Assembly (NCBI RefSeq): GCF_026344005.1
Contig: NZ_JAPKNH010000001.1
Location: 992,001-1,056,000, forward strand
Length of the DNA: 64,000 nt
Direction of reading: 5' to 3'
Origin: Kaistia terrae
Lineage (GTDB): Bacteria > Pseudomonadota > Alphaproteobacteria > Rhizobiales > Kaistiaceae
The position numbers were made by a program, and so were the translations under genes. The notes beneath the pieces were generated by a model. That model was not told where the DNA came from, searched no databases, and worked only from the letters and a program-made list of their open reading frames with translations. Shown piece after piece: positions 1-64,000 of this stretch; position 1 is the stretch's first letter, and every line of letters begins with the position of its first letter.

Positions 1-205
1 TCGCCAATTGGAAAGCAGCGGCGAGAGCGAGATCAACGCCGAGCAGATTGGCGTTTATGTCATGGAGGCGCTGAAAGGCCTCGATGACGTCGCCTATGTG
101 CGGTTTGCCTCGGTCTATCGCAATTTCCGCGAAGCCAAGGACTTCTCCGCCGTACTCGACGAGCTCTCATCGCAGGACCTTGTGGATACCGAGGACCGCG
201 ACTAG
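1..205 (+). CDS. nrdR: Transcriptional repressor NrdR, C-terminal part
   Basis: Only the last 67 codons are in the window (frame starts at base 2), so the N-terminal zinc ribbon and most of the ATP-cone are missing. What remains carries the typical end of an NrdR ATP-cone, [13 protein letters not shown], followed by [13 protein letters not shown] and a short acidic tail. NrdR senses ATP/dATP and represses ribonucleotide reductase genes. Its place just before ribD-ribE-ribH-nusB matches the common Hyphomicrobiales order (glyA/nrdR/rib genes). The 5' truncation is only the window edge. Confidence 0.9.
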
Positions 206-213
206 GCCAGAAT

Positions 214-345
214 CTGGAGCCTTTCGCCGTTTCGATGAAGCGGGGAAGGGCTCCGGAGTGCTTTCAAGCGACGTGGATTCCGGTTCGCAAGAAGGCGCGA
301 CACGACAAAGAGCTAGGCGCTTTCGAACGATCTGCGGGGTTTCGG
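214..345 (+). repeat. RIME-like mosaic palindromic element, copy A
   Basis: This non-coding stretch between nrdR and ribD contains an inverted repeat with arms GGAGCC (216-221) and GGCTCC (249-254) around CGTTTCGATGAAGCG. It is followed by the element core GACGTGGATTCCGGTTCGCAAGAAGG and CACGACAAAGAGCTAGGCGC. The same building blocks recur at 4286 and 17478. They match the general design of the Rhizobium-specific intergenic mosaic elements (RIME1: about 100 bp with two large palindromes). An ORF can be read through the element into ribD, but that is no evidence of coding. Confidence 0.75.
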
Positions 346-1485
346 ATGACGACTGAGCGAACCGGCAATTTCGATGCCGAGATGGACCGCCGGCTGATGG
401 CCGTCGCGCTTCGGTTCGGCCGTCGCAATCTCGGTTCCACGGCGCCCGCGCCCGCCGTCGGGGCGCTTGTCGTGGGTTCAGAGAGCGGCACGCCCATTAT
501 CCTCGGTCGTGGCGTGACGGCGGCCGGTGGCGCCGCCCGCGCCGAAACAAGTGCGCTCGTCATGGCGGGCGATGCGGCGCGCGGCGCCACGCTCTACACC
601 ACACTGGAGCCGTCGCCCGATCCTGTCGAAGGCGTTTCTGTCGTCCAGACGATGATCGCGGCGGGCGTTTCTCGCGTTGTCAGCGCGCTGGAAAATCCCG
701 ATCCGCGCGTTGCCGGTCGCGGCCACGCACAATTGCGCGACGCCGGCATCGCCGTCACGACCGGGGTGCTTGGCGACGAGGCGCGGCGGCAGCATGCCGG
801 AGTTATCTCCGTTCTGGCGGCGGGAAGGCCGCATGTCACCCTGAAGCTTGGCGTTTCCGCCGACGGCATGATCGGCCGCGTTTCGGGCGAGCGCATGCTG
901 GTCTCGGGCCGCGAGGCATTCGCGCGGCTTCAGACCATGCGCATCGAGGCTGACGCGACGCTGATCGGCATCGGCACGGCGATGATCGACGATCCGAGCC
1001 TGACCGTCCGGGTTCCGGGCCTGCGCGCCCATTCTCCGATCCGCATTGTTCTGGACACGCAGGCGCGGCTTTCGCCTCATTCGTCGTTGGTGAAGGGCGC
1101 CGCCGACACCGCACTCTGGGTCGTTTGCAGCGCCGAGGCGCCACTCGTCAATCGGGTCGCATTGAGGGCGGCGGGCGTCGAGGTGCTGGAGGTTGGCACC
1201 GGTTCCGGCGGAGTCGATCTTGAGGCCGCCTTGCGCCTGCTGGCTGAGCGCGGCGTCACGCGCCTGCTGGCGGAGGGTGGCGCCAAGGTCGCTGCGTCCC
1301 TTTTGGCGCGCGGCATGTTGGACGAGGTCGTCTTGTTTCACGCGCCGGTGGTGGTCGGGCCGGATGGCGTGCGTGCGCTCGCCGGCGGCGCGCTCTCGGC
1401 AATCGAGCGCAGTCCGCGCTTCCGCCGCTTCGAAGAAGCGCGTCTCGGCGAAGACCGAATGGTTCGCTACGAAAGGGCAGTCTGA
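346..1485 (+). CDS. ribD: RibD with intact reductase but degenerate deaminase domain
   Basis: Bifunctional RibD normally deaminates and then reduces the pyrimidine intermediate of riboflavin synthesis. This 379-residue protein has the usual length and two domains. The N-terminal deaminase fold (about 10-150) has lost every zinc ligand. The HAE motif reads R65-A-E, the first Cys of PCxxxxxxPPC is S90, the second position is V99, and the PNPxVG Asn is A35. The C-terminal reductase domain (about 165-375) looks normal: VTLKLGVSADG, GIGTAMIDDPSLTVR, LLAEGG. The ATG at 346 is chosen because the longer frame from 235 runs through the RIME-like repeat. An ATG at 382 is a weaker alternative. ribE starts 2 bases after its stop. 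The protein probably works as a reductase only, which is an inference. Confidence 0.88.
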   Translation: MTTERTGNFDAEMDRRLMAVALRFGRRNLGSTAPAPAVGALVVGSESGTPIILGRGVTAAGGAARAETSALVMAGDAARGATLYTTLEPSPDPVEGVSVVQTMIAAGVSRVVSALENPDPRVAGRGHAQLRDAGIAVTTGVLGDEARRQHAGVISVLAAGRPHVTLKLGVSADGMIGRVSGERMLVSGREAFARLQTMRIEADATLIGIGTAMIDDPSLTVRVPGLRAHSPIRIVLDTQARLSPHSSLVKGAADTALWVVCSAEAPLVNRVALRAAGVEVLEVGTGSGGVDLEAALRLLAERGVTRLLAEGGAKVAASLLARGMLDEVVLFHAPVVVGPDGVRALAGGALSAIERSPRFRRFEEARLGEDRMVRYERAV

Positions 1486-1487
1486 GT

Positions 1488-2099
1488 ATGTTTACGGGCA
1501 TCATTACCGACGTCGGCAAGGTCGCCGCCGTCGAGCGCCGCAACGACGTCAACAAGATCACCATCGACAGCCGCTATGACGGCGAGACGATCGCCATTGG
1601 CGCGTCGATCGCCTGCGCCGGCGTCTGCCTGACCGTGATCTCGATCGACAAGCAGCCGAATGGACGCACCTTCTTCGACGTCGAGGCAGCTCCCGAAACG
1701 CTGGCGCTGACGGAAGTCGGTCATTGGGAAGCCGGCCAGCCGCTCAATCTCGAGCGCGCCCTAAAGCTTGGCGATGAACTGGGCGGCCATATGGTCTCCG
1801 GCCATGTCGACGGCCTTGCCACCATCGTCAGCCGCGAGGATCTCGGCGAAACGACGCGATTTGTCTTCGAAGCGCCGGCTGATTTGGCGCGTTTCATCGC
1901 CACCAAGGGCTCCGTCGCGCTCGATGGAACATCGCTGACGGTGAACTGGGTCGAAGGCAACCGCTTCTCGGTGCTGCTCATCCCGCACACGCTGAGCCCC
2001 GATGTTACGACCTGGGGCGCGCGAAAAGTGGGCGACCGCATTCACCTCGAAGTCGACCAGATGGCGCGCTATGTGGCACGTCTGACAGAAGCCGCGTAG
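1488..2099 (+). CDS. ribE: Riboflavin synthase alpha subunit
   Basis: This 203-residue protein dismutates two molecules of 6,7-dimethyl-8-ribityllumazine to riboflavin and the pyrimidinedione. It has the two lumazine-binding barrel repeats. The first begins [12 protein letters not shown] and the second begins around residue 98 at the segment [21 protein letters not shown] and [11 protein letters not shown] are typical of the second barrel. The ATG lies two bases after the ribD stop, so the two genes are likely co-transcribed and coupled. In enterobacterial naming this gene is ribC. Confidence 0.95.
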
Positions 2100-2292
2100 G
2101 CTGCATCTCCGTGTGGCGGCGACATGCGGTCCCGCCACTCTGGATCGGCATCGCCGGAGCCTTTGCGCCAACGCCCCGTCTGGGCGGGAAGGCGGCGGCT
2201 GCGGCGTTCTTTTCCCTTTACAGCGCAGGGACCGCGTGGTTCACCTGCCGCCCGTTCCTATCCGGGTGACCGGTCAAAGTGAGAACCTCAAC

Positions 2293-2745
2293 ATGAGCGA
2301 TTCGGCCCCCCACCTTCTCGTCATCGATGCCCGCTTCTACGACGACATCTCGGACGAGCTGTTCAATGGCGCCAAGGCCGCCATCGAAGCTGCCGGCGCG
2401 ACCTTCGAGCGTGTATCGGTTCCCGGCGTCCTCGAGATCCCGCCCGCGCTTTCGATGGCGCTGGCTGCCATGGATGAGGGTGAAGTCCAGTATGACGGTT
2501 TCGTCGTGCTCGGCTGCGTTATCCGCGGCGAGACCTCGCATTACGACATCGTCGCCAACGAGTCGGCCCGCGCCATCATGGACATGGCCGTGATCGAGTC
2601 GCTCGCGATCGGCAATGGCATCCTGACCGTCGAGAACGACGCGCAGGCCTATGCCCGCGCTCGCGTCAGCGAAAAGAACAAGGGCGGCGCCGCCGCCGAG
2701 GCCGCGCTCGCCATGGTCGCCCTTCGCACCAAATTCGGCTTCTGA
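2293..2745 (+). CDS. ribH: 6,7-dimethyl-8-ribityllumazine synthase
   Basis: The 150-residue lumazine synthase condenses 5-amino-6-ribitylaminouracil with 3,4-dihydroxy-2-butanone 4-phosphate. Family signatures are [23 protein letters not shown] with the catalytic His, and a C-terminal segment [11 protein letters not shown]. The ATG at 2293 gives the normal family length; the longer frame from 2113 reads an unrelated 60-residue leader. The 193-base gap after ribE contains no recognisable FMN riboswitch and no other gene. nusB starts two bases after the stop, the usual alphaproteobacterial arrangement. Confidence 0.95.
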
Positions 2746-2747
2746 TC

Positions 2748-3269
2748 ATGACCACCGCTGACAAAGCCCCGCCGACGCCGCGGGCCTTTCGCCCGGCCAA
2801 CCAGCGGGGCGCGGCCCGGCTGGCGGCCGTTCAGGCGCTCTACCAGCTTGATGTCGGCGGTGCGCAACTGACCGAAGTCGTGGCCGAGTTCGAGAACTAT
2901 CGGCTCGGCAAGGAAGTTGACGGCGATCAGTATCGCGATGCCGATGCCGCCTTCTTCCGGGACATCATCGCCGGTGTCGTGCGCGAACAGCGCAACCTCG
3001 ACCCGGCGATCCACGTCTCCCTGACCTCGGATTGGCCCCTGAAGCGGATCGACGTAACGCTGCGCGCCATCCTGCGCTGCGGTACGTACGAGCTGATGGG
3101 CCGCAAGGACGTCCCCGGACGCGTCGTCATCACCGAGTATGTCGACATTGCCCGCGCCTTCTTTGGCACAGGCGACGAGCCGCGCATGGTCAATGGCGTG
3201 CTCGACACCGTCGCCCGCAAGCTGCGCGGCGAAGAGTTCGGCGAAGAACCGCCAGCCGACAAGGACTGA
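2748..3269 (+). CDS. nusB: Transcription antitermination factor NusB
   Basis: NusB binds boxA RNA with ribosomal protein S10 (NusE) and supports antitermination in rRNA operons. The 173-residue protein is longer than E. coli NusB because of an N-terminal basic extension (about 22 residues) typical of alphaproteobacteria. Conserved pieces are [17 protein letters not shown] near the N-terminus, [23 protein letters not shown], and [11 protein letters not shown] near the end. It sits 2 bases behind ribH and 2 bases before thiL, in one apparent operon. Confidence 0.95.
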
Positions 3270-3271
3270 GC

Positions 3272-4267
3272 ATGCCGGAGCGGGGAGAACGGCCCGGCGA
3301 GTTCGGGATGATCGCCCGCTATCTGCGCCCATTGGCCGATGACCCGGGCGCCTTCGGATTGACCGATGACGCGGCTTTGCTGCGTCCCGAACCCGGCTTC
3401 GACCTGGTCCTGACCAAGGACATGGTCGCCGCCGGTGTTCATTTCTTTCCCGACGATCCGCCTGAATCGATCGCCCGCAAGGCGCTGCGCGTCAATCTCT
3501 CCGACCTCGCCGCCAAGGGCGCCGCGCCGATCGGCTATCTGCTCGGGCTGGCGCTTCCCGCCGACTGGACCGAGGATTGGATGGCTGCCTTTTCGGCCGG
3601 CCTCGCTGAGGATCAGCAGCGCTATGGCATCCCGCTGCTCGGCGGCGATACGGTCAAATCCCCGGATGGACTGATGCTGTCGGTCACAGCGCTCGGCCAG
3701 GTTCCGGCAGGCGGCATCGTCCGCAGGGCGGGCGCCAGTGCAGGCGATGTCATCGTCGTTTCCGGCACGATCGGCGACGCGGCGCTGGGGCTGCGGCTTC
3801 GACTCGGCACGCTGGACGGCAGCGCGGCAGGCGAGGGCGCTGCCCACCTGCTCGACCGCTATCTGCATCCCCAGCCGCGTCTTGGCCTGGCGGAGGCTGT
3901 GCGCCGCTTCGCCACCGCCTCGCTCGACATTTCGGACGGGCTGATCGGCGATCTGAGCCATGTCACCCGCACCTCCGGCGTTTCCGCTCTCGTCGAGGCC
4001 GAGCGAATTCCGCTCTCCGATGCGGCGCGAGCGCTGATGGCGGCCGACCCGACGGTACTCGCCAGTGTGCTGACGGGTGGAGATGACTACGAGATCCTGA
4101 CGACCATGCCGGCAGATCGCTTTGCAGACTACGAGGCGGCCGCCGCCCGCGCGGGAATTTCCGTCGCCCGGATCGGCCGCATCGTTGAAGGTGAGGGCGC
4201 GCCGACCGTGATCGACGCGGCGGGAGAAGAAATCACTCTGGGACGCGCCTCGCACGATCATTTCTGA
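3272..4267 (+). CDS. thiL: Thiamine-monophosphate kinase
   Basis: ThiL phosphorylates thiamine monophosphate to the active cofactor thiamine diphosphate. The 331-residue protein is of standard size and belongs to the PurM/AIR-synthase-like superfamily. Motifs visible are LTDDAALL, LTKDMVAAGVHFF (metal and nucleotide site), NLSDLAAKGAAP, LLGGDTV, SLDISDGLIGDL and GGDDYEI. The ATG at 3272 lies two bases after the nusB stop. A longer overlapping frame from 3032 only reads nusB out of frame. The gene is the last of the nusB unit; a repeat element follows. Confidence 0.95.
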   Translation: MPERGERPGEFGMIARYLRPLADDPGAFGLTDDAALLRPEPGFDLVLTKDMVAAGVHFFPDDPPESIARKALRVNLSDLAAKGAAPIGYLLGLALPADWTEDWMAAFSAGLAEDQQRYGIPLLGGDTVKSPDGLMLSVTALGQVPAGGIVRRAGASAGDVIVVSGTIGDAALGLRLRLGTLDGSAAGEGAAHLLDRYLHPQPRLGLAEAVRRFATASLDISDGLIGDLSHVTRTSGVSALVEAERIPLSDAARALMAADPTVLASVLTGGDDYEILTTMPADRFADYEAAAARAGISVARIGRIVEGEGAPTVIDAAGEEITLGRASHDHF

Positions 4268-4285
4268 TCGCCGAGCGCATTTCTG

Positions 4286-4378
4286 CTAGAGCGTTTTTGC
4301 GCGAAGTGGTTCGCGCGAAGAAAACGCGACCAAGCAGAACCTGTCGCATTGCTCCGTTTCCGCGAAACGGCGAAATGT
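4286..4378 (+). repeat. RIME-like mosaic palindromic element, copy B
   Basis: The stretch starts CTAGAGCG and forms a long hairpin: GCGTTTTTGCGCGAA, loop GTGG, then TTCGCGCGAAGAAAACGC. A second small palindrome follows, CCGTTTCCGCGAAACGG. The linker GACCAAGCAG between them corresponds to CGACCAAACAAGCAG in copy C. The two-palindrome design matches the RIME1 description. The element fills the gap between thiL and the MFS gene and could act as a 3' RNA stem. Confidence 0.8.
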
Positions 4379-4439
4379 GACAGACGATTTTGCTTCGGCG
4401 CAGATATTGCCGATTCCGGTCGGGCGCAGGAGAGCGGTC

Positions 4440-5669
4440 GTGGATACCCAGAACAGCTTTGAGCTCGATCGTCAGATCCGCCGCAACGCATTCGTCCTGA
4501 TGTCGGCGAATGCGGTCAACGCGTCGATCCTGCCGATTGCCGTCACGCTGGGCGGCCTGGCGGGTTTCTATCTGCTCGGAGCGGACAAGTCCCTCTCCAC
4601 CCTGCCGATCACCGCCTCCACGCTCGGCGCGGCGCTGACCACCATTCCGGCCGCCATGCTGATGGGCCGCATCGGCCGCCGCAAAGGCTTCGTCTTCGGT
4701 GCGTCGCCGGCAATCTTCGGCTGCCTGCTGGCAACGTTCGCCCTGTTGCAGGGCTCTTTCTGGCTCTTCGTGATCTCGCTCTTCCTGATGGGCATGTCGA
4801 ATGCCTTCAACCAGCAATACCGGTTCGCCGCCATCGATGCCGGCAGCCCTTCGGTACGCACCAAGGCGATGTCGCTCGTTATGGCGGGCGGCATGTTTTC
4901 CGGCATCATCGGACCGCAGACCGTCATCCTGACCAATGGCTGGCTGGGACCGGTTCCTTTCATTGGCAGTTTTCTGGCCGCGGCAGGGCTCGGCCTAATC
5001 GGCCTGCTGATTGCGAGCCAGGTGCGTGACGTCGTGCCGCCGCGGCCGGTAGAGACGCTGCTGGACGCGCCGAAGGGGCGGTCGCTGAAAGTCATCGCCC
5101 GCCAGCCGCGCTTCATCGCAGCGGTGCTCTGCGGCATCTCCTCCTACGCCCTGATGAGCCTCGTCATGACCGCCGCGCCGCTCGCCATGATCGGCTGCGG
5201 ATTCAGCCAGGGCGAGGCGGCGCTGGGTATCCAGTGGCATGTGCTGGCGATGTATGGCCCGAGCTTTTTCACCGGCCGTCTGATCGTTCGATTCGGCAAG
5301 GACCGAATCGTCATCGCCGGCTTAGCGCTTCTGACCGCCTGTGCGCTCGTCGGCATCTCGGGAATCTCGCTCGCCCACTTCTGGATCACGCTGATCCTGC
5401 TCGGCCTCGGCTGGAATTTGGGCTTCATCGGCGCCACGGCGATGCTCGCGGAAACCTACCGCCCCGAGGAGAGAGGCAAAGTACAGGGTCTGAATGATTT
5501 CCTTGTCTTAGGCTCGGCGGCTACAGCATCGCTGCTCTCCGGCAAGCTGATCGGCGGGCCCGGTTGGACCTTCATCAACATGATCGTCTTCCCGGTGGTG
5601 ATCCTGAGCCTCGTTGCCCTGACATGGTCGTTCGTGCTGCGCCGATCGTCTGGCGGGGAGAAAGCTTGA
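4440..5669 (+). CDS. MFS transporter, YbfB/YjiJ-like or multidrug type
   Basis: A 409-residue major facilitator superfamily protein of the inner membrane with about 12 hydrophobic segments. MGRIGRRKGFVFG after the second segment is the MFS signature loop (D/NRxGRR type), and TGRLIVRFGKDRIVIAG is its counterpart in the second half. A central hydrophilic loop covers roughly 190-215. The GTG at 4440 is preferred because a GGAGAG-like ribosome site precedes it. An upstream GTG at 4377 lies inside the repeat element. The substrate cannot be told from the sequence. It is flanked by thiL and hppA with no clear pathway link. Confidence 0.85.
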   Translation: MDTQNSFELDRQIRRNAFVLMSANAVNASILPIAVTLGGLAGFYLLGADKSLSTLPITASTLGAALTTIPAAMLMGRIGRRKGFVFGASPAIFGCLLATFALLQGSFWLFVISLFLMGMSNAFNQQYRFAAIDAGSPSVRTKAMSLVMAGGMFSGIIGPQTVILTNGWLGPVPFIGSFLAAAGLGLIGLLIASQVRDVVPPRPVETLLDAPKGRSLKVIARQPRFIAAVLCGISSYALMSLVMTAAPLAMIGCGFSQGEAALGIQWHVLAMYGPSFFTGRLIVRFGKDRIVIAGLALLTACALVGISGISLAHFWITLILLGLGWNLGFIGATAMLAETYRPEERGKVQGLNDFLVLGSAATASLLSGKLIGGPGWTFINMIVFPVVILSLVALTWSFVLRRSSGGEKA

Positions 5670-5803
5670 CCGCGTCGTAAAGCCGTTCTCAACTCGCTTG
5701 ACGGGGGGAAAAGCTGGGAGGAACGCTGCTCTTTCCCGCCGCACGGTTCAGCCGGCGCGGCGTCTTTGGACGGCCGTAATAAAAGGCCGGCCAGAGGAGG
5801 AAA

Positions 5804-7951
5804 GTGGACGTGATCTATCTCATAATTCTATGTGCGTTGCTTGCGCTCGCCTATGGTGTTTGGGCGACGCGATCGGTCCTCGCGGCCGATGCCGGTTCTG
5901 CCAGAATGCAGGAAATCGCGGCGGCGGTCCGGGAAGGCGCAAACGCCTATCTCAAGCGCCAATACACGACGATTGCCATCGTCGGCGTCGTTATCTTCGT
6001 CATCGTTGCTTGGCTATTGTCGCTGACCGTGGCGATTGGCTTCGCAATCGGCGCCATTCTCTCTGGCCTTGCCGGCTTCATCGGCATGAACGTCTCCGTT
6101 CGCGCCAATGTCCGCACCGCCCAGGCGGCAACGAAAAGCCTGGCGGAAGGCCTCGAGATTGCCTTCAAGTCGGGCGCCATCACCGGCATGCTGGTGGCGG
6201 GTCTCGCCCTGCTCGGCGTTGCCGGTTACTACCTGATCCTCACGCATTTTGCCGGCTATTCGCCGGATGATCGCATTGTCATCAATGCGCTCGTCTCGCT
6301 CGGCTTCGGCGCATCGCTGATCTCGATCTTTGCCCGCCTCGGCGGCGGCATCTTCACCAAGGGTGCGGATGTCGGCGGCGATCTGGTCGGCAAGGTCGAG
6401 GCGGGTATTCCGGAGGACGATCCGCGCAATCCGGCCACCATCGCCGACAATGTCGGCGACAATGTCGGCGATTGCGCCGGCATGGCGGCCGATCTGTTCG
6501 AAACCTATGTCGTGACCGTGGTGGCGACGATGGTGTTGGCGGCGATCTTCTTCGCGGCCTCGCCGATCTTCGGCAACATCATGCTCTATCCGCTCGGCAT
6601 CGGCGCCGCCTGTATCCTGACCTCGATCGCCGGTACCTTCTTCGTCAAGCTCGGCGCCAACCAGTCGATCATGGGCGCGCTCTACAAGGGCTTCATCGCC
6701 TCGGCGCTTCTTTCGATCATCGGCCTTGCTGTCGCGACTCATCTCTTGATCGGCTGGGGCGAGATCGGCACGGCGGCGGGCTTCCTCATCACCGGAAAGA
6801 GCCTGTTCCTGTGCGGCCTCATCGGCCTCGCCGTGACGGGCCTCATCGTCTGGATCACGGAATACTATACCGGCATCGGATATCGGCCGGTCCGGTCGAT
6901 CTCCCAGGCCTCGGTGACGGGGCATGGCACCAACGTGATCCAGGGCCTCGCCGTGTCGCTGGAAGCAACGGCGCTACCGACTCTTGTCATCGTTGCCGGC
7001 ATCATCTCGACCTATTCGCTGGCAGGCCTGTTCGGCACCGCCGTCGCCGTTTCGACCATGCTCGGTCTCGCCGGCATGGTGGTGGCGCTCGATGCCTTTG
7101 GTCCCGTCACGGATAACGCCGGCGGCATTGCCGAAATGGCCGGATTGCCCAAGGAAGTGCGCAAGTCGACCGACGCTCTCGACGCGGTCGGCAACACCAC
7201 CAAGGCGGTCACAAAGGGCTATGCCATCGGCTCGGCTGGCCTCGGCGCGCTCGTGCTGTTCGCGGCCTACAACTACGACCTGACCCACTTCATCACCGAG
7301 GCGAACAAGGAAGGGTCGACAAGCTTCCAGTACTTCAAGGGCGTCATTCCAGACTTCAGCCTGTCCAATCCCTATGTCGTGGCTGGATTGCTGCTGGGTG
7401 GCCTGATTCCCTACATCTTCGGCGGTATCACCATGACCGCCGTGGGGCGTGCCGCCGGCGCGATTGTCGAGGAAGTGCGCAGGCAGTTCCGCGATAAACC
7501 GGGCATCATGGCCGGCACGGAGAAGCCGGACTATGGCCGCGCGGTCGACATCCTGACCAAGGCGGCGATCAAGGAGATGGTGGTTCCCTCCCTCCTGCCG
7601 GTGTTGGCGCCGATCGTCGTCTACTTCCTGATCTACTGGATCGCCGGCAAGAGCGAGGCGTTCTCGACGGTTGGCGCCATGCTGCTCGGCGTCATTGTCA
7701 CCGGCCTGTTCGTCGCCATTTCGATGACTTCGGGCGGCGGTGCGTGGGACAATGCCAAGAAGTCGTTCGAGGACGGCTTCGTCGATGCCAGCGGGCAGAC
7801 CCACTACAAGGGCTCTGACGCGCACAAGGCTTCGGTGACGGGCGACACCGTCGGCGATCCCTACAAGGATACGGCCGGTCCGGCCGTCAATCCGGCGATC
7901 AAGATCACGAATATCGTGGCCTTGCTGCTGCTCGCCGTGCTCGCGCAATAG
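5804..7951 (+). CDS. hppA: K+-independent proton-translocating pyrophosphatase
   Basis: A 715-residue integral membrane pyrophosphatase that hydrolyses PPi and pumps protons. It has about 16 transmembrane segments. The substrate loop contains [38 protein letters not shown] and [12 protein letters not shown]. The second acidic motif is [16 protein letters not shown], and the C-terminal one is [10 protein letters not shown]. The sequence [10 protein letters not shown] carries Lys at the position that marks the K+-independent subfamily (Ala in K+-dependent enzymes). The GTG start at 5804 follows a strong GAGGAGG ribosome site. A perfect terminator lies right after it. It is a single-gene unit. 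Confidence 0.97.
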
Positions 7952-7966
7952 CGCGGACCACCCAAG

Positions 7967-8004
7967 AAAAAGGCCCTCTCCGCATCGCGGGGAGGGCCTT
8001 TTGA
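7967..8004. terminator. Bidirectional intrinsic terminator between hppA and bamE
   Basis: The inverted repeat AAAAGGCCCTCTCCGC, loop ATC, GCGGGGAGGGCCTTTT has a 16-bp stem with a single G-U pair. It is flanked by A-runs and T-runs on both sides. It lies between the convergent genes hppA (+) and bamE (-) and should stop transcription from both. Confidence 0.93.
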
Positions 8005-8029
8005 TTCGTGTCTCGAATCGATTCGGTGA

Positions 8030-8557
8030 CTAGCCGCCGAACGGATTGGCGCCCATGCCGACGGTTCCGGTCAGAACCTGCTCCAGGAAGCCCTGGTCCT
8101 TGCCGCTCGTCGGCGTCGTCTGGCTGACGTAATCGAAGATCTTGCCGTCCTGGATGCCGTAATTGGCGACCTGGGACACTTCGCCCTTCTTGTTGAAATA
8201 GACCGCCAGGATCTTCTGGTCGACGACCTTGCGGTTCATGAAGGCGACCGGACGCTTGCGCGTCTGGCTGATGTAATAATAAACCTCGCCGTCATATTCG
8301 GCCGTGGTCGAGGGCGAACCAAGCACGATCTGGACCTGCTCGCGGCTGGCGCCGACCGGCACCTGCTCGATCGCGTTGCGCGGCGGAACGTAGCCAGACT
8401 GGTAGGTTTCGTTGATGCCGCCGAGGCCGCTGGCCCCGCTGGTGATCTTGGTGCAGGCGCCAAGCGAAACGATCGCAACCGCCGCCAGCATGCCAACGCC
8501 GGCGCGCCTCACGAAGGGGCTGACAGCCAAGCGTCGATCTCTCATGCTGAACTCCAT
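8030..8557 (-). CDS. bamE: Outer membrane assembly lipoprotein BamE (SmpA/OmlA)
   Basis: BamE is a small lipoprotein of the BAM complex that inserts beta-barrel proteins into the outer membrane. The 175-residue precursor has a basic N-terminus, a hydrophobic segment and a lipobox SLGAC (acylated Cys near residue 35). The SmpA/OmlA domain follows: PVGASREQVQIVLGSPS, EVYYYISQ, VVDQKILAVYFN. The C-terminal tail ending NPFGG is typical of alphaproteobacterial members. The ATG at 8557 has GAGGAG just upstream; the frame extends to 8590 but lacks a ribosome site there. It is divergent from the CBP3 chaperone gene. Confidence 0.92.
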   Translation of the reverse strand: MEFSMRDRRLAVSPFVRRAGVGMLAAVAIVSLGACTKITSGASGLGGINETYQSGYVPPRNAIEQVPVGASREQVQIVLGSPSTTAEYDGEVYYYISQTRKRPVAFMNRKVVDQKILAVYFNKKGEVSQVANYGIQDGKIFDYVSQTTPTSGKDQGFLEQVLTGTVGMGANPFGG

Positions 8558-8714
8558 TCCATTCTCCTCGCCCAGTGACTGGGTTGGCATTCTCCCTAGC
8601 GTGCGCTAGGGCTCGTGGCAATCGTCCTTGCAAGGGCGGCGGACAGCACCATCTCTGGCAAGAGACCGCTGTCACCCTGCCCAACGGACCAACCGGATAT
8701 TGGAGATCGGTCGA

Positions 8715-9266
8715 ATGTTCCGCCGCCTGTTCACTCGCAATCGCAGGAACGAGGCCATAGCATATTCGCTTTACGGCGCCATCGTGGCGCAGGCACGGCA
8801 ACCCGCGCTCTATACCGAATTCGCTGTGCCCGATACGCTGGATGGCCGCTTCGACATGGTCGTGCTGCATGGCTTTCTGCTGTTTCATCGACTCAAGGCT
8901 GAAAGCGCCGACGACCGCCAGGTCGGCCAGGACGTATTCGACATCTTCCTGAAGGACATGGACGGAACGCTGCGCGAAATGGGCGTCGGCGATATTTCCG
9001 TGCCCAAGAAGCTGAAGAAAATGGCTGAGGCCTTCTTCGGTCGCATCCGCGCCTATGACGAAGCGCTTCTCTCGGGCGATCGTGCCAAGCTCGTCGATGC
9101 GATCGAGCGCAATGTGTTTCCCGACGGCGCGCCGGCGGGCGTCGGGGGGCGGATCGCCGGCTACATGGAGGCCGCCGTCGGCACATTGGCGGCGCAATCG
9201 CTGCCGACGATCTTCTCCGGCAAACTCGACTATTCCCCCCTTCCTTCTTCGTCGGCGGCAGCATGA
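8715..9266 (+). CDS. Ubiquinol-cytochrome c chaperone family protein (CBP3-like)
   Basis: The 183-residue protein belongs to the ubiquinol-cytochrome c chaperone family (bacterial CBP3/UQCC1 relatives), which in mitochondria helps translate and assemble cytochrome b of the bc1 complex. It begins MFRRLFTRN and contains LYGAIVAQARQPALYTEF, LHGFLLFHRL, QDVFDIFLKDMDGTLREMGV and PKKLKKMAEAFFGR, which follow the family pattern. The ATG at 8715 has GGAGATCGG upstream. Its stop overlaps the start of the DUF177 gene by ATGA, so the two are coupled, as in many alphaproteobacteria. Confidence 0.88.
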   Translation: MFRRLFTRNRRNEAIAYSLYGAIVAQARQPALYTEFAVPDTLDGRFDMVVLHGFLLFHRLKAESADDRQVGQDVFDIFLKDMDGTLREMGVGDISVPKKLKKMAEAFFGRIRAYDEALLSGDRAKLVDAIERNVFPDGAPAGVGGRIAGYMEAAVGTLAAQSLPTIFSGKLDYSPLPSSSAAA

Positions 9267-9802
9267 TGACCGAACTCACCTTCACCCGCTCTTTTGACGT
9301 CTCTCACCTTGGCAAGTCCGGCGCGAAGCAGCACCTCGTCGCCAACGACACCGAGCGCGCTGCCCTCAAGAAGGATTTCGACCTTCTGTCGCTGGAGAAC
9401 CTCACGGCCGATCTCGATATCGCGCCTTGGGGCCAGAAGGGCGTCAAGGTCGAGGGGCGGATTCTCGCCGATGTCGTGCAGCCCTGCGTGCTGACGCTGC
9501 AGCCCGTGCCTTCGCGAATCGATCACCGATTCTCGCTGAGCTTCCTGCCGGCCGATGCGATCGCCGCCGATCCGAAGACGGTCGCCGAGGCCGAGGTGAT
9601 CGTCGTCTATGACGAGGAAGATCCGCCGGAGCCGCTTGAGGGCAATTCGATCGACTTCGGGCCGATCCTGGCCGAACAACTGGCGCTGGCGCTGGATCCA
9701 TACCCGCGCGCACCCGGTGCGACGCTGGAGGAAACGGTGGAAGAGGGCGCTGAAAATCCGGCGTCGCCTTTCGCGGCTCTGTCGAAGCTCCGCGACAAAT
9801 AA
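9263..9802 (+). CDS. DUF177 (YceD-like) protein
   Basis: A 179-residue DUF177 protein. Family members (E. coli YceD, plant DUF177) have been connected to 23S rRNA or large-subunit accumulation, and usually sit near rpmF and plsX. Here it lies directly before plsX. Visible features are an N-terminal FDVSHLGKSG segment, VEGRILADVVQPCVLTLQPVP around residue 70 (the conserved Cys region), and a very acidic second half with VIVVYDEEDPPEPL and NSIDFGPILAEQLALALDPYPR. It overlaps the upstream chaperone gene by 4 bases. No rpmF follows in the window. Confidence 0.85.
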   Translation: MMTELTFTRSFDVSHLGKSGAKQHLVANDTERAALKKDFDLLSLENLTADLDIAPWGQKGVKVEGRILADVVQPCVLTLQPVPSRIDHRFSLSFLPADAIAADPKTVAEAEVIVVYDEEDPPEPLEGNSIDFGPILAEQLALALDPYPRAPGATLEETVEEGAENPASPFAALSKLRDK

Positions 9803-9929
9803 TACTAGAAGGTCTTGAATCGGCCACACGGTGGTTGAAAGACTGTTGTTTCACCGGCCGAAACAGTTATTTTCCAGCGCCGTCGTCGCCGGGCCTTCGC
9901 TCAGAGCGGCCGCGTCGAACAGGGGCGGA

Positions 9930-11000
9930 ATGGTTCAAGCGATTAGAATAGCGATCGACGCGATGGGCGGCGATAACGGTCCCGCGGTAGTGCTCGCGGG
10001 CGCCGATATTGCCTTGGTCCGTCGTCCTGAGCTGCGCTATCAGCTCTTCGGCGAGGAGAAGGCGGTTCTTCCGCTTCTCGAGTCGTATCCTCGGGTCAAG
10101 GCGGCATCGACCTTCACCCATTGTGAAGTCACCGTCCAGATGGACGACAAGCCCAGCCAGGCCTTGCGCAAGGGCCGCTGGAAATCGTCCATGTGGCGAG
10201 CGCTGGAAGCCGTGAAGAAGGGCGATGCCGACGCAGCGCTCTCCGCCGGCAATACCGGCGCGCTGATGGCGATGTCGAAGTTCTGCCTGCGCACCATGGC
10301 CGGCATCGAACGCCCAGCTCTGGCCGCGATCTGGCCGACCTTGCGCGGCGAAAGCGTCGTGCTCGACGTCGGCGCGACCATCAACGCCGATGCGCAGCAA
10401 CTGATCGATTTCGCCATGATGGGCGGCGCCATGGCGCGTGCCCTTCTCGATGTCGAGCGGCCAACCGTTGGCCTGCTCAACATCGGCGTCGAGGAAATGA
10501 AGGGTCTCGAGGAAGTCCGCGTCGCCGGGCAGCTCCTCCGCGAGGCCGACCTGAAGCACCTGCGCTATATGGGCTTCGTCGAGGGTGACGATATCGGTAA
10601 GGGTACGGTCGACGTCGTCGTCACCGAGGCTTTCGCCGGCAATATCGCGCTGAAGACGGCCGAAGGTACGGCGCGCCAGATCTCGACGCATCTGCGCGAC
10701 GCGATGAGCCGGACGCTGATGGGCAAGATCGGCTATCTGTTTGCCAAGGGCGCGTTCCAGCAACTGCGCCAGAAGCTCGATCCGCGCGCCTCGAACGGCG
10801 CCGTCCTGCTTGGCCTGAACGGCATCGTCATCAAGAGCCATGGCGGCACGGACGGTGTCGGTTTCGCCAATGCGATTGAAGTCGGCTACAGCATGGCCAA
10901 GAACGACTTCCTGTCCAAGATTAATCAGGATCTCTCCGACTACCACCGCGCGGGTTTTGCGCGGGGAGTGGCAGCGATCGTCGATGAAGGTGTGATGTGA
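9930..11000 (+). CDS. plsX: Phosphate acyltransferase PlsX
   Basis: PlsX makes acyl-phosphate from acyl-ACP for the PlsY route of phospholipid synthesis. The 356-residue protein starts [17 protein letters not shown], the usual family beginning, and includes [55 protein letters not shown] and [19 protein letters not shown]. The ATG at 9930 has AGGGGCGGA just upstream. The frame from 9831 adds an unrelated 33-residue leader and is not chosen. Its ATGTGA end overlaps the fabH GTG start. Confidence 0.96.
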
Positions 11001-11974
11001 GTTTCATCCGTTCGGTCGTTCTCGGTTGCGGCAGCTATTTGCCCGAGAAGACCCTGACCAATGCGCAGCTGTCGGAAATTGTCGATACTTCCGATGAGTG
11101 GATCGTCCAGCGTACCGGCATTCGCGAGCGGCACATCGCCGCCGACGGCGAGCTGACGTCCGATCTGGCGACCGCAGCGGCGAAGCTCGCGCTGGCCGAT
11201 GCCGGGCTTTCCATCGGCGAGATCGACATGATCATCGTTGCGACGGCAACGCCCGACGATACGTTCCCCGCCACCGCCGTCACCGTGCAGCGCAAGCTCG
11301 GCATGGAACATGGCGCGGCCTTCGATATGCAGGCGGTCTGCTCCGGATTCGTGTTCGCGCTTTCGACCGCCGACGCGTTCATCCGCGCCAGCCAGGCCAA
11401 GCGAATCCTCGTCATCGGTGCGGAGACGTTCTCGCGCATCCTCGACTGGACCGACCGCACGACCTGCGTTCTGTTCGGCGATGGCGCTGGCGCGGTCATT
11501 CTTGGTGCCTCCGTCCAGGACGGTACGCGCGAGGACCGCGGCGTGCTGACGACGCATCTGCGCTCGGACGGCCGCCATCGCGAAAAGTTGTATGTCGACG
11601 GCGGACCGTCTTCGACGGGCACGGTCGGCCATCTGCGCATGGAGGGCCGCGAGGTCTTCAAGCATGCGGTCGGCATGATCACCGACGTGATCGAGGACGC
11701 CTTCCGGGCAACCGGCTATGGCGCCGACGATGTCGACTGGTTCGTTCCGCACCAGGCCAACCTCCGCATCATCGATGGCAGCGCCAAGAAGCTCGGCATC
11801 GAAAGCGACAAGGTTGTGCGCACGGTCATGCTGCACGGAAACACCTCCGCTGCTTCGATCCCGCTGGCTCTTTCGGTCGCGCGTGACGATGGTCGCATCA
11901 AACGCGGCGACCTGATCCTGCTCGAAGCGATGGGCGGCGGCTTCACCTGGGGCTCCGTGCTGCTTCGCTGGTAG
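10997..11974 (+). CDS. fabH: Beta-ketoacyl-ACP synthase III
   Basis: FabH performs the first condensation of fatty acid synthesis, acetyl-CoA with malonyl-ACP. The 325-residue protein has the full catalytic triad: the Cys in [13 protein letters not shown], the His in [12 protein letters not shown] and the Asn in [13 protein letters not shown]. The C-terminal [13 protein letters not shown] is also standard. It starts with GTG inside the last codons of plsX, so it is translated by coupling. plsX-fabH-ihfA is the usual alphaproteobacterial order. Confidence 0.97.
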
Positions 11975-12096
11975 GATTCTGCCAGAGATGCCCGGACCTT
12001 AGGATGAAGGACGTTGACCGTTCCCTGCTCTGGCAATAGGCTTGCCGGTGGGGAAGTTACGTTGGGTCACCAAGCAGAACATCGGGAAACGAGACC

Positions 12097-12426
12097 ATGT
12101 CAGGCAAGACGGTGACGCGCGCCGACCTTTGTGAGGCGGTTTATCAAAAGGTCGGTCTGTCGCGAACGGAATCCGCCGATTTGGTCGAGTCTGTTCTCGA
12201 CGAGATCAGTGCGTGCATAGTGCGGGGCGAATCTGTCAAACTGTCGTCATTCGGATCGTTCCTGGTCCGCTCCAAGGGGGAGCGGGTAGGGCGCAATCCA
12301 AAGACGGGTGAAGAAGTTCCGATCGCACCGCGCCGCGTGATGGTCTTCAAGCCCAGCAATGTCCTCAAGCAGAGGATCAACGGCTCTCTCGTCCCCAACG
12401 GGCATGACACGTCCGAGGACGAGTGA
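12097..12426 (+). CDS. ihfA: Integration host factor alpha subunit
   Basis: IHF-alpha pairs with IHF-beta to bend DNA at promoters, origins and recombination sites. The 109-residue protein is of family length. It contains [17 protein letters not shown] at the N-terminus, the DNA-binding arm [16 protein letters not shown] with the intercalating Pro in NPKTG, and [17 protein letters not shown] at the end. The 122 bases after fabH may hold its own promoter, but none is obvious. Confidence 0.96.
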
Positions 12427-12468
12427 TCATCTCAGCCGGACGAAGTGGGCGCCGAAGCGTGAGAGTTG

Positions 12469-13335
12469 ATGTCCAAGGGTCCTGACGCCTTCCGGACGAT
12501 CAGTGAAGTGGCCGAGGAACTCGACCTGCCGCAGCATGTGCTGCGGTTCTGGGAGACCCGGTTCACCCAGATCAAGCCGATGAAGCGAGGCGGCGGTCGG
12601 CGCTACTACCGCCCGGACGATGTCGAGCTGCTGCGAGGCATCCGGCGACTGCTTTATGGCGAAGGATATACCATCAAGGGCGTCCAGCGGATCCTGAAGG
12701 AACAGGGGCCGAGGCATGTCATCGTCGCAGGGCAGGGCATCGGTCTCGATCCCGCTCCCGAAGGTGGCGAGCCCGACGATTATGGCGACGATACCGCCCA
12801 GGATATGGATTTCGAGACGGCTTCCGAGCCAGACGATTTCGACGTCGATTCCGACGAAGTCGACAGCGGCGGTCGGCGCGAGCCCCAGTTCGGAACGCGC
12901 GCGGAACCGTCGCTGGATCGCCATCCCGTAGCACCTTCGGTCCACGTATCGGGCGAGCGCCAGTCACCGCCGGTACACTCGCGTATTCCGACGGCTCCGC
13001 CCGATTTGCCATCTTCGGCGGAGGACTATCTTCCGCCTCTGGTGTCCGAATCGCCGATGCCGCCCGAGCGGAGCGGCGCGCAATCGCGCCAGCCATCGCA
13101 ATACGCACCGCAACCGGCACCGGACCGTCGCGATACTCACTATGCACCGTCCCGGGCGCAGGGTGGTCAGGGCGGCTATGACCAGCCCGATTCCGAAGCT
13201 GCAGCGCCTGCGTCACGTCCGGCCGAGCGTCACGCCCAGCCACCCGCCGGTCTCGGACATGGCGATCGCGAAAGGCTGCAGTCGACGCTGATGGAGTTGC
13301 TCGAGTGCAAGCGCATCCTGGACAACGTCCGCTAG
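12469..13335 (+). CDS. MerR family transcriptional regulator with long disordered tail
   Basis: The 288-residue protein starts with a MerR helix-turn-helix: [20 protein letters not shown], then WETRF and [22 protein letters not shown], and [11 protein letters not shown] (about 8-80). From about residue 95 to 255 it is low in complexity, first acidic (many D/E), then rich in Pro, Ser, Gln and Arg. It ends in a short helix-like patch [18 protein letters not shown] that looks conserved. This domain order is standard for the MerR protein behind ihfA in Hyphomicrobiales. The ATG at 12469 follows GAGAG; a TTG one codon earlier is possible. Ligand and targets are unknown. Confidence 0.87.
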
Positions 13336-13563
13336 GCGGTCGGCACTGGACGGGTGCGATGCGTGCCGGCTTTCTGTCGAAGAAAGCGAACCATCCACCG
13401 AAATGATGAGACCTCGGGACGCGTGTGCCGAATAGCCGGTGACAAGCCCGATCGAACCATGCTACCAGCGGCGCATTGACAGACAACCAGTGACTGTCGA
13501 TGCGGTTTCGACCGCTTCGGGGCCAAGGCCCTGGAATAGAATGCGGATTTAATCCGATGGTTA

Positions 13564-13640
13564 CGGAGCGTAGCGCAGCCTGGTAGCGCACTTGTCTGGG
13601 GGACAAGGGGTCGCAGGTTCAAATCCTGCCGTTCCGACCA
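13564..13640 (+). tRNA. tRNA-Pro (GGG anticodon)
   Basis: The 77 bases fold as a tRNA. The acceptor stem CGGAGCG pairs with CGTTCCG (one G-U). The D arm is GCGCAGCCTGGTAGCGC. The anticodon stem CTTGT/ACAAG holds loop CTGGGGG, giving anticodon GGG. The T arm is GCAGGTTCAAATCCTGC. The 3' CCA is encoded (13638-13640) after discriminator A. It stands alone downstream of the MerR gene. Confidence 0.97.
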
Positions 13641-14158
13641 ACACTTAGCTCTTTGTTTCGGATCGCCCTAAGAGGCTGATTGGGAGCACGAGCGGCTTCC
13701 CGTACAATCCCTGCAGATCATCGGCTCGGTCGCATCGACAGCGCTTTTCAGTTAGTTCGCCACCGTTCCGTGCTCATACCAGGCAGAAGTCGCAACTGCC
13801 GCCTTTGGCGAGTGGCCGAACATTCCTGAACGATCCGGGTTCGTTGCTCGGCGTGCGATCGGGCGAAGCTCAGGTCACAGTGCCTGCCGAACCGAAGACA
13901 GGCTCTTTCGCCAAGAGCGATCGCAGCGCGAATTCCATGAAAATCCACCTTGGCCTTTGTCGAATCTGTGCATAAATAGCGCACCTGCCGCAGGGGATTG
14001 GTGGGGAGTTTCGGATTTGGGTCGACGCAGGTTCCTCTGCAGCCGGCCCATACCACGAAGCTAGGGCGGGCATTCATCGGTTGTGGATTGGCAGTGTCGG
14101 CGCTCGGTTTGGGCATTGTCCCGAAGACCGTGGCTGGTTTAGCGGGGGAGTAAAGCCA
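13641..14158. other. Non-coding region after tRNA-Pro, no supported gene
   Basis: About 520 bases without a convincing gene. A 122-codon minus-strand frame (13748-14116) has no recognisable domain, no ribosome site and a composition expected of random high-GC frames, so it is not called. The downstream end contains GGGGGAG, which serves as the ribosome site of the next gene. No integrase and no direct repeat of the tRNA 3' end were seen, so nothing supports an island here. Confidence 0.6.
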
Positions 14159-14593
14159 ATGATTTTTTCATATCGAGAATTGGTCCGGGCCGGGCTCGCA
14201 GCGGGGCTCTTGATGAGCCTGGCCGGGACGGTATCGGCGCAGACAATCAGCTACTCCGAAGCGGGTGCCTTGCTCGCTCAGAGTTGCGGCAAGGACATTG
14301 TAAAGTTCTGTCCCAAGGTCAATCTGGGTGGTGGGGCGCTCCGGGATTGCTTGACGCAGCGCGCCGACAAGATCAATCCGCAATGCATCGCCGACTACAA
14401 GGCCGTGGTGGCGTCGCTGGACGCTCGCCTCGCGGCACAGGCGGCCGTGACCAAGGCCTGTCGCGGTGATGCGACGCAGTTCTGCCAGGGAACGGCGCCT
14501 GGAAACGCGCACTATCTCGGCTGCCTGAACGCCGCCAAGAAAGTCGTTAGCAAGCGCTGCACCACTGCCATCACCAACGCCGGGTGGAATTGA
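14159..14593 (+). CDS. Secreted protein with two GLG1-type Cys-rich repeats
   Basis: The 144-residue precursor has a signal peptide (hydrophobic core AGLAAGLLMSLAG, likely cut after VSA near residue 27). Two Cys-rich repeats of the Golgi apparatus protein 1/Cys_rich_FGFR type follow. Repeat one runs from CGKDIVKFC through LRDCL to PQC, repeat two from CRGDATQFC through YLGCL to KRC, giving four Cys per repeat in matching spacing. Such proteins occur in many alphaproteobacteria but have no settled function. The ATG at 14159 follows GGGGGAG. An OmpA-like gene starts 5 bases after its stop, so both probably act in the periplasm together. Confidence 0.75.
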   Translation: MIFSYRELVRAGLAAGLLMSLAGTVSAQTISYSEAGALLAQSCGKDIVKFCPKVNLGGGALRDCLTQRADKINPQCIADYKAVVASLDARLAAQAAVTKACRGDATQFCQGTAPGNAHYLGCLNAAKKVVSKRCTTAITNAGWN

Positions 14594-14598
14594 GCGTC

Positions 14599-15213
14599 AT
14601 GTCGAGATCAATCCGGAATACATCGTCCCTGTCGTTCGCTGTTGCTGTCGTCGCGTTGCTCGGCGGCGCGCACAGCCCTGCCAGTGCGCAAACAGCGCTA
14701 AGCGGCGACCAGATTGTCCAGACCATGGGGAGCGCGGCGCGGGCCGCCCCTCCCGGTCTCACGGCAGCGCTGATCCGCCAGGCGGTACAGCAGCACATGA
14801 TCGACAATCCCGGCATGCCGATTACCTGGAAGCCGCTGGAATTGCTGAATAATCTCGCCCAGATCGATGTCCAGATCCAGTTTGCGCTGAATTCGGCGAT
14901 CATCCGGCCCGAATCCTATTCGACAATCGGTTCGATGGCCGATGCGCTGCATCATCCCGTGCTGGGGGGATACAAGTTTGTCGTCACGGGCAACACCGAC
15001 ACGACCGGCAACCGCAAGGACAATCTGGCGCTGAGCCAGGCCCGCGCTGACGCCGTCGTTGAGGCGTTGACGACGACTTTCAGCGTCGACCCAGCTCGCG
15101 TCGAAGCGGTCGGCCTCGGCCAGGAGGCGCTGGAAGACGTCAAGAATCCGAAAAACCCGATTAACCGCCGCGTCCAGCTGATCAATATCGGCAAGTATCT
15201 GCCGGGCAAGTAA
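14599..15213 (+). CDS. OmpA-family C-terminal domain protein
   Basis: The 204-residue precursor has a signal peptide ending near PASAQ (about residue 31) and an OmpA-like peptidoglycan-binding domain over about 90-200. Visible motifs are IQFALNSAIIRPESY, VTGNTDTTGNRKDNLALSQARA, VEAVGLGQEA and NRRVQLINIG. Residues 32-85 form a linker with LIRQAVQQHMIDNPG. It has no beta-barrel domain, so it is probably a periplasmic, wall-binding protein. It lies directly behind the Cys-rich secreted protein and is probably in the same operon. A GTG at 14584 would add five residues. Confidence 0.85.
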   Translation: MSRSIRNTSSLSFAVAVVALLGGAHSPASAQTALSGDQIVQTMGSAARAAPPGLTAALIRQAVQQHMIDNPGMPITWKPLELLNNLAQIDVQIQFALNSAIIRPESYSTIGSMADALHHPVLGGYKFVVTGNTDTTGNRKDNLALSQARADAVVEALTTTFSVDPARVEAVGLGQEALEDVKNPKNPINRRVQLINIGKYLPGK

Positions 15214-15229
15214 CAGAAGCGACCAGGAC

Positions 15230-15253
15230 GGGCGGCACCCAAGGGCGCCGCCC
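15230..15253 (+). terminator. Stem-loop after the OmpA-like gene
   Basis: GGGCGGC pairs with GCCGCCC around a ten-base loop, starting 16 bases after the stop codon. There is no T-run, so it may be a weak or Rho-assisted terminator or an mRNA 3' stabiliser. Confidence 0.45.
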
Positions 15254-15562
15254 GCTCGGGATCGACACGACCGGGGCAAGAAGACGGAGCTTTGCCAAAG
15301 GGCAGGGCATCGCTGGGATCGGCTGCGCCGGCGTCAGATAGCGTCGCCCATCGCCAGTATTATCGCGCCGCCGTTGCCGCCGAATTTTCGCTGCCTGCGC
15401 CACAACCAGGACGCTCAGCTCTGTCGCCGACTCGCGCGTCGTCGTACATCTGAATACGCACGCGTCGCCGACTTCATCGCGACGCTGTCCGGCGACGCTC
15501 GGATTTCCCCGAGGCCGTTCATTGGATCATTTCGTCAGATCGACAAAAGAGGAACGGGCACC
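15254..15562. other. Non-coding leader region before carbonic anhydrase
   Basis: About 310 bases in front of the carbonic anhydrase gene. A frame can be read from 15374 into that gene, but its first 63 codons show no family similarity (Arg-rich, no motifs), so I take it as leader. The end contains AGAGGAACGGG, the ribosome site. No promoter could be assigned with confidence. Confidence 0.5.
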
Positions 15563-16249
15563 ATGTGCGACATCTGTCTGGGACGCGCCGCCGGACGCTA
15601 CGCGCCTATGCGGGCGAGCGACCACACGCTGGGCGCTGCGGTTGCGCCGCCCGAGCGCGGGGCGGCGACGCCTACCGAGGCGCTGCGGGTGCTGATCGAA
15701 GGCAATGCGCGCTATGTCGCCAACGAGCCGCGCGAGCGTGACTTCTCGGCAGGTCGTGCCAGCCGCGCCGTCGGCCAGGCGCCGTTTGCCGCCATCCTCG
15801 GTTGCGCCGATTCGCGCGTCGCGCCGGAGCTCGCCTTTGACCAGGGGCCTGGCGATCTGTTCGTCGTCCGCTTGGCGGGCAATTTCGTTACGACGGAAGG
15901 GCTGGCAAGCCTCGAATTCGGCGCGGCCGTGCTCGGCACCAAAGTGATCGTCGTCCTCGGTCACAGCAGCTGCGGCGCGGTGAATGCAACGGTTGCGGCC
16001 ATCCAGAACGGCAATGACCTTCCCGGTCATATCAAGGACCTCGTCGACACCATGTCGCCGGCGATCGTGCCGGTCGTGGACATTCCGGGTGACGATCTGG
16101 CGGACCGCGCTGTCATCGCCAACGTCCGCCACAATGTCGAACGGCTGCGTCAGGCGACACCAATCCTCAGCGAGCTCGTCGCCAAAGGCGACTTGATCGT
16201 CGTCGGCGCGGTCTATGATCTTCCTACCGGGACAATCAATCTGGTCTAG
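15563..16249 (+). CDS. Beta-class carbonic anhydrase
   Basis: This enzyme interconverts CO2 and bicarbonate. The 228-residue protein has the zinc and catalytic residues of the beta class: Cys and Asp-Arg in GCADSRVAPE, and His and Cys in LGHSSCGAVNA. LFVVRLAGNFV is also typical. The N-terminal 35 residues (MCDICLGRAAG) carry an extra CxxC pair ahead of the catalytic domain. The ATG at 15563 follows AGAGGAACGG. It appears monocistronic, with a terminator about 50 bases downstream. Confidence 0.92.
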   Translation: MCDICLGRAAGRYAPMRASDHTLGAAVAPPERGAATPTEALRVLIEGNARYVANEPRERDFSAGRASRAVGQAPFAAILGCADSRVAPELAFDQGPGDLFVVRLAGNFVTTEGLASLEFGAAVLGTKVIVVLGHSSCGAVNATVAAIQNGNDLPGHIKDLVDTMSPAIVPVVDIPGDDLADRAVIANVRHNVERLRQATPILSELVAKGDLIVVGAVYDLPTGTINLV

Positions 16250-16295
16250 CCAAATAGCGGTCGCTCGCAGCGCGCGTCGCTGGACGACAGATAGA

Positions 16296-16336
16296 GAGGG
16301 CCGGATCAAAACGGCAAATGATTTGGCCCTCCTTTT
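16296..16336 (+). terminator. Probable intrinsic terminator after carbonic anhydrase
   Basis: GAGGGCC (16296-16302) and GGCCCTC (16325-16331) are perfect inverted arms around a 22-base loop, followed by CTTTTG. The loop is long for an intrinsic terminator, but position and T-run fit. Confidence 0.6.
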
Positions 16337-16831
16337 GTCCGCGTGCTCTGCGGCGAGCCGATTCTCTTCTTCGGCTCCACGCTCCCCTTCAGCTTGCAGT
16401 CGAGGCTGGAGCTTCCTGCGACATAATTCTTGTTATGCGCCGGGGAATTTCCTAAATTGAATCATAGTTTAGTCAGATTCTTGGATTACATGAATTCACT
16501 ATGCTGATGATGTTTCATTTTTTTGTTGCAAGGCTCTCCGGAAAAACGCGGGGTTTTTCCTGGAGTGGGGTTTTCACGAGCTGACCATCGCGCAGTTCTT
16601 TTCCACTCCGGGTGCATCGATCGCCGATCCGCAAGCCAGATCATCGTGTGAAGTGACACGGTGCCGGAGTTTTCTAATGCCAGATTTCAAGTCTATATTT
16701 ACGTTCCGTTCCGGTAAGTCTTCATCGGGCGACATGTCGCTCGCGCTTGTACGTTCATCTCTGCCTGTCTTCGCTCCTCGCATCGACACCACGCTTCGCG
16801 ATGTTGCCGCAGCACCTCGGGGGCGTGCCTG
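16337..16831. other. AT-rich non-coding region before Nudix gene
   Basis: About 495 bases with no supported gene. The stretch 16430-16530 is clearly richer in A/T than its surroundings. At 16538-16558 there is an inverted repeat GGAAAAAC/GTTTTTCC without a following T-run. Stop codons or a lack of any domain rule out the short frames across it. It probably holds the promoter and long 5' leader of the Nudix gene, but I cannot place the elements. Confidence 0.5.
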
Positions 16832-17338
16832 ATGGACGAGTTGATCATGGAGCGCCCCTCCAGAAGAATTGTTCCCATCGAGGATGGCGACTCGTTCCAA
16901 CAATTTGGTGCGCTGCCTTGGCGACGCAACAAGCGCGGCGACATTCGCGTCCTGCTCGTCACGTCGCGTGAGCGTGGCCGCTGGCTATTCCCCAAGGGAT
17001 GGCTGGATGACGGGCGAACGCCGTCCGAGAGCGCGGCTACCGAAGCCTTCGAGGAAGCGGGCGTGATCGGCGACATTTGCGATCGCGATATCGGCTCCTA
17101 CAGCTACACCAAGATTCTTCGCGACCAGTCGACTGTCGATTGCATCGTCACGATGTTTGCGCTGCGGGTGCGGGGAACGTTGCTGCATTGGCGCGAGCGG
17201 GGCGAACGCAAGCGCCAGTGGTGCAATCTCTCAGAGGCGATCGGGATGGTGTCCGACGAGGGGCTGAGCCAGCTTTTGCGCGAAGTAGAGGCCAATGGCA
17301 GGTTGCTGGCCGCAGGGGGCGACGCTGGCAAGAGTTGA
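16832..17338 (+). CDS. Nudix hydrolase (DIPP-like)
   Basis: A 168-residue Nudix protein, the family that hydrolyses nucleoside diphosphate-X compounds including diphosphoinositol- and diadenosine polyphosphates. GRWLFPKGWLDDGR and the Nudix helix ESAATEAFEEAGV (about 62-75) are visible. Against GX5EX7REUXEEXGU the first Glu is Arg and the Arg of REUXEE is Thr, while the metal-binding EExG is kept. The FPKGW start resembles alphaproteobacterial DIPP-type enzymes. It follows a long AT-rich leader and stands alone; a repeat element follows on the other side of a 139-base gap. Confidence 0.85.
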   Translation: MDELIMERPSRRIVPIEDGDSFQQFGALPWRRNKRGDIRVLLVTSRERGRWLFPKGWLDDGRTPSESAATEAFEEAGVIGDICDRDIGSYSYTKILRDQSTVDCIVTMFALRVRGTLLHWRERGERKRQWCNLSEAIGMVSDEGLSQLLREVEANGRLLAAGGDAGKS

Positions 17339-17477
17339 GGTCGCGCCGCCAAGATCGCGCGGCTTGAGCCCTGCTGCATGCGCGCGGCGTGCCGCCTGGC
17401 GCGCATGCCGAGCTCCTAGTTGTCAGAGTTCGTTGAATATGGCGGGGCAGGGTAGATGCCCGTCCGCCCCTCCTCCT

Positions 17478-17582
17478 GGAGCATTTCACCCTTTCTTTGA
17501 AACGGCGCAATTCTCTAGCTGCTTGTTTGGTCGCATTTTCTTTCCGCGAGCCCGTACCCGCTTCGCTAAAAAGGCACTCTAG
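17478..17582 (-). repeat. RIME-like mosaic palindromic element, copy C
   Basis: Read on the minus strand it starts CTAGAGTGCC and has the core AGCGAAGCGGGTACGGGCTCG, GGAAAGAAAATGCGACCAAA and CAAGCAGCTAGAG. A second palindrome follows, GCGCCGTTTCAAAGAAA..TGAAATGC. Order and linker match copy B. Its CTAG supplies the TAG stop codon of the polysaccharide polymerase/ligase gene (17579-17581), so the element lies directly on that gene's 3' end. Confidence 0.8.
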
Positions 17583-18847
17583 GCTGCGCGCGGCAGCGCG
17601 ACCGGTCCGAAGATGATCGGAGAGGCAATGGGCTGCTGGCGAGCGAGGCGTCGTGTTTTCCACTCGACCGAGTAGATGCCCCACAGCAGGCCGTAGAGCA
17701 GGAAGAGATGCCGCCAGTGATCGTTATCGATCACGTTGTGGATGATCAGGTGGCCAAGATAGACGGCGTAGACGCTCTGGATGAAGGGCGTCCAGGGTCG
17801 CTTCTTGAAGATCAGCGGCGTCGCGATCACCAGCGTCCAGACGACAAGCGCAATATAGGCGAAGCCGCCGAGCCAGCCATAGGCGGTGAAGCCCTTGAGC
17901 CACATGTTGTGCTCGTCCTCGCCCATCCGGATGCCAAACTGGAAGGGGCCGAGGCCGAGCGGATGTTCCTGGATCAGGAAGAAGCCGATGATGTGCCGCT
18001 CGAAGCGGCCGAGCCTTCCGCCGTCATATTCCTGCACCAGCTTGAAGCGCTGGGCAAAGAGATCCTGTACCAGCGGGATCGATAGCAGCAGCGCCAGCAG
18101 CAGCGCGATGACGAGGATTCCCCCGGCGATATAGGCGAGCATCCGCAGCCGGTGGCTTGGGCGTCGCTCGGTCAGGAAGGCCAGCACCGTCACCACGAAC
18201 AGGGCGAAGACGGCGAGCCCCCATGCCGCGCGCGAGAAGGACAGGAAGATGCCGGCCAGCAGGATCAGGATGCCGGCCATGCGCCAGAACGAATTCGCCA
18301 GGCGATCTGTCAGCACGGCCCGGGTCAGCACCACCAGCGGCAGCACGAGAAACGGCCCGAAGACATTCGGGTCCTTGAACGCTCCCTTGGCGCGGTCATA
18401 CAGCGTGAAAAGCTCCGCGTGAGGGAACTTGCCGAAATAGGCGAGAATGCCGATCAGCGCGCAGACGATGGCGGCAGCGACGTAGCTGCGTTCTATCACC
18501 AGCAGCCGGCGCTCCGTATCCACCTGGATGACAGCCGCGAAGAAGATGGACGAGATGACCAGAAAGGCCGTGACCGCCATATAGACGGCCGGCTTCTGAA
18601 ACGCATCCAATTGGGTGAATGAGAGCAGGCCGCCTGCCATATAGGCCAGCATCAGCACGATCATGGGCAGCATCGGCCGGCTCAGCTTCAGGCCGACAAA
18701 GGCCCAGACGGCGACGACGAGGCACAGCAGCAGGTCGGAAGGGGCCGGTTCATAAAGAACGAAGCCGCTGAGAAAGACGAGAGTCCCGATGATCGCGTTG
18801 GCGATCATGCGCGCCGGAATTGCGCTGGGTCGCGTCACCACGCGCAT
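17579..18847 (-). CDS. O-antigen ligase/Wzy-type polymerase membrane protein
   Basis: A 422-residue inner-membrane protein with about 11-12 hydrophobic segments and the O-antigen ligase domain (Wzy_C): FLSFSRAAWGLAVF, a periplasmic loop with QRFKLVQEYDGGRLGRFERH, then EHPLGLGPFQFGIRMGEDEH (the conserved H region) and AYGWLGGFAYIALVVW. Such proteins polymerise or ligate undecaprenyl-linked polysaccharide. The start ATG (18847) overlaps the stop of the priming transferase gene (TGATG), giving coupling. A longer open frame to 19573 reads that transferase out of frame and is rejected. The stop codon lies in a RIME-like repeat. Polymerase rather than ligase is likely from the context. Confidence 0.85.
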   Translation of the reverse strand: MRVVTRPSAIPARMIANAIIGTLVFLSGFVLYEPAPSDLLLCLVVAVWAFVGLKLSRPMLPMIVLMLAYMAGGLLSFTQLDAFQKPAVYMAVTAFLVISSIFFAAVIQVDTERRLLVIERSYVAAAIVCALIGILAYFGKFPHAELFTLYDRAKGAFKDPNVFGPFLVLPLVVLTRAVLTDRLANSFWRMAGILILLAGIFLSFSRAAWGLAVFALFVVTVLAFLTERRPSHRLRMLAYIAGGILVIALLLALLLSIPLVQDLFAQRFKLVQEYDGGRLGRFERHIIGFFLIQEHPLGLGPFQFGIRMGEDEHNMWLKGFTAYGWLGGFAYIALVVWTLVIATPLIFKKRPWTPFIQSVYAVYLGHLIIHNVIDNDHWRHLFLLYGLLWGIYSVEWKTRRLARQQPIASPIIFGPVALPRAA

Positions 18848-20316
18848 CAATAAGCGTTCTCGGTATTGATCAGGCAGAACGGCGTCATCACCAGAATGTA
18901 CAGATCGAAGGCGACGGACCAGCGCTCGATATATTGCAAATCGAACTCGACGCGACGTCGGATCTTCTCGGGCGTGTCGACCTCGCCCCGCCAGCCATTG
19001 ATCTGAGCCCAGCCGGTGACGCCGGGCTTGACCTTGTGACGCGCGAAATATCCATCGACGACCTCGTCCCAGAGCCGGTTTTCCGTGTGGGCGTTGACCG
19101 CGTGCGGCCGGGGGCCGACCAGAGAAAGGTTGCCGCGCAGCACATTGACCAGTTGAGGCAGCTCGTCCAGCGACGTGAGGCGGATGATGCGACCGACCCG
19201 CGTGACACGCGAATCGTTCTTGGTCACGGCGACCTTGGCCTCGGGATCGCTCATGTGATGGTACATCGAGCGGAACTTCAGGACGTCGATGACCTCGTTG
19301 TTGAAGCCATAGCGCTTCTGCCGGAACAGGATCGGCCCGCGGCTGTCTAACCGGATGGCGATCGCAGTCGCCAGGATGACCGGCGACAGCAGGATCAGGG
19401 CGAGGCTGGCAATGACCACATCGAACACGCGCTTCACGAGCGAGTCCCAGCCGGCAATCGGCCGATCGAACAGGTCGATCAGTGGAACCGGGCCGACATA
19501 GGAATAGGAGCGGGGGGTGAAGCGCAGCTTGCTGCCCAAGGCGGAAATGCGAATATCGACGGGCAGAACCCAAAGCTGCTTCAGGACCTGAAGGATCCGG
19601 CTTTCGGCGCTCATCGGCAGGGCGACGATCAACAGTTCAATGCGCGCGAGGCGGGCGAACTCGACCAGTTCGGCAATGGTGCCGAGCTTTGGCACGCCGG
19701 AGACTTCGTCCGGCGAACGATCGTCGTTGCGATCATCAAACAGGCCGCAAACCCGGACATTGGTCGAGGCCTGGTCCCCGAGGGCTGCCAGAAGCTCGGC
19801 CGCTTGCTCGCCACCGCCGACGATCACCGCCCGGCGTTCCAGTCGGCCCTGTCGTGTCCAGCGCCTGACAAGCGCCGCGACCGCGACCCGTTCGAGAATA
19901 AAGAACCCGACGCCCATCAGGAACATGATGCCGAGCCACACTCGTCGGCCACCGGAATCCAATCCGAAGAAGAAGCTGGCGGCAGCCATGATGGCGATCG
20001 TCAGACCCCAGGCAATGAGGATGCGCGACAGAACCGGCAGATAGTTGCGAAGCGCCCCGACGGTGTAGCCGCCCGTCGAACGGATCGCGAAAATGACGAT
20101 CAGTGGCGCGGCGATGACCGGTATCGCTTCGCCCCACTCGAACGAGGCGGTATCTGGCGAGGATGCAAGCCAGAAGATGCAGCCGATGGTGACAAGCGCG
20201 ACGGCCTCTATCGCCTGGATAGTTCCGGCGAGCATGCGCGGCGAAAACGCTTCGGTCGAAAGGCTTGCCGCGACCGTGCGCGCGTGCTCGTTCAGCGAGC
20301 TACGCATCATCGTCAT
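18847..20316 (-). CDS. Undecaprenyl-phosphate sugar-1-phosphate transferase (WcaJ/HfsE-like)
   Basis: This enzyme adds the first sugar-1-phosphate to undecaprenyl phosphate and so starts repeat-unit assembly. The 489-residue protein has the full PHPT plan: about five N-terminal membrane segments, a CoA-binding-like middle part (AVIVGGGEQAAELL), a sixth segment KRVFDVVIASLALILL, and the catalytic domain with RQKRYGFNN, FRSM, LTSLDELPQLVNVLRGNLSL, GPRPHA and KPGVTGWAQINGWRGE. The ATG at 20316 is chosen over a TTG at 20346; neither has a clear ribosome site. It is coupled to the downstream polymerase gene. Confidence 0.92.
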   Translation of the reverse strand: MTMMRSSLNEHARTVAASLSTEAFSPRMLAGTIQAIEAVALVTIGCIFWLASSPDTASFEWGEAIPVIAAPLIVIFAIRSTGGYTVGALRNYLPVLSRILIAWGLTIAIMAAASFFFGLDSGGRRVWLGIMFLMGVGFFILERVAVAALVRRWTRQGRLERRAVIVGGGEQAAELLAALGDQASTNVRVCGLFDDRNDDRSPDEVSGVPKLGTIAELVEFARLARIELLIVALPMSAESRILQVLKQLWVLPVDIRISALGSKLRFTPRSYSYVGPVPLIDLFDRPIAGWDSLVKRVFDVVIASLALILLSPVILATAIAIRLDSRGPILFRQKRYGFNNEVIDVLKFRSMYHHMSDPEAKVAVTKNDSRVTRVGRIIRLTSLDELPQLVNVLRGNLSLVGPRPHAVNAHTENRLWDEVVDGYFARHKVKPGVTGWAQINGWRGEVDTPEKIRRRVEFDLQYIERWSVAFDLYILVMTPFCLINTENAY

Positions 20317-20507
20317 GTCGTGGCGCTGTGAGGGATTGATTGTCAATGCGTCGCCAAACTGTAAAGGACGGCAGCAGAATAGCTGTCGAGCGCTAACAAA
20401 CCTTTGCTGCGAACCACTTTTGGGGAGCGTCGAGAGCCATCGCCTTGCGAGCTATGAAGGGGCTCTTGAAACCCGCCTCTGGCCGTGTGGACGGCCCGCT
20501 AAGCGAG

Positions 20508-21713
20508 CTAAAGGAGGGGTTGCCGGCTACCGGCAGCCACAGTCTCGCCGCTCCGGCAATCACGATACAGCGCATCGACGACATCCGTCATGTGCTGGAT
20601 CGAGAAGTGCGGGCGCACGATTTCACGCAGCCGGTGCGCCTGTTCGTTGGCGCGGGCAGGATGATCGAGAAGAAGCTCCATCTCGGTCGCCAGGGCGCGG
20701 ATGTCGCTCGGGGCGACGAGCCGGCCCTGTTCTGTATCGAAAATTTCCGGAATGCCGCCGACTCGGGTGGCGACGATCGGGCGGCCGGCCGCTGCCGCTT
20801 CGAGAACGACATAGGGCATTGATTCGGCGCGCGACGGCACGACCACGATATGGGCCATTCCAAACGCGGTCCGCGTCGCCATGGCGGGATGAAACCGCGT
20901 CGTTGCCTCCAGGCCCAGCCTGCGGACCTGAGCCTGATATCGTTCCTTGTCGTCGCCGTCTCCAACGATCTCGGCCGTCGGCGCGGCGCCGCGCTTGTCG
21001 CGAAGCAGCGCGAGCGCGTCAATGAAGACGTCCGTGCCCTTCAGGTCGCGCATCATGCCGATATAGAGGAAATCCGCTGCATCCGGCCGTGTCTCGACCG
21101 GTTCGAATTCCACTTCACTGATGCCGTTCGGCACGATCCGCCAAGGCTTCCGGGGGGCTCCAACCTTTTGCCCGTAGGTCTTTGCCTCGTATGCGCTAAC
21201 AAACACGAGCGCGTCGGTCAGGCGTTCCAGCAGGTGCTCGATACGGAAGAGCAACCGACCAGACCGCGTCGCGGTGTCGTAGTGCAGGCTGCCGCCATGC
21301 GGACAGTAGATTCGGACGACGCGCGAACCAAGAACGCGCAAGAGCGTACCGATCGTTCGCCCGTACACCCCGCCCTTGGCGCCATGCGTGTGGATGATAT
21401 CGGGGCGCAACCCCTTGATGAGGCGGAAGAGACTTAGCAGCGCCAGGATATCGAACGGCGAGATGTGGCGCCGCATCGGCGTTCGGTGCAGCCCCAGTTC
21501 CAGATACGGCAGGAGCGCCTGGATCAATTCCTCTTCGCGAGGACCGCCAGTCGACGAGTCGCACAGAATTCCGACGCTGTGACCAGCGGCGGCCTGTGCC
21601 TTGGCGAGATCTCGCACATGGCGAAAGATGCCGCCGACGGGTGAACGAAGACAGTGAACAATCCTGAGGCTGGCGCCCGGATGCGCATGAGAATCATTCA
21701 ACTGTTCGGACAT
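20508..21713 (-). CDS. Glycosyltransferase family 4
   Basis: The 401-residue cytosolic glycosyltransferase has a GT-B fold. The N-terminal domain includes LRSPVGGIFRHVRDLAKAQ and IIHTHGAKGGVYGR. The C-terminal nucleotide-sugar domain includes FLYIGMMRDLKGTDVFIDAL, AEIVGDGDD and PSRAESMPYVVLEAAAAGRP with the E-x7-E motif, then VGGIPEI. It probably extends the lipid-linked repeat unit. Only 6 bases separate it from the exporter gene upstream on the same strand. It is the only processive sugar-adding enzyme in this locus, so other transferases must be elsewhere. The sugar is unknown. Confidence 0.9.
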   Translation of the reverse strand: MSEQLNDSHAHPGASLRIVHCLRSPVGGIFRHVRDLAKAQAAAGHSVGILCDSSTGGPREEELIQALLPYLELGLHRTPMRRHISPFDILALLSLFRLIKGLRPDIIHTHGAKGGVYGRTIGTLLRVLGSRVVRIYCPHGGSLHYDTATRSGRLLFRIEHLLERLTDALVFVSAYEAKTYGQKVGAPRKPWRIVPNGISEVEFEPVETRPDAADFLYIGMMRDLKGTDVFIDALALLRDKRGAAPTAEIVGDGDDKERYQAQVRRLGLEATTRFHPAMATRTAFGMAHIVVVPSRAESMPYVVLEAAAAGRPIVATRVGGIPEIFDTEQGRLVAPSDIRALATEMELLLDHPARANEQAHRLREIVRPHFSIQHMTDVVDALYRDCRSGETVAAGSRQPLL

Positions 21714-21719
21714 TTGGCC

Positions 21720-22283
21720 TTAGAAAAAGCGCTCGCGCACATTGACGGTATCGCCGGGGAATATCGGCTGCGTCGGCAATAGCCGGACAGTCGTGACTTT
21801 TCCGTTCACTTGGCGAGTGACGTCTACATCTGCACGCTGGGCTCGTGGCGTAAAGCCGCCAGCGATCGCGACCGCGGTCTGCGCCGTCATGCCGTTCACG
21901 TAGGGATACTGGCCTGCGCTCGTTACTTCACCCATGATGAAGAACGGCCGGTAGCGATCGACTTCAACCGAGACATCAGGATCACGCACGAAACCCTTGC
22001 GCAGCTTGGCGGCGATGTCGCCTTCCATCTCCTGCGTGCTGCGGCCGCGTGCCGCCACGGCGCCAATCAGCGGCACGGAGATGTAGCCGGCCTGGTCGAT
22101 GGTGTAGCTGTTCGTCAGATCTGCCTGCCCGAAGACCACGACACGAAGGCGATCGCCGCTGTCGAGACGATAGGGCGCGATCAGCGCCTTATAGGTCGCG
22201 GGATCCTGCGGCGGGTAGGGCGAAGCGCAGCCACCGAGCAAGGCAACGCCGATAAGGGTCGCGACAAAAAGGAAAAATCGCAT
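21720..22283 (-). CDS. Wza/ExoF-type polysaccharide export lipoprotein
   Basis: A 187-residue outer-membrane polysaccharide export protein. A lipoprotein signal peptide ends in the lipobox LLGGC (acylated Cys near residue 20). The polysaccharide export domain follows, YRLDSGDRLRVVVFGQADL through GKGFVRDPDVSVEVDRYRP-like sequence, and then a single SLBB-type unit, FIMGEVTSAGQYPYVNGMTA to PGDTVNVRERFF. It is shorter than E. coli Wza, as in HfsD/GumB-type exporters. The ATG at 22283 gives the signal peptide directly; the frame extends to 22517, with an ATG at 22337 as second choice. It is divergent from the GumC-like gene. Confidence 0.88.
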   Translation of the reverse strand: MRFFLFVATLIGVALLGGCASPYPPQDPATYKALIAPYRLDSGDRLRVVVFGQADLTNSYTIDQAGYISVPLIGAVAARGRSTQEMEGDIAAKLRKGFVRDPDVSVEVDRYRPFFIMGEVTSAGQYPYVNGMTAQTAVAIAGGFTPRAQRADVDVTRQVNGKVTTVRLLPTQPIFPGDTVNVRERFF

Positions 22284-22470
22284 CAGTAGGGCGTCCGGCT
22301 CGCGAGGGAATCTGTCGAGCCGACTGTCACCTGTCATGGTTAATGTCTGGTAAAGCGCCCTTACGCTTGCCTTACCTTTAACCAGCGATCTTAACGTCCG
22401 CTCGCCAAAGTTAACGCGGTAGTTACCCTGATTTTCGATGATGTCGCATTGGCAGGGAATTGACTCGACG
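22284..22470. promoter_or_regulatory. Divergent promoter region of polysaccharide locus
   Basis: These 187 bases lie between the exporter gene (-) and the co-polymerase gene (+) and must hold both promoters. They are richer in A/T than the flanks and contain several TTAAC/GTTAA words: GGTTAATG, TTTAACC, CTTAACG, GTTAACGCGG. The TTAA words are not spaced by seven bases as in a full CtrA site, so I do not assign a regulator. Confidence 0.5.
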
Positions 22471-24639
22471 ATGACGGATAGCCGCCTCGGGCAAATCGAT
22501 GATGTAGAACTCGACATGCGGGCGCTGCTCGGGGCGCTTCTGCGTGCGTCGCCATGGCTGCTGCTCGGCAGTATCCTCTTCGCAGGCGCCCTCTACATCG
22601 GGCTAAATTTCCTCACGCCGCGCTACTCGGCCGAGACGAAGATTCTCATCGAAAGCGGTGAGTCGGAAATCACCCGGGCCGGGACCGGCACGGAGGAGGC
22701 GAGGGCCCTACTCGATTCCGAGGGTATCGCCAGCCAGGTCCAGCTCATCGGCTCGCGCGACATCGCGACAACCGTCGTCAACGCGCTCGATCTGTCCCAG
22801 CGCACCGAATTCAACAAACCTCGTTTCCTGCCAAGCTTCGACCAGATGCTGGTGCGTTTCGGTCTCGGCCGCCCGGTTGCGGAAGGCTCCGTCGACGAAC
22901 GCGTTCTGCAGCGATTCTCCGATCGGCTGGATGTATTCTCGATCGACAAGACCCGCGTCATCACCGTCGGCTTCACCTCGACCGATCCGCAACTCGCGGC
23001 GCAGGTCGCCAATGGCGTTGCCGACGAATATCTGGCGCTCGAGCGCGCGGCCCGCCGCTCGACCAACGCCGATGCGACCCGCTGGCTTGAAACGCAGATC
23101 GCGGATCTCCGGACCCAGGTGAGGACCGCCGAAGCTCGAGTGGAGGCGTTCCGCACGGAACACGGCCTGTTTTCCGGCGGGCAGAACAATACGTCGCTGG
23201 CACAGCAGAAGCTCAACGACCTCAACGCGGAACTCGCCCGACTGGTCGCGGCAAGATCCGCCGCCGAAGCCAAGGCGGCCTCGGTCCGTAAGAGTCTCGC
23301 AAACGGGGCAACACCCGATATACCGGACGTGCGCGACTCGCAGTTGATCCAGCGCTTGCGAGAGCAGCAGGTGGCGCTGCGCTCCCAGGTCGCCCAGCTT
23401 TCGACGACGTTGCTTTCAGGCCATCCACGTGTCCGTGAATTGAATGCGCAACTGGCTGATCTTGACGCGCAGGTGCGACGCGAAGTGACGCGTATCCTGC
23501 AAAGCCTCGAAGGGGATGCGGCGACGGCGCGCGACCGCGAGGTCGATATCGGCAAGGATATTGCCAGCGCCAAGGCCGCGACCGGCCGGACCAACCAGGA
23601 CGAAGTTGAACTGCGTGCGCTGGAGCGGGAGGCGACGGCGCAGCGCGACTTGCTGGAGAGCTACCTCAAGCGCTTCCGCGAAGCGTCATCCCGCCAGAAC
23701 GGCGACTACCTGCCGGTCGATGCGCGGATCATCTCGCGCGCCGCCGTCCCGCTGGAGCCGACCTTCCCGAAGAAGCTGCCGATCACAGCCGCCACCACCA
23801 TCGCGCTGCTGCTGCTGGCGATCGCCATCATCCTGATCCGCGAATTGACCTCCGGGCGGGCGCTTCGCCGGATCTCGGACGATACGCCGCCGCTTGCGCC
23901 CAACGTCGTGCCCGTTGAGGAGGCGACGCACCGGCAGGATATGGCGCCGGTTTCGGAGCCCTTGCCGCCGGCCAGCCACCCGCTGCCGACCGAGCCCTTG
24001 GCAACGCTCGAGCCAGCACCAGCCCGCGCGCTCAGCGCTGAGGCGCAGGATGCGCTGAACTCGATCGTTGATCACATCGTCGGCGCGAAGGCCCGTCGCG
24101 TTCTGCTGTCGACGGCAGCGTTGCATTCACCGGGACGACCACTCGCTGCCGTAGCGCTGGCCCGCATCTTGTCGCGCCGGGGTAATCGGGTCCTGCTGAT
24201 CGATCTTCATGCCGACGGCGCCGACGGCCAGGCGATGGCGGCCGGCGAACGTCTGCCGGGACTGACCGATCTTTTCGCGGGTATCGCGACGTTCGCGCAG
24301 GTCATCTTCCGCGACCGCCGCTCCCACGCGCATCTCATCCCGCACGGCTTGCTCGAATTCGGCCCCGACGCTGCCAAGGGCAAGCGCTTTGTCAGCATTC
24401 TGGATGCGCTGGATCAGACCTACGATCAGATCCTGTTCGACGCCGATTCTGACATCGCCATGCAACTGGCGTCACAGGCCGGCGTCGTCGTGATCGTTGC
24501 CGATGGCAGCGCCAGCGACCCGGATGTCGCGCGCGTCTACGAGGCGATGAAGGCAGCAAGCCCGGCCGAGGTGATGATGCTGATCGCCGAGGCGCCGTTG
24601 CAAACCGAAGATGCCTCGATCGAACCGGCTTTCGCCTGA
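22471..24639 (+). CDS. GumC/Wzc-type polysaccharide co-polymerase with degenerate kinase domain
   Basis: The 722-residue protein has a Wzz domain with N-terminal membrane segment PWLLLGSILFAGALYIG (about 30-48), a long periplasmic coiled-coil part (about 190-400) with the GNVR-like region, and a second membrane segment ITAATTIALLLLAIAIIL near 440. A cytosolic BY-kinase-like domain follows from about 530. In that domain the Walker A lysine loop is replaced by STAALHSPGRPLAAVALA. The A' motif is partly kept (VLLIDLHAD), and no Tyr-rich C-terminus is present. It likely controls chain length and export without kinase activity. The ATG at 22471 is preferred; an in-frame ATG lies at 22438. Confidence 0.88.
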   Translation: MTDSRLGQIDDVELDMRALLGALLRASPWLLLGSILFAGALYIGLNFLTPRYSAETKILIESGESEITRAGTGTEEARALLDSEGIASQVQLIGSRDIATTVVNALDLSQRTEFNKPRFLPSFDQMLVRFGLGRPVAEGSVDERVLQRFSDRLDVFSIDKTRVITVGFTSTDPQLAAQVANGVADEYLALERAARRSTNADATRWLETQIADLRTQVRTAEARVEAFRTEHGLFSGGQNNTSLAQQKLNDLNAELARLVAARSAAEAKAASVRKSLANGATPDIPDVRDSQLIQRLREQQVALRSQVAQLSTTLLSGHPRVRELNAQLADLDAQVRREVTRILQSLEGDAATARDREVDIGKDIASAKAATGRTNQDEVELRALEREATAQRDLLESYLKRFREASSRQNGDYLPVDARIISRAAVPLEPTFPKKLPITAATTIALLLLAIAIILIRELTSGRALRRISDDTPPLAPNVVPVEEATHRQDMAPVSEPLPPASHPLPTEPLATLEPAPARALSAEAQDALNSIVDHIVGAKARRVLLSTAALHSPGRPLAAVALARILSRRGNRVLLIDLHADGADGQAMAAGERLPGLTDLFAGIATFAQVIFRDRRSHAHLIPHGLLEFGPDAAKGKRFVSILDALDQTYDQILFDADSDIAMQLASQAGVVVIVADGSASDPDVARVYEAMKAASPAEVMMLIAEAPLQTEDASIEPAFA

Positions 24640-25848
24640 TCAGTCGGCATCGGCCGGAGCGGGCTTCTCGGCCTTGCCGCGCCAGCGCCGGATTGTCTTC
24701 GCCAGTTTCCAAAGCTTCGGATTGTCACGGATACGCCGTTCCGCCTGATCCTTGAGGCGGAGCAGGGCGGCGGCGGCGCGGCCAAGCATCGATACCGGCA
24801 CGATGGCGCGCACATGTGGCTCGACGACATCGAGCCAGGACGCCTTGTAGCGCTCGTCGCCACGGCCGAGATCCAGCGCCGTCAGGCCGCGCGCGCAGCT
24901 TGCCGCAATCACCTCATGGAGCATCAGTTCACCGGGGCTGACACGCCGCCATTCATCGTCGGAGACCGACATGAAATAGCCGCTCAAGCGTTTAGACTGC
25001 GTTCCGCTGCCGAGAATGGCGCGAATTCCGCCGTCAAACTCTAGTGCGTCCAACTCGATCAGCGACGTGTCGCCGCCGCTCCAGCGTCGTTGGACGAGCG
25101 CCCGGAAGAAGTCGGCCACACCCGGCTCGGCGAAGCTGTCGGCGATGCCCTGGCTGCGGAACCAGGTTGCCTTCTGGGCGAAATAGGTGTCGAGGATCGC
25201 CAACGCCTCGTCGGCGGAGGCGGCGCGGCGAAGCTGGAAACCGCCAACGGGCTCCAGCGTGTTCGCTTGCCAGCGATGTTTCTTGGCCTTCCTGGCGCCG
25301 CGGTGCGCCTTGAGTACGGCGGCAAAGTCCGGCTCAAGCCGCATCCTGCTGACATCGCAGCGCGCAGAGCCGACTCCGGCGAGGGCGGCCAGCGGATTGG
25401 CAACGCCGGCCCATTCGACCGGCTGGGCGTCGAGATCGTAGAGGTCGATGCCGCCGATGGCGCGCGCGACGAGGCGGAGCAGGTCGTCGGCCGTGGCTGG
25501 ATCAAGCGCCGCTCCGAACGCCGTGTCGAAAATTCCCATCCGGATATTGGCGTGTTCACCGCCGAGGAAGCGAGCGACCCGCAAAGGTCCGATCCGCTCG
25601 ATGCCAAGCGGCAGGATCGCGACGAGGCGCTCCTCGCGACGGATGGCAACGATCGCAGGCCTGATCCGTTGCGGCCCCGTAGCGGCCTCGACCCAGCAAT
25701 TGATCCAGTCGAAGCTTTGGTACACGGAGATGGGCAGGGCCTTTTCGAGCGCGCGCCAATCATCCTCGATTTCGCGAGCGGAGGCATGAACCGCGATCCG
25801 CAGTTCCGCGACGACGATGGGGGCCGCCGCTGCGTCCAATGCGTTCAT
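24640..25848 (-). CDS. GNAT-type acyltransferase (CelD/BcsL, HfsK-like)
   Basis: A 402-residue protein of the Acetyltransf_6 (CelD/BcsL) GNAT group. It contains WRALEKALPISVYQSFDWINCW, LPLGIERIGPLRVARFLG, KAHRGARKAKKHRW and GELMLHEVIAASCARG, then LDLGRGDERYKASWLD, the usual end of the acetyltransferase domain. Members modify surface sugars or peptidoglycan; Caulobacter HfsK, which tunes holdfast polysaccharide, belongs to this group. The ATG at 25848 has a GGAAA-type site and matches typical family starts; the frame also reaches 25965. It converges with the co-polymerase gene with no gap. The acyl group and acceptor are unknown. Confidence 0.8.
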   Translation of the reverse strand: MNALDAAAAPIVVAELRIAVHASAREIEDDWRALEKALPISVYQSFDWINCWVEAATGPQRIRPAIVAIRREERLVAILPLGIERIGPLRVARFLGGEHANIRMGIFDTAFGAALDPATADDLLRLVARAIGGIDLYDLDAQPVEWAGVANPLAALAGVGSARCDVSRMRLEPDFAAVLKAHRGARKAKKHRWQANTLEPVGGFQLRRAASADEALAILDTYFAQKATWFRSQGIADSFAEPGVADFFRALVQRRWSGGDTSLIELDALEFDGGIRAILGSGTQSKRLSGYFMSVSDDEWRRVSPGELMLHEVIAASCARGLTALDLGRGDERYKASWLDVVEPHVRAIVPVSMLGRAAAALLRLKDQAERRIRDNPKLWKLAKTIRRWRGKAEKPAPADAD

Positions 25849-25991
25849 GCCTTGATTTCCATTGCGTGCCAGAATTGTTGGAAGCCGTATCAACCTATCG
25901 TAAACATCGCGTTCGTATGAACCATGCGCCGATTGCACATGGGCCGAATGTAATGGCTCGGACATAGATGGCCCGGATGGCTGGATCGTTG

Positions 25992-27062
25992 ATGCCTGAT
26001 CTGAAAGTCGCCGGCTACAAGGCGGGCCTGAACGCGCTCTATTGGAGCGGCGTTCACCGGCTCTTTGCCGACCGTACGCAAGGCGCCGGCGCCATTTTGA
26101 TGTTTCACCACGTCAGGCCCGAAAGCGCCTCGCGCTTCCAGCCCAATGCCCATCTCGAAGTAACCCCGACCTTCCTCGGAGACGTGGTCGAGCGGGTTCG
26201 GGCGCGCGGGATGGACATCGTCGATCTCGACGAAGCCATGCTCCGGCTCGCGAATCCAGGCAAGGCGCGCCGCTTTGTGGTGCTCACCTTCGATGACGGC
26301 TATCGCAACAATTTTACGAACGCCTATCCGATCCTGAAGGCGCTGGGTGTTCCGTTCACCGTCTATGTCGCAACGGGCCTGATTGATGGGACCGCCGTGC
26401 CGTGGTGGGAGGTGATCGTCGCAATCATCGAGCGGGCAGCGGGCGTTCAGATCCGCATCGGCGACCGGGATTTCGACCTCGCGACGGACAGCCTCACAAA
26501 GAAGCGCATCGCCGCGCGAATCCTTGCCCGCAAGCTCTGTCTGGTCAGCGAGGATGCGCAGCGCGAGGCCATCGACCGGGCGGCATCGGACTACGCGGTC
26601 GACACCCGCCACATGCTCTTGGACGAGATGATGAACTGGGACGAGGTTCGCGCCCTCTCGGCCGATCCGCTGGTAACGATCGGGGCCCATACGGTGGGCC
26701 ACTATGCCCTGGCCAGGCTGGAACCCGGACGCGCCGAATGCGAGATGACCGAGAGTCGTGATCGGATCGAGGCGATGACTGGCTCGAGGCCCCGCCACTT
26801 CGCCTATCCCTATGGCTCGCCCGGCGCGGCTGGTGAGCGCGAATTCGATCTCGCAGAAAAGTTGGGCTTCGCCACCTCCGTCACCACGCGACGGGGCGTC
26901 CTTGCTCCGACCAGCCGGATGACGGCATTGCCGCGGATTTCAATGAACGGCCACTACCAGTCGACTCGCTATGTCGATCTGCTGCTGTCCGGCGTTCCTG
27001 TCGTGTTGGAGCGCCGGATCCGGAACTGGGCGGGAAGCGCCCTCAGTTCTTCGGCGCGGTAG
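25992..27062 (+). CDS. Polysaccharide deacetylase (carbohydrate esterase 4)
   Basis: The 356-residue protein carries a NodB-type deacetylase domain. GAILMFHHVRPE is the early strand, VVLTFDDGYRNNF the metal-binding Asp-Asp motif, IGAHTVGHYALARL the His pair that binds zinc, and RHFAYPYGSPGA the catalytic groove. It has no signal peptide and no membrane segment, so it may act on lipid-linked intermediates in the cytosol. This agrees with Caulobacter HfsH, which deacetylates GlcNAc in the holdfast. In-frame ATGs at 25968 and 25977 are alternatives. Its last 20 bases overlap the convergent DUF2842 gene. Confidence 0.88.
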   Translation: MPDLKVAGYKAGLNALYWSGVHRLFADRTQGAGAILMFHHVRPESASRFQPNAHLEVTPTFLGDVVERVRARGMDIVDLDEAMLRLANPGKARRFVVLTFDDGYRNNFTNAYPILKALGVPFTVYVATGLIDGTAVPWWEVIVAIIERAAGVQIRIGDRDFDLATDSLTKKRIAARILARKLCLVSEDAQREAIDRAASDYAVDTRHMLLDEMMNWDEVRALSADPLVTIGAHTVGHYALARLEPGRAECEMTESRDRIEAMTGSRPRHFAYPYGSPGAAGEREFDLAEKLGFATSVTTRRGVLAPTSRMTALPRISMNGHYQSTRYVDLLLSGVPVVLERRIRNWAGSALSSSAR

Positions 27063-27258
27063 GCTTCTGCATCCAGGCGATGATGGCGCCGGCGGGGAAG
27101 ACCCAGGCGAGGCCGACGACGACGTAGTAGATCATCTGCGCCCAGCGCGGCGCTTCCGGGAGTTTCAGCTGGGCGATCACCATCGCCACGAAGGCGTAGA
27201 CGATCACCAGCACTACGAGCGCAATCATGCCGATGAATTTGCGGAGCCGGATGGGCAT
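27043..27258 (-). CDS. DUF2842 membrane protein
   Basis: A 71-residue inner-membrane protein with two hydrophobic segments (about 9-28 and 43-60) and the DUF2842 pattern RLRKFIG, PRWAQMIYYVVVGLAWVFP and a C-terminal WMQKP. The family is nearly confined to alphaproteobacteria and has no known function. The ATG at 27258 has AAAGG upstream. The 3' end overlaps the convergent deacetylase gene. Confidence 0.85.
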   Translation of the reverse strand: MPIRLRKFIGMIALVVLVIVYAFVAMVIAQLKLPEAPRWAQMIYYVVVGLAWVFPAGAIIAWMQKPTAPKN

Positions 27259-27472
27259 GCTTGGCCTTTCGTGCAGGGCGGGCGGTTCGCGATGGCGTAG
27301 CCGAGGGCATAGCGCGTTCGTCGCCCAACCGCAAAGCCCGGAATGGCCGTCGCCCACGACGTGACGTTGCGCGACCGGATGTCGCGCGGCCGATTGGTAC
27401 GGCGATCGCTGCCTCGGTTGTCCGGGGCGCGGCAAGTCGTTAATCCAGCCTCAAGAGCTCTTGAGGTGCGCG

Positions 27473-28564
27473 ATGGCGATCGACGGTTTGGCAGCGAACA
27501 GTACAGTGAAGCAGGCTCCCTTGCGGGACAGGACGCGCGACCGCGCGCTGATCCGCATCTGGCTTGGCGCCGTGATTGTGATGGTCATCGCCATGATCAT
27601 CGTCGGCGGTGCTACGCGCCTGACAGGTTCCGGCCTCTCGATTACCGAATGGAAGCCGATTCACGGTGTCATTCCGCCGATCGGCGACGTCGAATGGCAG
27701 GAAGAATTCGACAAGTACCGGCAAATCCCGCAGTACGAGCTCGTTAACAAGGGCATGACGGTCAGCGAGTTCAAGCAGATCTTCTGGTGGGAGTGGGGCC
27801 ATCGCCTGCTCGGTCGTCTGATCGGCGTCGTGTTCTTCGTCCCGTTCGTCCTGCTCTGGGCAACCGGACGGATTGAGCGCCGGCTGGTTCCGCCGCTGTT
27901 GGGCCTGTTTGCGCTGGGCGGCCTTCAGGGCGGTATCGGTTGGTGGATGGTCACCAGCGGGCTCGCGGACCGCGTCAGCGTCAGCCAGTATCGACTGGCG
28001 ATCCATCTCACCATCGCCTGTTTCATTCTCGCGGGCGCCGTGTGGATCAGCCGTGGGCTCGCGCCCGATCGGGGCGAGAATCGCAAGAACGCAGCGCCGC
28101 TCAAGGGCATGGCGACGTTTCTTGTCATTGTTGTTTTCCTGCAGATTTTCCTCGGCGGTCTCGTTGCCGGCCTGAAGGCGGGCCTGACCTACAACACCTG
28201 GCCGCTGATGGCGGGCAATATCATTCCCGATGGCGTCTACGACTATGATCCGAAATGGCGCAGCGTCTTCGAAGACGTCATGACGGTGCAGTTCGACCAC
28301 CGCGTCGTCGCCTATCTGCTGTTCATCGCCGCCCTGATCCATGCCTTCCAGGCCTGGAAGCTGGCGCCGCGTTCGCCGGCCGCGCGCCGCGCCCGCCATC
28401 TGGCGCTGTTGGTCACCGCACAGGCCGGAATCGGCATCGCCACGCTGATTGCGGTCGTGCCGTTGGATCTGGCACTTCTGCACCAGTTCGGCGCGGCAGT
28501 CGTGCTGTGGGCCGTTGTCGCACACCGTCGGGCGATGAACGAACCGACCCCGGTGACGACGTAG
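27473..28564 (+). CDS. ctaA: Heme A synthase (COX15/CtaA)
   Basis: CtaA oxidises the C8 methyl of heme O to make heme A for aa3-type cytochrome oxidase. The 363-residue protein has about eight membrane segments and the type 2 (COX15-like) hallmarks: GGATRLTGSGLSITEWKP, FWWEWGHRLLGR with a heme His, GWWMVTSGL, LAIHLTIACFIL, GLKAGLTYNTWPLM, QFDHRVVAYLL and LLHQFGAAVVLW. The ATG at 27473 follows TTGAGGTG. No cox genes lie nearby, so it is a stand-alone unit ending in a strong stem-loop. Confidence 0.95.
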   Translation: MAIDGLAANSTVKQAPLRDRTRDRALIRIWLGAVIVMVIAMIIVGGATRLTGSGLSITEWKPIHGVIPPIGDVEWQEEFDKYRQIPQYELVNKGMTVSEFKQIFWWEWGHRLLGRLIGVVFFVPFVLLWATGRIERRLVPPLLGLFALGGLQGGIGWWMVTSGLADRVSVSQYRLAIHLTIACFILAGAVWISRGLAPDRGENRKNAAPLKGMATFLVIVVFLQIFLGGLVAGLKAGLTYNTWPLMAGNIIPDGVYDYDPKWRSVFEDVMTVQFDHRVVAYLLFIAALIHAFQAWKLAPRSPAARRARHLALLVTAQAGIGIATLIAVVPLDLALLHQFGAAVVLWAVVAHRRAMNEPTPVTT

Positions 28565-28580
28565 CCGTCATTGTGAAACG

Positions 28581-28616
28581 GGACGAGACTGCGAGGAAGA
28601 CTCGCTCGTCTCGTCC
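28581..28616. terminator. Stem-loop between convergent ctaA and M24 peptidase genes
   Basis: GGACGAGAC pairs perfectly with GTCTCGTCC, and inner bases GCGAG/CTCGC extend the stem around loop GAAGA. There is no T-run on either side. Its position between convergent stops suggests a bidirectional transcription stop or 3' end stabiliser. Confidence 0.55.
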
Positions 28617-28630
28617 GCCTGGCGTTCAGT

Positions 28631-29722
28631 TCATTCCGCGGGAGCCACGAACACGTCGCGCGGCAACCGGCTGACGATGCGCGGACCGTCCGCTTCCAGA
28701 ATGACGATCTCTTCCAGCCGGATGCCGAACTTGCCCTGCAGATAAATGCCGGGTTCGATCGAGAACACCATGCCCTCTTCGAGGATGGTTTCGCTCGTCG
28801 AGGTCAGATAGGGCGGTTCGTGCCCTTCGAGGCCGAGGCCATGGCCGGTGCGATGGGTGAAATAGGGTCCATAGCCCGCCGCCGTGATGACGCCGCGCGC
28901 CGCCGCATCGACTTCCCGAGCCGCGACGCCAGGACGAGCCGCCTCGCAGGCCGCCTGGACAGCGGCTTCAACCACGGCATGAACCTTCAGATATTCCTCG
29001 CTCGGTGTGCCGACAAAAGCCATGCGGGTCAGATCGCTGGAGAACGAGCCGGAACGGGCGCCGATATCCATGACGATGGCATCGCCAACGGCCACCGGTT
29101 GGTCGCCCGTCGCATAATGCGGGAAAGCGCCATTGCCGCCGGCGCCGATGATGACGAAGAGCGGCGTTGCACCGGCTTCCTCGAACACGGCGCGGGCCGC
29201 GTCGGCGATCTCGCGCTCGGTGACGCCGGGACGGATCGCCGCAAACGCGGCTTCCATGGCGCGGTCGTCGATCTCGGCATTGCGCAGGATTTCCGCCACT
29301 TCCGCGTCATCCTTCGACAATCGCATCCGGCCGACGCTTTCCGAAGCAAAGGCGGTCTTGGGCCCTCCGAGTGCCTCGATGACGAGCAGCGCGAAATCGG
29401 CGCGCATCGTCTCGTCGACCTGCACCAGTTGGGTGTCCTTCTCTATACCGAGCGACTGGATCAGCGCGGCGAGCGCTGCCTGAGGTCCGGTGGCGTCGGA
29501 CCAGGTGAAGAAGGGCAGGTCGGTCTGCCGGCGCATCTCGTCGGCGTTCAGCTCCGGCATCAGGATGGCCGCGCCGCCGGGTGTCGCGATCAGCAGGCAG
29601 GGGCGCTCGTCGGCATGGGGATGAACATCGGCGATATAGGCCATGTGCGGGCCCGGGCCGAGCGCCACGACGTCGACGCCATTCTGGCGGAGCATGGATT
29701 GAAGGGTTGCGAGCCGTGTCAT
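28631..29722 (-). CDS. M24 family metallopeptidase (Xaa-Pro peptidase)
   Basis: The 363-residue cytosolic aminopeptidase P/prolidase-like enzyme has the creatinase N-terminal domain (1-120) and a pita-bread catalytic domain. The five metal ligands are visible: Asp in IVMDIGARSGS, Asp in FSSDLTRMAF, His in TGHGLGLEGHEPP, Glu in FSIEPGIYL and Glu in GIRLEEIV. The C-terminus VFVAPAE is usual. Substrate is probably X-Pro dipeptides or short peptides. The gene has no operon partner: ctaA converges on it and waaC diverges from it. Confidence 0.9.
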   Translation of the reverse strand: MTRLATLQSMLRQNGVDVVALGPGPHMAYIADVHPHADERPCLLIATPGGAAILMPELNADEMRRQTDLPFFTWSDATGPQAALAALIQSLGIEKDTQLVQVDETMRADFALLVIEALGGPKTAFASESVGRMRLSKDDAEVAEILRNAEIDDRAMEAAFAAIRPGVTEREIADAARAVFEEAGATPLFVIIGAGGNGAFPHYATGDQPVAVGDAIVMDIGARSGSFSSDLTRMAFVGTPSEEYLKVHAVVEAAVQAACEAARPGVAAREVDAAARGVITAAGYGPYFTHRTGHGLGLEGHEPPYLTSTSETILEEGMVFSIEPGIYLQGKFGIRLEEIVILEADGPRIVSRLPRDVFVAPAE

Positions 29723-29860
29723 GGATGTCCCCTAGCTGAGTTTCACTATTGGTAAAAACTCTACCCGGCGCGGTCAACCGATGCGGCGGTTTCCGTCCAC
29801 GCTTGCGAAGCGAACTCGATTGCGTCATTCCATTGCAAAGGCCGATCCGGCCGCAGGGTC

Positions 29861-30907
29861 ATGATGCGCGTCCTTCTCGTCAAACTGTCTTCGCTCGGCG
29901 ATGTCGTCCACACCTATCCGGCGGTGACGGACGCTGTACGCGCCATTCCCGGCCTTGAAATCGATTGGGTCGTCGACGAGGCCTTCGCGCCGCTGGCCCG
30001 CCTTCATCCCGCCGTGCGCAACGTCATTGCGCTGCCTATCCGCCGCATGAAGAAGAAGCCGCGCGAGACTTTTGCCGAGATGAAGGACGCCGTGTCAGCA
30101 CTCCGAGGCGGCGGCTATGATCTGCTCATAGACGCGCAGGGACTGATGAAGAGCGCGCTCGTCGGAGTGTTCTCCGGCGTCACGCCCCGCCATGGCTTTG
30201 CCAAGGGCAGCGCGCGCGAAAGCATGGCGACATGGTTCTATCAGGTCGGTCATGACATCCCCGAAACCGAGCACATGGTCACGCGGATCCGAAAGCTGTT
30301 TGCGCAGTCGCTCGGTTATCCGATGCCCACGACCGCAGCCGATGCGGGCCTGGTGCCGGATTTCGCCAATTCCGGCATCCGCACGCGCAGCGGCGATGGC
30401 ATCGTCCTGATCCACGGCACGAGCTGGGCCACCAAGACCTGGACGGTAGAAGGATGGCGCGGCGTTGCCGAGCGCTGTGGCGCAGCCGGCCTCAACGTGA
30501 GGCTTTTTGCCCATGGCGCCACGGAAACGGAACGCGCAGCCAAGATCGCTGCGGGCCTCTCGAATGTGGAGCAGGTTCCGGCCGGCGGGTTGGAGAGCAT
30601 CATCCCGGTGATTGCCAACGCGGCCGGCGTCGTCACCGTCGATACCGGGCTTGGCCATCTCGCCGCCGCCTTTGGCATCCCGACGATCGGCATCTACGGT
30701 CCGACCAATCCCGGCCTGACGGGGCTCGTTGGCCCGGACGTGGAAGAATTCCTGTCGACGCGCGATTGCGCGCCCTGCGAACAGGCGAGCTGCCGCATCA
30801 AGCCGGATTTCGGCGAGGGGCCGCCCTGCATGGCCGACCAGACACCGGACCGGGTCTGGACGGCACTGGCCAGGCGCCTCCGGCTAGCCTCAGTCAGCAG
30901 TCTTTGA
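29861..30907 (+). CDS. waaC: Lipopolysaccharide heptosyltransferase I
   Basis: WaaC adds the first L-glycero-D-manno-heptose to Kdo in the LPS inner core, using ADP-heptose. The 348-residue GT9 protein begins MRVLLVKLSSLGDVVHTYPA, typical of the family. It has LLIDAQGLMKSAL, HGTSWATKTWTVEGWR and VTVDTGLGHLAAAFGIP, the ADP-heptose pocket. ATGs at 29861 and 29864 are both possible. It converges on the AGE isomerase gene with an 18-base overlap. With the minus-strand heptose genes beyond, it completes inner-core heptose transfer. Confidence 0.93.
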   Translation: MMRVLLVKLSSLGDVVHTYPAVTDAVRAIPGLEIDWVVDEAFAPLARLHPAVRNVIALPIRRMKKKPRETFAEMKDAVSALRGGGYDLLIDAQGLMKSALVGVFSGVTPRHGFAKGSARESMATWFYQVGHDIPETEHMVTRIRKLFAQSLGYPMPTTAADAGLVPDFANSGIRTRSGDGIVLIHGTSWATKTWTVEGWRGVAERCGAAGLNVRLFAHGATETERAAKIAAGLSNVEQVPAGGLESIIPVIANAAGVVTVDTGLGHLAAAFGIPTIGIYGPTNPGLTGLVGPDVEEFLSTRDCAPCEQASCRIKPDFGEGPPCMADQTPDRVWTALARRLRLASVSSL

Positions 30908-32032
30908 TCCAAAGGCCTCGTCGGCTTCGAACAGCGCACCCATCATGTGATAGAGCGTCGAAGCCGGCATGTGATCCACCAGCGGCGAACCGTCCGTGTC
31001 GATGCGGTCCATCCAGCCGCCTTCCATCGAATCCGGCGCAAAGCTCAACAGGCTCGCCATCAGATGATCGGCCATTTGCGATGCGCCGGGCTGCCCTTCG
31101 CGCGTCGCCGCGACGAGCGCCTTGACGCCTTCGGCATGCGGCCACGAGCGGAAGCTCGGGATCATCACGCTGCCTGAATCGGTGACGGCATCGACAATCA
31201 GGCCTGTCTCCTGATCCAGTCCGTTGTCGATGGCGAACATCAGCAGACGGTCGGTCACGGTTTCCGGCACCGAGCCACCGAGACGGCGATATTCGCCCAG
31301 CAGCCAGTACCACTCGAACTGATGACCCGGCTCGACGCGGTTCTTTCCGCGCGGCTGGAGCGGTGTCCAGTCGGGCGAGAAATCCTCCAGCAACGCGCCG
31401 CTTTCCGCGTCGATGAACCGCTCCAGCGCCAGCGACACGAGCGCTCCGGCGCGGGCAAAGTCTCGCGCGCGTCCGGTCGTCTCATAGAGCGCCAGAACGG
31501 CTTCCAGCAGATGCATATGCGGGTTCTGCCGACGGGTCGGGTCCGTCGATGGCGACGCGTCGAGATGGCCGCCATGTGGAGCCGCCAGAACCATGTCGAC
31601 TTCCGCAAGCGTCTCGTCGGCCAAGCGGATCGCGTGCGGATCACCCGTCAGGCGATGGCTCCACGCCAGCGCGTAGATGATGAAGGCATGCGCGTAGAGA
31701 TCGCGGGCGCGGCTGGCGGGCGTGCCGTCCGGGGCAATCGAAAAGACCCAGCCCGGATGACCATCAGCGCGATGATAAAGCCGCTCGACATTGGCGAGGC
31801 AGGAAACGACCGACTCATCTGCGCCCTTGTACCAGCCCTTGAGGCTGGCGCGGGAAAAGGTGGCGATCTGGCGGGCCTGCACCATCAACCGGGTGGCGGG
31901 CAGGGCAATCGGCCGGCGGTCGAAATCCAGCCGCTCGTGAAACAGGCCGCGTTGCGTGTCGAAGCCAGCGCCGCTCCAGAGCGGCAGCGCGAGCTCGGTC
32001 GCCCAGCCCTTTGCGAAATCGAGACTCTTCAC
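30890..32032 (-). CDS. AGE-family epimerase/isomerase
   Basis: A 380-residue (alpha/alpha)6-barrel protein of the N-acylglucosamine 2-epimerase family, which includes N-acetylglucosamine 2-epimerase, mannose isomerase and sulfoquinovose isomerase YihS. Motifs are LYAHAFIIYALAW, QNPHMHLLEAVLALYE, EPGHQFEWYWLLGEY (His near the active site) and SFRSWPHAEGVKALV. Its start overlaps the hldE stop by ATGA, so it is coupled into the ADP-heptose operon, in the place where other genomes keep gmhA. A sugar isomerase role in LPS sugar supply is likely, but the substrate cannot be read from the sequence. Confidence 0.85.
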   Translation of the reverse strand: MKSLDFAKGWATELALPLWSGAGFDTQRGLFHERLDFDRRPIALPATRLMVQARQIATFSRASLKGWYKGADESVVSCLANVERLYHRADGHPGWVFSIAPDGTPASRARDLYAHAFIIYALAWSHRLTGDPHAIRLADETLAEVDMVLAAPHGGHLDASPSTDPTRRQNPHMHLLEAVLALYETTGRARDFARAGALVSLALERFIDAESGALLEDFSPDWTPLQPRGKNRVEPGHQFEWYWLLGEYRRLGGSVPETVTDRLLMFAIDNGLDQETGLIVDAVTDSGSVMIPSFRSWPHAEGVKALVAATREGQPGASQMADHLMASLLSFAPDSMEGGWMDRIDTDGSPLVDHMPASTLYHMMGALFEADEAFGSKTAD

Positions 32033-33468
32033 GATTTGGCCGCCGCGACGAGGGCGCTTGTCGAACGCCCGGCCACGAGATTGGCCAGAACGACCTTGCC
32101 GCCGCGCGCCTTCACGAAATCGCCGCCGACTACCTGATCCTCCCGATAATCCGCGCCCTTGACCAGGATATCCGGCTGTATCGTCTGGATCGCTTCTAGC
32201 GGCGTATCCTCGTCAAACAGCACGACGAGATCGACGGCGCGTAACGCACCCATCACGCGCGCTCGTGCTTGTTCGTCCTGAATCGGCCGGGTTGGTCCCT
32301 TGAGGCGTCGCACCGACTCATCGGTATTGAGCGCGACGACCAGCCGGTCGCCCTCTTTGGCCGCCGCCTCGATCAGGGCGATATGGCCGGGATGCAGCAG
32401 GTCGAAGCAGCCATTGGTGAACACCACGCGCGAGCCGCGCGCCTGCCAGCGGGCGACAATCTTGGCCGCCTCCTCGCGCGAGACGAGCGCGCCGGCGTGA
32501 TCCTCGGCATGGCTTGCGCGATCGAGCGCTGCCGTCAGTTCGGCCCGCGTCACGACGGCGGTGCCGAGCTTGCTCACAGCGATGGCCGCGGCTGCATTGG
32601 CGATGACGACGCTGGTTTCGAGTGGCTGACCGGTTGCGAGCGCGACGGCGAGCGCCGCAACGACCGTGTCGCCGGCGCCGGAGACGTCGAACACCTCGCG
32701 CGCCTCGGCCGGCACATGCGTGACCGAGCCATTCTGCCGCCAGAGCGTCATGCCCTTTTCGGCGCGGGTGACCAGCACGTCGCCATCGAACTGGAGCCCG
32801 GCGGCGGCAGCTGCGCGCACGGCGTCCTCGTCCGTATCGTCGTGCAAGCCGGTGGCCTCGAACAGTTCCTTGCGGTTCGGCGTTACCAGCGTCGCGCCGC
32901 GATAGACGTCGAACGTACGGCGCTTTGGATCGACGATCACCGGCACGTTGCGGGCCCGGGCCTCGGCGATGAGCGCGGCAACGACGGCATCGGTCAGCAC
33001 GCCCTTGGCATAGTCCGAGAACACTACGACGTCCGCCTCGGCGATGGCTGTCTTGCCCGCCGCGATCAGATTGGCCTGTGCTTCCGCGCCCGGCACGCCG
33101 GGGCTTTCGGCATCGATGCGGACGATCTGCTGGCGACCGCTCATGACGCGGGTCTTGGTCACGGTCGGCCGGGAATTGTCGACGACAAGGTGGTTCAGGC
33201 GGATGGCCGGATAGACGGCGAGAACGGTGCGAAGCTCTTCGGCTTCGACATCCGCGCCGACATAGCCGACCAGGGTGACCGACGCGCCAAGGCCTGCCGC
33301 ATTGGCGGCGACATTGGCAGCACCACCGGCGACGATGCGGACATTGCCGTGCAGCAGCACGGGAACCGGCGCTTCTGGCGAGATCCGGCTGACGGAGCCG
33401 GTGATATAGCGATCCACCATGACATCGCCGATGACGGCCACGCGTCCGGAATGCAGTTCGTCCAGCAT
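32029..33468 (-). CDS. hldE: Bifunctional heptose-7-phosphate kinase / heptose-1-phosphate adenylyltransferase
   Basis: HldE makes D-glycero-beta-D-manno-heptose 1,7-bisphosphate and, after GmhB, ADP-heptose. The 479-residue protein has both domains. The PfkB-type kinase (about 1-320) shows VIGDVMVDRYITG, VAGGAANVAAN, SDYAKGVLT, VDPKRRTF and DVSGAGDTVVAALA. The nucleotidyltransferase (about 345-479) shows VVFTNGCFDLLHPGHI and LVVALNTDESVRRLKG. It lies 9 bases from gmhB and overlaps the AGE isomerase gene by 4 bases, in one minus-strand operon. Confidence 0.96.
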   Translation of the reverse strand: MLDELHSGRVAVIGDVMVDRYITGSVSRISPEAPVPVLLHGNVRIVAGGAANVAANAAGLGASVTLVGYVGADVEAEELRTVLAVYPAIRLNHLVVDNSRPTVTKTRVMSGRQQIVRIDAESPGVPGAEAQANLIAAGKTAIAEADVVVFSDYAKGVLTDAVVAALIAEARARNVPVIVDPKRRTFDVYRGATLVTPNRKELFEATGLHDDTDEDAVRAAAAAGLQFDGDVLVTRAEKGMTLWRQNGSVTHVPAEAREVFDVSGAGDTVVAALAVALATGQPLETSVVIANAAAAIAVSKLGTAVVTRAELTAALDRASHAEDHAGALVSREEAAKIVARWQARGSRVVFTNGCFDLLHPGHIALIEAAAKEGDRLVVALNTDESVRRLKGPTRPIQDEQARARVMGALRAVDLVVLFDEDTPLEAIQTIQPDILVKGADYREDQVVGGDFVKARGGKVVLANLVAGRSTSALVAAAKS

Positions 33469-33477
33469 CGATAGATC

Positions 33478-34014
33478 CTAGTTAGGCCCAGCGGCAATGC
33501 CCGCCTGTAGGAGCACCCCGGCAACGAAAACGTCAAGATCTCCGCCGGGGAAGCGGTATCCAGGAATGCCGGCAGCCGACGCCGCTGCCATGTCGCTCGG
33601 TCTGTCGCCGATCAGGAACGACCGGCTCGCATCGATCGGCAGATCCGCAAACGCGCGCAGGATCATGCCCGGCTTCGGCTTGCGGTCCGGGTGATCCACG
33701 CGGTACTCGGCCACGGTGCCTTCCGGGTGATAGGGGCAGCTGTAGAATGCGTCGATCCCCGCACCGGCCTTGCCAAGCTCCGCCTGCATATGGGCGTGGA
33801 ATCGTTCGACGTCCACTTCGCTATAGAAGCCCCGTGCGACGCCGGACTGGTTGGTGACGACCACAACCAGGTAGCCCGCCTCGTTCAATCTGCGGATGGC
33901 AGTCCTCGCGCCATCGATGAAGACCATGTCTTCCGGCTTGTAGGTATAGCCGTGATCGACATTGATCACCCCGTCGCGATCCAGAAACGCGGCCGGCTGG
34001 AGCGCCTCGCTCAA
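33478..34014 (-). CDS. gmhB: D-glycero-beta-D-manno-heptose 1,7-bisphosphate 7-phosphatase
   Basis: GmhB removes the 7-phosphate between the two HldE steps. The 178-residue HAD-IIIA phosphatase has motif I FLDRDGVINVDHGY (catalytic DxD), motif II VVVTNQSGVARG and motif IV GDRPSDMAAASAAGI, plus RKPKPGM. The zinc loop keeps CPYHPEG, but the second Cys pair of E. coli GmhB is replaced by VDHPDRK, so the usual C-H-C-C site is incomplete. Its start overlaps the hldD stop by ATGA. Confidence 0.93.
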   Translation of the reverse strand: MSEALQPAAFLDRDGVINVDHGYTYKPEDMVFIDGARTAIRRLNEAGYLVVVVTNQSGVARGFYSEVDVERFHAHMQAELGKAGAGIDAFYSCPYHPEGTVAEYRVDHPDRKPKPGMILRAFADLPIDASRSFLIGDRPSDMAAASAAGIPGYRFPGGDLDVFVAGVLLQAGIAAGPN

Positions 34015-35021
34015 AGCGCGACGCCCTTGGCAAGATAGTCGCCAACGTAGCTCTGGATGCCATCTTCCAGCGAGCGGAAGTCGGCATTGTAACCGGCGCG
34101 GCGAAGCTTCGTCATGTCCGCTTCGGTGAAGTACTGGTAGGCGTTGCGGATCTGCTCAGGCATGTCGACATAGTCGATCACCGGTTCACGACCAGCGGCA
34201 TGGAACACGGCACGCGCCAGATCAGCGAAGCTGCGGGCCTTGCCTGTGCCGACATTGAAGATACCGCTGACGCTTGGGCTGCCGATCAGCCAGCGCGCGA
34301 CATCGACGCAATCCGCGACATGGACGAAATCGCGCAACTGGCCGCCATCGACATAATTGGGGTCATGCGAGCGGAACAGCGTCACGGCCTCGCCGGCGGC
34401 GGCGGTCGGAAAGATCTTGTGGATCACCGAGCGCATGTCGTCCTTATGCGCCTCGAACGGGCCATAGACGTTGAAGAACTTGAGACCCGCCCATTGCGGC
34501 GGCGTGGCACGACCGGCGCGGACATCGTCCATGATGCGGCGATCAACGGCGAGCTTGCTCCAGCCATAGGCATTGAGCGGCTTCAGCTTCGCGAGATGCT
34601 CGGGATCTTCGTCATCGACAAAGCCGACCTTGCCGTCGCCATAGGTGGCAGCCGATGAGGCATAGATCAGGCGGATGTCGTGCCTGGTCGACAGAACCCA
34701 GAGATCGAGGGTCGCGCGGATGTTGCGCTCGACGATCAGGTCGACGTCAGCCTCGGTGGTCGCCGAAATGGCGCCCATATGGACGATGGCTTCGACGCGA
34801 CGGTGGTTTTCCTCAAGCCAGGCCAGTGTTGCCTCCGGCCGGATGACGTCATCGAGCCGGATGTCGGCGACGTTGAGCCATTTGCGACCGGTGCCGAACC
34901 AGTCCGCAACGACGATCCGCCAGCCATCCGCCGCGAGCGCACGCGCCATGTTGGACCCGATGAAGCCAGCGCCGCCGGTCACCAGAATCGTGTCGCGTCC
35001 GTCTCTCGAATTCACGCTCAT
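34011..35021 (-). CDS. hldD: ADP-L-glycero-D-manno-heptose 6-epimerase
   Basis: HldD inverts C6 of ADP-D-glycero-D-manno-heptose, giving the donor for WaaC and WaaF. The 336-residue short-chain dehydrogenase/reductase shows LVTGGAGFIGSNMARAL (Rossmann GxxGxxG), HMGAISATTEAD, YASSAATYGDG (Ser), NAYGWSKLAVDRR (YxxxK), FNVYGPFEAHKDDMRSVIHK and FVHVADCVDVARW. The ATG at 35021 has GAGG nine bases upstream; an ATG at 35030 adds three residues. It is coupled to gmhB. Confidence 0.96.
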   Translation of the reverse strand: MSVNSRDGRDTILVTGGAGFIGSNMARALAADGWRIVVADWFGTGRKWLNVADIRLDDVIRPEATLAWLEENHRRVEAIVHMGAISATTEADVDLIVERNIRATLDLWVLSTRHDIRLIYASSAATYGDGKVGFVDDEDPEHLAKLKPLNAYGWSKLAVDRRIMDDVRAGRATPPQWAGLKFFNVYGPFEAHKDDMRSVIHKIFPTAAAGEAVTLFRSHDPNYVDGGQLRDFVHVADCVDVARWLIGSPSVSGIFNVGTGKARSFADLARAVFHAAGREPVIDYVDMPEQIRNAYQYFTEADMTKLRRAGYNADFRSLEDGIQSYVGDYLAKGVAL

Positions 35022-35078
35022 TGGCATCATCCTCGGGGGCGCGCAGGATCGGCGCAGCGGCCGGTTGGATAGCGCATG

Positions 35079-36137
35079 TCAGGCTTGGATGGAACTACCG
35101 GCCTCGGCGCGCGCTACCGCGATAACTCGTTCCACCGCGTCAAACACGCGACGTGCGTCGATGCCTTCGAGGCAGGCCAGCGTCCCCAGAGGGCACTCGC
35201 GCTTGAAGCAGGGACGGCAGGACAGTTCGATCGAGACGATTTCGGCATTGGGCGCGGTTGGCGGCGTCATCTTCTCCGAGCTGGAGCCGTAGACGACGAC
35301 CAGCGGCCGGTCGAGCGCGCCGGCGACATGCATCAGGCCCGAATCGTTGGAGACGACCGCGTCGCAGCGGCCAAGCAGGGCGGCTGCCTCGATCAGCGAG
35401 GTTCGGCCCGATACATCATCGATCGGCACGCCGGCGAGGCGAACGATCTCGGCCGAAATCGCCTTGTCCTTCGGGCCGCCGAACAGGCGAACGCGGTAGC
35501 CGGACTCGTCGGCGAGCCGGGCCAGGGCCGCGAACTTCGCTGCCGGCCACTGCTTGGCAGGACCGTATTCAGCCCCGGGACAAAGACCGAGGACCGGACG
35601 GTCGTCGTTGAGCCCGAAACGGGCAGCGAGGGCGGCAAGGTCGAGTTTTGGCTGCTGAAGGCGAGGGCGCGGCGAGGCGGGCGGCTGGCCGGCTGGACCG
35701 GCCAGCGCGACGAAGCGGTCGATCGTGCGTGCCGTCTTGCGGTCGGAATCATTCCGCGCATCGGTCAAAAGAATGCTGCGGCCCTCGGCGGCATAGCCGA
35801 CGCGCTCCGGAATCCGGGCGGCGAAGGGCGGGATCGCCGCCTTGAAGGCGCGTGGCAGGACGATCGCCGTGCCGTGACCGGCAGTTTTCAACGAGCGCCC
35901 GATCCTCCATCGGCCAACCAGCCCAAATTGACCATGGCCGAAGCCGAGCGGAATGGTGTTTCGCACACCCTCGATCAAAGACGCGATCGGCAGAGACGCG
36001 GGCGGCGCGAGCACATCGACGGGGCGGTCGGGAAAACGTTGGCGCAGGGCCGCGACCAGACTCGCAGCCATGACCATATCGCCGACCCAGGAGGGGCCGA
36101 CGAGAAGGATGGGCGAGGTGGTGTCTGTGGCGCGCAT
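35079..36137 (-). CDS. waaF: Lipopolysaccharide heptosyltransferase II
   Basis: WaaF adds the second heptose to the LPS inner core. The 352-residue GT9 protein has ILLVGPSWVGDMVMAASL at the start, LGLCPGAEYGPAKQWP (the WaaF GAEYGPAKRWP motif), ARLADESGYRVRLFGG, VVSNDSGLMHVAGALDRP and VVYGSSS. Cys-containing ELSCRPCFKRECPLG near the C-terminus is typical. It lies 57 bases upstream of hldD and probably heads the operon waaF-hldD-gmhB-hldE-AGE. Confidence 0.95.
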   Translation of the reverse strand: MRATDTTSPILLVGPSWVGDMVMAASLVAALRQRFPDRPVDVLAPPASLPIASLIEGVRNTIPLGFGHGQFGLVGRWRIGRSLKTAGHGTAIVLPRAFKAAIPPFAARIPERVGYAAEGRSILLTDARNDSDRKTARTIDRFVALAGPAGQPPASPRPRLQQPKLDLAALAARFGLNDDRPVLGLCPGAEYGPAKQWPAAKFAALARLADESGYRVRLFGGPKDKAISAEIVRLAGVPIDDVSGRTSLIEAAALLGRCDAVVSNDSGLMHVAGALDRPLVVVYGSSSEKMTPPTAPNAEIVSIELSCRPCFKRECPLGTLACLEGIDARRVFDAVERVIAVARAEAGSSIQA

Positions 36138-36184
36138 GTGGGTCGGGACTTCATGGCCCCGACCCGTCCGGGCGTCAAGCCGGA

Positions 36185-36514
36185 TCAGCCGCGCGGTTCG
36201 GAGATCGGGAACTCCTGCGGCGAATTGCCGGGGAGTTCCTGCGGTATTGGCGGGATATCCGGCGGGCTCGGCTGAGGATCGGGCTGGGGCTGCGGATCAT
36301 GGACCGGCGGCATGGGCTGCGGCGGCGCAGGATTGGGTACGTCCGGGTTGCCCGGCAATTCCTGTGGCGGAATCGGCGGTATATCCGGCGGCCGCGGGGG
36401 TTGGTCGGGCTGCGGTTTCGGATCGTGGACCGGCGGCGCGGGTTTTGGCGGCTGGCCAGGATCTGGGACATCGGGGCCTGGGGCTGCGTAAACCGGACGG
36501 TTCGGATCGGACAT
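36185..36514 (-). CDS. Small proline-rich protein with tandem repeat
   Basis: A 109-residue protein with no recognisable domain, signal peptide or membrane segment. After SDPNRPVYAAPGPDVPDPGQ it contains two near-identical units of about 40 residues. Each includes PPVHDPxPQPDxxPxPPDIP, PIP, QELPGN. Composition is dominated by Pro, Asp, Gln and charged residues, so it should be disordered or polyproline II. The ATG at 36514 follows AGGGAGAA, a good ribosome site. It lies 49 bases after DUF2339 on the same strand and may be co-transcribed. Function is unknown. Confidence 0.65.
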   Translation of the reverse strand: MSDPNRPVYAAPGPDVPDPGQPPKPAPPVHDPKPQPDQPPRPPDIPPIPPQELPGNPDVPNPAPPQPMPPVHDPQPQPDPQPSPPDIPPIPQELPGNSPQEFPISEPRG

Positions 36515-36563
36515 GTAGTTCTCCCTTCGCTCTATCAACGGGAGCGAGCGAAGGGAGTTCCTG

Positions 36564-39344
36564 TCAGACGTTGCCAGCGTCGGCTGTCGGGCCGGATTCG
36601 GGCGGCGGCTGGTCTGCCTCATCGCTACCCTTCGCGCCGCCGAAGAGCAGGCGCTGGTAGACAAGGCCGATGCCGATCAGCACTGCGCCGAGCCCCATGA
36701 AGGAGAGGGCGCGCCAGACCCCTTCGAGATTTGACATGTCGATCAGGAACACCTTCAAGACCGTCACGACGATCAGCAGGGCCGAGGCAAGGCGCGCTGC
36801 CCGCTGCTGGAACACCAGCCCGAAGGCAAGCAGCAGGATGCCGAGCACCAGCCATGCCACCGAGTAGGTGTAGGATTCAGCCGAGCCGATCGGATCCCAG
36901 GAGAGATCCGGCGAGGTCGCGAACAGGAAGCGGATTTCCAGTGTGACCGCGGCAAAGGCCAGGATCAGCGCCACCACACCCGTAGCCGCCTGCAGCCAGC
37001 GCAGACGAAGCGGCGGCGTTCTGAGAGCCACCAGACCGGCCAGCACCGCCGGCAGGCCATAGGCGAGCAGGATTTCGTTGAAGACTGGCCCGCCGCCGAC
37101 AGCATCGCCGGTGAACAGCGGATTGGCGACGAAGCCGAGGCCGATGACCGCATTGAGCAGACCGAGGACGCGGGCAATCACGCTACCCAGCCCGAAGACG
37201 GGGCTCGGCCGGCTCTGGGCAAGGCGCGAAAGCCCGAGCGAGAAGGCGAAGGCCGCCGCCGTCGTCAAACCCTGTTCGCTGAGCGCGGTCGTCGGCGACA
37301 GCAGATCGCCGCCAAAAACGATGGCCCGGATCTCGAACACGACGAGCAGGGCAGCCATGATGACGGCCAGCGCTTCCGCCGCGAAAACGCTGCGGTCGAC
37401 GCGGACGCGACGAAGCAGGACGGAAGCAATGGCGAAGGCCGCGGCCGGAATGCCATAGCCGATCAGGACTGAAAGATAGACCCCGCCTCCGGCGCGAACG
37501 CCGAAGATGTACGGGTCCCAGGCGATGCGAGCGAGCACGAGCAGCGCCAGCACGGCGACGGCATAGCGCAGCACGCCGATAGGACGCCGGAGTTGTACCC
37601 ATGCCGCGCCAAGAGCCGCAAGCGCGAGAGCCGTGGTCAGCATGCCGCCTTCCAGTGCCATCGTGAGCGCCGAAGCACTGGCGGCGATGGCCCCGGCGGC
37701 GAACAGGCCCGTCGGCACTTGATCCAGGGCAGATTCAGGGCGCTCACGCCGGGCGAAACGTTCGGTCAGCACGGCGTAAAGTGCCGCAAGGGCCAGAGCG
37801 ATCGCCGCGAAGGCGATGCTGGAGACGAAGCCGGTGATGCGAAGATAGGCGACGATGGCGACGATGACGGGCCCCGCGCTGGCAGCTGCGGCTTGAGCCG
37901 TGGTCGCGAACGGGCCGGCCTCCGGTGTTGCCTGCAACCGCGTCAGCGCCGTCGCGATCAGGGCGGCCGCGCCGAGCAGGCCGACCACGCCGAACATGCG
38001 GATGGCGTCGGGCAGGGGGAAGTAGATCGAGAGCGCATCGACGATATAGGTGACGGGCGCAACCGCTGCCTGCGACACGGCCGGCCAGAAATACAGCAGC
38101 GCGATCAGTTCGATGGCCGCGACCGGGGCGACGAACGCTACTGCGTCATACCTACGGGAGAGCAGCAACAGCATGGCGCCGCCGACGAGGCAGGCGGCGA
38201 TGCTGGCGGAGGTGAAATGGCTGGCGATGGCGCCGAGTACGAGGAGAGCGGCGAGGCCCGCCAGCACGCCGATCGCGAACCAGTCGGGCCGGTCCGTCGT
38301 CGTATCGCGCTGAACGTCGACGACGAGGAAGATCGAGGTCAGGGTGAGCAGGATGATCGCGTAGATGCCGCCCTCGATGGCGCTCGCGCCACCAACCAGC
38401 ATGCCAACGCCCCAGAGAATCGCGGCGACGCTGGCCGCGATGGCCAGCCAGCGCCAGAGGCGAAGCCGTGCCAGCGCAAAGGCGAAGGCCGTGACGACGA
38501 TCAGATAGATCATCAGCGCCAGAATATTGGGCGCGTCGGTGGAGATCAGCAGCGGCGTGACGTAGGAGCCGACGAGGCCAAGGCCGGACAGCCAGGCGCC
38601 ATGCAGGCCCGCGGCCGCCATCGTTCCCATTCCGATGACCGCGAGCAGGATGAACGCAGCCGTCGGTCCGATCAGGCCGTAAAGCGCATAGGCGGCATAG
38701 ACGGTTGCGAACAGGCCAACCGTGCCGGCCGCCGTCAGCACGCCCGGCACGTTGGCGGCCGGTATGCGCGAAAATGAGGTTACCCGGTCGGAGCGGCGCA
38801 GCCATTCGCCCAGTCCCAGCAGGACAAAGGAGAACAGAGCGCCAAACGCGATGCGCACGCCTGGGCCAAGCAGCCCGGCCTCGATGGAGAAGCGGACAAG
38901 GAAGATGGCGCCGAGCGCCAAAGCCAGGCCACCAACCCAGACGGCCCAGCGCGCACCGAGTTTTTGCTCGAAGCTTTCCTTCGGACGCTTCGGTTCCTTG
39001 GAAGGCGATACCCCGGTTGCCTCGACCCACTCGGGCAGGGCGGGCTCTTCGGACTCAAAACCTCCGGTACCAGAATCGGACGGGATGCCGGTGGCGGGTA
39101 CCGTCTTGGGAGTATCAGTCTTGGGAGTATCGGTCTCGAAGGACAACGGGTCGGGAGCGATGTATGGCGGGGTCTCGAAGGGCATGGCGGCAATTGCCCC
39201 GGAACCACGAGCCTCCAGCAGGCTTAGCCGTGACTCGAGCGCACGGATGCGACTGCGCGCCCCGAGCGACATCACAAACGCTGCAATGGCCATGATCGGC
39301 AAGGCGATCAGGGCGATGATTCCGATGGCAATCCATTCATCCAT
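36564..39344 (-). CDS. DUF2339 giant membrane protein
   Basis: A 926-residue protein with a DUF2339 domain. It begins with one membrane segment (about 3-27) and a short coiled-coil RIRALESRLSLLEARG. A linker rich in Pro, Thr and Ser follows, with the small duplication TDTPKTDTPK. KLGARWAVWVGGLALALGAIF opens the main domain, which continues as some 25 hydrophobic segments to the C-terminus. The N-terminal SFEQKLGARW motif and repeated glycine-rich helices are typical. Its role is unknown; a cell-envelope function is assumed because of size and context. The ATG at 39344 begins the usual MDEWIAIGI start; the frame reaches 39395. Confidence 0.88.
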   Translation of the reverse strand: MDEWIAIGIIALIALPIMAIAAFVMSLGARSRIRALESRLSLLEARGSGAIAAMPFETPPYIAPDPLSFETDTPKTDTPKTVPATGIPSDSGTGGFESEEPALPEWVEATGVSPSKEPKRPKESFEQKLGARWAVWVGGLALALGAIFLVRFSIEAGLLGPGVRIAFGALFSFVLLGLGEWLRRSDRVTSFSRIPAANVPGVLTAAGTVGLFATVYAAYALYGLIGPTAAFILLAVIGMGTMAAAGLHGAWLSGLGLVGSYVTPLLISTDAPNILALMIYLIVVTAFAFALARLRLWRWLAIAASVAAILWGVGMLVGGASAIEGGIYAIILLTLTSIFLVVDVQRDTTTDRPDWFAIGVLAGLAALLVLGAIASHFTSASIAACLVGGAMLLLLSRRYDAVAFVAPVAAIELIALLYFWPAVSQAAVAPVTYIVDALSIYFPLPDAIRMFGVVGLLGAAALIATALTRLQATPEAGPFATTAQAAAASAGPVIVAIVAYLRITGFVSSIAFAAIALALAALYAVLTERFARRERPESALDQVPTGLFAAGAIAASASALTMALEGGMLTTALALAALGAAWVQLRRPIGVLRYAVAVLALLVLARIAWDPYIFGVRAGGGVYLSVLIGYGIPAAAFAIASVLLRRVRVDRSVFAAEALAVIMAALLVVFEIRAIVFGGDLLSPTTALSEQGLTTAAAFAFSLGLSRLAQSRPSPVFGLGSVIARVLGLLNAVIGLGFVANPLFTGDAVGGGPVFNEILLAYGLPAVLAGLVALRTPPLRLRWLQAATGVVALILAFAAVTLEIRFLFATSPDLSWDPIGSAESYTYSVAWLVLGILLLAFGLVFQQRAARLASALLIVVTVLKVFLIDMSNLEGVWRALSFMGLGAVLIGIGLVYQRLLFGGAKGSDEADQPPPESGPTADAGNV

Positions 39345-39512
39345 GCCGAGTCTGTTAGCATGACTTCGACTTGTCGGCTGTGATCGTATTCTCATGCGAT
39401 TTGCAGCGACGGCCTGCGTTCGATCCGCGCGGAACCGCCGCCGGTGTTGCTGCGGCGCAGACTTCGCTATATCCCGCTGGCTTCAGGCAAGCATATTGAG
39501 GACGATAAGCGC

Positions 39513-41228
39513 GTGGGCAGAGCCGAGGCGACCGCTGGCGGGACGGAGGCGATCTGGTCACGCCTCGCGACGACGATCGAACGCGCGGTGGACCGGATTG
39601 CCGGATCATCGACGGCGAGTCTGGCCCTGATTGCCATCGTGGCCCTGCTTTCCTTCCTGCCGGGGCTCGCGACGCTGCCGCCGATCGATCGCGACGAGCC
39701 GCGCTTCGCGCAGGCCACGCACCAGATGGTCGAGACCGGCAATTACCTCGATATCCGCCTTCAGGAAGAGACGCGCTACAAGAAGCCGATCGGCATCTAC
39801 TGGCTGCAGTCCGCTGCCGTCTGGTTGACCGGAACGGGCCCGGATGCGCCGATCGGCGTGTATCGCCTGCCGTCGATGATTGGAGCGATCCTGGCGGCCT
39901 GCCTGACCTGGTGGCTGGCAATGGCCTTCGGACGGCCGCGCGCGGCGCTGCTGGCCGGGCTGTTGATGGCCACGACTGTACTCCTCGGCGTCGAGGCGCG
40001 CCTCTCCAAGACCGACGCCGTGCTGCTCGCGACGACCCTCGTTGCGCATGGCGCCCTGGCGCGAGCCTGGCTCTCGCCATCGACGGAGCGCAATCTGCGC
40101 CTCGCCGCGATCTTCTGGACAGCGCTCGGCGCTTCGATCCTGATCAAGGGTCCTGTCGGGCTCGGGGCCATCATCTGTCCGCTGCTGCTGCTTTCGATTG
40201 TCGGCGGATCGTTCCGCTGGCTGAAGCAACTGGCGCCGCTGCCGGGCCTGATCTGGATGCTGGTCGTCGTCGCCCCCTGGTTTGTCGCCATCGGCATCGC
40301 CAGCAAGGGGGCCTTCTTCCAGGAAGCGCTGGGCAAGGACCTGATCGGCAAGGTCGTCAGCGTCCAGGAATCGCATGGCGCACCGCCTGGCGCTTACCTG
40401 CTGCTGATGTTCTTCACCTTCTGGCCGGTCGCAGCCTATTTCACCGCCAGCCTCTCCTGGATCATGGACCGCTTCAAGCAGCCGGTGGTTCTCTACGCCG
40501 TGGTTTCGGTGGTGCCGTTCTGGCTGGCCGTGGAAGCAATGCCGACCAAGCTGCCGCATTACGTCCTGCCGCTCTATCCACTGATGGCGCTGGCAACCGC
40601 CGCGGCCCTTGATGGTGGCGGCATCCGCACGAGCGGCTGGTTCGCCCGCTTCGCTGCGTCTGGCGCGGCCTTGTTCCCCTTCGCACTCGCCGTCGCCGCT
40701 GGCGTGATCGCGGTGTTACTCGGCGAACCGATGCCGGTCGCTGGCATCCTCGTCTTGCTGGTCGCGACCGCGGTCGGTCTGGTATCCGGAAAGCTCTTCG
40801 CGCTTTCGCCGATAGCCAGCAGCGTCGTTGCGGTTCTGACAGCGATGATCACCTATCTCGGCATTTTTGGAATGGTTCTGCCCGGCTATCAGTCGATACG
40901 GATCAGCGAGAACCTGGCCCGCACGGGTCATGCCGCCCTGAGCTGTCCCAACCCGCAATTCGCCAGCGCCGGCTATGCCGAGCCGAGCCTCGTCTTGCTG
41001 GCCGGCACCAAAACACTGCTGACGGGCGGGGCCGGTGCCGCCGACTTCCTGTCGGCTGGTGATTGCCGCGCCGCCTTTGTCGAAAAGCGTCAGTTACAGA
41101 CTTTCAACGAGCGAGCCGACGATCTCGGCATGGTGGTGACAGAAGCGGGCACCGTCCGTGGCTATGCCCTCAATGGCGGCCGGATCCTCGATTTCCACGT
41201 CTTCGTCGCTCGGAGTGCTACCCCATGA
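39513..41228 (+). CDS. GT39/ArnT-like polyprenyl-phosphate sugar transferase
   Basis: A 571-residue membrane glycosyltransferase of the GT39/GT83 (ArnT, RgtA-D) kind, which moves a sugar from polyprenyl phosphate to lipid A or core sugars on the periplasmic face. It has about 12 hydrophobic segments. The first periplasmic loop carries IDRDEPRFAQATHQMVETGN (catalytic Asp-Glu) and RYKKPIGIYWLQ (the KP motif). SKTDAVLLATT and PTKLPHYVLPLYPLMAL (PxHY region) also fit. The GTG at 39513 follows GAGGAC; an upstream GTG at 39444 lacks a site. The stop overlaps the PAP2 gene by ATGA. In rhizobia such genes attach galacturonate; the sugar here is not proven. Confidence 0.87.
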   Translation: MGRAEATAGGTEAIWSRLATTIERAVDRIAGSSTASLALIAIVALLSFLPGLATLPPIDRDEPRFAQATHQMVETGNYLDIRLQEETRYKKPIGIYWLQSAAVWLTGTGPDAPIGVYRLPSMIGAILAACLTWWLAMAFGRPRAALLAGLLMATTVLLGVEARLSKTDAVLLATTLVAHGALARAWLSPSTERNLRLAAIFWTALGASILIKGPVGLGAIICPLLLLSIVGGSFRWLKQLAPLPGLIWMLVVVAPWFVAIGIASKGAFFQEALGKDLIGKVVSVQESHGAPPGAYLLLMFFTFWPVAAYFTASLSWIMDRFKQPVVLYAVVSVVPFWLAVEAMPTKLPHYVLPLYPLMALATAAALDGGGIRTSGWFARFAASGAALFPFALAVAAGVIAVLLGEPMPVAGILVLLVATAVGLVSGKLFALSPIASSVVAVLTAMITYLGIFGMVLPGYQSIRISENLARTGHAALSCPNPQFASAGYAEPSLVLLAGTKTLLTGGAGAADFLSAGDCRAAFVEKRQLQTFNERADDLGMVVTEAGTVRGYALNGGRILDFHVFVARSATP

Positions 41229-42178
41229 GTGTTTGGCGCTTCCGCCTCTCGAAGCGAATGTCCTGGCCGCGCGAAAACTGCGCCGCGATTGCCGAGCGCG
41301 CGCGGCGCGTTCAGTTGCGGCCCTCGATCCACGCTCCGGTTTTCCAGACGTCGGACATCCTCGCGCTGGTGGTCATCAGCGCGGCGCTGGTCGGCATTGT
41401 CGGATTTGCCTTCGACGCTCTGTCGGTCGAGCGCGCCCGCGCCCTGCCAAGCGCGGTCCTGCTCGTCGCCAGTTGGCTATCTTATTTCGGCAAGTCGCAA
41501 TGGGAGCTGATCCCGGCCGGCATCCTTGTGCTCGTCCTTCTCTCCGGCCGCTGGAAGATAGTGCCGCCCTTGGTCCGGGCCGCCTGGGCCGAGATCGGTG
41601 CGCTTTCGGCCTATATCTTCCTGGCAATCGCCGGCTCCGGCATTATCGTCAACATCTTCAAGCAGTTCATCGGTCGCGGCCGGCCACCGACCTTTGACGA
41701 GTATGGCGCCCTGGCGCTGCATCCGTTCGAATTTGCCTATCGTTTCCAGAGTTTTCCGTCCGGCCATGCGACGACGGCCGGAGCCATTATTGCCATCGGA
41801 TTCCTGGTCATTCCACGCTGGCGGCTCGGCCTGTTGATTTTCGGGCTTGCCATGGCGGCAAGTCGAGTTGCTGTTGGCGCGCACTATCCAAGCGACATTC
41901 TGGCAGGGCTGATCTTCGGCTACGCCTTCAGCCTTTGGTTGGCCGGACGTTTTGCCACCTCAGGCTGGGGCTTTGCACGCGGATCGACCGGCTCTATAAC
42001 CGCGCGCACTGCGGCGATCCGAACCAGTTTCGAAAGTCCCGCGCGCGTTGCGATCCTGTTTGCCGGGCTTCTGGACGCGCTCGTGGGACGGCGCATCTGG
42101 ATCGCGGCGCTTAAATCCATCGGAGACGGTTCCTATGACGATGCCCGCTTCCGGCGAGACCGTCTTGAAAAGCCCTGA
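41225..42178 (+). CDS. PAP2-family membrane phosphatase
   Basis: A 317-residue PAP2 phosphatase with about six membrane segments and all three family motifs: KQFIGRGRPPTFDEYGA (KxxxxxxRP), FPSGHATTAG (PSGH) and SRVAVGAHYPSDILAGL (SRxxxxxHxxxD). Related rhizobial enzymes are lipid A phosphatases (LpxE/LpxF) or undecaprenyl-diphosphate phosphatases. It is coupled to the GT39 gene by a 4-base overlap and overlaps the following GT2 gene by 44 bases. It may dephosphorylate lipid A or recycle the polyprenyl carrier. Confidence 0.88.
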   Translation: MSVWRFRLSKRMSWPRENCAAIAERARRVQLRPSIHAPVFQTSDILALVVISAALVGIVGFAFDALSVERARALPSAVLLVASWLSYFGKSQWELIPAGILVLVLLSGRWKIVPPLVRAAWAEIGALSAYIFLAIAGSGIIVNIFKQFIGRGRPPTFDEYGALALHPFEFAYRFQSFPSGHATTAGAIIAIGFLVIPRWRLGLLIFGLAMAASRVAVGAHYPSDILAGLIFGYAFSLWLAGRFATSGWGFARGSTGSITARTAAIRTSFESPARVAILFAGLLDALVGRRIWIAALKSIGDGSYDDARFRRDRLEKP

Positions 42179-42932
42179 TACGGACGCCGGCCTGATGGCG
42201 CGGCCGGACGTTTCGGTGGTCATTCCGTGCAAGAACGAAGCGGAAAACCTGCCCGAGCTTATCGGCGAGGTTGCCGCCGCTCTGGCCGGCCGCAAGTTCG
42301 AGTTGATCGTCGTCGACGACGGCTCGACAGACGCCACGCCCGCGGTTGTGCGCGAGATGATGCGTGACCGGCCGTGGCTGCGTTCGATGCGCGATGAGCG
42401 GTCGAGCGGGCAGAGCGCTGCCGTGCGCACCGGCCTGTTGGCGGCGCGTGGCGATATCGTGCTGACGCTCGACGGCGACGGCCAGAACAATCCGGAATTC
42501 ATGCCGGCGATGCTGGAAGCGATGGAGCAGGGTGGCCCCCGGACGGCTCTGGTCGCCGGTCAACGCCTGAAGCGCACTGATTCCGGTGCCAAGCGCATGG
42601 CGTCGCGTTTCGCCAACCGCCTTCGCGGCGCCATCCTCAAGGATGGTACGCGCGATTCAGGCTGCGGGTTGAAGGCGATTCGCCGCGACGTGTTCCTGCT
42701 GTTTCCCTATTTCGACGGCTGGCACCGCTATCTGCCGGCGTTGACGATCCGCGAGGGCTACAAGGTCGCGCATGTCGACGTGGTCGACCGCAACCGTCGC
42801 CACGGAACGTCCAAATACGGCATCCTGGATCGGGGCCTCGTCGGCGCGCTCGATCTGTTCGGTGTCTGGTGGCTTATCCGGCGGCGGAAGAATATTCCCG
42901 CGCCGATAGAGGTGAAGATCGATGGTCGGTAA
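42135..42932 (+). CDS. Family 2 glycosyltransferase, polyprenyl-phosphate sugar synthase type
   Basis: The 265-residue GT-A transferase resembles dolichol-phosphate mannose synthase and rhizobial RgtE. It shows DVSVVIPCKNEAENLPELI, ELIVVDDGSTD, GDIVLTLDGDGQNNPEF (metal-binding DxD), CGLKAIRRDVFL and HVDVVDRNRRHGTSKYG. It lacks the C-terminal membrane segments of ArnC, as expected for a DPM1-like form. The ATG at 42135 overlaps the PAP2 gene; an ATG at 42195 is a shorter alternative. It probably makes the donor used by the GT39 protein. Confidence 0.9.
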   Translation: MTMPASGETVLKSPDTDAGLMARPDVSVVIPCKNEAENLPELIGEVAAALAGRKFELIVVDDGSTDATPAVVREMMRDRPWLRSMRDERSSGQSAAVRTGLLAARGDIVLTLDGDGQNNPEFMPAMLEAMEQGGPRTALVAGQRLKRTDSGAKRMASRFANRLRGAILKDGTRDSGCGLKAIRRDVFLLFPYFDGWHRYLPALTIREGYKVAHVDVVDRNRRHGTSKYGILDRGLVGALDLFGVWWLIRRRKNIPAPIEVKIDGR

Positions 42933-43263
42933 TCTTTTCGGCTCTTTTGCCGCCTGGCTGCATCATGTTTTCGTCGAGCAGTTCGACATCTGGATCCTGC
43001 TCGGATTCGTCGCGCAAGCGCTCTTCACCATGCGCTTTGTCGTGCAGTGGATCGCCAGCGAGCGGGCAAAGAAGAGCGTCGTGCCCGCCGCCTTCTGGAC
43101 CTTCTCGATCCTCGGCGGCGCGCTTCTGCTCGTCTATGCCATTTACCGCAAGGACCCGGTCTTCATCGCCGGGCAGGCGGCTGGCCTGTTCATCTATTTC
43201 CGCAACGTCTGGTTTATCCTGCACGAGCGGAAGCATGCGCGCGAGACGGGCGCCGTCAGCTGA
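42922..43263 (+). CDS. LAB_N domain membrane protein
   Basis: A 113-residue protein with the lipid A biosynthesis N-terminal (LAB_N) domain: DIWILLGFVAQALFTMRFVV, QWIASERAKKSVVP, FWTFSILGGALLLVYAIY, RKDPVFIAGQAAGLFIYFRN. It has three membrane segments. Despite the domain name it is not lipid-A-disaccharide synthase. In rhizobia such proteins accompany the GT2 that makes dodecaprenyl-phosphate-galacturonate. It overlaps the GT2 gene by 11 bases and the convergent metC by 8 bases. Confidence 0.88.
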   Translation: MVGNLFGSFAAWLHHVFVEQFDIWILLGFVAQALFTMRFVVQWIASERAKKSVVPAAFWTFSILGGALLLVYAIYRKDPVFIAGQAAGLFIYFRNVWFILHERKHARETGAVS

Positions 43264-44434
43264 GGTTGCTGACGCGCGCGAAGCTTGCTTCCAGGTCGGC
43301 GATCAGATCGGACGTATCTTCCAGGCCGATCTGAAGCCGGATGATGCGGTCCTCTGCCGGCCAGGCGACCGCGGTGCGGTTGGGCCGACCGATGATGGCG
43401 AGGCTTTCGTAGCCGCCCCATGAATAGCCGAGCCCGAACAGCCGCAGGCCATCGAGGAAGGCCTTGACCTTGTCGAGGCTCCAATCGCTCATGACGATGC
43501 CGAACAGGCCGCTGGAGCCCGTCATGTCGCGCTTCCAGATCGCGTGGCCCGGGTCGCTGGCGAGGCCGGGATGCAGGACGCGGGCGACCTCGGCACGGCC
43601 TTCGAGCCAGCGCGCAATCGACATCGCTGATTGCATCTGCCGATCGAGCCGGATGCCCATCGTGCGGATGCCGCGCAGCGTCAGATAGATGTCGTCAGGC
43701 CCGACGCACAGACCCAGATCGCCATGCGTGTCGCGCAGCATCTTGTAGGTCCGCGCATTCGCCGCGACGGTTCCGATCATCACGTCCGAATGGCCGCAGA
43801 GATATTTTGTGCCGGCCAGGATGGCCAGATCGACGCCATGCTCCAGCGGCTTGAAGAAATAGGGGGTCGCCCAGGTATTGTCGGCCAACACGAAGGCATC
43901 GCGCGCATGGGCGACAGCGGCGATCGCCGGAATGTCGGAGATCTCGAAAGTCAGCGAGCCGGGGCTCTCGAGATAGACGGCGCGCGTGTTCGGCCGGAAC
44001 AGGGTCGCGATTTCGGCCCCGATCTTCGGATCGAAGAACGTCGTTTCAATGCCGAGCCGATTCAGCAGGCTGCGTGCGACGTTTCGGGCCGGGTCATAGA
44101 CATTGTCGGCCATCAGCAGATGGTCGCCGGCACGCAGGACAGAGAGCAGGGCGGTTGAAACGGCCGAGAGGCCCGATGGGCAGAGGACGGCGCCCTCGGC
44201 GCCCTCCATCTCCGTCATAGCCATTTCCAGCGCTTCGATCGTCGGGGTGCCGCGGCGACCGTATGTGTAGCGCTGCTGGCCACCGAGAAGATCATCCGAG
44301 TTCTCGAACAGCACGGTCGAGGCGTGGATGACCGGCGGATTTACGAACGGACCCGTGATGTCGTGATCGCGACCGGAGCGCACCAGGCGCGTCAGCGGCT
44401 TTTCCATCGACAGATCACGCTCATTCCGGGACAT
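43256..44434 (-). CDS. metC: Cystathionine beta-lyase
   Basis: MetC cleaves cystathionine to homocysteine, pyruvate and ammonia in methionine synthesis. The 392-residue PLP enzyme of the Cys/Met metabolism family has YTYGRRGTPTIEALEMAMTE, the PLP-phosphate site EGAVLCPSGLSAVSTAL, VLADNTWATPYFFKPLEHG and the PLP Lys in LAGTKYLCGHSDVMIG. GYSWGGYESLA near the C-terminus is typical of MetC. The ATG at 44434 follows CGGAG; an ATG at 44407 is an alternative. No SAM-II riboswitch consensus was seen upstream. Confidence 0.92.
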   Translation of the reverse strand: MSRNERDLSMEKPLTRLVRSGRDHDITGPFVNPPVIHASTVLFENSDDLLGGQQRYTYGRRGTPTIEALEMAMTEMEGAEGAVLCPSGLSAVSTALLSVLRAGDHLLMADNVYDPARNVARSLLNRLGIETTFFDPKIGAEIATLFRPNTRAVYLESPGSLTFEISDIPAIAAVAHARDAFVLADNTWATPYFFKPLEHGVDLAILAGTKYLCGHSDVMIGTVAANARTYKMLRDTHGDLGLCVGPDDIYLTLRGIRTMGIRLDRQMQSAMSIARWLEGRAEVARVLHPGLASDPGHAIWKRDMTGSSGLFGIVMSDWSLDKVKAFLDGLRLFGLGYSWGGYESLAIIGRPNRTAVAWPAEDRIIRLQIGLEDTSDLIADLEASFARVSNLS

Positions 44435-44763
44435 GCAGGACTCCGAAGAAAATAGCTGGCGGGGGTTGGCTCTTCGATCCTGCGCATGTGCCTCTTTCGA
44501 AAACACATGCTGAAACAATGGTCTGCAGTCGGAACCACGCCCCCTTGACCCGCTTGGCATAATGCCATGTGATGCAGGGGTCAATTCAAGTTCTATCAGG
44601 CGGTCTATCGATTAAGGTTAGGCAGCGACGCGTCCGGGCAAGATGGAATGCGACAATGAACGCAATCCTGGGACGTTGATTGAATTCGTCGAAGATCTCG
44701 GTAACGAGACGATACTGCTTCAAATCGAAAGACTGATATTCCAGGGGAAGAGAAGGCTGTGAA
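44435..44763. promoter_or_regulatory. Divergent intergenic region metC / aapJ
   Basis: 329 bases between metC (-) and aapJ (+). It must hold both promoters and is less GC-rich than the genes. The end contains AGGGGAAGAGAAGG, the aapJ ribosome site. I see no clear sigma-54 GG-N10-GC box and no clear riboswitch. Short minus-strand frames in this region have no domain. Confidence 0.5.
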
Positions 44764-45786
44764 ATGAACAGGAATTTTGCATCTATTCTGGTCGGAGCCG
44801 CGCTGGCACTGGCGAGCGTTACAGCAGCAGGGGCCGGCACGTTGGAAGACGTGAAAGCCAAAGGTTTTCTTCAATGCGGCGCCAATGGCGGTAATTTGAT
44901 CGGCTTCGGCGCTACGGATGAAAAAGGCGAATGGAGCGGTATCGACGTCGATTTCTGCCGCGCCATGGCGTCAGCGATCTTCAACGATCCGACCAAGGTC
45001 AAGTTCACACCGCTCAACGCCAAGGAGCGCTTCACGGCGCTGCAGTCGGGCGAAGTCGACGTGCTTTCCCGCAACACCACCTGGACGATGTCGCGCGACA
45101 GTTCGCTGGGCCTGCAGTTCGTCGGCGTCACCTATTATGACGGCCAGGGCTTCATGGTCCGCAAGTCGCTCGGCGTTTCGTCGGCGCTTGAGCTTTCGGG
45201 CGCCAAGGTCTGCACACAGACCGGCACGACGACCGAGCTGAACCTCGCCGACTATTTCCGCTCGAACAACATGCCCTACGAGGTGGTTGCGTTCGAGAAG
45301 AACGAGGAAGTCCTCCAGGCCTATGAAGCGGGCCGTTGCGACGCCTACACGACCGACGCCTCGGGTCTCTATGCCGAGCGCCTGAAGCTGGTCGCTCCCG
45401 ACGATCACATGATCCTGCCGGAGATCATTTCCAAGGAGCCGCTCGGACCGGCCGTTCGCCAGGGCGACGACAAGTGGTTCACGCTGGCGAAGTGGACGCT
45501 GTTCGCGCTGCTCAACGCCGAGGAACTCGGCCTGACCAAGGCGAATATCGACGAGAAGAAGACCTCCGATAATCCGGAGATCAAGCGCTTCCTCGGCATC
45601 GAGGGCGATTTCGGCACGCCGGTCGGCCTGTCGGGCGACTGGGCCTACAACATCATCAAGAACGTCGGCAATTACGGCGAGATCTTCGATGCCAATATTG
45701 GTCCCTCGACCAAGTTGGGTATCGCTCGCGGCCTGAACAATCTCTGGTCGAAGGGCGGCATCCAGTACGCTCCGCCGATCCGCTAG
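44764..45786 (+). CDS. aapJ: General L-amino acid ABC transporter, substrate-binding protein
   Basis: AapJ binds a broad range of L-amino acids in the periplasm and feeds the AapQM permease. The 340-residue precursor has a signal peptide ending near AAGAG (about residue 24). The SBP_bac_3 domain begins with VKAKGFLQCGANGGNLIGFG; GIDVDFCRAMASAIF, SGEVDVLSRNTTWTMSRD, YYDGQGFMVRKSLGV and CTQTGTTTELNLADYF follow. Length and motifs match rhizobial AapJ. A perfect hairpin follows the stop before aapQ, which would allow more AapJ than permease. Confidence 0.95.
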   Translation: MNRNFASILVGAALALASVTAAGAGTLEDVKAKGFLQCGANGGNLIGFGATDEKGEWSGIDVDFCRAMASAIFNDPTKVKFTPLNAKERFTALQSGEVDVLSRNTTWTMSRDSSLGLQFVGVTYYDGQGFMVRKSLGVSSALELSGAKVCTQTGTTTELNLADYFRSNNMPYEVVAFEKNEEVLQAYEAGRCDAYTTDASGLYAERLKLVAPDDHMILPEIISKEPLGPAVRQGDDKWFTLAKWTLFALLNAEELGLTKANIDEKKTSDNPEIKRFLGIEGDFGTPVGLSGDWAYNIIKNVGNYGEIFDANIGPSTKLGIARGLNNLWSKGGIQYAPPIR

Positions 45787-45800
45787 TTTCATCGCGTAAA

Positions 45801-45824
45801 CCACGGGCGGTTTTCCGCCCGTGG
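45801..45824 (+). promoter_or_regulatory. Intercistronic stem-loop aapJ-aapQ
   Basis: CCACGGGCGG pairs perfectly with CCGCCCGTGG around TTTT, 15 bases after the aapJ stop. There is no T-run after it. Such stems after binding-protein genes usually protect the upstream mRNA from decay and weaken read-through into permease genes. Confidence 0.7.
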
Positions 45825-45913
45825 TCCTGCCGCGGCTGATGGGCGCCAAGACCCAGGCCGTGCCGATGAACCGACAGTGACCGCCATAGGCCTGTCGTCG
45901 AGGGGATACACGT

Positions 45914-47125
45914 TTGGCTGTACGAGGCGCGGCGTCCGCAGGGGGACGCATGGCTACTTTCCTGAACAATCCGACGATCCGGGGTTGGGTCTTCCAGATC
46001 CTCTTCGTCCTCGTGCTCGGCTGGTTCGTCTGGGACATCATCGACAACACCTCCCGCAACCTTCAAAAGGCCAACATAGCTGCCGGTTACGGCTTTCTCG
46101 AGCGGACGGCCGGTTTCGGCATCGTTCAGAAGCTCGTGCCATACACCGAGGCTTCGTCCTATGGACGGGCGCTGTTTGTCGGCCTGCTGAACACGCTGTT
46201 GGTCGCGGGAATCGGCATCGTGCTGGCGACGCTCCTCGGCTTTATCGTCGGTGTGGCGCGGCTCTCGTCGAACTGGCTGGTGTCGCGGGTCGCGGCCACC
46301 TATGTCGAGGTTCTCCGCAATGTCCCGCTGCTGCTGCAGTTGTTCTTCTGGTATTTCGCCGTTCTGCGCTCCGTGCCCGGAATGCGCGAGAAGTGGTCGT
46401 TCCTTGGCATTTTCCACCTGAACATCGGCGGACTACACGTCCCCAAGCTGATCCTCGGGGAAAGCGCATGGATGATCTTCGCGGCCATCCCGGTTGCCAT
46501 CGCCGTCATGATCTTCGTCGCGAAGTGGGGCCATGAACGGCAAAGCCGCACCGGCATCCGTCCCCCGATCGGGCTGATCAATACTGCCGTGCTGATCGGC
46601 TTGCCGGTCATCGCTTTCTTCATCGCGGGTCGGCCGCTGCATATCAGTATGCCGGTTTTCACCGAAACGGGACCGCTCCTTCGGCGCGGGTTCCAGACCG
46701 ATTCCGGCATGACCATCATCCCGGAATTTCTCGGGCTGCTGCTGGCATTGTCGCTTTATACGGCTGCCTATATCGCGGAAGTCGTCCGGTCTGGCATCCA
46801 GGCCGTTACCCGGGGCCAAACGGAAGCAGCCGCTTCCCTGGGGCTCCGTCCGCGCCAGACACTGCGGCTCGTCGTCTTGCCGCAAGCGATGCGGATCATC
46901 ATCCCGCCACTGACCAATCAGTATTTGAACCTGACCAAGAACTCGTCGCTGGCTGTCGCCATCGCCTATCCGGACCTCGTCGCGGTCGGCGGCACGGTCC
47001 TGAATCAGACGGGGCAGGCCGTGGAAGTGGTGAGCATCTGGATGATTTTCTATCTGGGCCTCAGTTTCCTGACATCCGCTGTGATGGGCTATTTCAACAA
47101 GCGCGTCGCGCTGGTCGAACGGTGA
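45914..47125 (+). CDS. aapQ: General L-amino acid ABC transporter, permease AapQ
   Basis: A 403-residue HisM-type permease, longer than usual because of the Aap-specific insert. It opens with FLNNPTIRGWVFQILF, then ASSYGRALFVGLLNTLLVAG, VEVLRNVPLLLQLFFWYFAV, a central insert of several membrane segments, and the EAA loop AVTRGQTEAAASLGLRPRQT. It forms the channel with AapM. The TTG at 45914 has GAGGGGA upstream and gives the usual family length; an ATG at 45950 is the alternative. Confidence 0.93.
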   Translation: MAVRGAASAGGRMATFLNNPTIRGWVFQILFVLVLGWFVWDIIDNTSRNLQKANIAAGYGFLERTAGFGIVQKLVPYTEASSYGRALFVGLLNTLLVAGIGIVLATLLGFIVGVARLSSNWLVSRVAATYVEVLRNVPLLLQLFFWYFAVLRSVPGMREKWSFLGIFHLNIGGLHVPKLILGESAWMIFAAIPVAIAVMIFVAKWGHERQSRTGIRPPIGLINTAVLIGLPVIAFFIAGRPLHISMPVFTETGPLLRRGFQTDSGMTIIPEFLGLLLALSLYTAAYIAEVVRSGIQAVTRGQTEAAASLGLRPRQTLRLVVLPQAMRIIIPPLTNQYLNLTKNSSLAVAIAYPDLVAVGGTVLNQTGQAVEVVSIWMIFYLGLSFLTSAVMGYFNKRVALVER

Positions 47126-47135
47126 GGGGCGCATC

Positions 47136-48470
47136 ATGAACAAACCCGGCTCCGCCTTCGTTCGCGACTCGCTCCTTCCCGCCAGGGCGCCACCACCAAA
47201 CTCGGTCGGCATCGTCGGCTGGATGCGCCAGAACCTTTTCTCCACGCCGCTGAACAGCGTCATGACCGTCGTCATCCTGGTGTTCATCGTATGGGCGGTG
47301 ACCCCGTTCTTCCGCTTCACGCTGGTCAACGCCGTGTGGACCGGCGAGGACCGGCAGGCCTGCGCTACGGCGACGGGCGCCTGCTGGGCCTATGTGAAGG
47401 CCTATCTGCCGCAGTTCATCTATGGTCGGTACCCGATCGGCGAGCGGTGGCGCGTGGACGTCGTCTTCTGGACATTGGTTGTCGGGCTCATCCCGATGCT
47501 GATCCCGCGCGCGCCATACAAGCGTCTCAACGCCCTGTTCCTGCTCACGGTCTTTCCGGTCATCGCCTATATCCTGCTGACCGGCGGCCACCACCAGTTC
47601 TCCGGCCGGTGGATCCCGAACAGCTGGATGTCGCCGTCGCCGCTCCGCTTTGCCGTCGAATATGCGCTGGTCTCGGCCGCGGTGTTTGGCGTCTCGACGC
47701 TGTTTTCCTGGATGTCGGGCAGGCCGATAACGGGATCCTGGCGCACGCTTGGCTTCATCCTTGGCGCGTTCGCGATCGTGCTGGCGCTCGTCAGCCTCGA
47801 TTTCGGTCTCGTGCCTGTGGAGACCGCGAATTGGGGAGGGCTGCTCGTCACGCTCGTGGTCGCCATTACCGGTATGGTGGCCTCGTTACCGCTCGGCATC
47901 CTGCTGGCGTTGGGCCGGCGATCGAACATGCCTGTCGTAAAGTTGGCCTCGACCATTTTCATTGAGGTCTGGCGCGGCGTGCCACTGATCACCGTGCTGT
48001 TCATGGCGTCGGTGATGCTGCCACTGTTCCTTCCAGACGGCGTGACCTTCGACAAGCTGCTGCGCGCGCTGATCGGTGTGGCGCTCTTTAACGCCGCCTA
48101 TATGGCCGAAACCATCCGTGGCGGCCTGCAGGCCATTCCGCGCGGCCAGTATGAGGGGGCGCAGGCGCTTGGCCTCGGCTATTGGCAGATGATGCGGATG
48201 ATCGTCCTGCCGCAATCGCTCCGCATCTCCGTTCCTGGCATCGTCGGCTCGTTCATATCCCTGTTCAAGGATACGACGCTGGTCATCATCATCGGCCTCT
48301 ATGACTTCCTGGGCCAGATTCAGGCTTCGGCAAACGATGCCAAATGGGCGTCTCCGGTCACCGGACTGACGGGTTATATTTTCGCGGCCATGGTGTTTTG
48401 GGCATTCTGTTTCTCGATGTCGCGCTATGCTGCCTATACAGAAAGACGGCTCGACAGGGGCCGCAGATGA
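47136..48470 (+). CDS. aapM: General L-amino acid ABC transporter, permease AapM
   Basis: The 444-residue partner permease has an N-terminal extension, about eight membrane segments and a C-terminal MetI-like domain. Visible are [60 protein letters not shown], and the EAA loop [20 protein letters not shown], which docks the ATPase. It starts 10 bases after aapQ and overlaps an upstream extension of the aapP frame. The three genes aapQMP form one unit. Confidence 0.94.
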
Positions 48471-48489
48471 AATCGAAGGGGAACTGAAG

Positions 48490-49290
48490 ATGTCGGATCT
48501 TTCCGTCGCCGCCGAAGAATTACCGCCGGTAGCGCCCGCCCTGACCGTCTCATCGACCGACGTCGCCGTCGAAATGGTCGACGTCAACAAGTGGTATGGC
48601 GAGTTCCATGTGCTGCGCGACATCAACCTGAAGGTCATGCGCGGCGAGCGCATCGTCATCTGCGGACCATCCGGCTCCGGCAAGTCGACGTTGATCCGTT
48701 GCGTCAATCGGCTGGAAGAGCACCAGAAGGGCCAGATCGTCGTCGACGGCAAGGAGCTCACCAACGATCTGCGCAAGATCGACGAGGTGCGCCGCGAGGT
48801 CGGCATGGTGTTTCAGCACTTCAACCTGTTCCCGCATCTGACGATCCTCGAGAACTGCACGCTTGCACCGATCAACGTCCGCAAGATGCCGAAGCGCGAG
48901 GCCGAGGACATCGCGATGCACTACCTGAACCGGGTCAAGATTCCCGAGCAGGCGAACAAATATCCAGGCCAACTCTCCGGCGGACAGCAGCAGCGCGTGG
49001 CCATTGCCCGCTCGCTCTGCATGAACCCGCGCGTCATGCTGTTCGACGAGCCGACCTCGGCGCTCGATCCCGAGATGATCAAGGAAGTGCTCGATGTCAT
49101 GGTCGGGCTGGCGCTCGAAGGCATGACCATGATCTGCGTCACGCACGAGATGGGCTTCGCCCGCCAGGTCGCGAACCGGGTGATCTTCATGGATGGCGGC
49201 CAGATCATCGAGCAGAACGATCCGGTCAGCTTCTTCACCAACCCGCAGCACGAGCGGACGAAGCTGTTCCTGAGCCAGATCCTGCACTGA
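48490..49290 (+). CDS. aapP: General L-amino acid ABC transporter, ATPase AapP
   Basis: The 266-residue ATPase has all ABC motifs: Walker [14 protein letters not shown]-loop [14 protein letters not shown], signature [15 protein letters not shown], Walker [12 protein letters not shown] and the switch His in [10 protein letters not shown]. The C-terminus [19 protein letters not shown] is that of the HisP/GlnQ group. The ATG at 48490 follows AAGGGGAACTGAAG; an upstream start at 48427 would overlap aapM. A strong terminator follows. Confidence 0.96.
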
Positions 49291-49315
49291 ACATCTTGCG
49301 ACGGGTTCCAGATTG

Positions 49316-49351
49316 AAAAAGAGCCCGGCAGGTGACTGCCGGGCTCTTTTG
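49316..49351. terminator. Intrinsic terminator after aapP
   Basis: AAAAGAGCCCGGCAG, loop GTGA, CTGCCGGGCTCTTTT is a perfect 15-bp stem with A-run and T-run on either side. It serves aapP (+) and the convergent OmpA gene (-). Confidence 0.95.
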
Positions 49352-49364
49352 TGTTTGAGGGCTT

Positions 49365-50669
49365 CTAGCGACCCTGCAGCAGGGGCGTGATGTTGCGAAT
49401 GGTGACGCGACGGTTCTGCCGCTCCGGTCCGTCCGTCGGGATCTTCAGATAGCGCTCGCCATAGCCCTGGCTGACGAGGGCATCGCGCGGAATGTCGAAG
49501 TAGTCCGACAAGATCCCGGCGACCGAGGCGGCGCGGCGATCCGATAGCTCCAGATTGGCAAAATCGGTGCCGACGGCGTCCGTATGGCCTTCGATCAGGA
49601 ACACGGCACCGGGATTGCGATCCACGACACGACTGATGGCGCGGCCAATCGACTTCAGCTTGCGCACCTGGTCGTCCGGGACGCGAGCCGAACCGAACTC
49701 GAAGGTGATCGCGTCGAGATCCACGCGGCGCACCATGTCGCGTACTCGCGGATCGCGACGGATCTCATTCATCGAGTAACCGCGGTCGAGCCGCTGGACC
49801 GGCGCAGCGCGGAACGTGTCCTCGATCTGCCGCTCGGTGGCGCGGCCGCCATCGATGAAGCGATTGTTGGAGCGATAGGGACGACCGCCATAACCCGGAG
49901 GCGGGGGCACCTCGCGGTCGCCGAGGCCGGGGCCGTCAATGAAGATGTCGCGCTGCCGAGGTGGTTCGCGATAGTCATCGCGATACGAGCTATCGTTGTC
50001 GCCGGGGCGCGGCGGTCGAGCGTCAGGACGGGGGCGGTCATCGCCGGGGCGAGCCGAATTCGGCCGGCCTTGTTCGCCGCGCGGCGGACGGTTGCTCGTC
50101 GCGTCGGGACGGCGGTCCGGCGCAGGACGCGCATCCGGCTGGCCCTTTGGCGGCTGCTGCGGCTTCGGCCGCTGTTCACTCTGGGCGGGCGGAGCGGGCT
50201 TGCGATCCGGCGTAGGTGTCGCGTCGGGTGCTGGCTTGGCAGCGGGAGCATCCGGCTTCTTCGCACCTGCCGGCGGCTGGTACGCCTTGGGCTGGCCGCC
50301 ATTGTCAGGACGCGGGTTCGGTTCTGCCTGCCGGGGGGCAGGGCGCGTCGGCTCCGTCTCAGCCGGAGCCCGTGGCGCGGGCGCGGAAGCGCCGCCGCCA
50401 CCGGCCGACTCGGCCGCGCGGAGATCCTTCATGGCATCGGCAACGCCGCGACGAGCAGCACGAACGTCACCACCCGTATCTTCTGCCTGCTTGAGCGATT
50501 CCTGTGCCTGCTCCAGCAATTGCCGAGCCCGGGCGACGCGGTCCTCAGCCTGCGCAACCACCATCGGGCGGTTGTCGAGACGCGCTTCCTGACCAAAGGC
50601 CAGCGACGAGCCACCCAGAAGGACCGGGATCGCCACCGATGAAAACAGAATGAACTGGGAGGGTTTCAT
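49365..50669 (-). CDS. OmpA-family protein with long proline-rich linker
   Basis: The 434-residue precursor has a signal peptide (about 1-26, ending SLAFGQ), a helical segment VARARQLLEQAQESLKQAE (about 45-63), and a very long Pro/Ala/Arg-rich region (about 90-255). The OmpA peptidoglycan-binding domain (about 310-430) follows, with DAITFEFGSARVPDDQ, GHTDAVGTDFANLELSDRRA and SQGYGERYLKIP. There is no N-terminal beta-barrel. The linker should span periplasm or capsule while the domain grips the wall. It is monocistronic, sharing a terminator with aapP. Confidence 0.88.
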   Translation of the reverse strand: MKPSQFILFSSVAIPVLLGGSSLAFGQEARLDNRPMVVAQAEDRVARARQLLEQAQESLKQAEDTGGDVRAARRGVADAMKDLRAAESAGGGGASAPAPRAPAETEPTRPAPRQAEPNPRPDNGGQPKAYQPPAGAKKPDAPAAKPAPDATPTPDRKPAPPAQSEQRPKPQQPPKGQPDARPAPDRRPDATSNRPPRGEQGRPNSARPGDDRPRPDARPPRPGDNDSSYRDDYREPPRQRDIFIDGPGLGDREVPPPPGYGGRPYRSNNRFIDGGRATERQIEDTFRAAPVQRLDRGYSMNEIRRDPRVRDMVRRVDLDAITFEFGSARVPDDQVRKLKSIGRAISRVVDRNPGAVFLIEGHTDAVGTDFANLELSDRRAASVAGILSDYFDIPRDALVSQGYGERYLKIPTDGPERQNRRVTIRNITPLLQGR

Positions 50670-51127
50670 AGGCTTCCTACAGCTTGGCTTCAGCCGACGG
50701 TTTTGTCGAACACCCGAGCATCACTCCGGCGCCGATACCGTTCTGCTTGCCGCGAAAATGCGGCGACCATGAGGGAAGTATGCGCTGAGGGCCCCTGAAC
50801 GGTGCCTGAATGCATGGTTCAGCCAGCACGCAGGAATGCCGTGCCGCCTCGGCGAGGTACACCCGAGGCGGTAATGGCTGTGCCGACGCGACATGCGGGC
50901 CGCTCAGAGAAATGGATGCACCCGATAGAACAAGATCCATCTGGGTCGATTCCGACTTTTCACCTCTCCCTGAGGGAGAGGTCGACGGCCGCAGGCCGGC
51001 GGGTGAGGGTTTACGGCCTCACCGTATGGTTCCCTAAACCCTCTCCCGGCTCTTCGAGCTGACCTCTCCCTTAGGGAGAGGTCAAGAAGGATGCTTCAGA
51101 GCAGATGGATCTCGCTCCAGGGCCGCG
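50670..51127. other. Non-coding region containing a repeat, no supported gene
   Basis: About 460 bases between the OmpA gene start and the sseA stop. The first 200 bases should hold the OmpA promoter, but no element is clear. The second half is taken up by the paired palindrome repeat at 50962-51083. Short frames here lack domains and run through the repeat. Confidence 0.6.
50962..51083. repeat. Paired CTCTCCC palindromes, interspersed intergenic repeat
   Basis: ACCTCTCCC-TGA-GGGAGAGGT at 50962-50982 and GACCTCTCCC-TTA-GGGAGAGGTC at 51061-51083 are near-identical palindromes. Between them lie GGCCGCAGGCCGGCGGGTGAGGG and AACCCTCTCCCGGC. Such CTCTCCC units with the linker GGCGGGTGAGGG are frequent intergenic repeats in alphaproteobacterial genomes. 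On RNA, each palindrome forms a tight hairpin. Confidence 0.8.
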
Positions 51128-51988
51128 TCAGGCCGGGTCGGCGGGCCCTGTCACGACCGGGGCATCAGCCGCGCCGCCCCATTCGGCCCAGGAGCCATCA
51201 TAGAGCGCAACATCTTTCGCACCGATCGTGCCAAGAGCGAGCGCCAGAATGGCGGCGGTCACGCCAGATCCGCAACTGGTGACGATCGGCTTGGACGGAT
51301 CGACGCCCGCTGCGGCAAATGCCGCTTCGATCTCGGCCGCGCTCGTCAGCTTGCCATCCACCACGAGGGAGCCGGCCGGAACATTGCGGCTGCCGGGCAT
51401 GTGGCCGGTGCGAAGACCCGCACGCGGCTCGGGCTGTTCACCACGAAAGCGTTCGCCCGGACGCGCATCGACAATCGTCACGCTGTGATCCGCGACCAGC
51501 CCGCGCATATCGGCGATAGAACGAACACCCGCTGCATCGAGCTTGGCATTGAAAGTCTTTGGCGTCGGCCTAGAGTCGCCAGCCTCGACCGGCCGCGCTT
51601 CGGCGATCCACTTCGGGAAACCGCCTTCGAGGATCCAGACATCCTTCGCGCCCATGATGCGGAACGTCCACCAGACGCGGGGGGCTGAGAACAGGCCCGC
51701 GCCATCATAGACGACTATGGTTTGCGTCTCGGATATGCCGAGCTTGCCGACCGTCTCCGCGAACTGTTCGGCCGAGGGCAGCATGTGCGGCAAGCCGGAG
51801 CTGGTGTCAGCGACCTTGTCGAGATCGAAATAGACCGCGCCTGGAATGTGCGAATTCAGAAATTCGCCGGCTGCGTCCCGGTTGGCGTTCGGCAGGTACC
51901 AGGAGGCGTCGACGATGGCGATCGACGGGTCGCCGAGGTGGTCTGCGAGCCAATCGGTCGAAACGAAGGTGGTTGCGCGGTCGATCAT
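51128..51988 (-). CDS. sseA: 3-mercaptopyruvate sulfurtransferase
   Basis: The 286-residue enzyme has two rhodanese domains. The N-terminal inactive one (about 10-130) includes IAIVDASWYLPNANRDA and HIPGAVYFDLDKVAD. The C-terminal one has the active Cys in SCGSGVTAAILALAL; CGSGVTA is the mercaptopyruvate-type loop, whereas thiosulfate enzymes usually have CRKGVTA. It moves sulfur from 3-mercaptopyruvate to thiol acceptors or cyanide. Gene neighbours AlaX and cysteine synthase suggest a cysteine-handling group. Confidence 0.93.
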   Translation of the reverse strand: MIDRATTFVSTDWLADHLGDPSIAIVDASWYLPNANRDAAGEFLNSHIPGAVYFDLDKVADTSSGLPHMLPSAEQFAETVGKLGISETQTIVVYDGAGLFSAPRVWWTFRIMGAKDVWILEGGFPKWIAEARPVEAGDSRPTPKTFNAKLDAAGVRSIADMRGLVADHSVTIVDARPGERFRGEQPEPRAGLRTGHMPGSRNVPAGSLVVDGKLTSAAEIEAAFAAAGVDPSKPIVTSCGSGVTAAILALALGTIGAKDVALYDGSWAEWGGAADAPVVTGPADPA

Positions 51989-52051
51989 GTCCGTCTCCGG
52001 TAGGCAAGAAATTCAGTGGGATTGTCAGACTTGAGAGTCCGACCGACTCCC

Positions 52052-52768
52052 TCAGGCGAAGCGGATGCGGACGCGCCGGTTCTGCTTGCCCTTGTTCTCG
52101 ATTTTGGCGACCACAAGGGCGCCGATCTCGGCCGTCGTCTGCACATGCGTACCGCCGCAGGGCTGCAGATCGATGTCGCCGATGCGGACGAGCCGGACAC
52201 GACCGCTGCCCATCGGCGGCATGACGCTCATCGTCTTGACCAGGCCCGGATTGGCGAGCAGTTCCGCGTCGGTAATCCATTCCGTCGAGACGGAGTGATC
52301 AGCGACGGCGAGCGCGTTGAGCAATTCTTCGATCGATTCCTTGGCCGGCACGGCGCCGTCGATGTCAAAATCGAGATGGCCCTCATCGGCGCCGATGCGA
52401 CCGCCCGATACCGGGAACGGCAGCGCGACGGTCAGGAGATGCAGGCCGGTGTGGATGCGCATGTGGCGGTGGCGTGTCGCCCAGTCTATGTGCTGGACCA
52501 GTGTTTCGCCGGACGATGGCAAGGTAGAACCCTCCGCCGGCACATGCACGATCTCGCTCTTGCTGTCGCCATATACGGTAGTGGCAATCTTGATCATCGA
52601 CCCGTCCTCGCGCTCCAGCGTGCCGGTGTCGCCGGGCTGGCCACCGCCGGTCGCGTAGAAGATCGTCCGGTCGAGGATGATGCCGCCCCGCTCGTTGATA
52701 CCGACGACTTTCGCCTCAGCGGTCGAAAGATAGGCGTCATCTCGGAAGAGCAGGGTCGTCTCGGCCAT
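52052..52768 (-). CDS. Alanyl-tRNA editing protein AlaX
   Basis: A free-standing editing domain that hydrolyses Ser-tRNA(Ala) (and often Gly-tRNA(Ala)). The 238-residue protein has an N-terminal part with the Gly-rich FYATGGGQPGDTG motif of AlaX-M forms, and the four zinc ligands in HTGLH and CGGTHV. Its ATG overlaps the stop of the cysteine synthase gene (TAATG), so it is translated by coupling. AlaX near Ser/Cys genes may protect against misacylation when serine is high, which is an inference. Confidence 0.92.
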   Translation of the reverse strand: MAETTLLFRDDAYLSTAEAKVVGINERGGIILDRTIFYATGGGQPGDTGTLEREDGSMIKIATTVYGDSKSEIVHVPAEGSTLPSSGETLVQHIDWATRHRHMRIHTGLHLLTVALPFPVSGGRIGADEGHLDFDIDGAVPAKESIEELLNALAVADHSVSTEWITDAELLANPGLVKTMSVMPPMGSGRVRLVRIGDIDLQPCGGTHVQTTAEIGALVVAKIENKGKQNRRVRIRFA

Positions 52769-53808
52769 TACTGCGCCTTTTCGTATGGGACGATGATGTC
52801 GGTTTGGCGTTCGAGCCAGCCGGGGACCGGCAATCCCTTTTCGCGCAGGAAGGCCGGATTGAACAGCTTCGATTGATAGCGCGTGCCGTAATCGCAGAGG
52901 ATGGTCACGATGGTGTGGCCGGGACCCAGCGCCTTGGCGAGGTGGATTGCGCCGGCGATGTTGATGCCCGAGGAGCCGCCGAGGACGAGGCCTTCATTCT
53001 CGGCGAGATCGAAGACGACCTCCAGCGCTTCCGCGTCGGTGATCTGGTAGGCGGCGTCGATGGGCGCACCTTCGAGATTGGCGGTGATGCGGCCCTGGCC
53101 AATGCCCTCTGTGATCGAAGAGCCTTCCGACTTCAAAACGCCGGTTGTGTAGTAGCTGAACAGCGCCGCGCCCAGCGGGTCGGCCAAGGCGATCCGGATG
53201 TCGGGATTGCGTTCCTTCAAGGCGATGCCGATGCCGGCCAGCGTACCGCCCGAGCCGACGGCCGAGACGAAACCATCCACCTTGCCGTTCGTCTGTACCC
53301 AGATTTCCGGGCCGGTTGTCTCGATATGCGCCTGGCGATTGGCAACATTGTCGAACTGGTTGGCCCAGATCGCGCCGTTCGGCTCGGTCCGCGCCAGTTG
53401 CTCGGCAAGGCGGCCGGACAGCTTCACGTAGTTGTTCGGATCCTTGTAGGGGACAGCCGGCACTTCGATCAGTTGGGCGCCCGCGAGCCGAAGCGCGTCC
53501 TTCTTCTCCTGCGATTGGGTATCGGGGATGACGATGACCGTCTTGAAGCCGAGCGCGCTGGCAACCAGCGCGAGGCCGATGCCGGTATTGCCGGCCGTTC
53601 CCTCGACGATCGTCCCGCCCGGCCGCAACTGTCCCTTGGCGATCGCATCCCGAATGATGAAGAGCGCAGCGCGGTCCTTGACCGACTGGCCGGGATTCAG
53701 GAATTCGGCCTTGCCGAGGATCTCGCAGCCCGTCGCTTCGGACGCCCGGCGCATGCGGATCAGGGGCGTGTTGCCGATGGCTTCGATGACGGAAGGAAAG
53801 ACGGACAT
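52768..53808 (-). CDS. Cysteine synthase A
   Basis: The 346-residue PLP enzyme of the cysteine synthase/cystathionine beta-synthase family converts O-acetylserine and sulfide to cysteine. It has the PLP Lys in NPGQSVKDRAALFI, EGTAGNTGIGLALVA (substrate loop), GSGGTLAGIGIALKE (phosphate site) and LGGSSGINIAGA. Length and the C-terminal tail with WLERQTDIIVPYE fit the alphaproteobacterial group annotated as cysteine synthase A. A CBS-like activity cannot be excluded. It is coupled to AlaX. Confidence 0.9.
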   Translation of the reverse strand: MSVFPSVIEAIGNTPLIRMRRASEATGCEILGKAEFLNPGQSVKDRAALFIIRDAIAKGQLRPGGTIVEGTAGNTGIGLALVASALGFKTVIVIPDTQSQEKKDALRLAGAQLIEVPAVPYKDPNNYVKLSGRLAEQLARTEPNGAIWANQFDNVANRQAHIETTGPEIWVQTNGKVDGFVSAVGSGGTLAGIGIALKERNPDIRIALADPLGAALFSYYTTGVLKSEGSSITEGIGQGRITANLEGAPIDAAYQITDAEALEVVFDLAENEGLVLGGSSGINIAGAIHLAKALGPGHTIVTILCDYGTRYQSKLFNPAFLREKGLPVPGWLERQTDIIVPYEKAQ

Positions 53809-53926
53809 GATGACTTTCTTATGCGGGATGCAAAGAGGCTAACGGGGCCCACAGACTGGCTTCAAGCGGGCCTGCGGGGCAAAGCACCATTCCCCGGCAG
53901 CTTATGCCCGGACGAAATATCATGCT

Positions 53927-55390
53927 TCAATCATCTGTAAATCCGGAAGACGAATCCACTTCCTCCTCGCGCATTTGCGCAAAGGCGCGCAAAGCCCTTT
54001 CGCGTGTAGCACCGAGATCTACAATCGGCTCCGGATATCCGGCGACTCCGCCCGACTTCCAGGGGGCATGGATCTGCTTCGCCGGGACGTTGGCCAATTC
54101 GGGAACATAGGTCCGCACATAGTCCCCCCGAGCGTCGAATTTCTCGCCCTGCAGGACGGGATTGAAGACGCGAAAATAAGGCGCGGCGTCGGCTCCTGAG
54201 CCGGCTACCCATTGCCAGCTCGCCGGATTGTTCGCGGCATCGGCATCGACCAGCGTGTCCCAGAACCAGGCCTCGCCAATCCGCCAGTCAACCATCAGGT
54301 TCTTGATCAGGAACGAGGCGACGATCATCCGCACCCGGTTATGCATGAAGCCGGTCTGCCAAAGCTCCCGCATTCCGGCATCGACGATCGGGATGCCAGT
54401 GCGGCCCTGTTGCCACGCAACGAGCGACGCCTCGTTCACAGCGGGCCACGGAAACGCGTCGAACCGCGACTGGAAATTCCGTGTTGCTAGATCTGGCTGA
54501 TGGAACAGCAGGTGCCACGAGAATTCGCGCCAACCGATCTCCGACAGGAACTTGTCGACATTGGCCAGTTCGATCTTCGGTGTTTCGGCCAGGGCCTCCG
54601 GGGAAACGCCATGCCAGAGCTGGAACGGGCTGATCTCGCCGAAGCGCAGATGCGGCGACAAACGCGACGAAACGTCGGCGGCCGGTTCATCGCGGCGAGC
54701 GGCATAGTCCTTCAGGCGCTCCGTCCGGAAGGTTTGGAATTGTGTCCGCGCACCGGCCTCGCCGGGCGTCCAGGTAGCCCGCAGGCCAGCGGCCCAATCC
54801 GGCTTAGTCGGCATTAGCCTCCAATCGGAAAGGCTGTCGGTACGAACGTCTGGGAGCGGCAAGGGCAGGGCGTCCGGCGCGGGCAAAGGCGTGCGCGGCG
54901 GCAGTTGAGCCCGGCACGCCTTCCTGAACGGCGTATAGACCCGAAATGGCTGGCCTGCCTGCGTGCGTACCGTCCAGGGTTCGTGGAGCAGATTGGCCTG
55001 AAAGCTCTCCACCACAACGCCCGTTGCCTTGAGTGATGTCTTGATTGCCGCGTCGACGGCGCGCTCGCCGCCGCCATAGCGGCGATTCCAGAAGACGTGG
55101 CCGGCACCGATTTCGCCAGAAAGTTCCAGCAGGACGTCCACTGCCGGACCATGGCGCAGCACAAGTCGTTGCCCGCGCGATGCCAGATCCTTGCTCAATG
55201 CCTCAAGCGAGCCGTGCAGCCACCATTTCGCCGCCCCGCCAAGCGGACGGATGCCCTCGCTCATCTCGTCCAGAATGTAGACAATGACCAGCGGCGCGCC
55301 GAGCTGTGCTCCGGCAGCCAGTGCGGGATTGTCGGCGAGACGGAGATCGTCGCGCAGCCAGACCAGCGTGGGCTTTTCGATATCGGTCAT
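53927..55390 (-). CDS. phrB: Deoxyribodipyrimidine photolyase (class I)
   Basis: The enzyme splits UV-made cyclobutane pyrimidine dimers with blue light. The 487-residue protein has the antenna-binding domain (1-130; LVWLRDDLRLADNPAL) and the FAD domain (about 210-480), with SSRLSPHLRFGEISP, EIGWREFSWHLLFH, MRELWQTGFMHNRVRMIVAS and DADAANNPASWQWVAG. The WREF and NNP regions fit a CPD photolyase rather than a cryptochrome. Only two bases separate its start from the stop of the acyltransferase, so the two may be co-transcribed. Confidence 0.94.
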   Translation of the reverse strand: MTDIEKPTLVWLRDDLRLADNPALAAGAQLGAPLVIVYILDEMSEGIRPLGGAAKWWLHGSLEALSKDLASRGQRLVLRHGPAVDVLLELSGEIGAGHVFWNRRYGGGERAVDAAIKTSLKATGVVVESFQANLLHEPWTVRTQAGQPFRVYTPFRKACRAQLPPRTPLPAPDALPLPLPDVRTDSLSDWRLMPTKPDWAAGLRATWTPGEAGARTQFQTFRTERLKDYAARRDEPAADVSSRLSPHLRFGEISPFQLWHGVSPEALAETPKIELANVDKFLSEIGWREFSWHLLFHQPDLATRNFQSRFDAFPWPAVNEASLVAWQQGRTGIPIVDAGMRELWQTGFMHNRVRMIVASFLIKNLMVDWRIGEAWFWDTLVDADAANNPASWQWVAGSGADAAPYFRVFNPVLQGEKFDARGDYVRTYVPELANVPAKQIHAPWKSGGVAGYPEPIVDLGATRERALRAFAQMREEEVDSSSGFTDD

Positions 55391-55391
55391 C

Positions 55392-56414
55392 CTATTGCGC
55401 TGGCGCGAGCGCGCCTGCTTTCACACGGTCAATATGGGCCCAGCCAGGCCGCTTGAACAGGAAGCTCAGGCGCGTGTCCCGCACCGCCCAATAGAGCAGT
55501 ATCGGCACGACCACGCCGGCCGCCGTCACGATCAGCGACACGGTGCCGAGATCGGGAATGATGCCGGTCTTGAGCAGCAAAACGCGTGTCGCCGCCATGG
55601 GCAGGAAGAAGGCGAGGTAGATGACGATAGACTGCTGGCCGCAATAGCGCAGCGGCGCCATGAGGTCTGCTTTGGAAAGCAGCGCCGAGAAGGCAATCAC
55701 GGCGCAGGCGCCAAGAACGCCGAGCCCGAGCCCGACGAAGGGCAACTCGGAGAAGCCGCCGAACACCGCGAAGCCGTTCACGACGGCCCAGGCCAACAAG
55801 CCGACTACAGCCAAGGCTGGCCGGTCAATGACGGCGGCCGCCAGCCGGAACACCTGCGGCGCGAATACATATCCGGCATAGAAATAGACGAAGCGTGAGG
55901 CGAATTCGTCCGGGAGCGTCCATCCTGTATGGATCGGCGCGATTTCGAGTGCTGCCGCCACGATGAGGACAATCCAGGACGGCACGCCGCGCAGAAGCTT
56001 CGTCACGGTGAAGAAGATCGGCAGGAGGTAGATGAACCAAAGCGTGCCGAAAGGCTCGATAAAGGCAAGCAGGAATGCTCCGAGCGCACCCCCGACACCG
56101 TCCTCCGCCATCATGCCCGGCGCCTTGAAGGCGAACTGGATCATCAGCCACAGGACGTAGAAATAGGCAAAATGGACGATCTTGCGGTCAGCATAGCTCC
56201 GCCAGTCGCGATCAATGACGCGGGAGAGAAACAGCCCCGAGATCAGGAAGAAATCCGGCATCCGGAAGGGGCGGGCAAAGGCGACCACATGACCGAGCCA
56301 GCTTTCCGCCCCGGCTGCCTTTTCGACGCCCAGCGTCGAGTGCATCATCACGACCATGATGATGCAGAACCCCTTGGCGTAGTCGACCCAATCAATGCGT
56401 GTGCGTTCCGGCAT
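55392..56414 (-). CDS. Acyltransferase family 3 membrane protein
   Basis: A 340-residue integral membrane acyltransferase (Acyltransferase_3/OafA-NolL type) with about ten hydrophobic segments. The conserved start RIDWVDYAKGFCIIMVVMMH has the essential Arg-x10-His pattern, and RMPDFFLISGLFLSR follows. Such enzymes O-acetylate or succinylate surface sugars from acyl-CoA. It has no C-terminal SGNH domain. The acceptor is unknown. It lies two bases before photolyase. Confidence 0.87.
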   Translation of the reverse strand: MPERTRIDWVDYAKGFCIIMVVMMHSTLGVEKAAGAESWLGHVVAFARPFRMPDFFLISGLFLSRVIDRDWRSYADRKIVHFAYFYVLWLMIQFAFKAPGMMAEDGVGGALGAFLLAFIEPFGTLWFIYLLPIFFTVTKLLRGVPSWIVLIVAAALEIAPIHTGWTLPDEFASRFVYFYAGYVFAPQVFRLAAAVIDRPALAVVGLLAWAVVNGFAVFGGFSELPFVGLGLGVLGACAVIAFSALLSKADLMAPLRYCGQQSIVIYLAFFLPMAATRVLLLKTGIIPDLGTVSLIVTAAGVVVPILLYWAVRDTRLSFLFKRPGWAHIDRVKAGALAPAQ

Positions 56415-56477
56415 CGATCCCCAACCCCGTTTTGATCGCGAGCGAGACTATCCGCTGAAGACGACGATCCTGTTAGC

Positions 56478-56511
56478 GCACAAGGCGGCGAGAGAACCCG
56501 CCGCCTTGTGC
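56478..56511 (-). terminator. Strong stem-loop after small secreted protein gene
   Basis: GCACAAGGCGGCG and CGCCGCCTTGTGC form a perfect 13-bp stem around an eight-base loop, 31 bases beyond the stop of the 56542 gene. There is no T-run, so it may act with Rho or protect the 3' end. Confidence 0.6.
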
Positions 56512-56541
56512 AATTCAGAATAGTCCTTAGCGGAAAGCGCG

Positions 56542-56889
56542 CTACTGCACACCGCGCTGGGCGGCGCAATTCTTGGCGACGGCGACTTCGATCAGGGCGA
56601 TCCGCTCGCCGCGCGCGCGGGCCATGAACTCTTCATACGTCGGATTCGGCGTACGGATGCCCAACAGGATAAACTGCAGCGTCGGGTTGCGGCGAAGCTC
56701 GGACCAGCTGTTGTTATTGCTGGAGATCGGGACGTTGAGCGCCTGGATACGAGTCGCGATCTCGTCGCAGGAGAGCTTGCTGAACTGGCTCGAATCGACC
56801 TTTTCGATTTCTTCGGACTGAGCGTGGGCGGACGTCGCGGCGGCAATCAGGCTGAAGCCTGCCAGTGCGATCAACGAAAAGCGTCTCAT
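56542..56889 (-). CDS. Small secreted protein of unknown function
   Basis: A 115-residue precursor with a clear signal peptide (RRFSLIALAGFSLIAAATSA, cut near AHAQ). The mature part of about 91 residues starts SEEIEKVDSSQFSKLSCDEI and ends VAVAKNCAAQRGVQ. It has two Cys that could form a disulfide, and PNPTYEEFMARARGERIA in the middle. I do not recognise a family. The ATG at 56889 follows AGGAGA; the longer frame to 56994 lacks a site. It has its own stem-loop downstream. Confidence 0.72.
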   Translation of the reverse strand: MRRFSLIALAGFSLIAAATSAHAQSEEIEKVDSSQFSKLSCDEIATRIQALNVPISSNNNSWSELRRNPTLQFILLGIRTPNPTYEEFMARARGERIALIEVAVAKNCAAQRGVQ

Positions 56890-57008
56890 CAAATTCTCCT
56901 GTCGCCGAAGCCGAACAAATACGGTTCGGTCGAATATAGAACGGCCTGCGGTGGTTTGCATCGCGCTTTGATGGAAACGAAGGCGCTCATGCACGGGTGG
57001 GTGGAGAG

Positions 57009-58145
57009 TCAGGGCTTCTGCAATGCTGCCGCATCGGCTTCGGACAGGCTAGCGGATCGTACGGCTCTTTCGGGAAGCACGACTGCCGAACCCGAGGCTC
57101 CAGCCTCGAGAATGCCTTCCAGCACTTCCAGCACATGCAGCGCCAATTCGCCGGAAGCACGCGGCGGCGTGCTGTCGCCAAGAGAGCGGGCCAGATCGGC
57201 GACGCCCAGCATTCGGTAGTTGGCGCGATCCGGCACGTCATAAGGCCAGTTGATACGGCCGTGCAGGGTGTCAGCCGTCGAAAGCTCCTGCCATGGCTCG
57301 CCCCGCGTGCTCAGCGCGAGCGTGCCCCCGAACGTGTCAGGGTCCGGCAGCCGCAGCGACCCTTCGGTGCCGTGCAGTTCGATCGGATGGTTGCCATGCC
57401 GGAACACGTCCCAGCTCATGCCGAGCGTGACGCTGGCGCCGGAGACGAACTCGATCAGCGCCATGATCGTCGTCGGCGTGCCGACCGCGAAGGATGTGCC
57501 GTTGTTGGGGCCGGGCGCTGTGATCACGCGCTGCGCCTGTCCGATCGTGCTAAGCGCCATCACGCGCTTCGCCGGCCCCAGTAGGTTGACCAACATGGTG
57601 ACGTAATAGGGGCCCATGTCGAGTATGGGACCGCCACCGGGTTGGTAATAGAACTGCGGGTTTGGATGCCAGTGCTCCATGCCGCGGCCCATCATGAAGG
57701 CGGTTCCCGCCACAACCCGGCCGATTGCGCCCTCATCCATCAGCCGCCGCGCAAGTCTGCCCGCTGCTCCGAGGAACGTGTCCGGCGCCGAGCCGATGGC
57801 GAGTTTGCGCTCCCTTGCTTCTGCCACCAGCCGCCGACCTTCGGCGGCAGTGGCGGCGAGGGGCTTTTCGGTGAAGACGTGCTTGCCGGCCGAAAGCGCC
57901 GCCATCGAGATGTCGAAGTGAGCATTCGGCACCGTCAGGTTCAGGACCAGATCGACATCCTCGGCAGCCAGCAACGCGTCGACGGTCAGTACCCGCAGCC
58001 CATATTCGTTCGCTCGTCTCTGCGCCGCCTCCGGCTGCATGTCGGCACAGGCTCGTAATTCTACGCCCGGAAACAGGGCCGCGTTGCGCAGATAAGTGCT
58101 GGCGATGTTGCCGCAACCGACAACGCCGATACCCAATCGCTTCAT
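57009..58145 (-). CDS. Gfo/Idh/MocA family oxidoreductase (divergent unit)
   Basis: A 378-residue NAD(P)-dependent sugar dehydrogenase-like enzyme. The N-terminal Rossmann fold has IGVVGCGNIASTYLRNA and NLTVPNAHFDISMAAL, then GKHVFTEKPLA with the conserved EKP Lys. The C-terminal domain has QFYYQPGGGPILDMGPYYVT, where Asp is part of the usual active-site region. The ATG at 58145 follows GGGGGAG; the very long frame to 59246 reads the opposite gene and is rejected. It is transcribed away from the sugar operon, and both share the inverted repeat at 58221. The substrate is unknown. Confidence 0.88.
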   Translation of the reverse strand: MKRLGIGVVGCGNIASTYLRNAALFPGVELRACADMQPEAAQRRANEYGLRVLTVDALLAAEDVDLVLNLTVPNAHFDISMAALSAGKHVFTEKPLAATAAEGRRLVAEARERKLAIGSAPDTFLGAAGRLARRLMDEGAIGRVVAGTAFMMGRGMEHWHPNPQFYYQPGGGPILDMGPYYVTMLVNLLGPAKRVMALSTIGQAQRVITAPGPNNGTSFAVGTPTTIMALIEFVSGASVTLGMSWDVFRHGNHPIELHGTEGSLRLPDPDTFGGTLALSTRGEPWQELSTADTLHGRINWPYDVPDRANYRMLGVADLARSLGDSTPPRASGELALHVLEVLEGILEAGASGSAVVLPERAVRSASLSEADAAALQKP

Positions 58146-58220
58146 ATCGATCTCCCCCCCACAGGCGCCGCGCCAGTTCCCCGAAACACCCGCACGCGCG
58201 TCGATGCGCATTCGTGCATC

Positions 58221-58259
58221 ATCATGCTTGACCGCCGCGCACAAAACAGCAAGCATGAT
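58221..58259. promoter_or_regulatory. Perfect inverted repeat, candidate operator of sugar genes
   Basis: ATCATGCTTG at 58221-58230 and CAAGCATGAT at 58250-58259 are perfect inverted arms with a 19-base spacer. TTGACC (58228) and AAGCAT (58251), 17 bases apart, resemble a weak -35/-10 pair reading toward the plus-strand operon, so a protein bound to the repeat would cover that promoter. The DeoR regulator at the operon end is the natural candidate, by inference. Confidence 0.6.
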
Positions 58260-58310
58260 TTCAACGAAATCACGCCGAAGCCGCCTCGCGGACGGTCCGA
58301 AACCCGGAAC

Positions 58311-59129
58311 ATGCTCACCATGATGCAGATCGGTTGCCAGACCTATACGTGGGAAATGCTCGGCGACCGCTGGACCGGTGGCCCGGACGATCTGCTCGAT
58401 GCCATATCGGCCGCCGGCTACTCCGGCATCGAGATCACCGACACCATGATCGGCCATTATGCCGGCAAGCCGGAGGCCTTTGGGCGCGCTCTCGCGGCGA
58501 GGGGGCTGGAACTGGCCGCGTTCGCTTGCGCCAGCGACAGCGGCTACACCGAGCAGGACCAGTTGGAGAGTGATCTCGCCATGGTCGATCGAACCCTCGA
58601 TTTCGTGGCCGCCTTTCCGGGCGCCGTGCTTTCGCTCGGAAGCGCCACCATCATGTCTCCCGGCAGTCTCGACGGGAAATTCGCTGCAGCAGCAGCCTTT
58701 TACAACGCAGCCGGCGAACTGGGCCAACGGACCGGCGTCCCGGTCGCTGTGCATCCGAGTTCGCACCACAACACGCTGCTTTTCACCCGCGCTGATTATG
58801 ATCGGCTGTTTGCTCTGCTGGATCCGGCGCGAATTGGCTGGGTACCTGACACCGGCCATATTTTGCGCGGCGGCCAGGACATTCTCGACACGCTGACGAC
58901 CTACCGCGACCGCATCCGGTATCTCCATCTGAAAGACGTCGATGCGAGCGGCGACTGGCAGATGCTGGGCAGTGGCATCTGTGACACGCGCGCGGTGGTC
59001 GACATCGTCGCCACGAGCCCGAACTTCAACGGTTGGCTCGTGCTCGAAGAAGAATCGGACATTGCCGCCGCTGATCCGGCCAAGGCCGTCCAGACCAACC
59101 GCGAGACGATGCGAGCGCTTCTCGCCTGA
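58311..59129 (+). CDS. Xylose isomerase-like TIM-barrel sugar epimerase/isomerase (first)
   Basis: A 272-residue AP_endonuc_2/xylose isomerase-like TIM barrel. It starts QIGCQTYTWEMLGDRW and includes GYSGIEITDTMI, PVAVHPSSHHNTL, IGWVPDTGHI, YLHLKDVDASGDW and WLVLEEESD, which together supply the His, Asp and Glu metal ligands expected of the family. Members include ketose 3-epimerases, IolE/IolI and keto-sugar hydratases. ATGs at 58311, 58320 and 58323 are possible. It is the first gene of the plus-strand operon. Specific activity is unknown. Confidence 0.85.
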   Translation: MLTMMQIGCQTYTWEMLGDRWTGGPDDLLDAISAAGYSGIEITDTMIGHYAGKPEAFGRALAARGLELAAFACASDSGYTEQDQLESDLAMVDRTLDFVAAFPGAVLSLGSATIMSPGSLDGKFAAAAAFYNAAGELGQRTGVPVAVHPSSHHNTLLFTRADYDRLFALLDPARIGWVPDTGHILRGGQDILDTLTTYRDRIRYLHLKDVDASGDWQMLGSGICDTRAVVDIVATSPNFNGWLVLEEESDIAAADPAKAVQTNRETMRALLA

Positions 59130-59148
59130 ACGCCAAGAAGGACATTCC

Positions 59149-60225
59149 ATGATCAAGAAGGAAGCGCGCAGGCTGCGGGTTGGCGTACTCGGCTGTGGCC
59201 CGATCGCGCAATTCGCCCATCTCGAATCCTCGGTGAAAGCGCGCAACGCTGATCTCTATGCAATCTGCGATGCGGCGCCCGATCTGTTGGCGCGAATGGC
59301 GGCGACCTATGAGCCAACCAAGGCCTATGCCGACTATGACGCGATGCTGGCCGATCCGGAGGTTGAGGCCGTAATCGTCGCGATTTCAGACGCTTATCAT
59401 GTGCCGATGGCGATCCGGGCGTTGGAAGCCGGCAAGCATGTGCTGTGCGAAAAGCCGCTCGGCACCTCGGTCGAGGAAGTCGAGGCGCTGAAGAAAGTCG
59501 TGGAGCGGACCGGGCAGACCCTGCAGGTCGGCCATATGAAGCGCTTCGACCCCGGCCTGGAGGCGGCTGAAAAGTTCATCCAGACCGAGATGGGTCAGAT
59601 GCTGTCGCTAAAGGCTTGGTATTGCGACAGCACACATCGCTACACGATGACTGACGCCGTCCAGCCCTTGCCGATCACGAGCAAGCTGGCGAAGAAGCCC
59701 AGCGGCGATCCGAAGGCGGATCTGAGGCGCTATTTCATGCTGGCGCATGGCAGCCATCTTGTTGATACGGCACGTTTTCTCTGCGGCGAGATCACCGAGG
59801 TCCGGGCGCGCCTGCTGGAGCGTTTCGGCGCCTATAGCTGGTTCGTCGAGACGGGCTTCGCCAATGGCGTGCTCGGTCATCTCGACCTGACGGTCGCCGT
59901 CCGAATGGACTGGTTCGAGGGCTTCCAGCTCTACGGCGAAAACGGCAGTATCGTCGCGAAGACCTACAATCCCTGGTATTTCAAATCGAGCGATGTCGAG
60001 ATCTTCTCCGAGAAGGACGCGACCTATCATCGCCCGCTTGGCGCCGACGGCCATTTCTTCCGCCGTCAGCTCGAAGGTTTTGCTGACACCATTCTCAACG
60101 GTGTGCCGCAGCGCGGCGCCAACATCGACGACGGGCTCGCTTCTGTCCGTGTGATGGCGGCGATTGCCGAGTCGGCGCGCACCGGCAAGGCGGTCAGCGT
60201 CACCGACATGCAGGGGGCGGTCTGA
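59149..60225 (+). CDS. Gfo/Idh/MocA family oxidoreductase (operon)
   Basis: A 358-residue dehydrogenase of the Gfo/Idh/MocA family, distinct from the divergent one. It has RVGVLGCGPIAQFAHLESS, AVIVAISDAYHVPMAIRALE, GKHVLCEKPLGTSVEEVEAL and MKRFDPGLEAAEKF, then FMLAHGSHLVDTARFLCGE, the His-based catalytic region in place of the GG..D..H motif. The ATG at 59149 follows AAGAAGGAC. It overlaps the next gene by TGATG. A role in oxidising or reducing a cyclic sugar is likely. Confidence 0.87.
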   Translation: MIKKEARRLRVGVLGCGPIAQFAHLESSVKARNADLYAICDAAPDLLARMAATYEPTKAYADYDAMLADPEVEAVIVAISDAYHVPMAIRALEAGKHVLCEKPLGTSVEEVEALKKVVERTGQTLQVGHMKRFDPGLEAAEKFIQTEMGQMLSLKAWYCDSTHRYTMTDAVQPLPITSKLAKKPSGDPKADLRRYFMLAHGSHLVDTARFLCGEITEVRARLLERFGAYSWFVETGFANGVLGHLDLTVAVRMDWFEGFQLYGENGSIVAKTYNPWYFKSSDVEIFSEKDATYHRPLGADGHFFRRQLEGFADTILNGVPQRGANIDDGLASVRVMAAIAESARTGKAVSVTDMQGAV

Positions 60226-61049
60226 TGCGTCTCGGCATCTTCGCGAAGACGTTTTCTGGTAACGATCCGTTAACCGTGCTGAGCGCGGTCAAGGCCGCCG
60301 GCTATCCAACCGCGCAGTTCAACATGGCCTGCGCCGGATTGCCGGCCATGCCGGATGAAATCCCGGCCGAGACGATCGAGGCGATCCGACAGGCCGTCGC
60401 CGCGACCGGAGTCGAGCTGGTCGCGCTGTCCGGTACCTACAACATGATCCATCCTGACGTCGCTGTTCGCGACGAGGGGATGCGCCGGCTCGGCGTCATG
60501 CTCGATGCGGCGAGACAACTTGGCATACCGCTGGTGACGCTCTGCACCGGCACGCGCGATCCCGTCGACCAATGGGCGCACCATCCCGACAACGCGACGC
60601 CGGAGGCCTGGGCCGACATGCTGACCGAGATGACCAAGGCGGTGGATCTTGCAGAGGCAGCCGGAGTCGATCTCGGCATCGAGCCCGAGCAGGCGAATGT
60701 CGTCACCTCGGCCGAGGACGGTCGTCGCCTGGTCGAGGCTATCGGCTCGGGCCGGATCCGCTTCGTGCTTGATCCTGCCAATTTGTTTGAAATCGCCGAC
60801 CGAGATGCCGCGCGCAGCATTGTGGCACAGGCCGTAGAGCTTCTCGCCGGGCGCATTGCGATGGCGCATGCCAAGGACCGCAATTTGGACGGCAGCTTTG
60901 CTTCTGCCGGAACCGGTGTCGTCGACTTCAAGGACTTCCTGGCTCGGCTCAAGACGACAGGCTTCGACGGTCCTGTCGTCACGCATGGCCTGACAGCAGA
61001 CGAAGCACCCGGCGTCGCCAGGTTCCTCTCCGGCGTGCTTCACTCATGA
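60225..61049 (+). CDS. Xylose isomerase-like TIM-barrel sugar epimerase/isomerase (second)
   Basis: A 274-residue AP_endonuc_2-type TIM barrel. It starts RLGIFAKTFSGNDPLTVLSA and shows FNMACAGLPAMP, LVALSGTYNMIHPD, DLGIEPEQANVVTSAED (Glu ligand), RFVLDPANLFE (Asp/Asn ligand) and MAHAKDRNLDG (His). The pattern is close to L-ribulose-3-epimerase/keto-sugar isomerase-like proteins. It is coupled at both ends, with TGATG before and a 4-base overlap with the hydrolase. Confidence 0.85.
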   Translation: MRLGIFAKTFSGNDPLTVLSAVKAAGYPTAQFNMACAGLPAMPDEIPAETIEAIRQAVAATGVELVALSGTYNMIHPDVAVRDEGMRRLGVMLDAARQLGIPLVTLCTGTRDPVDQWAHHPDNATPEAWADMLTEMTKAVDLAEAAGVDLGIEPEQANVVTSAEDGRRLVEAIGSGRIRFVLDPANLFEIADRDAARSIVAQAVELLAGRIAMAHAKDRNLDGSFASAGTGVVDFKDFLARLKTTGFDGPVVTHGLTADEAPGVARFLSGVLHS

Positions 61050-61873
61050 CCCGCTCGACCTTCCGGCGAGATGACGCCGAACTCAGCGTGTTCGACAGCG
61101 TCGATGGTTGCCCCGTCGTGTTCCAGCACGGGCTTGGCGGTGACAACGGGCAGGTCGTGGAGAATTTCCCGGATGGCCCAGACTATCGCCGGCTGACGGT
61201 CGAATGCCGGGCACAGGGCCATTCGACGCCCGGTAATGTCCGGCCGTTCTCGATTGCCATGTTTGCCAACGACATTCTGGCTGTTTGCGACGCACGCGGG
61301 ATCGAGCGCTTTGTCATGGGGGGGATCTCGATGGGAGCGGCGATCGCGCTGCACATCGCGCATCATCATCCCGAGCGTGTCGCCGGCCTCGTGCTGGCAC
61401 GCCCCGCCTGGCTGTTCGATCCGGCACCGGAGAACATGCGTCCCTATGCCAAGGTGGCGGAAGTCCTGCGGCTGTATCCGCGCGAGGAGGCGGGTGCTGC
61501 CTTCGAAGCACTGCCTATCGCCGCGCAACTTCGCCGCGACGCACGGGACAATCTGGCTTCGCTGCTGAAATTCATCGATCGACCGAACGCGGAGCTGACG
61601 GCGGACCTCCTGTCCGACATCGCCCATGACGGACCGGGCGTGACCATGGCGCAGGCGGCTGCTCTGGATGTGCCGACGCTGGTGATCGGCCATGGCGTCG
61701 ATCACGCCCATCCGCTCGCCTATGCGCAGCAACTTGCCGCCACCATTCCGGACGCGCGCATGGTCGAGATCGCCCCGAAGGCGACCGACAAAACGCGCCA
61801 TGTTTCCGAGTTTCGTAGCGCGCTGCACGACTTCCTGCGCGCCCTGCATCCGATTCAGGAGAAGACCGCATGA
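61046..61873 (+). CDS. Alpha/beta hydrolase in sugar operon
   Basis: A 275-residue alpha/beta hydrolase with oxyanion region VFQHGLGGDNGQ, nucleophile elbow FVMGGISMGAAIAL (Ser) and a likely acid Asp in VIGHGVDHAHP. The final His is probably the one in KATDKTRHVSEF. It resembles enol-lactonase or esterase types. Its position between a sugar isomerase and an RPE-like epimerase, with 4-base overlaps on both sides, points to cleavage of a sugar lactone or ester in the same pathway. Confidence 0.85.
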   Translation: MTRSTFRRDDAELSVFDSVDGCPVVFQHGLGGDNGQVVENFPDGPDYRRLTVECRAQGHSTPGNVRPFSIAMFANDILAVCDARGIERFVMGGISMGAAIALHIAHHHPERVAGLVLARPAWLFDPAPENMRPYAKVAEVLRLYPREEAGAAFEALPIAAQLRRDARDNLASLLKFIDRPNAELTADLLSDIAHDGPGVTMAQAAALDVPTLVIGHGVDHAHPLAYAQQLAATIPDARMVEIAPKATDKTRHVSEFRSALHDFLRALHPIQEKTA

Positions 61874-62601
61874 CGACCTCGAACAAGCCTGCCGCCGGTT
61901 GGCTCAAAGCCCTGCCGCGCAACCGACTGCTTGGCGAATTCTCGCTGTGGTCGGCCGATCTCTGCAATTTCGAGCGCGATATCGCGCGGATTGATGCGCA
62001 TGTCGATCTTCATCATATCGACGTCGCAGACGGGCATTTCGCCCCGGCTCTACTGTTCTTCCCGGATCTCGTCGCTCGCATTCGTGGCCTGACCAGCAAG
62101 CCGCTGCATGTGCATCTGATGGTTCAGGACGACATCCTGCTGAACCAGATCCGCCAGTTCGCCGAGGCCGGTGCTGACCTGATCTCGATTCATGTCGAGA
62201 ATGCCGCCGTGGCCGAGGAAGCGTTGGCGCTGATCGTCGATCTGGGCGTCGAGGCCGGCATGGTGCTCCGGCTCGAGACGCCGGTTGAAACAGTCAGGCC
62301 GTGGCTGCCAAGGCTGGCATTCGTCACATTGCTCGGTACGGCAATCGGCGTGAAGGGGCAGGGGCTCTCGGATGAGGCCTGCCCGCGCCTTGAGGCCGTC
62401 CGCGCCATGTTGAAGGAAGCCGGTCTGGAAGACGCCGTCCGGCTGGCCGCTGATGGCGGCATCCGCGAAAACACCGTACCGCGCTTGCGTGCCGCGAGTG
62501 CCGAGACCGTCGTGCTCGGCTCGCTCGCCTTTGGCGATCCCGATCTGGCCGGACGCATGGCCTGGCTGCACGCACTTCCGGCTCCCGGCGAGGCGGCATG
62601 A
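61870..62601 (+). CDS. Ribulose-phosphate 3-epimerase family protein
   Basis: A 243-residue (beta/alpha)8 protein of the RPE family. It has FSLWSADLCNFERDIARID, HHIDVADGHFAP (metal His and catalytic Asp), HVHLMVQDD (His), AGADLISIHVENAAV and VRLAADGGIRENTVP (second catalytic Asp), with a phosphate-binding GSLAF. Relatives include D-ribulose-5-P and D-allulose-6-P 3-epimerase (AlsE). The first half is less like Rpe than expected, so a hexulose or other phosphate substrate is likely. It is coupled to the ROK kinase. Confidence 0.86.
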   Translation: MTTSNKPAAGWLKALPRNRLLGEFSLWSADLCNFERDIARIDAHVDLHHIDVADGHFAPALLFFPDLVARIRGLTSKPLHVHLMVQDDILLNQIRQFAEAGADLISIHVENAAVAEEALALIVDLGVEAGMVLRLETPVETVRPWLPRLAFVTLLGTAIGVKGQGLSDEACPRLEAVRAMLKEAGLEDAVRLAADGGIRENTVPRLRAASAETVVLGSLAFGDPDLAGRMAWLHALPAPGEAA

Positions 62602-63548
62602 CGCGCGCGGCGCTCGCCATCGATCTCGGCGGGACGGAACTGCGCGCTGCCGTCGTCGAGGCAATGGGCCGCGTCGCCGCCTTCGCCGCGACGCCGACCG
62701 ACGCGCTGGGCGGGCCGCAGGCTGTCATCGCCCAGATGGAAGCGTTGATCGGCCAGGTGCGGGCGGAAACGCCTGGGGCCAGCATCGTCGGTCTTGGCAT
62801 TGGCGCACCGGGGCCGCTCGACCCCGATGCCGGCGTCGTTGTCGACGCGCCAACGCTGCAAGGCTGGCGGGACGTTCCGCTGGCGGCGATCCTTTCCGAG
62901 CGCCTCGGCGTTCAGGTCAAGCTGGAAAATGACGCCAATGCGGCGGCGCTTGGCGAGTGGCGCTTCGGTGCTGGCCAGGGGACGCAGTCGATGGTGTTCA
63001 TCACCGTCTCGACCGGCCTCGGCGGCGGCGTCATTGTCGATGGCCACCTGCTGCATGGCCGGCGTGGGCTTGCCGGTGAAATTGGCCACATGACGATTTC
63101 CGAACGTCCAGAACGGTGCGCCTGCGGCGGTGTCGGTTGCTGGGAGGCTTTTGCTTCTGGCACGGCGCTGGCTCGCGAAGCCGCCCGGCTCGTGGCGTCC
63201 GGCGACGCGCCCGAGATGGCGCGGCTCGCTGGCGGCCGTCCCGTCACGGGGCGCCACGTTGCCGAGGCCGCGCAGAAGGGCGATGTACCTGCCCTGAAAC
63301 TGCTCGATGACGAAGCGCGCTGGCTCGGTATCGGCCTGACCAATCTGCTGCACCTCTATTCGCCCGAGCGGTTGATCCTTGGTGGCGGCGTCGGAAGTCT
63401 GCTGCCGCTGATGCACGAGACGATCAAGCAGACGATCCGCGAACGGGCCATGTCGGCCTTTCGCGATGTTCCGGTGGTGGCAGCAGCACTTGGCCGCAAT
63501 GCCGGCCTTGTCGGGGCTGCCAGCCTCGTGCTCAAGGGGGCGGCATGA
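62598..63548 (+). CDS. ROK family sugar kinase
   Basis: A 316-residue ROK protein. It has the ATP site AIDLGGTELRAAVVE, GLGIGAPGPLDPDAGVV, the sugar-binding ENDANAAALGEWRF (catalytic Asp), TVSTGLGGGVIV, and GLAGEIGHMTI with the zinc site CACGGVGCWEAFASG (His plus three Cys). There is no N-terminal helix-turn-helix, so it is a kinase rather than a NagC-type repressor. With the RPE-like gene before it, it resembles the E. coli alsE-alsK pair. It probably phosphorylates the sugar. It overlaps the DeoR gene by ATGA. Confidence 0.9.
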   Translation: MTRAALAIDLGGTELRAAVVEAMGRVAAFAATPTDALGGPQAVIAQMEALIGQVRAETPGASIVGLGIGAPGPLDPDAGVVVDAPTLQGWRDVPLAAILSERLGVQVKLENDANAAALGEWRFGAGQGTQSMVFITVSTGLGGGVIVDGHLLHGRRGLAGEIGHMTISERPERCACGGVGCWEAFASGTALAREAARLVASGDAPEMARLAGGRPVTGRHVAEAAQKGDVPALKLLDDEARWLGIGLTNLLHLYSPERLILGGGVGSLLPLMHETIKQTIRERAMSAFRDVPVVAAALGRNAGLVGAASLVLKGAA

Positions 63549-64000
63549 CCATCGACGAAACGCCCCCACCTGGCCCGACCGACTCCGAAACTGGCAGCGG
63601 CGCCCTTCCTGCGCTTCGGCACAGCCGGCTGCTGCATTATCTGCAGGATCGCAGCCAGGCGACGGTGGCGGAACTGGTCACCCTTCTGGAGGTCTCGCGC
63701 GACACCGTCAGGCGCGATCTCGACCTGCTGGAGCGGCGGGGCCTGCTCGTGCGCACCCATGGCGGCGCGGTCACGAAGGATCGTCTGGTCCGGGTCGATA
63801 CGACCATGGGCCTGCGCATGGACGAGCATGTCGAGGCGAAGCGCCGGATCGGTCAGGAGGCGGCGAACCTGATCCGGGATGACGAAACGCTGATCCTGAA
63901 TGGCGGCTCGACGATCTGCTTTTTTGCGGCGGCGCTGGGCGGGCGGCGAAACCTCACCATCGTCACCAACAACCTGCGCCTGCCGGCCGTCGTGCCGGAG
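63545..64000 (+). CDS. DeoR/GlpR family regulator, N-terminal part
   Basis: The gene runs off the window end: 152 codons are present of about 255-270 expected. After a Pro-rich N-terminal extension of about 25 residues, the DeoR helix-turn-helix covers about 30-85: RLLHYLQDRSQATVAEL, LEVSRDTVRRDLDLLERRG and RTHGGAV. The DeoRC sensor domain begins with VEAKRRIGQEAANLI, DETLILNGGSTICFFA and LTIVTNNL, the sugar-phosphate pocket. The ATG at 63545 overlaps the ROK stop. It likely controls this operon and the divergent dehydrogenase, possibly through the repeat at 58221. Confidence 0.92.
   Translation, partial: MTIDETPPPGPTDSETGSGALPALRHSRLLHYLQDRSQATVAELVTLLEVSRDTVRRDLDLLERRGLLVRTHGGAVTKDRLVRVDTTMGLRMDEHVEAKRRIGQEAANLIRDDETLILNGGSTICFFAAALGGRRNLTIVTNNLRLPAVVPE

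Follow-up and report, generated by a model that had tools for sequence, protein, structure and literature searches.

A RibD whose deaminase domain appears dead throughout the genus Kaistia

The RibD protein of Kaistia would be a reductase that carries a pseudoenzyme deaminase domain. Both zinc cysteines and the substrate Asn are gone in all 14 Kaistia genomes in which the locus was read, and the deaminase domain is dead as certainly as sequence can make it. The reading that we favor, at a probability of roughly 0.58, is that the riboflavin pathway still runs in Kaistia, with deamination performed by another enzyme from outside the RibD family. The gene at the center of this account lies in a window of 64,000 nucleotides from Kaistia terrae, the whole stretch of DNA analysed here, where the gene and the relevant positions of its deaminase half are as follows:

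346..1485, + strand: ribD, encoding a predicted dead deaminase domain and a reductase domain, 379 aa (translation, TIGR00326 score, AlphaFold2 and PDB fold match)
346..789, + strand: deaminase-fold domain, residues 1-148, zinc site lost (the limit at 148 was set by us)
448..450, + strand: Ala35, at the substrate Asn of PNPxVG (Asn in 96/96 non-Kaistia RibDs, Ala in 14/14 Kaistia)
538..540, + strand: Arg65, at the zinc His (His in 96/96 outside the genus; in Kaistia His in 10/14, and R, Q, P and P in the other 4/14)
544..546, + strand: Glu67, the catalytic Glu, kept in the window protein and gone in 7/14 Kaistia
613..615, + strand: Ser90, at the first zinc Cys (Cys in 96/96 outside, 0/14 Kaistia)
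640..642, + strand: Val99, at the second zinc Cys (Cys in 96/96 outside, 0/14 Kaistia)

The open reading frame at 346-1485 on the + strand encodes 379 amino acids with no internal stop, and the frame is open in 14/14 Kaistia. Identity to named relatives, at 83% for K. defluvii, 82% for K. granuli and 80% for K. adipata, puts the window in the genus Kaistia. It scores 209.9 bits against the RibD equivalog TIGR00326 (cut-off 156.35), and any annotation that goes by family scores will label it bifunctional, both deaminase and reductase, a description that, judged by its residues, should not be applied to it. The deaminase family PF00383 is borderline, at 24.5 bits for the protein and 27.5 in a six-frame scan (cut-off 25). 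An AlphaFold2 model built from an alignment of 28 RibDs retains the fold, with a mean pLDDT of 90.3 and BsRibG (2b3z) as its best PDB match in Foldseek, but such a model is weak evidence since AlphaFold2 takes the fold over from the input alignment. Domain order and fold are thus common to Kaistia RibD and the bifunctional RibD/RibG proteins of TIGR00326, as are the reductase residues in the window protein, whereas the zinc ligands and substrate Asn of those enzymes are missing from it. Three PDB entries titled as 3-dehydroquinate dehydratase I from Klebsiella (8dq9, 8dqb and 8dqc) resemble RibD, by sequence or by fold, along almost the entire protein, and their titles look mistaken.

An earlier note on this DNA had read the zinc His, Cys and Cys as replaced by R65, S90 and V99, and the substrate Asn by A35; the presence of N, H, C and C in 96/96 non-Kaistia RibDs bears out each of these substitutions. 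Nor have the ligands merely moved, because residues 10-148 of the window protein contain no Cys and a single His; on both the alignment and these counts they are lost rather than displaced nearby. Across the genus, 12/14 deaminase domains are devoid of any Cys, and the PC motif is absent from 14/14. The zinc-site and substrate roles of these residues have been described for A. baumannii RibD, in the sections of that study available to us, which also cite work in which mutation of the zinc residues left reductase activity unaffected (PMC3668577). We found no precedent for a zinc-less bacterial RibD in the open-licence literature; a paper on Francisella RibD describes five substitutions, four of them within the zinc-binding region, and its accessible passages describe no loss of the ligand set.

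The loss reaches further than the earlier note, which concerned this single protein, had claimed: comparison with the closest relatives extends it to 14/14 Kaistia, and agreement among that many genomes argues against assembly error or chance. RibD-like matches were present in 61/61 genomes of relatives. Outside Kaistia, N, H, E, C and C occur together in 111/111 rows, which reduce to 96 distinct sequences once identical ones are dropped; this set is not a random sample, and it leaves out more distant RibDs. Of its sequences, 70 belong to the top 80 of 382 named matches, 24 are top matches found across 121 genomes of the order, and two come from the search of the 61 relatives. Among the sequences compared, the zinc-less arrangement in bacteria is confined to the one genus. 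Change is also concentrated where catalysis would take place. Taking as conserved any position shared by at least 95% of the outgroup, 10/16 conserved positions in the active-site motifs (a set that we chose) differ in half or more of the Kaistia, vs 2/33 in the rest of the domain (Fisher p = 4.7e-5), and in K. adipata (G011) six residues of the zinc loop are missing altogether. A tree of RibE, RibH and NusB sets nine Kaistia apart from Prosthecomicrobium plus nine others, at an ultrafast bootstrap of 100. The simplest reading, supported by this distribution and by the tree, is a single loss of the zinc site and the substrate Asn along the Kaistia stem. Records titled Mesorhizobium sp. BR1-1-16 and Bosea sp. 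SCN18_30_10_14_R1_P_68_18 (L071, L072) also carry a Kaistia-type RibD; their titles are probably wrong, the genomes that appear to correspond to them (G008, G013) being placed in Kaistia.

The reductase half presents a different picture, and one that differs between two sets of Kaistia, here called group A and group B, the latter a label rather than a proven clade (support 39-49):

790..1482, + strand: reductase domain, residues 149-379 (PF01872, 130.1 bits)
844..846, + strand: Lys167, aligned with BsRibG Lys151, kept in 14/14 Kaistia
988..990, + strand: Asp215, aligned with BsRibG Asp199 (with an inferred tag offset), kept in the window, lost in 7/14 Kaistia
1273..1275, + strand: Glu310, preceding Gly-Gly, taken as Glu290 of BsRibG/AbRibD (from an inferred match of numbering), kept in 14/14

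The window protein has the conserved reductase residues K167, D215 and E310 for BsRibG Lys151, Asp199 and Glu290. The earlier description of an intact reductase half therefore holds for it and for six other group A genomes; it fails for the other seven Kaistia. The Asp215 equivalent is Asp in 96/96 RibDs outside the genus and in 7/7 of group A, vs N in five, A in one and H in one of the seven group B genomes (L015-L019, L021, L023). The remainder of the domain is well kept in both sets, 33/38 near-invariant positions being retained in all seven group A genomes and 35/38 in all of group B. Chen et al., in 2009, reportedly favored Glu290 over Asp199, and are said to have suggested Lys151 as the residue that picks out the deaminated substrate; Lys167 would hold that position. 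The A. baumannii RibD study, in the parts available, lists Asp204 among the conserved active-site residues of the reductase and notes that either Glu290 or that Asp has been put forward as the starter of the reaction (PMC3668577). The Ser, Trp and Arg of the same A. baumannii list are R, L and F in the window protein (2b3z alignment), and none of the 96 other RibDs has a Trp at the Trp position either. Group B reductases may accordingly be active, altered or weakened. Genome G000 encodes a second PF01872 protein, and G005 and G008 give weak second matches to RibD.

Immediately downstream of ribD lie three genes that we take to be ribE (from gene order and sequence), ribH and nusB:

1488..2099, + strand: ribE, presumed riboflavin synthase, 203 aa (ORF)
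2293..2745, + strand: ribH, presumed lumazine synthase, 150 aa (inside ORF 2113-2745, start put at MSDSAPH)
2748..3269, + strand: presumed nusB (ORF)

RibE stands beside ribD in 14/14 Kaistia, matched over at least residues 1-201; RibH was found at 9/14 of these loci, which are short, and was recovered in all five named group B genomes used for dN/dS. Rates were estimated by the Nei-Gojobori method, with nusB as rate control, for five group A genomes (the window's own, K. defluvii, K. granuli, K. adipata and a MAG; four for RibH), five group B genomes and up to 11 outgroup genomes; dS was often high and the values are rough. Median dN/dS for the deaminase domain, reductase domain, RibE and RibH was 0.213, 0.108, 0.103 and 0.077 in group A; 0.300, 0.272, 0.160 and 0.098 in group B; and 0.305, 0.357, 0.319 and 0.305 in the outgroup. 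Purifying selection is evident on the reductase half, RibE and RibH in Kaistia, and is strong for RibE, RibH and the group A reductase. Only in group A does dN/dS of the deaminase domain clearly exceed that of the reductase, and in absolute terms it is no higher than in the outgroup (0.305). On these rates (dN/dS 0.21-0.30) and its residues, the Kaistia deaminase domain would be a retained pseudoenzyme under constraint, a constraint that most likely reflects a scaffold role: the fold probably survives for its structural contribution to the RibD subunit and oligomer. Against a running pathway count the loss of Asp215 from the reductase of 7/14 Kaistia and a difference in rate: in the five group B genomes the reductase outpaces RibE (dN 0.221 vs 0.094; outgroup 0.298 vs 0.314), the pattern expected if the entire protein were decaying.

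Where, then, might deamination take place? A profile built from seven intact RibD deaminase domains, run against the 14 Kaistia genomes, failed to find the second RibD-type deaminase that the earlier note had envisaged. The dead RibD itself scores 161-187 bits in these searches, and no other match rises above about 30 bits. Of two weak matches in G000, the stronger falls at a TadA-like gene. All but one of the genomes are at least 98% complete (13/14), the exception being G007, a 92% complete MAG. The step has therefore not just been handed over to a different recognisable RibD-type enzyme, and elimination leaves a deaminase outside the RibD family, a bypass or a broken pathway. The first of these is the reading that we prefer. 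With the reductase, RibE and RibH under selection, the lower pathway most likely still runs, and the bacterial-type Lys167 suggests that deamination still comes first and that the reductase still receives a deaminated pyrimidine. By elimination, that intermediate would be supplied by an enzyme from outside the RibD family.

The main rival, unlikely in our estimation, is that Kaistia is a riboflavin auxotroph: the vitamin would be imported through RibN, RibD would be decaying from its deaminase end, and RibE and RibH would be late to follow or repurposed. A candidate route for import is present. An FMN riboswitch (RF00050) occurs in 13/14 Kaistia and is absent from G014, the one further family member searched for it. 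In 2/2 loci read, the gene directly after it encodes an EamA transporter that is RibN-like (74.3 bits in G000) and would on this evidence be a RibN-type riboflavin importer, and the transporter aligns at 9/10 Kaistia loci tested. As a marker of a new deaminase the riboswitch was set aside, both genes read beneath it being transporters. The loss of Asp215 in 7/14 Kaistia, with dN raised there, and a GTP cyclohydrolase II domain that is zinc-less in 14/14 also sit comfortably with auxotrophy. Against it stands the strong purifying selection on RibE, RibH and the group A reductase. Auxotrophy is further weakened by G004 (L349), which gave no match to the riboswitch, nor to RibN at the conserved place, and nonetheless keeps, next to its dead RibD, a RibE and a RibH that are 86% and 84% identical to those of the window. 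A missing GTP cyclohydrolase II is by itself insufficient, since ribBA mutants of S. meliloti and B. abortus are prototrophs, according to the portions available of a study of those bacteria (PMC9478397). The open-licence literature yielded no useful report on the growth requirements of Kaistia. If, as we prefer, the pathway still runs, RibN-type import would supplement synthesis in most Kaistia species.

The step upstream of RibD deserves attention in its own right. No GTP cyclohydrolase II is recognisable in Kaistia, the domain fused to RibB having lost its zinc Cys in 14/14; G000 has a single GTP cyclohydrolase II match, which is of this kind. The RibB domain there scores 232.8 bits against TIGR00506 (cut-off 177.45), and the protein shows the RibBX pattern. 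A second GTP cyclohydrolase II-like protein occurs in 13/14 Kaistia and is absent from the window's genome; the four that were read (L190-L193) have a CTC motif and look URC1-like. RibBX, as described in the sections seen of its report, is a fusion of RibB with a GTP cyclohydrolase II domain that is dead (PMC10012899). It presents the same kind of event as Kaistia RibD, a dead domain kept within a bifunctional riboflavin enzyme, albeit in a different enzyme and step, and a RibBX-type protein is found in Kaistia as well. It is conceivable, if doubtful and by some way the boldest of our proposals, that the first two riboflavin steps of Kaistia lie outside known enzyme families altogether, in a new route from a purine nucleotide to the deaminated ribosylaminopyrimidine, with the GTP cyclohydrolase II and RibD deaminase sites both left as dead scaffolds.

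A related bypass, in which the ring-opening enzyme uses a nucleotide that has no 2-amino group (XTP, for instance) and deamination becomes needless, has a slim chance. It would account for the disappearance of both early active sites, and there is room for such an enzyme in that BrbF-type bacteria open the ring of GTP with an enzyme still to be named: the available text on S. meliloti and Brucella assigns deformylation to BrbF and treats the ring-opening enzyme there as not yet known (PMC9478397). Speaking against the bypass, a zinc-less cyclohydrolase domain is also the only one in relatives whose RibD is intact, G014 among them, and in 6/9 non-Kaistia genomes overall (the first G031 match left out). 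BrbF itself was considered for Kaistia, and gene context spoke against it in G000, whose sole creatininase-family gene stands beside RidA-like and ABC transporter genes and not between MarR and CobW; the MarR-creatininase-CobW locus was recovered in 3/4 rhizobial genomes (L329, L330 and L331). The creatininase-family gene is conserved in 14/14 Kaistia and falls outside the BrbF subgroup.

Equally improbable is a second job for TadA or cytidine deaminase, either of which might also deaminate the riboflavin precursor. The appeal of this idea is that in K. soli (G001) a TadA-like protein and a cytidine deaminase are the sole PF00383 members at E <= 0.001, a search that yielded no further members and led us to reject any other replacement from the CDA family in that species. 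For the TadA-like proteins of G000 and G001 the best match is the TadA model, yet both fall below its cut-off (132.6 and 133.5 vs 150), with the cytidine deaminases above theirs. PF00383 gives two to seven matches per Kaistia genome, those outside K. soli being judged by score and position only. Both kinds of match also occur in sister genera with intact RibD, as far as score and extent can tell, and G007, the MAG, has no TadA-like match; both observations weigh against such a double role.

Returning to a deaminase from outside the RibD family, one candidate, as yet unproven, is an amidohydrolase of CodA-like type (646.8 bits against NF005759 in G000) found in 14/14 Kaistia. It would be a possible source of the deaminated intermediate, as isocytosine, which has the same type of ring as the RibD substrate, can be deaminated by enzymes of its superfamily. 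That isocytosine deaminases occur in the amidohydrolase superfamily is recorded in the portions seen of a published survey, as is a point against the candidate, namely that most of them are nearer to the 8-oxoguanine deaminase type than to CodA (PMC6186785). The same amidohydrolase is present in 6/7 other genomes of the family (G014-G018 and G020), all six with intact RibD, and so does not track the loss of the deaminase. In G000 the gene sits in a cluster (L248:9950-17906) of a creatininase-family gene, a RidA-like gene, an NMT1-type ABC transporter, the CodA-like amidohydrolase and an FAD oxidase. A second amidohydrolase (L349:6943-8175 and matching places) is 29-34% identical to the first and lies ~12-14 kb from the ribN riboswitch in those Kaistia that have both. 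It was discarded as a universal replacement, being in 12/14 Kaistia among the matches listed, with none in K. adipata (G011) or G007. Comparisons by RibD profile, PF00383 and amidohydrolase family together pinned down no replacement enzyme for the RibD deaminase.

Plants offer a parallel. Plant PyrR comprises a zinc-less deaminase-like domain and a reductase, and deamination falls to PyrD, a distinct protein of that family. As in Kaistia RibD, a dead deaminase domain is kept ahead of the reductase. The earlier note had suggested by this analogy that the bacterium has split the two steps in the plant manner, with a separate RibD- or PyrD-type deaminase elsewhere in the genome. One side of that suggestion stands, genus-wide, in that a dead deaminase is fused to a reductase under selection; the other does not, for a PyrD-like gene is absent from the 14 Kaistia genomes, as is any second strong profile match, which makes the full plant-like arrangement very improbable. 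Archaeal and fungal reductases with the Rib2 deaminase place the two activities on separate proteins, like the state proposed for Kaistia, but there the order of reactions is reversed and fungal Rib2 still belongs to the zinc deaminase family, in the passages available (PMC8256712). Finally, an artefact or an active deaminase with displaced ligands is scarcely credible, given that the loss recurs in every genome with residues that differ between species and that 12/14 domains have no Cys to offer.

The implications reach beyond one protein. With the site lost in every Kaistia examined and the lower pathway kept, the genus points to a deaminase, or else a route, yet to be found. Such a case is consistent with the unexpected early riboflavin enzyme of rhizobial relatives, which use undescribed early enzymes on the evidence of the parts consulted, although BrbF acts ahead of deamination, unlike the step missing in Kaistia (PMC9478397). 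Kaistia is a cultivable genus with several type strains, and the missing deaminase is open to simple genetics. Kaistia RibD would, in turn, be a bacterial counterpart of the pseudoenzyme domain of plant PyrR.
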